The notes under the pieces were generated by a model, which did no database searches, was not told the DNA's origin, and was given only the letters and a program-made list of their open reading frames with translations. Shown in pieces: positions 1 through 39,364 of a DNA stretch of 39,364 nucleotides. Each line of letters starts with the position of its first letter. Position 1 is the first letter of the stretch. The DNA is taken from assembly GCA_003599885.1 (NCBI GenBank), contig QZKW01000025.1:1-39364 (forward strand), written 5' to 3'. Made by a program: the position numbers and the translations under genes. Source of the stretch: Desulfobacteraceae bacterium. GTDB taxonomy: Bacteria; Desulfobacterota; Desulfobacteria; Desulfobacterales; Desulfosalsimonadaceae.

Positions 1-60
1 TTGCATGTGTTAAGCACGCCGCCAGCGTTCATTCTGAGCCAGGATCAAACTCTCCAATTA
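1..60 (-). rRNA. 16S ribosomal RNA, 5' end (truncated by window)
   Basis: The reverse complement reads through the universal 16S 5' motif AGAGTTTGATCCTGGCTCAG and continues with the conserved helix sequence AACGCTGGCGGCGTGCTTAA. Only the first ~60 nt of the gene are present; the rest lies outside the window. The exact mature 5' end cannot be fixed from sequence and is placed just before ATTGGAGAGTTTG. The variant following CTCAG (AATGAACGCTGG) is common in Desulfobacterota. Confidence 0.97.
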
Positions 61-177
61 ATATCTCTACACCCGAAGGCGTATCTCATTAATCTGTAAC
101 CAAGCTCATCAATCTCTCGATAAAGCCTAATTAATCCTGAAATTAACTTAAGACCCTTATTTCTTACATCACTATTT

Positions 178-192
178 AGTTTTCAAAGATCA
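178..192 (-). promoter_or_regulatory. boxA-like antitermination site in rRNA leader
   Basis: On the minus strand the leader reads TGATCTTTGAAAACT, resembling the boxA element (TGCTCTTTGAAAA type) that recruits NusB/S10 to rRNA transcripts. It lies about 120 nt upstream of the 16S start and downstream of the two promoter candidates, the usual position. Assigned by resemblance only. Confidence 0.5.
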
Positions 193-263
193 AAGGCTCG
201 AGTTGTGCTTTAAACAATCTGCCCTGAAGCCTTACTTTTTCTCGTCTCGAAAGACATCTTATC

Positions 264-292
264 TTTTTACTCTTTTCAATTTTAGTTGTCAA
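264..292 (-). promoter_or_regulatory. rRNA operon promoter candidate P2
   Basis: Minus strand: perfect -35 TTGACA (287-292), 17-nt spacer, -10 TAAAAA (264-269, 4 of 6 matches to TATAAT). It would give a leader of about 200 nt before 16S. Second of two TTGACA boxes in tandem, a common arrangement for rRNA operons. Confidence 0.5.
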
Positions 293-368
293 CTCTTTTT
301 TTCGCTGCAACCAATTTTCAAGAGGCATCCGCATGTCGGTAATTTCTTTCCGTCAAAAGGATTATGCG

Positions 369-397
369 GTTCTACATGCCACCCATTACTTTGTCAA
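369..397 (-). promoter_or_regulatory. rRNA operon promoter candidate P1
   Basis: Minus strand: perfect -35 TTGACA (392-397), 17-nt spacer, -10 TAGAAC (369-374, 4 of 6). Immediately upstream on the minus strand (about 398-440) the sequence is rich in A and T tracts, as expected of an UP element. From here to the end of bioD at 620 I see no gene: the stretch is AT-rich intergenic DNA without a clear terminator. Confidence 0.5.
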
Positions 398-619
398 CCA
401 CTAAATTTAAAAAAATGAAATTTCTTTAAAACCGCCAAAAAACATGCATTTTTTGTGAAAATCAAGCCTTAAAGACCGGTTGCATCCAAGAATTGGCACA
501 ACACTCAACATCTTGATTATATTATTTATTAAATTTTGACGTCCTTAAACTAGTGTAAAATTTCCACATTTAGCCAAAATTGTCCTTTCCGGCCTTCTCT
601 TTTCCATTTTTTCCAAACC

Positions 620-1261
620 TCAGCATCCAGAACCAAAATAACGCTGATGCGCCTCTTTCAAGGTGCGCGCATTGATATCAGCTATTGGTTCTATTTGGGC
701 AAGGACGCGCGTCCGGCCAAATGTTTCAATGGCGTCAAAATTAACAGCGTTTACCGGCCCATTCATTACAACCCCCAGGACTTCAAGCCCCTCACGTCGC
801 AGTTGCGTTAAAGACAATAACGTGTGGTTGATGGTTCCCAATGTACTCTTTGCCACCAGCAATACTGGCAAATTCAGATGCCGTATGAGGTCTGTCGTGA
901 ATTGACATTCATTGATGGGGACCATAACCCCCCCGGCCCCTTCAACAATCAAATGCTGGAACTTCGCACAATCCGGCAGTTTAAAATCATCTAATTTGAT
1001 TTGTACGCCGTCATGTTCCGCTGCAGCATGCGGTGAAATCGGCTGAGAGAGCCGGTAGGTTTCAGGATAAAAAGATATATCCGGCAATCCGGTGGTTTTT
1101 TGGACCCACTCCGTATCCGTCATCTCGTCCAATCCGCTTTGAATGGGTTTCCAATACGCGGCCTGAAGCCCTGCCATTAAGATAGCACTGACAACTGTCT
1201 TGCCGACACCGGTGCCTGTTCCGGTAACAAAGATTTTTTCTGGAAAATTCATCACAGCCAT
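620..1261 (-). CDS. bioD: Dethiobiotin synthetase BioD
   Basis: 213 aa. Catalyses ATP-dependent carboxylation and ring closure of 7,8-diaminopelargonate to dethiobiotin, the penultimate step of biotin synthesis, in the cytoplasm. The N-terminus carries the family P-loop GTGTGVGKT (residues ~13-21), followed by the substrate-binding WKPIQSG segment (~37-43) and EGAGGVMVP (~107-115), all diagnostic of BioD. Length is normal for the family. It follows bioF after 43 bp in the same direction and is the last gene of the guaB-dnaE-degT-bioF-bioD group. The start is the first ATG; a second ATG three codons downstream is possible because no strong Shine-Dalgarno is visible. No bioA, bioB or bioC lies in the window. 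Confidence 0.95.
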   Translation of the reverse strand: MAVMNFPEKIFVTGTGTGVGKTVVSAILMAGLQAAYWKPIQSGLDEMTDTEWVQKTTGLPDISFYPETYRLSQPISPHAAAEHDGVQIKLDDFKLPDCAKFQHLIVEGAGGVMVPINECQFTTDLIRHLNLPVLLVAKSTLGTINHTLLSLTQLRREGLEVLGVVMNGPVNAVNFDAIETFGRTRVLAQIEPIADINARTLKEAHQRYFGSGC

Positions 1262-1304
1262 TTGAAAAACCCGTGCCAGTTAAAATATAACAATTTGAAT
1301 TATT

Positions 1305-2477
1305 TTATTTATTTTGCCATTGCCGCAGGACATCAATCAAACGGTCAATGTGAGAACGACGATGTAATGCCGAAAGGGACAGGCGGATTCGTGAAGCACC
1401 TTCAGGAACTGTGGGCGGGCGAATGGCGATGGCGAGGATCTGGTTTTCCGCCAGCCACTGTGCCAGCGCCAGCGCCTCCGCTTCTTCACCAATCATTATG
1501 GGGACAATTTGCGTTGATGACGGCCCGGTTTCCCACCCCATCTCCTGCAGGGACCTGCGAAGGTATGCCGCATTCTCTTGAAGGGAGACTCGTTCAGCGT
1601 CCATGGAGGGTATCAGATCAAGGGCTGCCGCAATGGCGCCTATAACGGATGGCGGCAATGCCGTTGAATAAATCAGGCCGGCACAGCAGTTGATCATAAA
1701 CTCACGAAGTTGGTGGGAACAGGCCATGTATGCCCCGAAAGACCCGCAGGCCTTTCCAAAAGTACCGATCACAAGATCAATATCATGGCCGCAGGCAAGC
1801 CCCATGCCACTATGCCCCAGCACTCCGGTGGCATGGGCCTCGTCAACAATCAAAAAGGCACTGAATTTTTTAGACAATTCAACCAGTGCGTCCAAATCCG
1901 CCTGGTCGCCATCCATACTGAAAACCGTTTCCGTGACAATAAAAATGCCGGTAAACCCCTTGCCGGCATTTTCTGTAAGCAATTGCTCCAAGTGCTGCAT
2001 GTCATTGTGGCGGTATACAATAATTTTGCTGCGAGCGAGACGGCAGCCCTGAATCAGGCTATTATGGTTTAAACTATCCGACAGTATGAGTGAATTGCGA
2101 TTCGCCAGCGCAGGAATCACGGAAATATTGGCCTGGAATCCGGAATTTAAAATCAGCGCAGCTTCCGCCTGCTTTAACTGGGCCAGCCGAGATTCAACTG
2201 CCTCATAAAATTCAAAATTTCCACAAATAAGCCGTGAGGCCGTGGAACCGGCGCCGTATTTCTGAGCATAAGCCTGCGATCGTTCCCAAAGCAATGGATG
2301 CATGGAAAGCCCGAGATAATCATTGGCGCAAAAATTCACCATAGGCCGGCCATCCATCATGATTTCAACACCATTTACGGGCCGTGCGTTCCTCAACCGA
2401 CGCAGTTGATGCCGGTCAATGCGCCGGGCCAGCTCCGCCTCAATATAATTATATGGATAGCTGTTGTATTTTTTCAA
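1305..2477 (-). CDS. bioF: 8-amino-7-oxononanoate synthase BioF
   Basis: 390 aa PLP enzyme of the alpha-oxoamine synthase family. It condenses pimeloyl-ACP (or CoA) with L-alanine to make 8-amino-7-oxononanoate, the first committed step of biotin ring assembly. Visible signatures: NDYLGLS near residue 53, AGSTASRLICG around 95, SLNHNSLIQG around 135, the PLP-phosphate/aspartate segment VDEAHATGVLG around 210, and the PLP lysine in GTFGKACGSFGAY around 238. The start is a TTG 12 bp after the DegT-family gene stop; the next in-frame ATG would remove conserved N-terminal helix, so TTG is preferred. Directly upstream of bioD, supporting co-transcription. Start codon choice is the only real uncertainty. 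Confidence 0.95.
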   Translation of the reverse strand: MKKYNSYPYNYIEAELARRIDRHQLRRLRNARPVNGVEIMMDGRPMVNFCANDYLGLSMHPLLWERSQAYAQKYGAGSTASRLICGNFEFYEAVESRLAQLKQAEAALILNSGFQANISVIPALANRNSLILSDSLNHNSLIQGCRLARSKIIVYRHNDMQHLEQLLTENAGKGFTGIFIVTETVFSMDGDQADLDALVELSKKFSAFLIVDEAHATGVLGHSGMGLACGHDIDLVIGTFGKACGSFGAYMACSHQLREFMINCCAGLIYSTALPPSVIGAIAAALDLIPSMDAERVSLQENAAYLRRSLQEMGWETGPSSTQIVPIMIGEEAEALALAQWLAENQILAIAIRPPTVPEGASRIRLSLSALHRRSHIDRLIDVLRQWQNK

Positions 2478-2489
2478 GGAAAGGGGTTC

Positions 2490-3623
2490 TTATGCAAAAA
2501 ATTGACGCATGCACGAGACCACATAGCCGAGTTGTTCTTCTGTCAGCTCCGGATATATCGGTAGTGCAAGCGTATGGTCAGCGGCATTTTCTGAAACCGG
2601 GAAATCGCCGGATTTATGACCCAAAAAGGAAAAACATGCCTGGAGGTGCAGCGGGACGGGATAATAGACTTCACAGCCTATTTCATTAGCAGTCAAAAAA
2701 ACTTTAAGTTCATCACGTTTTTCAGGCACATGAAAAACAAACTGATTGTAAATATGGCGGTTTTCCTTTTCAACAGGGCAAGAAACAAGGGAGGTCAAAC
2801 CGGCGGCGTCGATGAGAGACCTGTATTTCCCGGCATTTTCCTGACGTGCACGGGTCCAGTCATCCAGGTATTTCAACTTAACGGATACGATGGCCGCCTG
2901 AATCGCATCCAGTCTAAAATTTCCGCCGATATAATGGTGGTAATACTTGGGACGACTGCCATGAACTCTTAAAACCATCAGCCGATCGTATAGGTCTTTG
3001 GACTGAGTGGTAACGATCCCGCCATCACCGAATCCACCCAAATTTTTTGACGGAAAAAAAGAAAAGCAGCCGAAATCACCCATAGAACCCGCGCGCCGTC
3101 CTTTATATTCAGCGCCAATGGCCTGGGCCGCATCCTCAATCACAACAAGAGAATTTTCTTTGGCGATGCGGATGATCGCATCCATGTCCGCGCACTGGCC
3201 GAAAAGATGAACCGGAATAATCGCCTTTAGCGTGTTGCGCTCCGAATGGGACATTTTGGATATTGTGACCGCAATGCCATCTGGAGAGATATTATACGTA
3301 TCGGGCGCAATATCCACAAAAACAGGTATCGCCCCCACCCGGCTGATGGCGCCGGCTGTGGCAAAAAAAGTATAGGGCGTGGTGATCACCCGATCACCTT
3401 GCCCGATGTTTGCGGCCATCAACGACAATAGCAGGGCATCTGTGCCGGAAGAAACACCAACCGCATATTTTGCTGAACAATATTCAGCGATTTCCGCTTC
3501 CAGCTTTTCCACATGGGGACCGAGAATAAAATGCTGACTGTCATATATATCCTGAGTGACTTTCAGGCATTCGCCCTTAATCGTCTGGTATTGCGCCTTT
3601 AAATCCAACAAGGGAACCTTCAT
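2490..3623 (-). CDS. DegT/DnrJ/EryC1/StrS-family PLP aminotransferase
   Basis: 377 aa from ATG at 3623, chosen because GGAGG lies 10 nt upstream and the family N-terminus (VPLLDLKAQY) begins there; a longer frame would overlap dnaE. This family transaminates keto-sugars for surface polysaccharide or nucleotide-sugar synthesis. Motifs: YAVGVSSGTDALLLSLMA (substrate/PLP region, ~55-72), VIEDAAQAIGAEYKG (~160-174), and the PLP lysine in FSFFPSKNLGGFGDGG (~184-199). The start lies one base from the dnaE stop codon, so it is almost certainly translated from the dnaE message. The sugar substrate cannot be told from sequence; no nucleotide-sugar genes adjoin it, and a role linked to the downstream biotin genes is not supported by family knowledge. 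Confidence 0.88.
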   Translation of the reverse strand: MKVPLLDLKAQYQTIKGECLKVTQDIYDSQHFILGPHVEKLEAEIAEYCSAKYAVGVSSGTDALLLSLMAANIGQGDRVITTPYTFFATAGAISRVGAIPVFVDIAPDTYNISPDGIAVTISKMSHSERNTLKAIIPVHLFGQCADMDAIIRIAKENSLVVIEDAAQAIGAEYKGRRAGSMGDFGCFSFFPSKNLGGFGDGGIVTTQSKDLYDRLMVLRVHGSRPKYYHHYIGGNFRLDAIQAAIVSVKLKYLDDWTRARQENAGKYRSLIDAAGLTSLVSCPVEKENRHIYNQFVFHVPEKRDELKVFLTANEIGCEVYYPVPLHLQACFSFLGHKSGDFPVSENAADHTLALPIYPELTEEQLGYVVSCMRQFFA

Positions 3624-3624
3624 G

Positions 3625-6600
3625 TTATTTTTTCCTCCGGGCATATTTTTTCCCGTGATTGTCAGGTTCCGGATTGGCTGATACAACGGGTGCGCACTGG
3701 GTGGTCACCGCCGGGTAGCCGAGCAATCGATTCACTTCCTGCGTAAAAACGCCGCATGCCCGCAAGTTCATCTGGGGAGGCAGTTCGATTATGGTTTCGG
3801 TTTTTTCCGGAATCATTATATGCAGAAAGCCTTTGCACTGCCCCGGATATTTTTCCATCAATTCAAGGAGTTGCTTCACTACCTCCCGGCCTGCTTTCTG
3901 GGCGTCAATGGCAATGTGAACACTGGCTGTCCAAAAAGAGGCCACGCTCTCCATGGGGACAATGTTTTCCGCAAGAATCTTGACGAATTTTTCATTCTTC
4001 TGGATTTCACCCTGAACAAACACCGGAGCATCCACCAATAAAAAATGGCTGACCTGTGAATAATTTTTCGGAAATACAACCACTTCAACTGAGCCGTTGA
4101 TATCTTCCAGTTCCATAAACGCCATCGGCTCACCCCGCTTGGTCACGATGGTTTTCATGTTGCGGATAATTCCGCCCATGCGGACTATCGAACCATCTGC
4201 AACTTTTTCCTCCACTAAATCAAGGGAATGAACGCTTGAAAACTTATCCAGGATATCCTGAAATCCATCCAGAGGGTGGCCGGTGATATAAAAACCGATA
4301 GCTTCTTTTTCCAGATTCAATTTATGTTTTTCATCCCACTCCGGAAAATCCGGCATAACCGGCGGATTGAGCTGGGTTAAACCAGATGATCCCCCGAACA
4401 GCGACATCTGGGAATCAGACGCTTCTTTCTGAATTTTCTGGCCATAGTCCAGGGCAGCCTCCACAGCTGCCATCATCTGGGACCGGTTATTCCCGGTGGA
4501 ATCAAAAGCGCCACACTGGATCAGGCTCTCAAGGACCCGCTTATTCACCTTGCGGATATCAACCCGCTGACAGAATTCAAAAATGGATGAAAATTTTCCT
4601 TTTTGACGGGTCTCAATCACCGATTCGATGGCCGCCTCCCCAACGTTTTTCACTCCGGCCAGACCGAACCGGATTTTTTCGCCACTGACCGTAAATCCTT
4701 TATCGCTTTCATTGATGTCCGGCGGCAACACCGGGATATTCTGGTTCCGGCATTCCGCAATATACTTGACCACATTTTCCGATGAACCCATTTCACTGGT
4801 CAACACCGCTGCCATGTATTCCACCGGGAAATGGGCTTTTAAATAGGCGGTTTGAAAAGCGATCAATGCATAGGCGGCGCTGTGGGACTTATTAAACCCA
4901 TACCCTGCGAATTTTTCGATCAAACCAAACAGTTCGGATGCTTTGTTTTTAGGGATACCGTTTTTGACCGCTCCTTCCACAAACCGGTCAAGCTGCTTGG
5001 CCATGTCCTCAGGAATCTTCTTCCCCATCGCCTTTCTGAGCCCGTCGGCTTCGGCCATGGAAAAACCAGCCAGGTCGCCGGCGATTTTCATGACCTGTTC
5101 TTGATAAAGAATAACGCCATAGGTCTGGTTTAAAATCGGCTCCAGTTCCGGAACCAGATACACCGGTTTTCTGCCGTGTTTGCACGCCACATAGTCATCC
5201 ACCATCCCGCTGCCCATGGGACCGGGACGATAGAGCGCCACCAGAGCGGTGACTTCCGCAAAATTTTCCGGCTTTAATCGGATGATCAAATCCCGCATCC
5301 CTGAACTTTCCAGCTGAAACACAGCGGATGTGTCCCCTGCTGAAAGCAGGCGGTAGGTCGCGGGGTCGGAAAGATCGAGCCTGTCAATATCCGGTGGGGT
5401 CTTACCTTGGGCGCTGATAATCGACAGGGCATTGGCGATAATGGTCAGGTTACGGAGCCCCAGAAAGTCAAATTTGACCAGCCCGATTTTTTCCACCCGT
5501 TTCATGTCGAGCTGGGTCATGACCTCGCCCTTTTTCCCTCTATACAGCGGGAGGTGTTCCACCAGGGGCCTGTCTCCGATCACCACGCCCGCCGCATGGG
5601 TGGAGGCATGGCGATTCAACCCTTCAAGGATCTTCGATATGTCAATAAGTTCAGCTATTTCCGGCCGACTGGCAACCGCTTCCCTGAGCTTTGGCTCCTT
5701 TTCCAGGGCTTCATCCAGGCTGATATTGACGGTTTCAGGAACCAGCTTGGCAATGGCGTCCACTTCGCTAAGCGGAATATCCAGCGCCCGGCCCACATCC
5801 CGGATTACGGCCCGGGCTTTCATTTTTCCAAAAGTGGTGATCTGGGCGACATATTCGCTGCCGCCATATCGCTCCACGACGTAATGATATACCTGCTCCC
5901 GGCCATTGATGCAAAAATCCACATCAATATCCGGCATGCTTTTCCGGCTGGGATTCAAAAACCGCTCAAAGATCAATCCATGCTCAATGGGGTCAAGGTC
6001 TGTAATGCCCAGCGAATAGGCCACCAGGCTCCCTGCCGCAGACCCCCTGCCAGGCCCCACGGGAATGCCGTTTTTCTTTGAATATTCGATAAAATCAGCA
6101 ACAATCAAAAAATAGCCGGGGAAACCCATGTTGTTGATCACTGATATCTCATAATCCACCCGCTCCTGATAAACCGATTCATCGACTTCCGAATTTTTCT
6201 CCCGGATCAGCTGCATCTTTTTGGCATATCCCAACCGGACTTTTTCCTCGAAAATCTGGGCTTCGGACTGCTCCTGAGTCTGGCTAAACTTGGGGAAATG
6301 AAAGGTCTTAAAATCAAACGTCACGTGACAGCGATCGGCGATGGCCGCCGTATTCTCAATGGCGCCCGGATATCCTCCAAAGGAGGAGATCATTTCCCGG
6401 CTGGATTTAAAATACAGCTCCTCTGTCCGGAATTTAAAGCGGTCGGCGTCATTCACCGTCCGGCCTGTCTGAACGCACAGCAGAACGTCATGGGCCCGGG
6501 CATGGGCCTTGTCCAGATAATGGCAATCATTGGTGGCGACCATGGGGATCGATAACCGGCGGCTCATCTCAAGGATTTCCCGGTTCACAATTTCCTGATC

Positions 6601-7158
6601 GGGAATGCCGTTATACTGGACTTCCAGAAAAAAATTATTTTCTCCAAACAATTCCAGATAAAACCGTGCAGCCTCATCCGCCTCATCAATTTTACCCGTT
6701 CTGAGCAGCTTGGGGATTTCCCCTTTTAAACAGGCGGAAAGCCCGATCAATCCCTGACAGTGGTCGGCAAGCAGTTGTTTATCGATGCGCGGCTTGTGAT
6801 AAAACCCGTCCAGGCTGGCGGTAGTGGCCAGCTTGCAGAGGTTCTTATACCCAATCTGATTTTCCGCAAGCAGCACCATGTGGGAAATATTTTTCTGGTC
6901 CAGAGGCGTCTTGTCTTGCAGTGTGCGGGGGGCGACATAAAATTCACACCCGATCACCGGGTTGATGCCGGCTTTGGTGGCTTTTTCATAAAAATCGACA
7001 ACCCCGAACATGGTGCCATGATCGGTAATCGCCACTGATGACATGCCGTCTTCTTTCACCCGTTTCAGCAGGCCGTCGATACGGATGGCGCCATCCAGCA
7101 GACTGTATTCCGTATGCACATGGAGATGAACAAATGGGGTCACTGGGTTTTCCGACAT
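3625..7158 (-). CDS. dnaE: DNA polymerase III alpha subunit DnaE
   Basis: 1177 aa, family length. Replicative polymerase subunit. Order visible: N-terminal PHP domain (HLHVHTEYSLLDGA at ~12-25; ITDHGTMFG at ~44-52), polymerase core with GRGSAAGSLVAYSLGI (~370) and the catalytic Asp motif PDIDVDF (~402-408), helix-hairpin-helix region, then an OB-fold (~1000-1075, VRMGGIIRNMKTIVTKRG) and a C-terminal tail. AAGGG precedes the ATG by about 7 nt. It sits 33 bp after guaB and abuts the DegT-family gene by one base, so guaB-dnaE-degT are probably one message. Nothing in the sequence suggests truncation. Confidence 0.98.
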   Translation of the reverse strand: MSENPVTPFVHLHVHTEYSLLDGAIRIDGLLKRVKEDGMSSVAITDHGTMFGVVDFYEKATKAGINPVIGCEFYVAPRTLQDKTPLDQKNISHMVLLAENQIGYKNLCKLATTASLDGFYHKPRIDKQLLADHCQGLIGLSACLKGEIPKLLRTGKIDEADEAARFYLELFGENNFFLEVQYNGIPDQEIVNREILEMSRRLSIPMVATNDCHYLDKAHARAHDVLLCVQTGRTVNDADRFKFRTEELYFKSSREMISSFGGYPGAIENTAAIADRCHVTFDFKTFHFPKFSQTQEQSEAQIFEEKVRLGYAKKMQLIREKNSEVDESVYQERVDYEISVINNMGFPGYFLIVADFIEYSKKNGIPVGPGRGSAAGSLVAYSLGITDLDPIEHGLIFERFLNPSRKSMPDIDVDFCINGREQVYHYVVERYGGSEYVAQITTFGKMKARAVIRDVGRALDIPLSEVDAIAKLVPETVNISLDEALEKEPKLREAVASRPEIAELIDISKILEGLNRHASTHAAGVVIGDRPLVEHLPLYRGKKGEVMTQLDMKRVEKIGLVKFDFLGLRNLTIIANALSIISAQGKTPPDIDRLDLSDPATYRLLSAGDTSAVFQLESSGMRDLIIRLKPENFAEVTALVALYRPGPMGSGMVDDYVACKHGRKPVYLVPELEPILNQTYGVILYQEQVMKIAGDLAGFSMAEADGLRKAMGKKIPEDMAKQLDRFVEGAVKNGIPKNKASELFGLIEKFAGYGFNKSHSAAYALIAFQTAYLKAHFPVEYMAAVLTSEMGSSENVVKYIAECRNQNIPVLPPDINESDKGFTVSGEKIRFGLAGVKNVGEAAIESVIETRQKGKFSSIFEFCQRVDIRKVNKRVLESLIQCGAFDSTGNNRSQMMAAVEAALDYGQKIQKEASDSQMSLFGGSSGLTQLNPPVMPDFPEWDEKHKLNLEKEAIGFYITGHPLDGFQDILDKFSSVHSLDLVEEKVADGSIVRMGGIIRNMKTIVTKRGEPMAFMELEDINGSVEVVVFPKNYSQVSHFLLVDAPVFVQGEIQKNEKFVKILAENIVPMESVASFWTASVHIAIDAQKAGREVVKQLLELMEKYPGQCKGFLHIMIPEKTETIIELPPQMNLRACGVFTQEVNRLLGYPAVTTQCAPVVSANPEPDNHGKKYARRKK

Positions 7159-7191
7159 TTAAATCCCTTTAATCATTTCTCAGAAAGCCAT

Positions 7192-8655
7192 TTATTCGAG
7201 CGTGTAATTCGGCGCTTCCTTGGTGATAATTACATCATGGGCATGACTTTCGCGCAGGCCTGCGGCGCTGATCTTTATAAACTGGGCCTTTTCTCTTAAG
7301 TCCGTGATCGTATGACAACCGACATATCCCATCCCGGATTTCAACCCCCCCACCATCTGAAAAATGTTTTCCGCAATCGTCCCCCGGTAAGGAACCCGGC
7401 CAACGATGCCTTCGGGAACCAGCTTGTCACCTTCGGCGTCATCCCCTTGATAATACCGGTCTTTGCTTCCTTGCTGCATGGCTTCCACAGACCCCATGCC
7501 CCGATAGGATTTATAGCTTCTTCCCTGAAAAATAATTTTCTCACCCGGGCTTTCCTCGGTTCCTGCGAACAGTCCGCCGATCATGACCGAATGGGCGCCC
7601 GCACCAATGGCCTTGGTGATATCGCCGGAATATTTGATACCTCCGTCAGCAATGATAGGTACGCCGGTTTTATTGGAAACTGCACGGCAATTCAGGATGG
7701 CGGTCAACTGGGGCACACCGACGCCGGCGATAATCCGGGTGGTGCAGATAGACCCCGGACCGATACCGATTTTTACCGCAGCCACACCGGCCTCGATCAG
7801 CGCCTCAGCTCCCTGGGCGGTTCCCACGTTGCCGGCAATGACTTCCACATCCTTAAACAGGTTTTTCAAACGTTTCACTGCATTGATGACATTGGCGGAA
7901 TGGCCGTGGGAGGTGTCAATTAAAAGCACGTCCACACCGGCGCGGATCAGCCCGTCGGCCCGCGCTTCCATATCTTCCCCCACACCAACGGCTGCGCCGA
8001 CCCGGAGCCGGCCATGGCCGTCCTTGCAGGCTTTGGGATATTTTTTAAGTTTTTCAATATCTTTAATCGTAATCATGCCGGTGAGCTGGTCATCGTTTTT
8101 CACCACCAGCAGTTTTTCAATCCGGTGGGCGTGAAGGAGCTTCTTGGATTCTTCAAGGCCAATGCCTTCGGAAACCGTCACCAGATTCTCCTTGGTCATG
8201 ACTTCGGAAACTTTCTTTTCCAGGTTGGTTTCAAAACGCAGGTCCCTGTTGGTCACAATCCCCACCAGACGCCCCCCTTTGGTCACCGGTACGCCGGATA
8301 TATGGAACTGCTCCATTAATTTGATCACATCCCGGATCGGCACATCGGGATTGGTCGTCACCGGATCAACGATCATCCCGCTTTCCGATTTTTTCACATG
8401 TTTGACTTCAAGACACTGTCTTTGAATGCTCATATTGCGGTGAATAAAACCAAGGCCGCCTTCTCTGGCTATACTGATGGCGGTATCCCGTTCCGTCACC
8501 GTGTCCATTGCTGCGGAAATAATGGGGATATTTAAATCAATGTTCCGGGTCAGTTTTGTACTCGTATTCACCTGGCTGGGTACCACATCCGAAAAATTGG
8601 GCAACAGCAACACATCATCAAAGGAATAGGCTTCCTCAGGCACTCTCTCTATCAT
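7192..8655 (-). CDS. guaB: Inosine-5'-monophosphate dehydrogenase GuaB
   Basis: 487 aa from ATG at 8655 (GGAGGCGTT immediately upstream; the longer frame to 8682 lacks such a site). Oxidises IMP to XMP with NAD+, the rate-limiting step to GMP. Signatures: SFDDVLLLP at the N-terminus, a tandem CBS (Bateman) pair at ~90-205 inserted in the barrel, the catalytic loop [11 protein letters not shown] with Cys at ~300, and the mobile flap region [10 protein letters not shown] around 385. First gene of the guaB-dnaE-degT-bioF-bioD group, with a good promoter at 8725-8752. Confidence 0.98.
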
Positions 8656-8724
8656 AACGCCTCCAAAATATGAGATCATCACCGGTTTTTCCGGCGCATC
8701 AACAAGCTTGACAAACTCCTTACC

Positions 8725-8752
8725 ATTATACTAATACTTCCTTCAACGACAA
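8725..8752 (-). promoter_or_regulatory. guaB promoter candidate
   Basis: Minus strand: -35 TTGTCG (8747-8752), 16-nt spacer, perfect -10 TATAAT (8725-8730), giving a leader of about 60 nt before the guaB ATG. On the other strand a TTGACA (8708-8713) overlaps the initiation region and could serve the divergent gene at 8807, but its -10 (TAATAC after 18 nt) is weak. Confidence 0.55.
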
Positions 8753-8806
8753 ATAATCCCTGGTAACCGTATCATCGCCAACTCACCCAAAAAACAACTA
8801 TACCCC

Positions 8807-9415
8807 ATGCTGATCGAGATCAACCCTAAAAATCCGCAGCCCCGTTTGATTGCTCAAGCGGTGAACGTTTTAAGCGAAGGGGGCATCATCGCATATCCCA
8901 CCGATACCATTTATGGTATCGGGTGTGATATCATGAACAAAAAAGCCATCGAAAAAATTTACAGGATTAAACGGCGGGACAAAAACAACCCGTTCAGCTT
9001 TATCTGCGCAGATCTCAAACATATCAGCGATTACGCCAAAGTGTCCAACTATGCCTACAAAACCATGAAACGGCTCCTCCCCGGCCCTTATACCTTTATT
9101 CTGGAAGGCTCCCGGATGGTGCCAAAAATCATGCTCACCAAACGGAAAACCGCAGGGATTCGTGTTCCGGATCATCCCATCTGCATTTCACTGGTTGAGG
9201 GACTCGGTAATCCCATTATTTCCACCAGCGCCAACATGCCGGACGGAGAGACGTTCAATGACGCCTCCCTGCTGCACGAGTATTTCGGCATCAGTATCGA
9301 TCTGGTCATCGACGGCGGGCCGGTATCCGGAGAAGTATCCAGCGTGATTTCCCTGATAGACGACGAACCGGAAATATTCCGCAAAGGGCTTGGGGATGTC
9401 AGCAGTTTTGAATAA
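8807..9415 (+). CDS. Sua5/YciO/YrdC/YwlC-family protein, YciO-like
   Basis: 202 aa. The superfamily contains TsaC/Sua5, which make L-threonylcarbamoyladenylate for t6A37 in tRNA. The sequence tracks the E. coli YciO branch closely: an N-terminus NPKNPQPRLIAQA, then GGIIAYPTDTIYGIGCDI, PGPYTFILEGSRMVPKIM, KTAGIRVPDHP and STSANMP. YciO's physiological role is less settled than TsaC's, so the t6A function is only possible here. No Shine-Dalgarno is seen before the ATG. The gene is divergent from guaB and convergent with sppA, whose stop is 9 bp away. Confidence 0.88.
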   Translation: MLIEINPKNPQPRLIAQAVNVLSEGGIIAYPTDTIYGIGCDIMNKKAIEKIYRIKRRDKNNPFSFICADLKHISDYAKVSNYAYKTMKRLLPGPYTFILEGSRMVPKIMLTKRKTAGIRVPDHPICISLVEGLGNPIISTSANMPDGETFNDASLLHEYFGISIDLVIDGGPVSGEVSSVISLIDDEPEIFRKGLGDVSSFE

Positions 9416-9424
9416 ACCCTTTGG

Positions 9425-10333
9425 TTACCGCCCTTGTTCCGGTTGGTAGACGTACCCGCCGGTAATGACAGATGTTCCCCACTGGCGGACCGTTTCGTTG
9501 ATTTCTTCTGCTGTTGATTCCATCAGGTACTTCATGAACGGCGCTTTTTCTTTCGGCGGATAGACGACGGGGATCTCCCCCTCAATGCCTCCCAATTCCC
9601 CCGCCCATTCAATCGCGTCTTCAAGATTCCCAAGACGGTCGACAAGCCCGAGAGATTTTGCCGTTTCACCGGAAAAAATACGGCCATCGGCAATTTTTCG
9701 GATCTCCTCCTCCGACTGCTGTCTTCCAGTCGCCACATCCCTGATAAACTGGCGGTGCACATTATCGGAAAATTCCTGAAGCAAGGCTTGTTCCGGTTCC
9801 GTCATTTTTCTTACCGGAGAGCCGATATCCTTATATTCCCCACTTTTAATCACCACCGGATACAACCCGATTTTTTCAAATAAGGACTCAAAATTGGTGT
9901 AACCCAGTATGACCCCGATGCTGCCGGTGATGGTGCCGGGGTTGGCGACAATGCCATCTGCTGCGGCGGCGATATAATATCCTCCCGATGCTGCGATAGC
10001 GCCCATTGAGGCAATGACTTTTTTAACTTTGACCGTTTTCTGAAGTTCACGGTAAATTTCCTGGGAAGGCCCTACCCCCCCGCCGGGTGAATCAATCCGG
10101 ACCACGATGGCTTTGACGTCATCATCTTTTCTGAAATCCCTGATCTGTTCCAGAACCTGCCGGGCATCGGAAATCACCCCCTTGATTTCAATAATACCGA
10201 CTTTTTCCGCAAACAGGCGGTCCGACCGGAAATCTCCGGCCAATGTCAGCATTGACACGATCACCGAACTGCCGGCAATCATTCCAGTAAAAAGAAGTAA
10301 AAAGAACAGATAGGGATGTCTTCGGGAAAACAT
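9425..10333 (-). CDS. sppA: Signal peptide peptidase SppA (short form)
   Basis: 302 aa from ATG at 10333, preferred over GTG at 10345 because AGGTGG lies 8 nt upstream of the ATG. A membrane-anchored Ser/Lys protease that degrades cleaved signal peptides. N-terminal transmembrane segment at ~7-30 (YLFFLLLFTGMIAGSSVIV), then a single ClpP-like S49 domain: RIDSPGGGV (~83-91), the nucleophile serine in GAIAASGGYYIA, and the general-base lysine in VIKSGEYKDIGSP. This is the short (~300 aa) form rather than the 600-aa tandem form of E. coli. It follows rpsA after about 235 bp and ends 9 bp from the convergent YciO-like gene. Confidence 0.93.
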   Translation of the reverse strand: MFSRRHPYLFFLLLFTGMIAGSSVIVSMLTLAGDFRSDRLFAEKVGIIEIKGVISDARQVLEQIRDFRKDDDVKAIVVRIDSPGGGVGPSQEIYRELQKTVKVKKVIASMGAIAASGGYYIAAAADGIVANPGTITGSIGVILGYTNFESLFEKIGLYPVVIKSGEYKDIGSPVRKMTEPEQALLQEFSDNVHRQFIRDVATGRQQSEEEIRKIADGRIFSGETAKSLGLVDRLGNLEDAIEWAGELGGIEGEIPVVYPPKEKAPFMKYLMESTAEEINETVRQWGTSVITGGYVYQPEQGR

Positions 10334-10510
10334 GAATTGGACCACCTGTTGTTTGATTTAGTTAGAATAGAAATAGGGATGAGGCAAAACAAAAATTCCG
10401 CTTCATCCCTATAATATCATCTATGGTACACCGCACGACGTGCAGATTGCGAACAAAACCCGATTACACGTACCGTTAAATCGGATGCAACATCGTTTCC
10501 CGCCTAACTG

Positions 10511-10540
10511 GCTGCCGGTTCTTCCCAATGGGCCGGCAGC
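10511..10540 (-). terminator. GC-rich hairpin after rpsA
   Basis: Perfect 8-bp inverted repeat GCTGCCGG / CCGGCAGC around a 14-nt loop, about 30 nt after the rpsA stop. No U-tract follows on either strand, so it may be a processing or stabilising hairpin between rpsA and sppA rather than an intrinsic terminator. Confidence 0.35.
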
Positions 10541-10568
10541 TTATCAGAAAAGCGTCCTTTGTATCTCG

Positions 10569-12398
10569 TTAATCAGTAATTTCAGTAGGTTCAGCACCAG
10601 CAACTTCAGCAGCCTTTTCTTTTTCTGCTTCCGCCAGCTTTACTTTGCTGCTCAATTTTTCCTGCAGATTTTCTTTTAAAATCGCCCCAAAACTGGACGG
10701 AGCCGGTTGCGATTTATTCACATACTCTTCCAGTATCGACTGATCGTCTTCTTCATCTCCAATCCGCTTGATTGACAATCCGATCCGCCGGTCTTCGGTA
10801 TTAATATTCATTACCTTGGCGGTCAACGTATCACCGACCGCATACTGACCCACCGGAGTCTTAATTTTTTCTTTACTGATTTCCGATACGTGAACAAGAC
10901 CTTCAATACCCTCTTCCAGCTCCACAAAAATGCCGAAATCCGTAATGTTGGTGATCACGCCGTTGATTTCAGTGCCGGTCGGATACCGTTCGGCCACCGA
11001 CTTCCAGGGGTCTTCTTCAAGTTGCTTGATTCCCAGTGAAAACCGCTCATTGGCCTTATCAATATCCAGGACTCTCGCCTGAACCATATCCCCTTTTTTG
11101 TATAACTCGGAAGGGTGTTTGATGCGTTTGATCCAGGAAATATCGGAAATATGCACCAGACCGTCAATATCGTCATCAATACCGATGAAAATACCAAAGT
11201 CGGTAATATTTTTAATTTTTCCTTCGATGGTGGAGCCAATGGGATATTTCTGGCTGATCATTTCCCATGGATTCGGGCTGATCTGCTTCATGCCCAGAGA
11301 AATCCGGCGATTTTCCGGACGGATATCCAGCACGATGGCTTCGACAATATCACCGGCGCTCACGACCTTGGACGGATGACGCACCTTGCGGGTCCAGGAC
11401 ATTTCGGACACATGAATCAGGCCTTCAATGCCTTCTTCCACTTCCACAAACGCGCCGTAATCCGTCAGGCTCACCACTTTGCCGTTCACCCGTGTGCCCA
11501 CCGCATATTTTTCCTTGGCCGTGGTCCACGGATCCGGCACAAGCTGTTTCATACCCAGGGACACTCTTTCGTTTTCCTGATCAAAAGACAGGACTTTCAC
11601 ATTGATCGTGTCGCCCACTTTATACAGTTCGGAGGGATGCTTGACCCGTCCCCATGAAATATCGGTGATGTGCAGCAGACCGTCTACGCCGCCCAAATCG
11701 ACAAAAATACCATATTCCGTGATATTCTTGACCACCCCTTCCATCACCTTTCCTTCTTCGATGGAAGCCAGAGTTGTGGAACGGACGGATTCCCGTTCGG
11801 ATTCCAGAATGGCCCTTCTTGACAGAACAATATTGTTCCGTTTGCGATTGAATTTCAGCACCTTGAAGCTGAGGGTTTTACCGACCATTTCATCCAGGTT
11901 GCGAATGGGTCGCAAATCCGCCTGAGACCCCGGAAGAAACGCCAGAACACCGACATCCACCGAAAAACCGCCTTTGACCCGATTGGTAATCACGCCCTCG
12001 ATAGTGGCATCTGCTTCATGAATGTCTTTGATGGCTTCCCAAACTTTAACTTTGGCGGCCTTTTCCTTTGAAAGGATGACCCGTTCTTCATCTTCATCCC
12101 ACACTTCAATCATGACCTCAACCTGGTCATTCAGGTTGACATTAATTTTCCCTTTTTCATCTTTAAATTCATGAATGGGAATCTGGCCTTCCGATTTATA
12201 TCCCACATCTACAAGGACATAATCTCTGTCTACAGAAATGATGGTGCCGATCACCACTTCTCCCTCTTCAAACTGCTTGAGGCTCTCGTCATACATTTCC
12301 ATCAACGACTCCATGCTTTGACTGGAATCGTCCATGTCCATCGTTGAAAATTCATCATTTTCAACTTCGTTTTCAGAATTGTTTACCATGTTTTCCAT
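10569..12398 (-). CDS. rpsA: 30S ribosomal protein S1
   Basis: 609 aa with six consecutive S1 (OB-fold) RNA-binding repeats from about residue 45 to 560; repeats 3-6 are the most alike, each with a GxVxxITxFGxFVxLxxGIEGLxHxS pattern and an SLGxKQL-type ending. S1 binds mRNA leaders on the 30S subunit and is needed for initiation on weak Shine-Dalgarno messages, of which this window has several. It is longer than E. coli S1 (557 aa), mainly through an acidic N-terminal extension (~1-40) and a charged, Ala/Glu-rich C-terminal tail. GGAGA precedes the ATG. Located between cmk and sppA, the usual cmk-rpsA order. Confidence 0.97.
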   Translation of the reverse strand: MENMVNNSENEVENDEFSTMDMDDSSQSMESLMEMYDESLKQFEEGEVVIGTIISVDRDYVLVDVGYKSEGQIPIHEFKDEKGKINVNLNDQVEVMIEVWDEDEERVILSKEKAAKVKVWEAIKDIHEADATIEGVITNRVKGGFSVDVGVLAFLPGSQADLRPIRNLDEMVGKTLSFKVLKFNRKRNNIVLSRRAILESERESVRSTTLASIEEGKVMEGVVKNITEYGIFVDLGGVDGLLHITDISWGRVKHPSELYKVGDTINVKVLSFDQENERVSLGMKQLVPDPWTTAKEKYAVGTRVNGKVVSLTDYGAFVEVEEGIEGLIHVSEMSWTRKVRHPSKVVSAGDIVEAIVLDIRPENRRISLGMKQISPNPWEMISQKYPIGSTIEGKIKNITDFGIFIGIDDDIDGLVHISDISWIKRIKHPSELYKKGDMVQARVLDIDKANERFSLGIKQLEEDPWKSVAERYPTGTEINGVITNITDFGIFVELEEGIEGLVHVSEISKEKIKTPVGQYAVGDTLTAKVMNINTEDRRIGLSIKRIGDEEDDQSILEEYVNKSQPAPSSFGAILKENLQEKLSSKVKLAEAEKEKAAEVAGAEPTEITD

Positions 12399-12496
12399 TA
12401 AATATCTTCTCCTTTAGCCGAATTTTTATACTGTCAGGCTTAGCCGGATCAGTATAACCAATCGTCTATAACAGGCATTTTTTTAAAACTCAATCA

Positions 12497-13180
12497 TTAA
12501 TTATTGACTTCTGCTATTTTCTTTTTCACAAAGTCCAGCATGTGCGCAATGATCTGATCCACAGAAAGATGGGTTGAATCTATCAAAATAGCATCATCTG
12601 CGGGCTTGAGCGGCGCTTCTTTCCGGGACGAATCATTTTGGTCCCGGCGTTCCATGTCTTTTTTTACCTCTTCAAAATGCTGGGGCGACCGTTTTTCTTC
12701 AAGTTCCCGGTGCCGCCGCAAAGCCCGTACCGATAAATCCGCCGTCAGAAAAAATTTGATGTCCGCTTCCGGAAACACGACCGTTCCCATATCCCGGCCT
12801 TCGAACACCGCGGCTTTTTCAGCGCCCAGCTTCCGCTGCACTTCCAGAAGCGCCCTTCTCACCACCGGCCGGGCCGACACTGCCGACGCCATCATGGACA
12901 TCTCCGGCGACCGGATGTGACCGGAAATATCAACGCCCCCGGAATACAGGCGGGCACCGCCTGCGTCACGGATAAACCGCAAATCCAGGTTTTGACACAT
13001 CGTTTCAAGGCCCGCATCGTCTTCCGCGGCCATACCACGGGTTGTTGCCTCAAATGCCACGCCTCTGTAAAGCGCGCCCGTATCAATATAATTGTATTCC
13101 AGCCGATCGGCCAGCGCCTTGCTGACAGTTGTTTTTCCCGCCCCTGCCGGGCCGTCGATGGTGATGAGCAGTTTACGCAT
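12497..13180 (-). CDS. cmk: Cytidylate kinase
   Basis: 227 aa. Phosphorylates CMP/dCMP with ATP. P-loop DGPAGAGKTT at residues ~9-18, the CMP-binding segment YIDTGALYRGVA (~31-42), EGRDMGTVVFPEADIKFFL (~124-142) and the lid RRDQNDSSRKEAPL (~178-191). Its ATG lies inside the hisC stop region (8-bp overlap), indicating translational coupling, and rpsA follows after about 100 bp. Confidence 0.97.
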   Translation of the reverse strand: MRKLLITIDGPAGAGKTTVSKALADRLEYNYIDTGALYRGVAFEATTRGMAAEDDAGLETMCQNLDLRFIRDAGGARLYSGGVDISGHIRSPEMSMMASAVSARPVVRRALLEVQRKLGAEKAAVFEGRDMGTVVFPEADIKFFLTADLSVRALRRHRELEEKRSPQHFEEVKKDMERRDQNDSSRKEAPLKPADDAILIDSTHLSVDQIIAHMLDFVKKKIAEVNN

Positions 13181-14282
13181 TTGCTTTCTCCCGGTTTTTT
13201 AATACCCGTTCCAATGCCTCCAAAAAACGGGCGTTTTCCGCGTGCGTCCCCACTGTCACCCGGATATACTCCGGATAGCCGTATGACACCATTGATCTGA
13301 CGATGACCCCCTGGCGAAGCAGCGATTCAAACACATCCCGGGCGCTTTGTTTCACATCAATCAGAAAAAAATTGGCCTGGGTGGGAAACCACCTGATCCC
13401 CATTTTCGTAAGTTCATCCTGAAGAAATTTCAGCTCCGAACGAATCAGTTCCCTGGTTTCGCGCAGGAATTCCTCGTCATCCAGAGCAGCCGCGGCTGCC
13501 GCCTGGGCCAGGGAATTGGTATTAAAGGGTTGCCGCACCCGATGAAGCATTGCCGCCATTTCAGACGGCATCATCCCGTAACCGATCCGGATTCCCGCAA
13601 GCCCATACGCTTTTGAAAAGGTCCGCAGTACCGCAATCGGCCGGTCATCGGAAAGGACCTTGAGTCCGTCGAGACAGTCCAGATCACTGGCAAACTCTAT
13701 ATAGGCCTCGTCAAGCACGACCACCACATGCGACGGTATCCGGGCCATAAATGCCTCAAACTGTGCGGCAGTGATATGCCCCCCTGTGGGATTGTTGGGG
13801 TTGGTGATAAAAATCATTTTTGTTGTTTCCATGACCGCTTCCGCCATGGCGGCCAAATCCACGGTCAGCCCGTTTAACGGCACCATAACAGGTGATGCAC
13901 CCACAGTTCGCACAAAAATTTCATACATTAAAAACGACGGGGACGTCATGACAGCTGTGTCTCCGGGCTGAAGATACACCCTGGCCAGCATGCCGATCAC
14001 ATCATCCGAGCCGTTTCCCAGCACGACCTGGTCGGGCCTTACCCCAAGTCTTGACGCCAGCTTGCTTGTCAAATAATAACCGCTGGCATCCGGATACCGA
14101 TGCAGATTCGACAGTGCTTTTTCAATGGCCGCCACCGCTTTGGGTGAAGGTCCTAATGGATTTTCATTGGACGCCAGTTTGATGGAACCTGCGATACCAT
14201 ACTCCCGTTCCACTTCTTCAACGGGTTTGCCGGGTGGGTATGGTTTGATGGACAGAATGTTATCAGCTGGTTTTATTTTCAT
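13173..14282 (-). CDS. hisC: Histidinol-phosphate aminotransferase
   Basis: 369 aa from ATG at 14282 (an in-frame TTG lies 15 bp upstream). A PLP-dependent fold-type I transaminase that converts imidazole-acetol phosphate to histidinol phosphate. Motifs: LASNENPLGPSP near the N-terminus, GNGSDDVIG (~90), FITNPNNPTGG (~155-165), LDEAYIEFA (~190), and the PLP lysine in RTFSKAYGLAGIRIGYG (~218-234). Overlaps cmk by 8 bp and follows the LpxL-type gene after about 50 bp. No other histidine gene is nearby, so aromatic amino-acid transamination is an alternative or additional role. Confidence 0.93.
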   Translation of the reverse strand: MKIKPADNILSIKPYPPGKPVEEVEREYGIAGSIKLASNENPLGPSPKAVAAIEKALSNLHRYPDASGYYLTSKLASRLGVRPDQVVLGNGSDDVIGMLARVYLQPGDTAVMTSPSFLMYEIFVRTVGASPVMVPLNGLTVDLAAMAEAVMETTKMIFITNPNNPTGGHITAAQFEAFMARIPSHVVVVLDEAYIEFASDLDCLDGLKVLSDDRPIAVLRTFSKAYGLAGIRIGYGMMPSEMAAMLHRVRQPFNTNSLAQAAAAAALDDEEFLRETRELIRSELKFLQDELTKMGIRWFPTQANFFLIDVKQSARDVFESLLRQGVIVRSMVSYGYPEYIRVTVGTHAENARFLEALERVLKNREKANA

Positions 14283-14332
14283 CGGGCTTATTCCCAAATT
14301 TTAAATTGTCAAATGAATGCTCAAACAGGTAA

Positions 14333-15223
14333 TCATGCTTTTGGACGGGTTTTCCACCGCCGATGCACCCAGAACCATTGTTCCGGATACCGCCGGATGA
14401 CATCCTCCAGCACACGGTTATACTGAAGGGTGTTGGCTTCAATGTCCTTTGCTTTATCGCCGGACCGGACAAGGGGCAGTATCGGCCCGAATTCCACCCG
14501 GAACCGGCCATCTTCCCTGAGTAAAAACAAGGGGACAACCGGCGTTCCGGTTCCCAGCGCCAGCAGGGCCAGTCCCTTGTTGGTGCAGGCCGGGTGCCCG
14601 AAAAAATCCACAAACACGCCAGCGTTCCGATGGGTGTTCTGATCCAGCAGAATAGCGACCAATTCTTTATTTTTCAGACCTTTTAATATGGGACGCATGG
14701 CGTTTTTCTTTGAATGAAGCGTTACCCCATACCGCCCTCTTAAATCGATAAAAAACCGGTCCAGGGGCTTAAAATCCAGCGGCCGGTAGATGGCGCTCAT
14801 GGGGTATCCCAGCGTGGCGGCAGCCAGTGACATCAGTTCCCAGTTTCCCACATGCCCGGTTAAAACCAGAACCCCTTGTCCTTTTTTATAAGCATCTTGC
14901 AAATGATGCAGCCCGTGAATCGAAAAGAACCTTGAAAAATCTTTTCCTGAAAGCCGCGTTATCCATCCGATTTCAAATAGAATGCACACCATGTGGACAA
15001 ACGCGGACCGGGCCAGACGCCGGATATCCGCAGGACTCTTTGAACTGCCGAAGACACGGGTCATATTTTCCAGCGCCACTTGACGGTGCCGCCCATCGAC
15101 AACAAACCACACCCGCCCAATCACGCTTGAAATATTCCGGGCCGAATTCCGGGAAAACCGTCCCAGCAAGCTAAAAAAGCCTAAGATGATCCGATAAGCA
15201 ATGGTTTCCAGGTAAGTGTTCAT
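14333..15223 (-). CDS. Lipid A acyltransferase, LpxL/HtrB family
   Basis: 296 aa. Late acyltransferase that adds a secondary acyl chain to Kdo-lipid A on the inner face of the cytoplasmic membrane. A hydrophobic N-terminal anchor (~7-25) is followed by the catalytic H(x4)D/E motif as GHVGNWE (~120-126), the IYRPLD segment (~142), a LLDQNTHRNAGVFVDFFG block (~190) and a C-terminal PEQWFWVHRRWKTRP, all typical. First gene of the lpxL-hisC-cmk-rpsA-sppA group; no Shine-Dalgarno is evident before the ATG. Which acyl position it modifies cannot be told. Confidence 0.9.
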   Translation of the reverse strand: MNTYLETIAYRIILGFFSLLGRFSRNSARNISSVIGRVWFVVDGRHRQVALENMTRVFGSSKSPADIRRLARSAFVHMVCILFEIGWITRLSGKDFSRFFSIHGLHHLQDAYKKGQGVLVLTGHVGNWELMSLAAATLGYPMSAIYRPLDFKPLDRFFIDLRGRYGVTLHSKKNAMRPILKGLKNKELVAILLDQNTHRNAGVFVDFFGHPACTNKGLALLALGTGTPVVPLFLLREDGRFRVEFGPILPLVRSGDKAKDIEANTLQYNRVLEDVIRRYPEQWFWVHRRWKTRPKA

Positions 15224-15430
15224 AAAATAAAATTAACCGATTGTTAAAAACCGTCTGTTTGTTAACCGACAGGACTTCATACATATGCTTTGGGCAACGC
15301 CTGATCCGGTGCTGAGGCTTTTTTCCGTATCATATCCCAACCGAACCTGCAATCCAAAATCAGTGGATTTTTGTTTCCCAAAGCACCATCCATCCCGATT
15401 CTACCCTACTGCCATAACATACATTACGCC

Positions 15431-15460
15431 TTGACAACCTTGTCAGTTTACAGATATTTA
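15431..15460 (+). promoter_or_regulatory. Promoter candidate with overlapping dyad, upstream of MFS gene
   Basis: -35 TTGACA (15431-15436), 18-nt spacer, -10 TATTTA (15455-15460). A palindrome TGACAA-CC-TTGTCA (15432-15445) covers the -35 box and would be a natural operator. If real, transcription starts near 15467 and excludes the upstream TTG at 15371 as the translation start of the transporter gene. Confidence 0.4.
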
Positions 15461-15475
15461 CCCTTTACCGGCAAA

Positions 15476-16816
15476 ATGGAAATAACCCGTGATGCATTGT
15501 TTGATATGACAAAAAAACCCTCTCAGCTGCCTCCGGCCCGGGTCTTCTGGGGCATCAGCACGTTTCAGGCCCTGGCCATGTTCCGGCGCGGGCTGTTTTA
15601 CGCTTTTTTGTCGATTTACCTGCGGTTTTTTCTGGGTCTGTCCGTTACCGAGACGACTCTGTTCGCCACCTTGCCGATGATTTTTAACATCGGCGCCCAG
15701 ACCCTGATATGGGGCCGGTTATCGGACCGGAAACAACTCCGGCGGACGCTGATTCTGTGGGGTGAAGGGTGCGGAGCCGCCGGCACCGTCCTGATCTGGG
15801 CGGTTCATGTTATGGCGCCCAGCCCCGGATTGGCCGGTTACGCGATCATCGCAGGATTGACGATTGTTGAAGTTTTCTGGTCCATGAGCAATATCGGCTG
15901 GAGCGCGCTCATCTCCGACCTTTATCCTCAAAAAGCGCGTAACGCCAAGTTGGGCTATCTTACCAGCATCGGCGGAGCTGGCCGCTTTATCGGTATCTGG
16001 ATCGGCGGGGCCTTCTATGATGGTTTCGGGAAAATGTATGACGGGTGGGGATTTCATTCAGGCCTCCTGTTTTTTATTCCGGCAGCCGTGATGCTGATAT
16101 CCATGCTGCCGGTGATGATGCTGCCTGAAGGCGGCGTCCGCCTTGAAGAAACGTCTGAATATAATTGCAACGCCGACTGCCAGGCCGCATCCATCCGCCT
16201 GTTCTGGATATTCCTGGTCGCTATGGTGTTTATCAATTTCGGACGCAACGGGGTCGTGGTCATCCAGTCCCAGTACCTGTTTTTAGACACCGGGTTTGGC
16301 GTTTCCAGCCGGATTCTGGGCCATATATTCAACGTCGAATCTCTGGCTATTATCCTCTTCGGCTTACTGGCCGGCCGGATTGGCCGATGGATCGGAGACG
16401 GGCCATCCGTTTGCCTGGGCGCCATTATCGCCATGATTTATTTGATTATTTTCGGACTTACCGACGATTTGCGTCTGATTTATGCCGCCAGTTTTTTGCG
16501 CGGCGTGGCGGACGTCATCCTTATGGCGGCATCCTATGCTTTCGCGTCTGTTTTGATTCCACCGGAACGCCGGGGCGCTCTGTTCGGATTGTTTAATGCC
16601 ACCTTGTTCCTGTCCTGGGGCGTTGCAGGAACGCTGATCGCCGGTCCCACTGTTGACGTCCTGCTCTATCTGGGCACTGACCCGGTCTCTGCCTACCGCG
16701 CCGCTTTCTTGTCCGGCCTTGTAATGGTGGTCATCGGCCTTGCAATTCAGTCCTGGATTGTATTCGTCAAAATGCCTGCCACTGTTCTTTTAAGAAATGA
16801 AAAAGGATTCCAATGA
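15476..16816 (+). CDS. Major facilitator superfamily transporter
   Basis: 446 aa from ATG at 15476; ATG at 15506 (436 aa) is equally possible since neither has a Shine-Dalgarno. About 12 hydrophobic segments in two halves with a central cytoplasmic loop (around residues 200-225). The MFS loop 2-3 signature appears as GRLSDRKQLRR after TM2, and a related GLLAGRIGRWIGDG segment occurs in the second half. Substrate unknown. The stop overlaps the next gene (DUF374 acyltransferase) by ATGA, so the two are coupled; a role in moving a lipid or a lipid precursor is an inference from that neighbour only. Confidence 0.8.
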   Translation: MEITRDALFDMTKKPSQLPPARVFWGISTFQALAMFRRGLFYAFLSIYLRFFLGLSVTETTLFATLPMIFNIGAQTLIWGRLSDRKQLRRTLILWGEGCGAAGTVLIWAVHVMAPSPGLAGYAIIAGLTIVEVFWSMSNIGWSALISDLYPQKARNAKLGYLTSIGGAGRFIGIWIGGAFYDGFGKMYDGWGFHSGLLFFIPAAVMLISMLPVMMLPEGGVRLEETSEYNCNADCQAASIRLFWIFLVAMVFINFGRNGVVVIQSQYLFLDTGFGVSSRILGHIFNVESLAIILFGLLAGRIGRWIGDGPSVCLGAIIAMIYLIIFGLTDDLRLIYAASFLRGVADVILMAASYAFASVLIPPERRGALFGLFNATLFLSWGVAGTLIAGPTVDVLLYLGTDPVSAYRAAFLSGLVMVVIGLAIQSWIVFVKMPATVLLRNEKGFQ

Positions 16817-17490
16817 GTAAATTTTTAAAAAAAGCCCTTACCGCAAGCTGGTTTCACGGTCTGGTGTATCATTTAATCCGTCTTTACGCGCTGACGTTTC
16901 GCCTGACCGTGGAAAATGAAAAAGAATGGATGACCTATTTACAAAGTGGGGGCCGGGTATTGCTTTGCGCATGGCATCAGCAGTTTTTTTCCGCCATCCG
17001 ATATTTTAAAACCTATCAGGATTATGCTCCCGGCCTGATGATCAGCCGAAGCGCGGATGGCGAGTTCATTGCCGGAGTGGCCGCCAGATCCGGCTGGCGC
17101 CCGGTCAGAGGCAGTTCTTCCAAAGGCGGGAGAAGCGCCGCTCTTGCGGTGATCAGTCATCTGAAAGAAACCGGTCTGGCCGGGCATGTTGTGGATGGCC
17201 CGACAGGCCCATTCGGTAAGGTGAAAGCCGGCTTGATCCGCATTGCGCTGGGGGCAGACGCCGTGATTGTCCCTTTTTATGTTTCCGCAGACCGGGCCTG
17301 GTATTTCAGAAGCTGGGACCGGTTTTTCATTCCCAAGCCATTTGCCAGAGTGACACTGACCTATGATCACATCATCCCCATTCATGAACCGGAACCAGAA
17401 AATGATTTTGAAGCACAGCGGCAGCACGTTGAAGATACCATGGCCAAATGGCTGAAACTCCCGGATCAGAATGTTAAACGGCAAGATTAA
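16813..17490 (+). CDS. DUF374-family lysophospholipid acyltransferase-like protein
   Basis: 225 aa. Belongs to the DUF374 branch of the acyltransferases: an N-terminal amphipathic/hydrophobic region, LLCAWHQQFF (~50-60) containing the motif-I histidine, the conserved block SRSADGEFIAGVAARSG (~76-92), RGSSSKGG (~97-104) and DGPTGPFGKVKAG (~127-139). Relatives are proposed to acylate lipid A or Kdo-lipid intermediates. The start overlaps the upstream transporter stop by 4 bp, with AAGGA upstream. A second acyltransferase, of a different family, lies about 1.6 kb away on the other strand. Confidence 0.85.
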   Translation: MSKFLKKALTASWFHGLVYHLIRLYALTFRLTVENEKEWMTYLQSGGRVLLCAWHQQFFSAIRYFKTYQDYAPGLMISRSADGEFIAGVAARSGWRPVRGSSSKGGRSAALAVISHLKETGLAGHVVDGPTGPFGKVKAGLIRIALGADAVIVPFYVSADRAWYFRSWDRFFIPKPFARVTLTYDHIIPIHEPEPENDFEAQRQHVEDTMAKWLKLPDQNVKRQD

Positions 17491-17505
17491 CTATTATAAA
17501 GGAAC

Positions 17506-18297
17506 ATGATGCATCTATTTGATCAGGACGTTTCCCTGTCCCTGCCGTCACCGGACGGTTTTAAAACCCAAGTGACAAAAAACTGGTCGATTAACGGGAA
17601 TCCCAATGGCGGGTATCTGATGGCGCTGGTGGCAAACGCCATGCGTGAGTGCAGTGAGAAAAAAGCACTCCTGATCAGCACCGCCACGTATTTGTCCCGG
17701 TGTCTTCCGGGAAACGGAGATATTTTTGTGGAAAATATCGGGCTTTCAAAAAATTTTGACCGGTGGCAGGCGAAACTCCTTCAGGATGGCAGGGAAATCG
17801 TCCGGGCCATGGGAACCTTTATGGATGCCCCTATTGACCCCCTGGAAAAACGGTATGAAAAACCAGCCCCGGAGTTGGCAGCTGTCGAAGACTGTATCCA
17901 GATTCCGCCCATGGGGACATATACCCTTTACGACGGGATGGATGTGCGGCTCGACCCCCGATGCGCCGGATGGTTCCAGGGCTCCCTCGTTGACATTTCC
18001 GAACACAAGGGATGGATCCGGTTTCAAAACGACCGGCCGTGGGATGCCCTCGCCATTCTCCTGGCAGCGGATAGTTTTCCGCCCCCGGTTTTCGCCAGCC
18101 AGGGCATGACCGCCTGGGTGCCGACCATTGAATTTTCAGTCAACATCCGCAACATCCCGACAACCCGGTGGCTGAAATGCATTTTTCGCTCCCATTTTAT
18201 TCATAACAATATTTTGGAAGAAGACGGTGAAATATGGGATGAAAACAACGAGTTGGTTGCCATCTCCCGTCAAATCGCCCAGTTCAGAAAAAAATGA
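17506..18297 (+). CDS. TesB-like acyl-CoA thioesterase family protein
   Basis: 263 aa, two hotdog halves. The N-terminal half carries WSINGNPNGGYLMALVANAM (~24-43), the usual TesB-like/4HBT_3 opening; the C-terminal half carries VPTIEFSVNIRNIP (~203-216) and ends in the strand ELVAISRQIAQF. It would hydrolyse acyl-CoA thioesters; substrate length is unknown. Two adjacent ATGs exist (17506 and 17509), and AAAGGA fits the second slightly better. It begins 15 bp after the DUF374 gene in the same direction. Confidence 0.8.
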   Translation: MMHLFDQDVSLSLPSPDGFKTQVTKNWSINGNPNGGYLMALVANAMRECSEKKALLISTATYLSRCLPGNGDIFVENIGLSKNFDRWQAKLLQDGREIVRAMGTFMDAPIDPLEKRYEKPAPELAAVEDCIQIPPMGTYTLYDGMDVRLDPRCAGWFQGSLVDISEHKGWIRFQNDRPWDALAILLAADSFPPPVFASQGMTAWVPTIEFSVNIRNIPTTRWLKCIFRSHFIHNNILEEDGEIWDENNELVAISRQIAQFRKK

Positions 18298-18366
18298 TAT
18301 TTTATTCACTCACCGAACACGGCACAAAAGCCATAAAATATAATCAAAACACACGGAGGAACCATT

Positions 18367-18852
18367 ATGACCGCAAAACAATGGAACAGCGCGCCTGACA
18401 TGCAGATCGACCCGGCCAAAATTTACACCATCACCATGGACACAACAAAAGGGACCATCACATTAGAACTGTATCCGGAATACGCACCCAAGACCGTCAA
18501 CAATTTCGTATTTTTAACCAATCAGGGATATTATGACGGGCTGTCATTCCACAGAGTCATCAACAATTTTATGATCCAGGGCGGCGACCCCACCGGCAGC
18601 GGCAGCGGCGGCCCCGGCTACCGGTTTGCAGACGAATGCGCGGGCAACCCCCTCAAACACGAACGTTGCGTGATTTCCATGGCCAATGCCGGACCCAATA
18701 CCAACGGCAGCCAGTTTTTCATCACCCACTCCCCCCAGCCGCATTTAAACGGGCGGCATACGGTGTTCGGCAAAGTGGTTAAAGGGCAGGATGTGGTCGA
18801 TGCCATCCAGCAGGGCGACAAAATGGAAAAGGTAACGGTAACTGAGGAATAA
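18367..18852 (+). CDS. Peptidyl-prolyl cis-trans isomerase, cyclophilin type
   Basis: 161 aa, a single cyclophilin domain without signal peptide, so cytoplasmic. Motifs: [20 protein letters not shown] (~40-59), [19 protein letters not shown] (~63-81) with the catalytic Arg, and [27 protein letters not shown] (in pieces, ~112-138). The tryptophan that gives eukaryotic cyclophilins cyclosporin affinity is replaced (HLNGR), as is common in bacteria. CGGAGG sits 8 nt before the ATG. Confidence 0.95.
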
Positions 18853-18926
18853 CTGCTCCTGTGAAAGAACGGAAGGCCGTCAGGCAATTCCCCCCTTCCG
18901 CTCCGACGGGATATCTTCGCCTCGAC

Positions 18927-18970
18927 CTGTTGATTGAACAGTTGACAAATTAAATAATTCTGTTTAAGTT
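18927..18970 (+). promoter_or_regulatory. Promoter candidate with adjacent dyad, upstream of DUF1015 gene
   Basis: TTGACA (18942-18947), 17-nt spacer, weak -10 TAAGTT (18965-18970). Directly before the -35 box is a dyad CTGTT-GATTG-AACAG (18927-18941), a possible regulator site. Confidence 0.35.
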
Positions 18971-19030
18971 GCTGTCTTCATTATTCATTAAAAATTATCT
19001 AAGTAATGAGTTTTATAAGGGAATAACAGA

Positions 19031-20371
19031 ATGGCAGAAGTCCAGCCCTTACAGGGCATACTTTACAATATTGACACGATTAAAAACATATCCGATGTCG
19101 TGACGCCACCGTATGATGTCATCTCAGAAAAAGAGCGGGATGTGTTTTACAAGCGCCATCCCAACAGCATCATCCGCCTGGACAAAGGCAAACCGGCTGA
19201 CACGGATACTGATGCCGACAATCCCCACACCCGGGCAGCGGCATATTTTCAAACCTGGCTTCGGGACCACGTTTTAATTCAGGACGAGGAACCGGCTTTT
19301 TATCTGACCTCGCTGGAATTTGATGTTGACGGACAGGCAATGGCCCGATACGGACTGATTGGCCGGGTCAACATCGAACCTTTTGAAAAAGGGATTGTAC
19401 TCCCCCACGAAAAAACATTTTCCAAGGTCAAGACTGAAAGACTGGCCCTGATCAAGGCCAGCCATGCCAATTTCAGCCAGATATTTTCCATATTTTCCGA
19501 TGAGTCCGACATTATCGGATGGCTGAAAAATTCCGTTGCGACCATGCCGCCGGTATACGATTTTATTGACGATACCGGACACCGGCATCAATTGTGGCGG
19601 ATTACGGATCCGACCATTCTCCGGAAGGTGACTGGCTCCTTTAAAGAAAAAAAATTATTCATCGCCGACGGTCATCACCGCTATGAAACTGCGCTCAACT
19701 ATAAAAAATGGCTGATTGAAACAGGCGTTGACGTTTCCGCCGATCACCCGGCCAGCTATACCATGATGTATCTGTCCGCCATTCAGGATCCGGGGCTGGT
19801 CATTCTCCCCACCCACCGTCTAGTAACAAGGGTTCCGGAAAACAGCCGGGCTGATTTTCTTAAAGCCGCTGCAATCTATTTTGATATGGAACATTTTGCA
19901 TTTGATTCCTCGGATCTCACCCAAACCCAAAAGCAATTCCGCCAGGCCATGGCAGCCACCGCCGGCCAGAACAAAATCGGCGTTTTTATGAAAGACCGCC
20001 CATCTTATACCATCTTAAGTCTTCGGCCCGACATGATGAACCGGACGTTTGGAGATGAGATCGACCCGCTCCTGAAAGAACTGGATGTAACCGTACTCAC
20101 CCGCCTCATACTGGGAACCATTCTCGAATTCACCGATGCCATGCTGGATGATGAGACCGTGATCAATTTCACCAGCAGCGATGTAAAAGCCATTACCGCG
20201 ATTACGACCGGCACCCACGACATGGCGTTTATGTTAAATCCGACCACCAACCGGCAGGTGCAGGGAATCGCTGAAAAAGGGCTGATTATGCCCAGAAAAT
20301 CCACTTATTACTTTCCAAAGGCAATTTCAGGGCTCGTGATGCGTTCATTACACCCCGGCTCCAATGGATAA
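19031..20371 (+). CDS. DUF1015 family protein
   Basis: 446 aa, full family length. Recognised from the opening VTPPYDVIS (~23-31), LPHEKTFSKVKTERLALIKA (~124-143), and the hallmark FIADGHHRYETALNYKKW (~210-227). The family is widespread in anaerobes and often annotated near serine or coenzyme genes, but its biochemical function is not established, so none is assigned. AAGGGA precedes the ATG by about 9 nt. panC starts 30 bp downstream in the same direction, which suggests one transcript. Confidence 0.88.
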   Translation: MAEVQPLQGILYNIDTIKNISDVVTPPYDVISEKERDVFYKRHPNSIIRLDKGKPADTDTDADNPHTRAAAYFQTWLRDHVLIQDEEPAFYLTSLEFDVDGQAMARYGLIGRVNIEPFEKGIVLPHEKTFSKVKTERLALIKASHANFSQIFSIFSDESDIIGWLKNSVATMPPVYDFIDDTGHRHQLWRITDPTILRKVTGSFKEKKLFIADGHHRYETALNYKKWLIETGVDVSADHPASYTMMYLSAIQDPGLVILPTHRLVTRVPENSRADFLKAAAIYFDMEHFAFDSSDLTQTQKQFRQAMAATAGQNKIGVFMKDRPSYTILSLRPDMMNRTFGDEIDPLLKELDVTVLTRLILGTILEFTDAMLDDETVINFTSSDVKAITAITTGTHDMAFMLNPTTNRQVQGIAEKGLIMPRKSTYYFPKAISGLVMRSLHPGSNG

Positions 20372-20401
20372 CGTCTGAATCATGGCATCAGGAAAATCAT
20401 C

Positions 20402-21247
20402 TTGGAAATTATTAAATCCATAAAAGAAATGCGGCTCTGGTCAGATGGGTGCCGACGCCGGGGACAGACGATTGTTCTGGTGCCAACCATGGGATACCTG
20501 CATGACGGCCATTTGTCATTGATGCGTGAAGGCCGCCGACATGGCGACAAGGTGGTTGTCAGCATTTTTGTCAATCCCACCCAGTTCGGGCCCGGTGAGG
20601 ATCTCAGCACCTATCCCCGGGATCTGGAAAGGGATTTTAATCTTGCCAAAGATGCCGGTGCTGATATTATTTTCACTCCTAATGCTTGGGATGTTTATCC
20701 CCAAGGGTTTGACACCTTCATTAATCAGGAAAAACTCCCGGATCACCTGTGCGGCCTTTCCCGGCCGGGGCATTTTAAGGGCGTAATGACGGTGGTGGCC
20801 AAGCTCTTTCATATGGTCGCGCCCCAGGTTGCCATTTTCGGAGAAAAAGATTTTCAGCAACTGGCCATCATCCGTCGCATGGTGACGGATTTGAATTTTG
20901 ATATTCAGATCATCAGTCATCCAACGGTCCGTGAATCCGATGGACTGGCCATGAGTTCCAGAAATTCAAAATTATCCTCGGAACAACGGAAATCCGCACT
21001 TTCCTTGAATCTGGCCCTGCAAAACGCCCAAAAGTTGCTAAATGAAGGAGAAACCCGTTCTGACCGGCTGATTCAAACGGCAACGGATCTGATTCTCTCC
21101 TATCCGGGCACATCAGTGGATTACATTCACATATGCGACCCGGACTCTCTGGAGAATGTTTCAACAATAACCGGCCCTGCGGTGATGGCCCTGGCCATAA
21201 AAGTCGGGCCTGTCCGGCTGATTGACAATATGATCTTAACCACCTGA
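20402..21247 (+). CDS. panC: Pantothenate synthetase
   Basis: 281 aa. Joins pantoate and beta-alanine with ATP to give pantothenate. Nucleotidyltransferase HIGH-type motif within VPTMGYLHDGHLSLMR (~27-42), FVNPTQFGPGEDLSTYPR (~56-73), FGEKDFQQLAIIRRMV (~147-162) and the KMSKS-like MSSRNSKLS (~183-191). The start is TTG with AGGA 9 nt upstream; the next in-frame ATG would remove the first conserved strand. It is 30 bp after the DUF1015 gene; panB and panD are not in the window. Confidence 0.96.
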   Translation: MEIIKSIKEMRLWSDGCRRRGQTIVLVPTMGYLHDGHLSLMREGRRHGDKVVVSIFVNPTQFGPGEDLSTYPRDLERDFNLAKDAGADIIFTPNAWDVYPQGFDTFINQEKLPDHLCGLSRPGHFKGVMTVVAKLFHMVAPQVAIFGEKDFQQLAIIRRMVTDLNFDIQIISHPTVRESDGLAMSSRNSKLSSEQRKSALSLNLALQNAQKLLNEGETRSDRLIQTATDLILSYPGTSVDYIHICDPDSLENVSTITGPAVMALAIKVGPVRLIDNMILTT

Positions 21248-21259
21248 TATCAAAAATAA

Positions 21260-21341
21260 AAAAGTATTTTGCCACTTTCTGTTCTGGTAAGGGAATTTCG
21301 ATCTGAATACTTTTCATAACTGAGTCATGGCTTGACCATGA
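21260..21341 (+). promoter_or_regulatory. Structured leader upstream of metK
   Basis: Two potential RNA stems precede the metK Shine-Dalgarno. A 9-bp perfect stem AAAAGTATT/AATACTTTT (21260-21268 with 21306-21314) encloses a smaller GCCA/TGGT stem. A second hairpin TCATGG-CTTGA-CCATGA (21325-21341) ends just before AAAGGAG. I do not recognise a known SAM riboswitch class. Either a short regulatory leader or incidental pairing. Confidence 0.35.
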
Positions 21342-21359
21342 TACGCAAAGGAGCAATGT

Positions 21360-22532
21360 ATGACACAAAAAAGCCTGTTGTTTACTTCCGAATCCGTGAC
21401 TGAAGGACATCCGGACAAAGTGGCGGACGCCATTTCAGACTCAGTACTTGACGCGATAATGGCTCAGGATAAAAAATGCCGGGTTGCCTGTGAAACCCTG
21501 GTGACCACGGGCCTGGTCATGGTCGCCGGTGAAATATCCACCGAATGTTATGTGGATATTCCGCAAACCGTCCGGGATACGGTCCGTGAAATCGGATACA
21601 GCTCCTCCCGGATGGGATTTGACTGGCAGACCTGTGCGGTGCTGACCAGCATCGACCATCAATCACCGGACATTGCTCAGGGAGTCAATGAAGGCGAAGG
21701 CCTCTACATGGAACAGGGAGCGGGTGATCAGGGACTGATGTTCGGGTTTGCCTGCAATGAAACCCCGGAACTCATGCCCATGCCCATCATGTTCGCCCAC
21801 CAGTTGACCAAGCGGCTGGCGACTGTCCGTAAAAACGGTTCCCTGAATTTTTTAAGACCGGACGGCAAATCACAGGTCACCATCGAATATGACAACGGGA
21901 CGCCCAAACGGGTGCACACTGTGGTGATTTCCGCCCAGCACAACGAGGACGTCACGTATGATGAAATCAAAGAAGCCATGATCGAAGAGGTGATCAAAAA
22001 AGTCATCCCCAAAAATATGGTGGACGGCGACACCCGTTATTATATCAATCCCACCGGCAAATTCGTCATCGGCGGCCCCATGGGTGACTGCGGGCTGACC
22101 GGGCGTAAAATCATCGTCGACACCTACGGCGGACAGGGAAGCCACGGCGGCGGTTGCTTCTCCGGGAAAGACCCCTCCAAAGTCGACCGGAGCGCGTCTT
22201 ATATGGGACGCCATATCGCTAAAAACCTGGTTGCCGCCGGTCTGGCGAAAAAATGCGAGATTCAGGTGGCTTATGCCATCGGCGTTGCCGAACCGGTGGC
22301 CATTATGGTGGATTTCATGGGAACCGGCAAAATTGCCGAAACCAAAGCCATCGAAATTGTCAAAGATGTATTTGATCTGCGGCCTGCCGCCATTATACAA
22401 TATCTGGATTTATTGAGACCTATTTACAAAAAAACCTCCGCTTACGGACATTTTGGAAGAAAAGATCCTGATTTTACATGGGAGCTGACAAATAAAGCGG
22501 AAGAGATCAAAGAAAAGGCAGGGATAAAATAG
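21360..22532 (+). CDS. metK: S-adenosylmethionine synthetase
   Basis: 390 aa, normal length. Makes SAM from methionine and ATP. Signature elements: [17 protein letters not shown] (~11-27), the hexapeptide GAGDQG within [13 protein letters not shown] (~117-129), [20 protein letters not shown] (~237-256) and GAFSGKD-like [18 protein letters not shown] (~267-284), where the usual Ala is Cys. AAGGAG precedes the ATG by 6 nt. An intrinsic terminator follows at 22558. Confidence 0.98.
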
Positions 22533-22557
22533 GCATACCGCCTTATAAATCAAAACC

Positions 22558-22604
22558 AAAGGCCGTTGCGATTATTTAACGATAGGAGCAGCGGCTTTTT
22601 ATTT
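22558..22604 (+). terminator. Rho-independent terminator after metK
   Basis: AAAGGCCGTTGC pairs with GCAGCGGCTTTT (about 12 bp with G-U wobbles), followed by a T-rich run TTTTTATTT. It starts about 25 nt after the metK stop. Confidence 0.75.
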
Positions 22605-22656
22605 CAGACAAATGGGGATAAAGGATGCCCTTTTTAAATAAATTGGCATTATTGTG

Positions 22657-23847
22657 ATGAATCTCATCCAGAAACGATCAACCGTTAGCGCATTCAATAA
22701 ATATATTCTGGGGATGCTGACAGTTCTGGCCGCAGGTTACGGTGCGTATTTCCTAGTTTCGACCTTTTTCACCTCGCCACAAAACTCTATAAACAACCAT
22801 GCACGCCAGACGACCGAGTTGGGCATCAGTGTTTCACCTCCATTAATAAACAACGGTGGAGGTTGGTGGGAATCCAACAGTCTAATTTATCATGGTATCC
22901 CTACCAGAATCCTCTTTTTTCTTCCACCCGGCAACAACTTGCAGCCAACCGCCGTCAATGAAGCTGCTTGGCAGGAATTTGAAAGAATCGGACGAATTTT
23001 CAATCCTTTCAGCCCCACGTCTGAAATCGCCCGCCTCAACGCCACACCTTGGCCCCGGCATCCGCCCCTACGACTAATCGTGTCAAAAGACATTTACACG
23101 GTCATGATAATGTCACGGGAGATATGGAACCAGAGCAGCGGAAATTTTGACCCCACCCTATGGCCCGTTAAACAGCTCTGGCAGAATGCTGAAAAAATTC
23201 AGAAGGTTCCGCCAGGACAAGACATCGACACGGCCCTGCGATCCATGGGTTTTGGGAAAGTCCGTCTGATTGATGATCAAAGATACACCATCGAAATAGA
23301 AGACCACCCCGTAATGTTTGATTTTGGCGGGATTGTAAAAGGTTATGCCGTGGACCAGGTCCGTAAGATACTTTTAGAAAAAGGGGTAGCCGCCGGTCTG
23401 GTTCAGCTCGGCGGTGAAGTCAGCCCCTTTGGCAATAATGAGGGGGGCAATCCCTGGCGGATCGGGGTTCAACACCCCAAACAAATGGACAAGGTCTGGG
23501 GCGTTATAGAGGCGCAAGGCAGCCTGAGGGTTTCAACCTCCGGCAATTACCGCCAGCCGATCATGATCAAAGGCCAGTCCTTTTATCATATTTTCAGCCC
23601 CAAAACAGGGCTCCCGGTTTCCGAAAAAGTCCTGGGAGTCACAACCGCATGCATCGGTGAAAACACATCCAATGCCCGGCTGGATGGAGTCGCTACCGCG
23701 ATTACCGTCATGGGGCCGTCAGCAGGTCTTCAGCTGGCTGAAAAATTAAGAATTGAAGCGCTGGTGCTTTTCGAAACAGATGATGGGACCATCGGGGAAT
23801 TGACCACCAAAGGTTTTGGCAGTCATTACAAGCGTGAAGACAGGTAA
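22657..23847 (+). CDS. apbE: FAD:protein FMN transferase (ApbE family)
   Basis: 396 aa from ATG at 22657 (a GTG directly precedes it; no good Shine-Dalgarno). ApbE covalently attaches FMN to Thr/Ser of exported flavoproteins such as the NqrB/C and RnfD/G subunits. An N-terminal membrane segment (~18-38, LGMLTVLAAGYGAYFLVSTFF) places the domain outside the cytoplasm. Motifs: NPFSPTSEIARLN (~113-125), MFDFGGIVKGYAVDQ (~224-238), LVQLGGEVSPFG (~251-262) and the metal-binding region HIFSPKTGLPVSE (~310-322), where the common DPxTG reads SPKTG. Flavoprotein partners are not in this window. Confidence 0.92.
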   Translation: MNLIQKRSTVSAFNKYILGMLTVLAAGYGAYFLVSTFFTSPQNSINNHARQTTELGISVSPPLINNGGGWWESNSLIYHGIPTRILFFLPPGNNLQPTAVNEAAWQEFERIGRIFNPFSPTSEIARLNATPWPRHPPLRLIVSKDIYTVMIMSREIWNQSSGNFDPTLWPVKQLWQNAEKIQKVPPGQDIDTALRSMGFGKVRLIDDQRYTIEIEDHPVMFDFGGIVKGYAVDQVRKILLEKGVAAGLVQLGGEVSPFGNNEGGNPWRIGVQHPKQMDKVWGVIEAQGSLRVSTSGNYRQPIMIKGQSFYHIFSPKTGLPVSEKVLGVTTACIGENTSNARLDGVATAITVMGPSAGLQLAEKLRIEALVLFETDDGTIGELTTKGFGSHYKREDR

Positions 23848-23905
23848 TAAACAGCAGAAACACCGACGGTTCTGTTACGGAAGATAGGCAACCATTTCAA
23901 ACAAG

Positions 23906-23946
23906 AATCCCCGCAAATGCGTTCACGCTTCTGCGGGGATTTTTTA
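23906..23946. terminator. Bidirectional rho-independent terminator (apbE / PKD gene 1)
   Basis: Perfect 10-bp stem AATCCCCGCA / TGCGGGGATT with a T-run after it on the plus strand (apbE) and T-residues on the minus strand too. On the minus strand it lies 12 bp after the stop codon of the out-of-frame CFI tail at 23958. Its stem is the same as that of the terminator at 26511. Confidence 0.85.
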
Positions 23947-23957
23947 TTGTCTGTTTT

Positions 23958-24049
23958 TTATAAAACGAACCGCATGGGCACAGAGGGAGAGATAAAACAA
24001 CCACCGCTGCCGTCTCCGCCGATCCTTTCGCTGGAAATTGACCTGCAGG
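23958..24049 (-). pseudogene. Displaced C-terminal Gly-rich CFI tail of PKD gene 1 (out of frame)
   Basis: Minus-strand reading in another frame gives GGDGSGGCFISPS followed by a short end, stop at 23958. This matches the in-frame C-terminus of the paralogue (seven Gly, then CFISS). The upstream gene stops at 24050 just after its last Fn3 repeat, so one indel near 24053-24062 would separate body and tail. The nearby terminator suggests that 23958 is the ancestral gene end. A sequencing or assembly indel is an equally good explanation. Confidence 0.7.
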
Positions 24050-26338
24050 TTATGGTCCGCAATATCCTGAATCAAATGCGCTGTACCCGCTGGAACCCCA
24101 GGAATTTCTGGCCTTGACCCAGTAATAGTAGGTAGTTGCACAAGTAGCGTCATTATAGGAAATCGCGGGGCTCTTTACCGTGCCCAGAAGCACCGGCACA
24201 CCTCCCAAATACGCAGGCTGAGTGGCTCGATATACCTCGTAAATCAGCGCACCGGGCACGGCATTCCATGTCAGCGTCACTTTTCCGGAAACGGTTCCGT
24301 CCGTTGCAGATACGCCGGTTGGCGCAGAAAGTACGGGAGAGGCGGTTCCGGTATATCCGGTATCAAATTTGCTGTATCCGCTGGGCCCCCATGAGTTTCT
24401 CGCTTTCACCCAGTAATAATACTGGTTGCCATTTACCACAGTGGTATCGTTATAAGAAGTCGTGGTGGAGGTGCCGATATTTCTAATGTTGCCCCCGAGA
24501 TATGCCGGGTAATCGGCGCGATAAATTTCATAAACCAATGCGTTGGGAACAGCGGTCCATGTGACACTTACCATACCGGATCCCCCTCCGTCTGTCGCGG
24601 AGACACCAGTCGGCACTGACGGGACGGAACTCGCAATCCCCCAATACCCTGGGTTAAACATGCTATATCCGCTGCCGCCACTGGCATTTTTGGCTTTGAC
24701 CCAATAATAATACTGGCTGCCGCTTACTGCCGACATATCATCATAGGTGGTGCCAGTGACAGATATGGCAATCCGCGTGGGAACGCCGCCCGCCCAGGCC
24801 GGCATATTGGCCCGATAAACATCATAGGACGTTGCGCCTGCTGAAGGGTTCCAAGTCACTTGAACCTTACCGGACGGTGTCCCGTCCGAGGCATTGACGC
24901 CGGTTGGTGCGGAAGGGGTATTCGAGCAGGATAAATCGCTGCCATTACAATCCTGGTCGATGCCATCCCCGCATATTTCAGTGGCGCCAGGATGTATCTT
25001 ATTGTTATTATCATTACAATCACCCTGATTTTCCGTATACCCATCACCGTCATCATCCACATTATTGGGATCAGTGGTGCCCTGCTGAACAGTAATTTTA
25101 ACGGTATCCGTGTCGGATAATCCGCCGTTGTCCGTCACCGTCAACTGATACAGAACCCAGCCGCTTTTGCTCGGGGCCGTAAAACTCGGAGTAGCAGTTG
25201 AAGCGCCGGTCAGGGTCGGATTAATGTTTCCCCCTGAAGCCATCCACTGATAACTGACGATCTTGTTTTCCGGGTCGGTTGAAGCCGATCCGTTGAGCTG
25301 TACCGTGGCGCCATAAGGAACGGTTTGATCCGATCCTGCGTTGGCGTTCGGTGGGGCGTTATTCCAGGGAACGGTTACGGTCACACTATCGGTATCCTTT
25401 TTACCGCCCGCATCCGTCACTGTAAGATGAAACACCAGCGAACCGGAGGGTCCGGTTAAATCCGGCGCCGTAAACGTGGGATTTGAAGCTGCCGGATTGG
25501 AGAGCGTCACGCTGGCGCCTTCCGCCTGTGCCCATGCATAGGACACTCCGGCACTGGATCCGGATCCGTTCAGAGTAACCCTTTGATTTTCATTCGCGGT
25601 CTGATCAGTGCCGGCATAGGCCAGAGGCCCAAGACTGGTGCAAACAGTGCTGTCTTCGGCCGTGGTGAAGGTTTCGTACCCTTCGGCCATCCAGTCATCA
25701 ATCCCGTCGGTCATATATTTGACTTTCAAAAAACCCTGACCGGCCAGACTGTTGGCCGCGCCTTCACTTTTTGCGCCGGTTTGATCATAAACCAGAACAT
25801 CCATTGTCTTGTAAGCACTCAGACCGGCTGTACTGGTCGTAAACGTCTGAGACGATGAATTCCACACATAATTTTTGGCGCAAAGCAGATGGCTTGTCGC
25901 AAATTGGGCAGCCTCGCTGACGTCAATTACCAGGACGTCCCGGCTGCCGTCAAGCAGGGTTTTGGCCCCCTGAAGCGAGATCCCCTGGGCCTTTAGCACA
26001 AAAGTCGCTGTCACTGTCTTGCTTGCATCCATCGTAAGATTTATCGGGTTTGTGCTGCCGCTAATCGCCCCTCCCCAGGAACCTAATTTATAAAGGGAAT
26101 TCGTTGCTACGGCTTCCAGTTTCAAGACTTGATTTGTAGCATACCCACAGTTCGGCGTATAATTAACGCCGTTGACCTTGACGACCCCAACATTTGCTGG
26201 ACTGACATTCACGGTCAGTACTGGTCCGCCTCACCCGCCGGATGCCTCATTTGGCGCTACTGTGTATATGGTCAGGATGGCCACCAGAAAGCCAATACCA
26301 AATAAGCCTCGCCTCAACCACAATCCAGCTTTTTTCAT
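24050..26338 (-). CDS. Secreted PKD/Fn3/MopE-motif protein 1, predicted selenoprotein (Sec36)
   Basis: 762 aa if UGA at 26231-26233 is read as selenocysteine. Start ATG at 26338 has GGAGAGGG 4 nt upstream. Order: signal peptide (1-32, FGIGFLVAILTIYTV core, cleavage likely after NEA), Sec36 in SGG-U-GGP, a divergent InlB-like repeat (~43-117), a rhodanese-like domain (~119-224) with the catalytic Cys replaced by Asp185 (VYDQTGAKS), two PKD domains (~239-418), a MopE-type acidic motif (~424-467, DDDGDGYTENQGDC then CGDGIDQDCNG, likely metal-binding), and three fibronectin type III repeats (~475-760), each ending SWG-SGYS-FD-GY or similar. Function unknown; an exported surface or matrix protein. 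The reading frame stops early relative to its CFI tail (see 23958). Without UGA decoding, only a signal-less product starting downstream would be possible. Confidence 0.75.
25541..25960 (-). repeat. Copy A of long direct repeat shared by the two PKD genes
   Basis: DNA encoding the rhodanese-like domain and first PKD domain is highly similar to 27711-28121, with long identical runs, for example around the YMTDGIDDWMAEGYE codons. Evidence of a relatively recent tandem gene duplication or of gene conversion. Confidence 0.8.
26201..26219 (-). promoter_or_regulatory. Putative bacterial SECIS hairpin, PKD gene 1
   Basis: Minus-strand RNA: 11 nt after the UGA, stem ACUGAC / GUCAGU (6 bp, perfect) with loop CGUGAAU. 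Distance from UGA to loop is 17 nt and the loop has G at position 2, within usual bacterial SECIS ranges. The same element occurs in the paralogue with a G-C closing pair instead of A-U. Confidence 0.6.
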
Positions 26339-26402
26339 GAATCCCTCTCCTTCGTCTTAGTGTCACTGAAAAAATTAAAACCTACTCAAATAAAGCTTCA
26401 AC

Positions 26403-26432
26403 ATAATAAGGAAACGCGTTCTGCCTTGTCAA
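26403..26432 (-). promoter_or_regulatory. Promoter candidate for PKD gene 1
   Basis: Minus strand: TTGACA (26427-26432), 18-nt spacer, TATTAT (26403-26408, 5 of 6). Gives a ~57-nt leader to the ATG at 26338. The segment before the -35 (ATTGTTTGAC) is shared with the candidate promoter of PKD gene 2. The rest of 26339-26586 holds the terminator below and no gene. Confidence 0.6.
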
Positions 26433-26510
26433 ACAATTAATCAGCGGATTTTAACCAATGAGTTGTCTGCCTCCTCCAGAGAACAGAAAGGAACCGTTGG
26501 ATTCAAATAG

Positions 26511-26556
26511 AAAAAAATCCCCGCAGTACGTCAATCCTCTGCGGGGATTTTTTATC
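26511..26556. terminator. Rho-independent terminator after PKD gene 2
   Basis: Near-perfect stem AAATCCCCGCAG / CTGCGGGGATTT with T-runs on both strands, 31 bp after the stop of PKD gene 2. Its stem core is identical to the terminator at 23906-23946, consistent with duplication of a whole transcription unit. Confidence 0.85.
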
Positions 26557-26586
26557 TGTTCATTAACCGTGACCGATGATAAATAG

Positions 26587-28524
26587 CTATTCGATCACAG
26601 AGGAGATAAAGCAACCGCCTCCGCCGCCACCTCCGCTGGATTTTGTAACAGTGACGTTCATTGCATTCGCCGGCGAAATCAGTCCTTTATTATCCGTAAC
26701 CGTCAGAGAGAATACAAATATAGTTGTGCTGTCAACAGCCGGAGCGGCAAATGTGGGTTTTGCGACAGAGTTACTGGATAAGGTTACTGCAATTCCGGTT
26801 GCATCCGTCTGGCTCCATGCATAACCCGCAACAGTTCCGTCCGGATCTGACGAGCCGGTTCCATCCAAAACAACCGTTGCCCCCGATTTGACGGACTGGT
26901 CCGGACCTGCATCTGCCGTTGGCTGCTGGTTCGGAATGACAGCGCCATCGTCATTGACAGTGACCATAACCGTATCGGAGTCCGTTGCGCCATCGTTATC
27001 GGTTACAGTCAGTGTAAAAGTCAAAACAGTTGCCGCACTGACGCTGGGCGCCGTGAATGTTGGCTGAACAGCAAACTTACTGGATAACGTCACCGCCGGA
27101 GATCCGCCGGTTTGATTCCATTCGCGAGTTGTGATGGTCCCATCAATATCGGTTGAGCCTGAGCCGTTCAGCGTGACGGTTCCTCCTTCCGTCACTGTTT
27201 GATCAGCTCCGGCATCAGCAACAGGCGACTGGTTGACAGGTTGGCCGGGCGGTTGAATGGTGATTGTAACCGTATCCGTATCTGACAATCCGCCATTGTC
27301 CGTCACGGTCAATGTATAAATCACGAAGCCGCTGGTGCTGGGGGCCGTAAAACTCGGGGTAGCGGTTGCCGGGTTAGCAAGAACCGGACTGATGGTTCCA
27401 CCGGATGCAACCCACTGATAGCTGAGCGCATTGTTGTCCGAGTCGGTTGAAGCCGATCCGCTCAGTTGCACCGTGTCGCCGTACTCGACGGTTTGAGGTG
27501 CACCGGCATTGGCGGTCGGTGCGACGTTATTCCATCTAACCGTCACCCGAACACTGTCCGTATCTTTTTTGCCGCCGGCATCAGTCACTGTAAGATGGAA
27601 AACCAGCGTATCGGTTGCTGCAGGTCCATTTAAATCTATCGCCGTAAATGAGGGATTCGGAGCCGTGGCGTCAATTGTGACACTATTGCCTTCTTTCTGT
27701 TCCCAGGCATAGGACACTCCAGCACTGGATCCGGAGCCGTTCAGAGTAACCTGCTGATTTTCATTCACTGTCTGATCAGTGCCGGCATATGCCAAAGGAC
27801 CAGGGCTGGTGCATTCAGCACTGTCTTCAGCGGTGGTGAATACTTCATACCCTTCGGCCATCCAGTCATCGATTCCGTCGGTCATATACTTGACTTTCAT
27901 AAAGCCCTGACCCGCCAGATTTTTGGCCGCGCCTTCACTGTTAGCGCCGGTTTGATCGTAAACCAGGACATCCATTGTTTTATAAGCACTCAGACCGGCT
28001 GTACTCGGTGTAAAGGCCTGTGAGTTGCTGTTCCAGACATAATTTTTGGCGCAAAGCAGATGGCTCTTATCGAATTGGGCAGCCTCGCTGACGTCCAGCA
28101 CCAGAACGTCACGGTTGCCGTCAAGCAAATTTCTGGCACCATTGAGATCAAGCGCAACAGTCGGGATATTTAATACAAAATAGGCGGTCACGCTTTTTGG
28201 GACATTGGTTACAGTAATGGGACTCGTGGTTCCGCTGACATCTCCTCCCCAATGATCAAACCTGTAATTTGCTGAAGAATTTGGAACTGCCGTAAGTTCA
28301 TATGAAAGTGCGCACGTATAGATTTGAGGATTTGTTGTCATTGGAATGGAAAATTGCGGTGATGTAATAATCCCGCTATTTGTAGGGCTGACAGCCACGG
28401 TCAGCGGTGGATTCCCTCAGCCGGCCTCAGCAGTTACAGGCGTCATGAAACATAAGGTTATAAAAATCAGAAAAAAGGCCTTCAAAAACAGCCTGGCATT
28501 TGAACATATGTCATTTTTTTGCAT
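26587..28524 (-). CDS. Secreted PKD-domain protein 2, predicted selenoprotein (Sec36), CFI tail
   Basis: 645 aa if UGA at 28417-28419 is selenocysteine. ATG at 28524 has GGAGAG 7 nt upstream. Order: signal peptide (1-34, core FLKAFFLIFITLCFM, likely cleavage near TAEA), Sec36 in EAG-U-GNP, an InlB-like repeat (~40-120), a rhodanese-like domain (~124-230) with Asp190 in place of catalytic Cys (VYDQTGANS), four PKD/REJ-type domains (~240-628) and a C-terminal tail of seven glycines followed by CFISSVIE (Cys638), resembling the CFI-box tails known on bacterial exported proteins. Paralogue of the gene immediately downstream; it has four PKD domains and no Fn3 or MopE parts. Function unknown. The alternative reading, a signal-less protein starting at GTG 28398, leaves the in-frame signal peptide, ribosome-binding site and promoter unexplained. 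Confidence 0.78.
27711..28121 (-). repeat. Copy B of long direct repeat shared by the two PKD genes
   Basis: Partner of 25541-25960; encodes the same degenerate rhodanese-like domain and the following PKD domain. The 3' halves of the two genes differ in domain content, so similarity is concentrated here. Confidence 0.8.
28387..28405 (-). promoter_or_regulatory. Putative bacterial SECIS hairpin, PKD gene 2
   Basis: Minus-strand RNA: 11 nt after the UGA, stem GCUGAC / GUCAGC (6 bp, perfect), loop CGUGGCU. Same distance, stem length, loop length and loop start (CGUG) as in the paralogue. Part of the pairing is dictated by codons for the shared LTV-x-VS peptide, so the element needs independent support. 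Confidence 0.6.
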
Positions 28525-28584
28525 GATCGTGCTCTCCATATCTCCTGGTATTGAAAAATCAAAAACAAACTTATTGGACAGGCT

Positions 28585-28614
28585 AACATAAAGAAGCCGT
28601 CGTTAGCTGGTCAA
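28585..28614 (-). promoter_or_regulatory. Promoter candidate for PKD gene 2
   Basis: Minus strand: TTGACC (28609-28614), 18-nt spacer, TATGTT (28585-28590, 4 of 6). Leader of about 54 nt to the ATG at 28524. The -35 context ATTGTTTGAC matches that of PKD gene 1. Confidence 0.45.
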
Positions 28615-28715
28615 ACAATAAATAGAGTAAAATCCGGTCTATACCGCCTTAAATACGGCCCATACGCTGCCAGAGACGTCCCACACCCGGCCCGAAAAAA
28701 AGCTTAAGCATCCAA

Positions 28716-28730
28716 TATCACATTGTGATA
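28716..28730. promoter_or_regulatory. Perfect 15-bp palindrome, possible operator
   Basis: TATCACA-T-TGTGATA lies between the divergent PKD gene 2 and metF-like transcription units. Half-sites TCACA/TGTGA are those of CRP/FNR-type regulators but in the outward order and with one central base, so it is not a standard CRP or FNR site. The remaining 28525-28994 stretch holds promoters and no recognisable gene. Confidence 0.4.
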
Positions 28731-28842
28731 GACACATACAACAAAAAACTTAAATTGCAGGAGATGAAACACTGATTTAAAACATGAATGCTGTTCATTC
28801 TTTTTTATATATGTATTGACGCAAAAATACCATTTACGCCTA

Positions 28843-28871
28843 TTGACACTGTTATTTTTTTTTAGTAATCA
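28843..28871 (+). promoter_or_regulatory. Promoter candidate for metF-hdrA-mvhD operon
   Basis: TTGACA (28843-28848), 17-nt spacer containing a T-run, weak -10 TAATCA (28866-28871). A second TTGACG lies at 28816. Position suits the operon starting at 28995 but the -10 is poor. Confidence 0.3.
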
Positions 28872-28994
28872 TGTATGAACTTTTTTTCCGCCGTGCATGA
28901 TACGGCAGTCATTAATCGATCATCACATCATTTATAATATTCATTAATCGGAATGGGTCCTGGATCAAATGGATCATGTTTTCTGGAGGATGCT

Positions 28995-29879
28995 ATGGAT
29001 CTGAAGCGCAGCCTGGAAGCCGGGGATTTTGTCGTTATCGCGGAAATGGAGCCGCCGAAAGGGGTGGATATCACCGCAATGGTCAGCAATGCGACAAAAG
29101 TCAAAGAAGAAGTCGCAGCCTTTATGGTGCCTGAAATGAGTAATGCGGTGATGCGCATGAGCGCTCTGGGGGGCGCCATGATTCTTCAGGGGAAACGGAT
29201 GGATACCATCATGCAGGTCTGCTGCCGGGACCGGAACCGGATCGCACTTCAGGCTGATCTTCTGGCTGCGTCCGCGTGCGGCATCCGGAATATCATGGCG
29301 GTAACCGGCGAAGCCCCCAGTTTTGGCGACCATCATCAGGCAACGGCCGTTTATGATATCACGATTGATGAATTATTGCAGACCATCCAGGGACTTCAGA
29401 CAGGTAAAGATATGGCGGGCATCGAGCTGACGGGTTCCCCGGAATTTCTGGTCGGATCAACCGTCAACGCCGGACTGGAGGGGAGCGCCCTGTCTCAGGA
29501 GATTGAGGCCATGAAGCGCAAAATCGACGCCGGGGTCCGCTTTTTTATCACGCCTCCCGTGTTTGACGTTGCCGCCATGGAGCCATTTATGTGCGAGACT
29601 GCGTCACAACACATCGATACAAAACATATTCATATCATTCCCTCGGTCGTGCTGCTCAAATCCCTGGGCATGGCCCGGTATATGGCTAAAAACATGAAAC
29701 ATATCCGCATTTCCGACGCCCTGATCAAACGCATCCAAAACGCGCCGGACAAGGTGCGGGAATGCGTCCGGATCGCATCTGAGACAGTCTCGGACATCAA
29801 ATCCAATGGGTTCAGCGGAGCCATGATTTCCACCATGGGTTGGGAAGACCGGCTTCAAGATATTATTCACGGCATCTAA
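28995..29879 (+). CDS. Methylenetetrahydrofolate reductase-like protein (MetF family, copy 1)
   Basis: 294 aa from ATG at 28995, which has GGAGG 5 nt upstream. FAD-dependent TIM-barrel of the MetF family, which interconverts 5,10-methylene- and 5-methyl-tetrahydrofolate. Visible: the catalytic-Glu region [10 protein letters not shown] (~15-24), [16 protein letters not shown] (~75-90), [16 protein letters not shown] (~100-115) and [12 protein letters not shown] (~180-191), where the family usually has FxxTQxxF. It is diverged from the second MetF at 35533, which retains QTQ. First gene of the cluster, 16 bp before hdrA. It may be a true reductase or a C1-related paralogue partnering the Hdr module. 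Confidence 0.82.
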
Positions 29880-29895
29880 TTTTAGGGAGAACGGA

Positions 29896-32800
29896 ATGGA
29901 TCAAAAATCCGAACCTGTGAAGATTTCATCCAAGAACGATACCGTCGGCTCGGCCATGGTGGTCGGGGCCGGCATTGCAGGCATGCAGGCGGCCATTGAT
30001 CTGGCCAATTCAGGATATTATGTCTATCTCCTGGAAAAATCATCCGCCATCGGCGGGCTTATGTCACAGCTCGACAAGACCTTTCCCACCAATGACTGCG
30101 CCATGTGAGTCATCTCACCCAAACTGGTCGAGGTCGGCCGGCATTTAAACATAGAACTGAGAACCGGAACGGAAGTACTGGCGCTTGAGGGCGAACCCGG
30201 AAAATTCAAAGCGAAAATCCGCCAGGAAGCCCGGTATGTGGATCTTTCCAAATGCACCAGCTGCGGCGAATGCGCCAAAGTCTGCCCCATTGATGTGTCC
30301 AACGAACAGGACAAGGGTTTGTCCACCCGCAAGGCGGTTTACAAAAAATATCCCCAGGCCATCCCCGGCGCGTTTGCCATCAGCAAACGCGGCACCGCGC
30401 CCTGCAAAGCCACCTGCCCGGCCCATGTCAGCATTCAGGGATACATCGCCCTGATCCATCAGGGCAAATACGCGGAAGCATTAAAACTGTTTAAGCAGGA
30501 CCACCCGTTTCCGGGAATCTGCGGTCGGGTTTGTCACCATCCCTGCGAAGGCATCTGCACCCGGAACGATTATGACGAGCCCCTGGCCATCCGGGAACTC
30601 CACCGGTTCCTGGCGGATTGGGAACACACTCAGGAAGCCCCTTTTGTCCCCGCAGTCCCTGAAAAAAAGGATGAAAAAATCGCCATCGTGGGTTCCGGGC
30701 CCGCAGGCCTGGCTGCCGCCTATTTTCTGGCCCTCCAGGGCTACGGCGTCACTATTTTTGAAAAACTGCCGGTGGCGGGCGGCATGATGGCCGTTGGCAT
30801 CCCCGAATACCGGCTTCCGAGACATATCCTGAAAGATGAAATCGAAACCATTGAAAAAATGGGCGTGACCATCCGGACAGGGGTGACCTTCGGCAAGGAT
30901 ATCACTCTGGACAGCTTGAAATCCGACGGTTTTTCCGCTGTTTTCATGGCCATCGGCCTGCATGGCGGGCGCCGGCTCGGGGTCAAAAACGAAGACGTCG
31001 AGGGGGTCCTTCAGGGCGTTGATTTTCTGAGGGATGTGGCTCTCAATAATCCGGTGTCTATTGGTGACGACGTTCTGGTTATCGGCGGCGGCAACGTGGC
31101 CATTGACGTGGCTCTGTGCGCCAAACGCAAAGGCGCCAAAAACGTGACCCTGGTCTGCCTGGAAGCCAGAGACAAGATGCCGGCCTGGGAGCATGAAATC
31201 CGGGAAGCCCTGGAAGGAGACATCAAGATCGTCAATAACTTCGGGCCCAAGGACTTTTTTATCGACAGCAGCAACCGGGTATCGGGCATTGAATTCAAAA
31301 CCTGCACGGCGGTGTTCGATGAGAACGGCCGTTTCAACCCCAGTTATGACGAATCCGCCTGCCAGGCGTTTTTCGGCGACACCATCATTGTGTCCATCGG
31401 GCAAAGCACCAACCGGGAGTTTATCGCCGAACAAGGCATTGCGCTGACCCGGGTGGGCGGTCTTGAGGCCGACCCGGTAACGCTTCAGACACCCATCGAC
31501 TGGGTTTTTGCCGGCGGGGACGCATTTTACGGCCCCAAATCCGTAGTGGACGCAGTTGCCTGCGGCAAGGAAGCGGCGGAAAGCATCCACCGGTTTTTAA
31601 ACGGCCTGGATTTACGGGCAGACCGCGAAAAAGTATGGGAATATGAAAAACCCGAAATCAAAAATGAACCGATGAAATTGCGGACAAACGTCCGCTGTCT
31701 GGATCCGGCCGCCCGGGAATGCAATTTTCTGGAAGTTTCCTTTGGCTACAATGAAAGCGAAGCCAAAGCCGAAGCCGACCGCTGCCTCAAATGCGGCATC
31801 TGCTCCGAGTGCTACCAGTGCGTGGACGCCTGCCTTGCCGGCGCCATCGACCACTCCCAGAAAGCGATTGAGGAAATTGTGGACATCGGGTCCGTTATTC
31901 TATGCCCTGGAAACGATGTGTTCGACCCGTCCACCCTGGATGATATTTATCATTATAAGACCAGCCCCAACGTACTCACCAGTCTGGAATTTGAACGCAT
32001 CCTTTCCGCATCCGGCCCCACCATGGGTCATCTGGTGCGGCCGTCCGACAAAAAGGAACCGGAACGCATCGCCTGGCTCCAGTGCATCGGCTCCCGGGAC
32101 AATAACCGGTGCGGCAACGGCTATTGTTCATCCGTATGCTGCATGTACGCGGTCAAAGAAGCCATGATTGCCAAGGAGCATTCCAAGAATCCTCTAGACA
32201 CCGTGATTTTCAACATGGATATCCGGACGTTTGGCAAGGATTATGAAAAATATTATCTCCGGGCCAAAAACGATGACGGTGTGCGATTTGAAAAAGCCAG
32301 AATCCATACCATTGATGAGATCGGTGACACCGGTAATCTGAGACTCCGGTACGCAGAGGAGTCCGGCGCCATCCGGGAAGAAGAATTCGACATGGTGGTT
32401 CTGTCGGTGGGTCTTCAGGCGTCTCCATCCGCCATTCACACGGCCAAACTTCTGGACATTGATCTGGATAAAAACAATTTTGCCGTCACCCACCCCTTCA
32501 CGCCCGTGGAAACCAGCCGGCCCGGCGTTTTTGCCTGCGGTGTTTTCCAGGGGCCCAAAGACATCCCATCCTCGGTCACTGAAGCCAGTGCCGCAGCATG
32601 CGCAGCCGGCCGTTACATGGCCGAAGGCCGGGGCACCCGCGTCAAACAGGTGGATGTGCCTGATGAAATTGATGTCAGCGGCGAGCCCCGCATCGGCGTG
32701 TTTGTCTGCGACTGCGGCATTAATATCGCCGGCATTGTGGATGTGCCCGGCGTCCGGGAATACGCCACCACCCTGCCGAACGTGGTCGGCGCCTACGAAA

Positions 32801-34350
32801 ACCTCTTCACGTGCAGCCAGGATGCCCAGGACCAGATGAAGGAAATCATCAAAGAAAACCGGTTGAACCGGATTGTGGTCTCTTCCTGCACCCCGAAAAC
32901 CCATGAACCGATTTTCATGGACACTTTAGAAAAATGCGGCCTGAACAAGTACCTGTTTGAAATGGCCAATATCCGCAACCAGAACTCCTGGGTCCATTCC
33001 GGCTCACCGGAACAGGCCACGCAAAAAGCCAAGGACCTGATCCGAATGTCCGTGGCCCGGGCCGCTTCCCTCAAACCGCTGCATGAACGGCAGATACCGG
33101 TTACTTACCGGGCGCTCGTCGTGGGCGGGGGCGTTGCCGGAATGAATGCGGCCCTGGGTCTCGCGGAACAGGGATTTGAAGTGGTGCTCGTGGAAAAAGA
33201 AGCCCAGCTCGGCGGACTTGCCAACCGGCTGCTCAAAACCATTGAAGGCGCTGATATTCAAGCCTATCTCAGTCAATTGACGGACAGGGTCAAGAACAAC
33301 CCCAAAATCCAGGTGCTGACCCAGTCCCTGATTGTTGATTTTTCAGGATTCAAAGGCAATTTTAAAACAGAAGTCCTGGTGGGTCCCGGCATGTATGAAC
33401 GCAAAATCGATCACGGGGTCATTATCCTCGCCACCGGCGGCACCGAATACCAGCCAAAGGAATACCTCTACGGTCAGCATCCGGGAGTATTAACGCAAAT
33501 TGAACTTTCTTCCCGTCTTGAAACCGGGGCCGCCGGTCTTGACCAGGTGGTCATGATCCAGTGTGTGGGCTCCAGAAACGAAGAGAACCCCAACTGCTCC
33601 AGAATCTGCTGCCAGAACGCCATTAAAAACGCCATCCACATCAAGGAACTGAGTCCGGAAACCCAGGTGTTTATACTCTACCGGGACATCCGGACATATG
33701 GTCTGATGGAACAATATTATACCAAAGCCCGAGAACTCGGCGTGTTCTTTTTCCGGTTCCACGAGCAGGAGCCGCCGGAAGTCACTCAATCGGATGAGGG
33801 TCTCACCGTCACCTTCACCGACATTATCCTGGGCAGAAAACTCTCCGTGGACACGGATCTTGTGGTTTTGAGCGCCGGCGTCCGGGCCGAGGACACCGAG
33901 GAACTTGCCTCCATCATGAAGCTGGGCCGGAACGCGGAAAATTACTTTATCGAGGCCCATGTCAAGCTCCGGCCCGTTGAAATGGCCACCGAAGGCATTT
34001 TTGTCTGCGGAACGGCCCACAGCCCGAAACTGATCACGGAAACCATCGCCCAGGCCCAGGCTGCGGCTTCCCGGGCCACCACCTTCCTGTCAAAGCCGCA
34101 CCTGACCCTTTCGGCGGTCACAGCCTGCGTAACCCAGGAACTATGCGCATCCTGCCTGATCTGTGTCCGGAGTTGCCCGTATAATGTTCCCCGAATTAAC
34201 GAAGAAGGCGTCAGTTTTATTGACGATGCCCTGTGCCAGGGCTGCGGAGCGTGTGCCGCCGAATGCCCGGCCAAGGCCATTGACCTCAACTGGTATGAAG
34301 ATGAACAACTGCTGAGCAAGGTAGACGCCTTGCTGGAGGGAGTGCTATGA
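29896..34350 (+). CDS. hdrA: HdrA-GltD-HdrA fusion, selenocysteine-containing heterodisulfide reductase subunit A
   Basis: 1484 aa when UGA at 30106-30108 is read as Sec71, in [19 protein letters not shown], the position of a conserved HdrA cysteine; Sec-containing HdrA is known in deltaproteobacteria. Order: HdrA N-terminal FAD segment (1-~110, [12 protein letters not shown]), [4Fe-4S] motif [12 protein letters not shown] (~120), GltD/NfnB-like part with Cys-rich start (APCKATCP, ~168) and GSGPAG (~266), HdrA-type Cys region [18 protein letters not shown] (~629), a second HdrA with [10 protein letters not shown] (~935) and FAD motif [10 protein letters not shown] (~1074), and two C-terminal [4Fe-4S] motifs ([24 protein letters not shown], ~1417-1460). 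Cytoplasmic electron hub, possibly flavin-based bifurcation. GGGAGA precedes the ATG. The stop overlaps mvhD by ATGA. Any annotation stopping at the UGA would wrongly split the gene. Confidence 0.93.
30124..30141 (+). promoter_or_regulatory. Putative bacterial SECIS hairpin in hdrA
   Basis: Starts 15 nt after the UGA: stem CUGGUC / GGCCGG (6 bp with two G-U pairs), loop GAGGUC, which resembles the E. coli fdhF SECIS loop AGGUCU. Supports decoding of UGA 30106 as Sec. Confidence 0.65.
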
Positions 34351-34778
34351 GTCTGGAATTTGAGCCCGTTATTCTTGCCTTCTGCTGCAACTACTGAGGG
34401 TATTCCGCTGCGGACCTGGCAGGTTCGATGCGACTGAATTATCCCACCAGTATCAAAATCGTCCGTGTGCCCTGCACCGGAAAAGTCGATGTGCTTCATA
34501 TGCTCCGGGCTTTTGAAAAAGGCGCTGACGGCGTATGCGTCATCGGATGTATGGAAGGCGACTGTCATTTTAAATCCGGAAATTTCAGGGCCCGCAAGCG
34601 GACGGAACAGGTGGCGAAAATTCTCGACACCATCGGCGTGGGCGGCGGCCGGGTCAAAATGTATAATCTCTCTTCCGGCGAAGGCCCGACCTTTGCCCGA
34701 TATGCCAATGAAATACATGGAATCATAATGGATCTGGGACCCAATCCCATCAAATTAAAAAAGGATAAGGCCGCGTAA
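34347..34778 (+). CDS. mvhD: MvhD/FlpD family protein, selenocysteine-containing
   Basis: 143 aa, read through UGA at 34395-34397 (Sec17). The N-terminus FCCNY-U-GYSAADLAG matches the MvhD/FlpD FxCNWCxYxxADLAG signature with Sec in place of the second Cys. Further motifs: IVRVPCTGKVDVLHML (~36-51) and VIGCMEGDCHF (~64-74), a [2Fe-2S]-binding Cys set. MvhD transfers electrons between a hydrogenase, formate dehydrogenase or other donor and HdrA. The ATG overlaps the hdrA stop (ATGA). No hydrogenase subunits MvhA/G are present here, so the electron donor must be encoded elsewhere. Starting at the ATG at 34428 would drop the metal-binding N-terminus. Confidence 0.93.
34412..34426 (+). promoter_or_regulatory. 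Putative bacterial SECIS hairpin in mvhD
   Basis: 14 nt after the UGA: stem GGACCU / AGGUUC (6 bp, one G-U) with loop GGC. Small loop but correct placement and a leading G. Confidence 0.5.
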
Positions 34779-34816
34779 GAGCCGGAACGTATGTCTTGAA
34801 ATGAACGTTCCGGTTC
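34779..34816 (+). promoter_or_regulatory. Strong intra-operon hairpin between mvhD and metV
   Basis: GAGCCGGAACGT pairs with ACGTTCCGGTTC over 12 bp (one G-U wobble) around a 14-nt loop, directly after the mvhD stop. No U-tract follows, so it is more likely an mRNA-stabilising or processing element that sets different levels of upstream and downstream products than a terminator. Confidence 0.5.
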
Positions 34817-34867
34817 CACGTGCGTTTCACCGATCATGAAATCTTTATATAAGGAAAGGTCGAATTT

Positions 34868-35536
34868 ATGATTGTTGCTGATCGAAAACCGATTGAGGAA
34901 ATCATTGGCTATGTTGAAAATTGCCGGAAAATCCTCATTCTGGGTTGCAATGAATGCGTCACCGTATGTGAAGCCGGCGGCAAAAAAGAAGTCGGCGTAT
35001 TGGCGTCCGCGCTTCGGATGTATTTCCTGAACCAGGGGAAAGACACCAAAATCGACGAGATCACGCTGGAAAGACAGTGCGACCACGAGTACCTGGAAGA
35101 AATCCGCGATGTGGCCGACACCTATGACGCCATCGTGTCTCTGGCGTGCGGTGTGGGCGTCCAGTTCATGGCGGAAAAATACAATTCCACCGCCATCTAT
35201 CCGGGGGTGAACACCTGTTTTCTGGGGGCCACGGAGCACCGGGGGCTCTGGACCGAACGGTGCCAGGCTTGCGGCAACTGCCTGCTGGCCATTACCGGCG
35301 GCATCTGCCCGGTTTCCCGATGCGCCAAGCGGCTGCTCAACGGCCCCTGCGGCGGGTCAGGCAAAGGCAAATGCGAAATCAGCACCGACATTCCCTGCGC
35401 ATGGCAGCTGATCATTGATCGATTGAAGGCGTTAGACAGACTGGATGACTATGAAAAAGTCTGTCCCATCAAGGACTGGTCCACAGATCGGGCCGGCGGG
35501 CCCCGCAAAGTCGTCAGGGAGGATGTGCAGATATGA
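34868..35536 (+). CDS. metV: MetV-like protein (methylenetetrahydrofolate reductase C-terminal/zinc-finger family)
   Basis: 222 aa. MTHFR C-terminal family as found in MetV, the partner of MetF in acetogens. Cys-rich motifs: LGCNECVTVCEAGG (~26-39), LACGVGVQF (~94), CQACGNCLLAITGGICPVSRCAKRL (in pieces, ~135-160) and the signature LLNGPCGGSGKGKCE (~159-173). AAGGAAAGG precedes the ATG. Its stop overlaps metF by ATGA, so the pair is translationally coupled, as expected for a MetFV complex that draws electrons from the Hdr-Mvh module. Confidence 0.9.
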   Translation: MIVADRKPIEEIIGYVENCRKILILGCNECVTVCEAGGKKEVGVLASALRMYFLNQGKDTKIDEITLERQCDHEYLEEIRDVADTYDAIVSLACGVGVQFMAEKYNSTAIYPGVNTCFLGATEHRGLWTERCQACGNCLLAITGGICPVSRCAKRLLNGPCGGSGKGKCEISTDIPCAWQLIIDRLKALDRLDDYEKVCPIKDWSTDRAGGPRKVVREDVQI

Positions 35537-36474
35537 GCGCGAAAACACCCAGCAAACTAGAAAAGGTCATGGCAGCAGGACATATCGGCGTCACCTCCGA
35601 ATGCGGCCCTCCCCGCGGCACCGACCCGGAAGAAGTCAGAAAAAAAGGAATGCTCTTAAAAGACCATGTGGACGCCGTGAACGTGACGGACAACCAGACA
35701 TCGGTCACCCGCATGTCAAGCCTTGCCGCCTGCATCCATCTCAAGCTCATGGGCATTGAGCCGGTGCTCCAGATGGTGACCCGGGACCGGAACCGCATCG
35801 CCCTGCAGAGTGACATCCTGGGGGCCGCCTCCTTTGACGTTTTCAATCTGCTCTGCCTGTCCGGCGACCACCAGAGTTTCGGCGACAACCCCAAAGGCCA
35901 GAACGTCCATGATCTGGATTCCATGCAGCTTGTCCAGACCGTCCGCCTGATGCGGGATGAAGGAAAATTTCTGGGTGGGGCCGATATTCACCGGCCCCCG
36001 AAGATGTTTGTGGGGGCTGCCGCCAACCCCTTTGCCGACCCCTTTGAAATCCGGGTGCCGAGACTGGCCAAAAAAATCGCCTGCGGTGCGGAGTTCATTC
36101 AGACCCAGTGCATTTATAACCTGGACAAATTTGAAGAATGGATGAAACTCGTCCGGGACCGCGGACTCCATGAAAAAGTCTATATCATGGCCGGGGTGAC
36201 CCCCCTGAAATCCGCCGGCATGGCCAAGTTCATGAAAAACAAGGTGCCCGGCATGGATGTGCCGGATGATGTGATCAAGCGCATGGCCGGGGTTCCCAAG
36301 GAACAGCAGCCCGAGGAAGGCATCAATATCTGCGTGGAAACCATCGAGCGCCTGAAGGCGGTTGAAGGCGTAAAAGGGTTCCATATCATGGCCATTGAAT
36401 GGGAGGAAAAGGTGCCGGGCATTGTGGAGCGGGCCGGATTGTATCCAAGACCGGAAATTGGGACCGAAAATTGA
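35533..36474 (+). CDS. metF: Methylenetetrahydrofolate reductase MetF (copy 2)
   Basis: 313 aa. MetF-family flavoenzyme of the methyl branch of the Wood-Ljungdahl pathway. Motifs: GVTSECGPPRGTDP (~19-32, catalytic Glu), NVTDNQTSVTRMSSLA (~50-65), [16 protein letters not shown] (~78-93), LCLSGDHQSFGDNP (~101-114), GAEFIQTQCIYNLDKFE (~184-200) and IMAGVTPLKSAGMAKFM (~218-234). Start overlaps metV by 4 bp. Compared with the copy at 28995 it retains the FxQTQ motif, and is the better candidate for the canonical reductase. Together with MetV, HdrA and MvhD it resembles the MetFV-Hdr-MvhD set described in acetogens. Confidence 0.92.
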   Translation: MSAKTPSKLEKVMAAGHIGVTSECGPPRGTDPEEVRKKGMLLKDHVDAVNVTDNQTSVTRMSSLAACIHLKLMGIEPVLQMVTRDRNRIALQSDILGAASFDVFNLLCLSGDHQSFGDNPKGQNVHDLDSMQLVQTVRLMRDEGKFLGGADIHRPPKMFVGAAANPFADPFEIRVPRLAKKIACGAEFIQTQCIYNLDKFEEWMKLVRDRGLHEKVYIMAGVTPLKSAGMAKFMKNKVPGMDVPDDVIKRMAGVPKEQQPEEGINICVETIERLKAVEGVKGFHIMAIEWEEKVPGIVERAGLYPRPEIGTEN

Positions 36475-36548
36475 TTGATTTTAGGATTCCGCTTCAATAC
36501 AATAACTAAAAAAATGGTTTTTAAAATCGGTTTTCGGTTTTGCAATAG

Positions 36549-36566
36549 GTTGCATGCAGATGCAAC
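36549..36566 (+). promoter_or_regulatory. Hairpin upstream of CheY-like gene
   Basis: Perfect 7-bp stem GTTGCAT / ATGCAAC with loop GCAG, about 20 nt before the Shine-Dalgarno of the receiver gene. No T-run, so not a terminator; could be an operator or mRNA element. Confidence 0.3.
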
Positions 36567-36598
36567 TCACCTGATTGGATGATGAAAAGGAGAATAAA

Positions 36599-36988
36599 AT
36601 GAGCGAAAAAAAGAGAATTCTTGTGGTCGATGATGAGCCGGATTTCGTCTCCATTGTTAAGAAAAATCTTGAAAAAGCAGGTTATGCGGTCGAAGTGGCC
36701 TATGACGGCGTGGAAGGCATCAAAAAAGTGAAAGCCAATCCGCCGGACGCGATTGTTCTGGATGTCATGATGCCGGAAAAAGACGGCTACAAGGTTTGTT
36801 CGGAACTAAAAGCGGACAAAAATTATCAGGACATTCCCATCCTGCTCCTGACCGCTGTGGCGGACCATGTCAGCTCCACCCGTTATTCCCATTATGACGG
36901 AATGAGCACGGAAGCAGACGATTATCTGCCCAAACCGGCTTCTGCGGATGATATTCTGGATTCCGTACAAAGCCTGCTGAAAAAGTAA
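36599..36988 (+). CDS. CheY-like single-domain response regulator
   Basis: 129 aa from ATG at 36599 with AAGGAG 7 nt upstream (an in-frame TTG at 36575 would add eight residues). A lone receiver domain: the acidic pair DDEPD (~11-15), phospho-acceptor Asp in IVLDVMMPEKDGY (~55), Thr/Ser switch in LLLTAV (~85) and the conserved Lys in YLPKPAS (~112). No output domain. A short insertion (SSTRYSHYDGMSTEA, ~93-107) precedes the Lys motif. It follows metF2 by 124 bp in the same direction and is closed by a strong terminator; no kinase is nearby, so its partner is unknown. Confidence 0.92.
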   Translation: MSEKKRILVVDDEPDFVSIVKKNLEKAGYAVEVAYDGVEGIKKVKANPPDAIVLDVMMPEKDGYKVCSELKADKNYQDIPILLLTAVADHVSSTRYSHYDGMSTEADDYLPKPASADDILDSVQSLLKK

Positions 36989-37019
36989 ACGAATCATCAA
37001 CCCTCATTTCTGATCACCC

Positions 37020-37076
37020 GGAACCGCTGAAACAACCGCTCACTGGCAGCGACCGTTCAGCGGTTCCGCTGTTTTT
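37020..37076 (+). terminator. Rho-independent terminator after CheY-like gene
   Basis: Perfect 12-bp stem GGAACCGCTGAA / TTCAGCGGTTCC around a 24-nt loop, followed by GCTGTTTTTC. About 30 nt after the receiver stop; ends the metF-hdrA cluster. Confidence 0.8.
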
Positions 37077-37118
37077 CTGCGCGCATCGATCGTTTCCCCC
37101 AAAAAGGATGGACCCATT

Positions 37119-37991
37119 TTGCCCGGAAAAAGCCATCATTTCACACTGGAACAGTCTTCATACGGTAAACAGCACCTGGTCTTCTGCATCTTAAGCGATG
37201 AACGGGTGTATTCCTCCAAGTCCCCGGAAGTCTTCACTCAAGTCATGAAACGTGCCGGCATCAACGGCACCTATGTCCCCTTTATGGTTCATCCAGAAAG
37301 AATCGGAGAGGCCATGATGAGCCTGAGGGCCTTAAACATCGCCGGCGCCAACGTTGCCGTCCCCTACAAGGAAACCATCGCCCCCTATATGGATTCCGTC
37401 TCCGAAAGCGCGGAGATCATCGGGGCCATCAACACCATCGCCCGCAACAAGGACAAGCTCAAAGGCTACAATACCAACGCCATCGGCCTGATGGACGCTT
37501 TAGATGAAATTGGGTTCAATCCGGCGGGAAAAACCGCGCTGATTCTGGGCGCCGGGGGTGCCGCCAAAGCCGCCGCCTTTGTCCTGAAATGGCTGAAAGC
37601 CGATAAAATATTGGTGGCCAGCCGCAGCGAGTCCAGGGCAAGGCAGGTGGCGGTCCGTTCCGGCGGCGAATTTCTGCTCCTGGACGACCTGCTGAACCAC
37701 AAAATTCCCATCCACATGCTCTTCAACGCCACCACCGCCTCCAGCACCGAAGAATCGCCGGAACTGGCGGACATCGCTTCCAAATTAACGCTTCCGGACT
37801 GCGAACTGATTTTTGATTTAAATTATGGCAGGGTCCAGAATTTCTGGCAGGACAAGGCGCAGGAAAACGGCATCCTTTTCAGAGATGGTCTGCTCACCCT
37901 GGTGCATCAGGCCAGAAACAGCCTGTCGCTCTGGACGGGGCTGGATATTGAAACGGATGAGTTCCGGAAGGCATTGGAAGCGGCGGTTTAA
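37119..37991 (+). CDS. Shikimate dehydrogenase-family protein (AroE-like) with altered active site
   Basis: 290 aa from TTG at 37119 (AAGGATGG upstream); the next in-frame ATG is internal to the substrate domain. AroE reduces 3-dehydroshikimate with NADPH. Conserved: SSKSPEVF (~33-40, shikimate-binding Ser), GANVAVPYKE (~87-96) with the catalytic Lys, GAINTIA, the NADP-binding GAGGAAKAAAF (~143-153), and a C-terminal QAR-x5-WTG. The catalytic Asp of the family NTDxxG motif is Asn here (YNTNAIG, ~108-114), and the usual NVTxP is NVAVP. It may be a paralogue with another substrate or a much slower enzyme. No other aromatic pathway gene is nearby. Confidence 0.82.
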   Translation: MPGKSHHFTLEQSSYGKQHLVFCILSDERVYSSKSPEVFTQVMKRAGINGTYVPFMVHPERIGEAMMSLRALNIAGANVAVPYKETIAPYMDSVSESAEIIGAINTIARNKDKLKGYNTNAIGLMDALDEIGFNPAGKTALILGAGGAAKAAAFVLKWLKADKILVASRSESRARQVAVRSGGEFLLLDDLLNHKIPIHMLFNATTASSTEESPELADIASKLTLPDCELIFDLNYGRVQNFWQDKAQENGILFRDGLLTLVHQARNSLSLWTGLDIETDEFRKALEAAV

Positions 37992-38097
37992 CGAATCAGG
38001 TGGGTAGACTGTAGGGGTTTAGGCTGTAGATAAAAAATTAAAAATTGAAATGCGCGGGGTCTCCCGGTAAAATTGCCGGAAAAATAAAAACCGGATA

Positions 38098-38127
38098 TTG
38101 ACGGGCAATAATGGATATGCATATCAT
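38098..38127 (+). promoter_or_regulatory. Promoter candidate for the NucS-like gene
   Basis: TTGACG (38098-38103), 18-nt spacer, TATCAT (38122-38127, 5 of 6 matches). Predicted leader of about 45 nt to the ATG at 38178. Confidence 0.5.
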
Positions 38128-38177
38128 GAACTTCGTTTGTTGGCCGACAACGACAAAACCATTGATGGAAGACGAAT

Positions 38178-39239
38178 ATGTATAGAGTCGATATCCAGAA
38201 CAAGAAACTGATTGAGATTCCCACAGCATCCTACAGTGAACTCAACCTGAGGGAGCGTTTTGACATCCAAGAGTGGATAGCAGACACACCCGAAATACTT
38301 GGCGAGTCGCTACTGATAATTGCGAAGGAACTGGTGCTTCCGTCTGGCCGCCGTCTCGATTTGCTTGCGGTGGATAAAGAGGGGGCATTAGCCATCATCG
38401 AATTAAAACGAGATAATTCTGGTGCTGATGTCGAGTGGCAGGCAATCAAGTATGCTTCTTACTGTTCCAGTTTCTCGGACGACGAAATCTACAAACATTT
38501 CGCGGAATATCTTGGTACGGACAGCGACGATGCTCAGGTCAAAATTGAGGGTTTTATTAACTGTGAACCAGAATACCTGAACCAACGTCAAAGGATACTT
38601 TTGGTTGCAAAAGAATTTCACTCCGAGGTTATCTCTGCTGTGCTGTGGCTTCGCGAGTCAGAGATAGATATCGAATGTATCCGGTTGACCCCCTATTCCG
38701 ATCAGAAGGGTGAACTTTTTATTAATCCCGAGATAATTATTCCGCTCCCGGAAGCAAAAGACTACATCCAGAAAAAAGAAAGCAAACAGAAAGAACAGAA
38801 ACAACCAGGCAAAAGTTCGTTTTCACTTGAAAAATCGAACTTGGAACCAGCCGAATTAAAAGATCGGATTGTTGAATCGCTTACCCGCCCCAGCGATCTT
38901 ACTCCGCGTTTCCGAGCTTTCTTAGAGATAATTAGCCAAGAGGATAGAAGCTACAACCGAGATGAAGTAAAGCAAGGGCTGTCTGAGGCTGGCGTCGGGA
39001 ACGATATCGGCCAAAGTGGTCGATATCTTAGCAACATCTCTCAATTTCTGACCAAGAAATCAAATCCGCACCTCCGGCAGGCAATCGAATTTGAGACAGG
39101 TGGAACCCATGGTGAGACAAAGGACAATTACCATGTTATTTCCGGATATCGTGACTTAATTCAACAGGCCTTGGAAGAGACGTCACGAGAAGTATCAAAA
39201 GAACCCCAGACCAGCAAGTTGGTCCAGCCGGCCTCTTAA
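38178..39239 (+). CDS. PD-(D/E)XK nuclease-fold protein, NucS/DUF91-like
   Basis: 353 aa. The N-terminal half (~20-190) has a RecB/NucS-type nuclease core: GRRLDLLAVD (~56-65) supplies the Asp and ALAIIELKRDNSG (~69-81) the E-x-K, followed by a helix WQAIKYASYC (~86). The C-terminal part (~195-353) is a charged linker rich in Lys/Glu/Gln (EAKDYIQKKESKQKEQKQ) and then a helical region of unknown family. GGAAG lies 9 nt upstream of the ATG. Its codon choice looks less GC-biased than the neighbouring metabolic genes, which may mean later acquisition. DNA repair or defence are both possible; no partner genes are visible. Confidence 0.65.
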   Translation: MYRVDIQNKKLIEIPTASYSELNLRERFDIQEWIADTPEILGESLLIIAKELVLPSGRRLDLLAVDKEGALAIIELKRDNSGADVEWQAIKYASYCSSFSDDEIYKHFAEYLGTDSDDAQVKIEGFINCEPEYLNQRQRILLVAKEFHSEVISAVLWLRESEIDIECIRLTPYSDQKGELFINPEIIIPLPEAKDYIQKKESKQKEQKQPGKSSFSLEKSNLEPAELKDRIVESLTRPSDLTPRFRAFLEIISQEDRSYNRDEVKQGLSEAGVGNDIGQSGRYLSNISQFLTKKSNPHLRQAIEFETGGTHGETKDNYHVISGYRDLIQQALEETSREVSKEPQTSKLVQPAS

Positions 39240-39364
39240 ATTCGGAGCAGAGTCACAGAGTCAGAGGTCACCCATTAAAAGTCCGGGTCAAGAGAAAAAA
39301 GCACCCCCATGCAAAAAAAATACTATTTTTTGCTCTTAACTCCCTGCTGAATCGATTCCTCACC
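39240..39364. other. Terminal intergenic stretch with AT-rich hairpin
   Basis: No gene is visible up to the window end. GCAAAAAA / TTTTTTGC (39309-39331) can form an 8-bp hairpin and may terminate transcription from the NucS-like gene, although it is AT-rich and about 70 nt after its stop. Confidence 0.3.

Follow-up and report, generated by a model that had tools for sequence, protein, structure and literature searches.

One review catalogue of bacterial selenoproteins lists 119 families or subfamilies, such as FdhA, HdrA and SelD (PMC13188914 Table 1), and those of known role are mostly redox or metal enzymes (PMC13188914). HdrA and MvhD are both listed families, and rhodanese-like domain selenoproteins are recorded in forms 1–5, with the motifs UxxS, UxxG, CxU, UxxG and UxxxxU (PMC13188914 Table 1). 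Hypothetical protein DG (NF049953), from the deep-Sep paper, carries a GUxG motif (PMC12013277). The bSECIS model has an apical loop of 3–9 nt, an upper stem of 4–16 bp, a G at loop position 1 or 2, 16–37 nt between the UGA and the apical loop and an MFE of at most −7.5 kcal/mol (PMC13188914 Fig. 2 legend). No row of Table 1 in PMC13188914 names PKD or InlB-type domains, and the text of that paper does not contain 'signal peptide', 'secreted' or 'PKD'.

We analysed a 39,364-nucleotide stretch of DNA from a Desulfobacteraceae bacterium (contig QZKW01000025.1), referred to as the window. Two of its genes, A and B, very probably encode exported selenoproteins with selenocysteine (Sec) at or near the mature N-terminus, an inference made from sequence alone, with no selenium or protein data.

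Genes A and B and their family

Read through the UGA, gene A would encode a putative signal peptide, Sec, a putative InlB-type domain, a rhodanese-like domain, PKD domains and a Gly-rich CFIS tail. Gene B would encode a putative signal peptide, Sec and a putative InlB-type domain, with rhodanese-like, PKD, MopE-type and fn3 domains (Table 1). Behind gene B, a remnant of CFIS is found out of frame. The preliminary description of the window placed a UGA flanked by Gly at codon 36 of both genes, and this held by direct reading. Its signal peptide before the UGA and open frame after it also held, the segments being signal-peptide-like as read from the sequence, as did its GGAGAG-type Shine–Dalgarno sequence, since GGAGAG precedes both ATGs. 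The shared promoter context was confirmed in that ATTGTTTGAC is found upstream of genes A and B alike; promoter-like sites are not enriched in the region (8 in a consensus scan versus a mean of 6.2, sd 2.8, in shuffles). The UGA codons claimed for hdrA and mvhD of the window were likewise found.

Table 1. Positions of the features discussed, numbered along the window
Feature	Positions	Strand	Remarks
Gene A	26587..28524	−	645-codon reading frame, UGA is codon 36
Gene A start and end	ATG at 28524; ORF end 26587	−	stop TAG; direct reading
Gene A signal-peptide-like segment	28420..28524	−	35 codons, ends ...TAEAG; judged from sequence only
Gene A UGA, read as Sec	28417..28419	−	codon 36; flanks EAG-U-GNP; direct reading
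Gene A hairpin GCUGACCGUGGCUGUCAGC	28387..28405	−	loop 17 nt after UGA; encodes LTVAVS
Gene A first-beta-domain Cys codon	28312..28314	−	residue 71 (Sec +35); proposed Sec partner
Gene A rhodanese-like domain	27856..28131	−	residues 132–223; PF00581, 32.7 bits, cut-off 22.2
Gene A C-terminal tail SSGGGGGGGCFISSVIE	26590..26640	−	
Gene A promoter-like site TTGACC-18-TATGTT	28585..28614	−	consensus scan
Gene B	24050..26338	−	762-codon reading frame, UGA is codon 36
Gene B start and end	ATG at 26338; ORF end 24050	−	stop TAA; direct reading
Gene B signal-peptide-like segment	26234..26338	−	35 codons, ends ...NEASGG; judged from sequence only
Gene B UGA, read as Sec	26231..26233	−	codon 36; flanks SGG-U-GGP; direct reading
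Gene B hairpin ACUGACCGUGAAUGUCAGU	26201..26219	−	loop 17 nt after UGA; A-U replaces G-C at stem base
Gene B first-beta-domain Cys codon	26147..26149	−	residue 64 (Sec +28); proposed Sec partner
Gene B rhodanese-like domain	25685..25963	−	residues 126–218; PF00581, 33.3 bits, cut-off 22.2
Gene B promoter-like site TTGACA-18-TATTAT	26403..26432	−	11/12 matches; consensus scan
HdrA UGA, NDCAM-U-VISPK	30106..30108	+	known kind of Sec site; downstream hairpin
MvhD UGA, CNY-U-GYSAADLAG	34395..34397	+	known kind of Sec site; downstream hairpin

Profile searches of related genomes, which read through any stop codon, retrieved a family of 33 members in 17 genomes with five family labels. Every member has one UGA at the homologous site, 31–38 codons after the ATG. 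The placement at codon 36 is thereby refined: the UGA ranges from codon 32 to codon 39, and codon 36 is only the commonest position (13 of 33). An order-wide search listed 34 matches starting at or before model position 30, of which 32 had one TGA, one had Cys and one had neither. In a phylum sample of 395 genomes, at least seven matches starting within this limit had a TGA and at least seven were stop-free (G311 twice, G360, G452, G437, G120 and G401). Five of the stop-free places were inspected; G452 has a lipoprotein-like start and a different layout, and apart from G360 and G452 no readable signal-peptide start was found in them.

Homologues with neither Cys nor UGA had been named in the preliminary description as grounds for refutation. 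Such sequences occur among proteins sharing the InlB-type domain alone (G544 in the order-wide search and G360 in the phylum sample), so the inferred Sec belongs to the subfamily of genes A and B. Only one Cys form was found, which is unusual for a selenoprotein family. This tandem paralogue, L203, adjoins a UGA member in G524; it has Cys at the UGA site (codon 37, TGT; ...PAAAT-C-YDRLTVKVDP), its frame runs through with the Cys codon, and its hairpin is altered.

Hairpin and Sec machinery

A SECIS-type hairpin, absent from the preliminary description, adds independent support for the selenoprotein reading. It has the form GCUGAC-CGUGnnU-GUCAGC in all 33 members, the stem having 6 bp in 31 of them and 5 in the other two, and its 7-nt loop invariably begins with CGUG. 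The UGA-to-loop spacing is 17 nt in 24 members, 20 in six, 23 in two and 26 in one. The loop, stem, loop-G and spacing criteria of the bSECIS model are met throughout the family. Isolated hairpin energies range from −3.2 to −7.3 kcal/mol, and therefore none of the 33 reaches −7.5 alone; when the 48 nt that follow from the UGA are folded, all 24 members folded reach it, the stretch meant by the MFE criterion being unstated. These 48-nt folds are on average no stabler than shuffles (mean z −0.04, 24 members). Global folding stability thus failed as evidence for the hairpin, and comparative evidence was used instead.

Among 24 members, three of the six hairpin pairs have changed on both sides, and 98.6% of 144 hairpin cells are paired, versus at best 50.7% when the hairpin is slid. 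Codons of the region are largely fixed (CTG in 32 of 33 members, ACC in 29, GTG in 33, GTC in 32 and AGC/AGT in 31), giving a synonymous-codon fixation sum of 153/165 versus a mean of 59.8 and a maximum of 77 in 2000 simulations. The protein motif LTVxVSP of the first beta strand is what the hairpin encodes. A covariance model run on 116 relatives gave 24 matches with E < 1e-3, at known members or at a new member, G015:C273. Of the 15 weak matches listed (E 0.04–0.5), 14 have or adjoin a locus. Twelve such loci were inspected and rejected as members: six with a readable UGA–hairpin frame near the centre are non-members, and no such frame was readable near the centre of the others. The gene B hairpin was retrieved with E 2.4e-10 and has an ensemble probability of 0.78; that of gene A reaches only 0.07 and loses to a rival predicted fold.

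The selA, selB, selC and selD genes, for which a search had been proposed, are all present in the source genome, which contains selA, selD, two selB and two tRNA-Sec (UCA anticodon). tRNA-Sec was present in 12 of the 13 other carriers tested and was not found in G009, whose genome is 76% complete. Eight of 12 other carriers had selB over the cut-off; it was not found over the cut-off in G006, G007, G012 and G014, all of which have tRNA-Sec (G006 is 97% complete, and its candidates were only partly scored). These counts leave out G524, G572 and G635, and the SelB count also G454. Among the carriers looked at, a second selB/tRNA-Sec pair occurs only in the source genome, G001 and G008. It was rejected as a dedicated decoder for the family, as a single selB accompanies the three members of G004. 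UGA conservation, the hairpin, codon constraint, compensatory changes, the Sec machinery and the Cys paralogue are thus shown as sequence-level support.

Predicted mature protein and rival explanations

In the proposed mechanism, the ribosome would make a signal peptide of ~31–38 residues and then reach the UGA. There, SelB and Sec-tRNA-Sec would insert selenocysteine, guided by the hairpin in the codons of the first beta strand. That Sec is actually inserted is very probable but inferred, without selenium or protein data. Signal peptidase would leave Sec as mature residue 1 or at position 2; by the −3/−1 rule, cleavage is predicted directly at Sec in 20 of 33 members and one residue before it in 12, and we consider one of these sites the likely one. 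The remainder would be a modular extracellular beta-domain chain (InlB-type, PKD, fn3, SdrD_B), to which a rhodanese-like domain and a CFIS tail are often added. Judging by their appearance, the proteins are probably exported modular beta-domain surface proteins, and a surface location is likewise inferred to be likely. The earlier claim of an exported selenoprotein family with Sec at the mature N-terminus is supported, by computational evidence only.

In a Pfam profile scan, PF18998 (divergent InlB B-repeat) was listed in nine of ten other members, six over the cut-off, whereas genes A and B gave no listed match to it at E 0.01. PF00581 was found in five of the same ten. At the catalytic-Cys position, the rhodanese-like domains of genes A and B have the Asp of VYDQTG. 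An AlphaFold2 model (4-row alignment, mean pLDDT 79.4, pTM 0.65) shows beta strands, then the rhodanese-like part. Foldseek found no match in the PDB with E ≤ 0.001; rhodanese proteins came closest (E 1.7e-3).

Twenty-six of the 33 members have a Cys between Sec +28 and Sec +42, against a background of 0.77% Cys; seven lack it, and L109 has no Cys within the first 99 residues after Sec. Sec and this first-domain Cys might form a selenylsulfide or a thiol–selenol metal site outside the cytoplasm, an inference that we judge a little more apt to fail than to hold. A bolder reading is also possible, in which signal peptide, Sec and first strand are a portable leader that places surface proteins under selenium control. 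The hairpin would dictate the first mature strand, and one leader would serve several kinds of extracellular domain chain; under selenium shortage, translation would end after the signal peptide, and the surface coat would be made only in selenium-rich conditions. The N-terminal Sec would then be a bonding or metal-binding end group, not an enzyme active site.

Among the rivals, we cannot rule out that Sec, instead of forming a redox or metal site, is a point of covalent attachment (lipid, cofactor or envelope cross-link). All 33 members keep Sec at the predicted signal peptidase boundary in proteins that are otherwise freely variable, and the C-terminal tail of 14 of the 30 complete members is rich in Gly/Ser and contains a Cys. 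Against it, an attachment site does not need the free first-domain Cys, and the lipoprotein reading was rejected. A lipidated residue is preceded by the lipobox pattern [LVI][ASTVI][GAS], and none of the 33 members fits it before Sec.

It is unlikely that Sec supplies the missing catalytic residue of the rhodanese-like domain for selenium or sulfur transfer. Asp replaces the catalytic Cys in all four aligned sequences, and the domain recurs in genes A and B and half of the other members scanned; however, the five members without it keep Sec.

That the UGA is a real stop, leaving only a signal-peptide-sized leader or a restart at a downstream GTG to give a cytoplasmic protein, is very unlikely. 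In its favour, the next start codon after the UGA is a GTG in each gene (28398 in A, 26212 in B), and the gene A hairpin is weak in context. However, every one of the 33 members has UGA at the site although final stops vary (TAA 12, TGA 12 and TAG 6 in the 30 complete members), the hairpin is under codon-level constraint, extracellular-type domains would be left without a signal peptide, and the frame of the tandem paralogue is continuous through its Cys codon.

Gene decay, with UGAs that arose by nonsense mutation or misassembly, is all but excluded. The source assembly has 90 contigs, and the CFIS remnant behind gene B is out of frame; however, the same codon is affected in all members, whose frames are otherwise long and open, and third-position changes are the most numerous in four of five signal-peptide pairs and tied in one. 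Resequencing error, also raised in the preliminary description, is not a live explanation because the UGA recurs in 17 separate genomes. Reassignment of UGA (e.g. to Trp) or general leakiness, for which no supporting evidence was found, is as good as ruled out by UGA also terminating 12 of 30 complete members, by the aligned Cys of the paralogue and by the presence of tRNA-Sec (UCA anticodon), selA, selB and selD.

Comparison with known systems

We found no matching selenoprotein family in the 119-family catalogue (PMC13188914), NCBIfam 20.0 or the literature searched; the claim that the proteins are undescribed holds within these sources, not for all literature. Rhodanese-like selenoproteins share a domain with genes A and B, but their Sec lies within it, going by the name, whereas here it lies ~90 residues before the domain, whose pocket has Asp. 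Rhodanese active-site Sec was rejected, as Sec is at residue 36 and the domain begins at residue 132 in gene A or 126 in gene B. The NF041203 model gave only ~17 bits against a cut-off of 115. Protein DG is similar in its Gly-Sec-x-Gly motif and its occurrence in sulfate-reducer relatives; this identity was rejected, as NF049953 matched the genome only twice, at chance level (E 0.05 and 0.47) and on contigs other than that of the window.

Generic exported PF18998 and PKD proteins have the same domains but no UGA, hairpin or Cys at the site (G544, G360). GlyGly-CTERM and MYXO-CTERM surface proteins (PMC3237569, PMC11980579) resemble the family in their Gly/Ser-rich C-terminal tail, with an invariant Cys in MYXO-CTERM. 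The tail described here (CFIS plus 4–5 residues) lacks their hydrophobic helix and basic end, except in L208 and L209, whose tails are helix-like and basic.

Ordinary annotation would truncate such genes at the UGA and lose the signal peptide. If Sec is confirmed, the family raises the question of selenium's role outside the cytoplasm of anaerobes and offers a clean example in which a protein motif is set by an RNA signal. With bacterial selenoproteins it shares the in-frame UGA, the downstream SECIS-type hairpin, the full SelA/B/C/D machinery and a Cys-containing homologue. Unlike in the catalogued families, its Sec falls within no recognised enzyme domain and is predicted to stand at the N-terminus of the mature form of a modular exported protein; in contrast to redox or metal enzymes, these would be large adhesin-like proteins that start with selenocysteine and carry the decoding signal within their first beta strand.

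Genes A and B and their relatives

Genes A and B, tandem genes in which UGA follows a signal-peptide-like segment of 35 codons, very probably belong to a family of selenoproteins; this is an inference from sequence alone, resting on the sequence tests that the family passed. Direct reading of the sequence upheld the codon of the UGA claimed for both genes in the preliminary description, and a further 609 and 726 codons stay open beyond it in gene A and gene B, respectively. Their N-terminal parts share 62% identity. Pfam identified a rhodanese-like domain and PKD domains in each gene; gene B additionally has MopE-type and fn3 domains. Asp (VYDQTG) occupies the position of the rhodanese catalytic Cys in all four aligned sequences.

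With an E-value of at most 0.001, a profile of the two genes matched 38 of 116 related genomes, in many cases through later domains only. Each match reaching the site contained one TGA, except one that started at model position 28. Wider searches of 395 genomes of the phylum and 389 of the order, which are overlapping samples, supplied the members in further families. In total, 33 members from 17 genomes and five family labels (f1, f53, f67, f70 and f137) were read individually. Homologues with UGA or Cys at the site had been proposed as a check, and all 33 members carry UGA, 31-38 codons past the ATG (35 codons in 13, 34 in 9), the start being chosen by us as the ATG closest to 34 codons upstream. 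Among the 34 listed matches of the order search starting at or before model position 30, 32 had one TGA, one had Cys and one had neither. The relatives with names (three loci) are Desulfobacterales/Desulfobacteraceae assemblies.

The C-terminal parts vary widely among members (PKD, rhodanese, SdrD_B, fn3, DUF5719-like), and 14 of the 30 complete members, gene A included, end in a Gly/Ser-rich run followed by CF[IV] and a handful of further residues. The selenocysteine (Sec) leader therefore looks like a module. The tail resembles a short sorting signal. Locus L052 also has such a tail, with no UGA match noted there. An out-of-frame stretch 3' of the gene B stop reads IGGDGSGGCFISPSVPMRFVL, and is probably the remnant of a CFIS tail. 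The gene B orthologues L072 and L073 have the same end point as gene B.

Coordinates of the features discussed (positions in the window unless a contig or locus is named)
Feature	Position	Strand	Remark
Gene A	28524 to 26587	minus	ATG; GGAGAG-type ribosome site upstream; UGA at codon 36
Gene B	26338 to 24050	minus	ATG; GGAGAG-type ribosome site upstream; UGA at codon 36
CF[IV] tail of gene A	26590-26640		13 other members have one
Out-of-frame stretch	23958-24023	minus	3' of gene B stop
MTHFR gene	28953-29879		
HdrA UGA	30106	plus	known Sec site
MvhD UGA	34395	plus	known Sec site
selD	contig C2, 71353-72273 (L215)		
Second Sec operon	contig C28, 9500-16000 (L010, L212)		
IIPGCG[AS]-U-GA candidate	L042, 1093	plus	
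IIPGCG[AS]-U-GA candidate	L054, 1120	minus	

The hairpin downstream of UGA

A SECIS-type hairpin, CUGAC-CGUGnnU-GUCAG or a near form, is present in all 33 members within the codons for the first beta strand (LTVxVSP). Its loop begins 17, 20, 23 or 26 nt past the UGA, and thus its shape is kept while codons are inserted ahead of it. In an alignment of 24 members, base pairing held in 98.6% of the 144 cells, against 50.7% or less in slid versions, and three of the six pairs showed changes on both sides (six cells). The L, T, V, V and S codons of the hairpin are each fixed to a single synonym: one valine is GTG in 33/33 members and that two codons downstream is GTC in 32/33, each codon having a frequency of 0.30 in the remainder of these genes. 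The commonest-codon sum was 153 of 165, compared with a mean of 59.8 and a maximum of 77 in 2000 simulations drawn from each gene's own usage; no exact probability follows, because the sequences are related and hence lack independence. Run against the 116 genomes, a covariance model built on UGA plus hairpin returned 24 hits with E under 1e-3, all at known members or at one new member.

The geometry agrees with the bSECIS model in the wording that PMC13188914 gives it (legend to Fig. 2), except for the energy of the isolated hairpin: -7.5 kcal/mol was attained by none of the 33 isolated hairpins and by all 24 of the 48-nt folds. Two results count against the hairpin. The 48-nt folds showed no excess stability over shuffles (mean z -0.04), and the ensemble probability of the gene A hairpin was 0.07, against a mean of 0.84.

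Genome G524 offers what we regard as a natural control: next after a UGA member comes a paralogue whose ribosome site is strong and whose codon 37, at the UGA site, is TGT for Cys (PAAAT-C-YDRLTVKVDP). In the hairpin region of this paralogue the CGUG loop and the GUCAGC arm are gone, the latter reading GUCGAC, and a different short hairpin still forms. The UGA neighbour has a Cys at +35 that is missing from the paralogue.

Selenocysteine machinery

A search for selA, selB, selC and selD had also been proposed, and all were found in the window's own genome: selA (608.8 bits), two selB above cut-off, two tRNA-Sec genes with a UCA anticodon, and a selD with one in-frame TGA, i.e. the Sec form. 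The claim that HdrA and MvhD in the window carry UGA held; in both, the UGA is at a known Sec site and has a downstream hairpin. Among the other carriers, leaving out G524, G572 and G635, tRNA-Sec was detected in 12 of 13 and not found in G009, a genome that is 76% complete. selB scored above cut-off in 8 of 12 and was not found at that level in G006, G007, G012 and G014, all four of which have tRNA-Sec.

The MTHFR gene adjoins the HdrA and MvhD genes. A second Sec operon in the window's genome consists, in order, of a HesB-like gene, tRNA-Sec, a divergent selB and a lipoprotein-like rhodanese-type gene; its tRNA-selB pairing recurs in G001 (C150) and G008 (C108). Two genomes, G111 and G046, hold another candidate selenoprotein, in which PKD-like sequence comes after an exported domain of the heavy-metal-associated type with IIPGCG[AS]-U-GA.

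Position of the inferred Sec and comparison with known families

Signal peptidase sites are recognized by the -3/-1 rule. By this rule, the predicted site falls directly before Sec in 20 of the 33 members, one residue before it in 12 and two in one. A Cys lies at Sec +28 to +42 in 26/33 members, Cys making up 0.77% of the remaining chain. Of the seven others, two have a Cys within three residues of Sec and four at +67 to +88, while L109 has none among the first 99 residues after Sec. Given this occurrence of Cys near Sec, we propose that, at the free end of a protein that is exported, Sec and the first-domain Cys may pair up in a selenylsulfide or a metal site. Both function and export are inferred here, and we give the proposal slightly less than an equal chance of being right.

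No family of this type is listed in the 119-family table of PMC13188914, and NCBIfam 20.0 gave PKD- and rhodanese-type matches alone, all under their cut-offs. Of the nine new families given in the deep-Sep paper (PMC12013277), none is of such a type in the passages bearing on them, and the family was not found in the open-access literature searched. In all likelihood, genes A and B represent a known kind of protein, the selenoprotein, but with an unusual placement of Sec and in an unusual type of protein.
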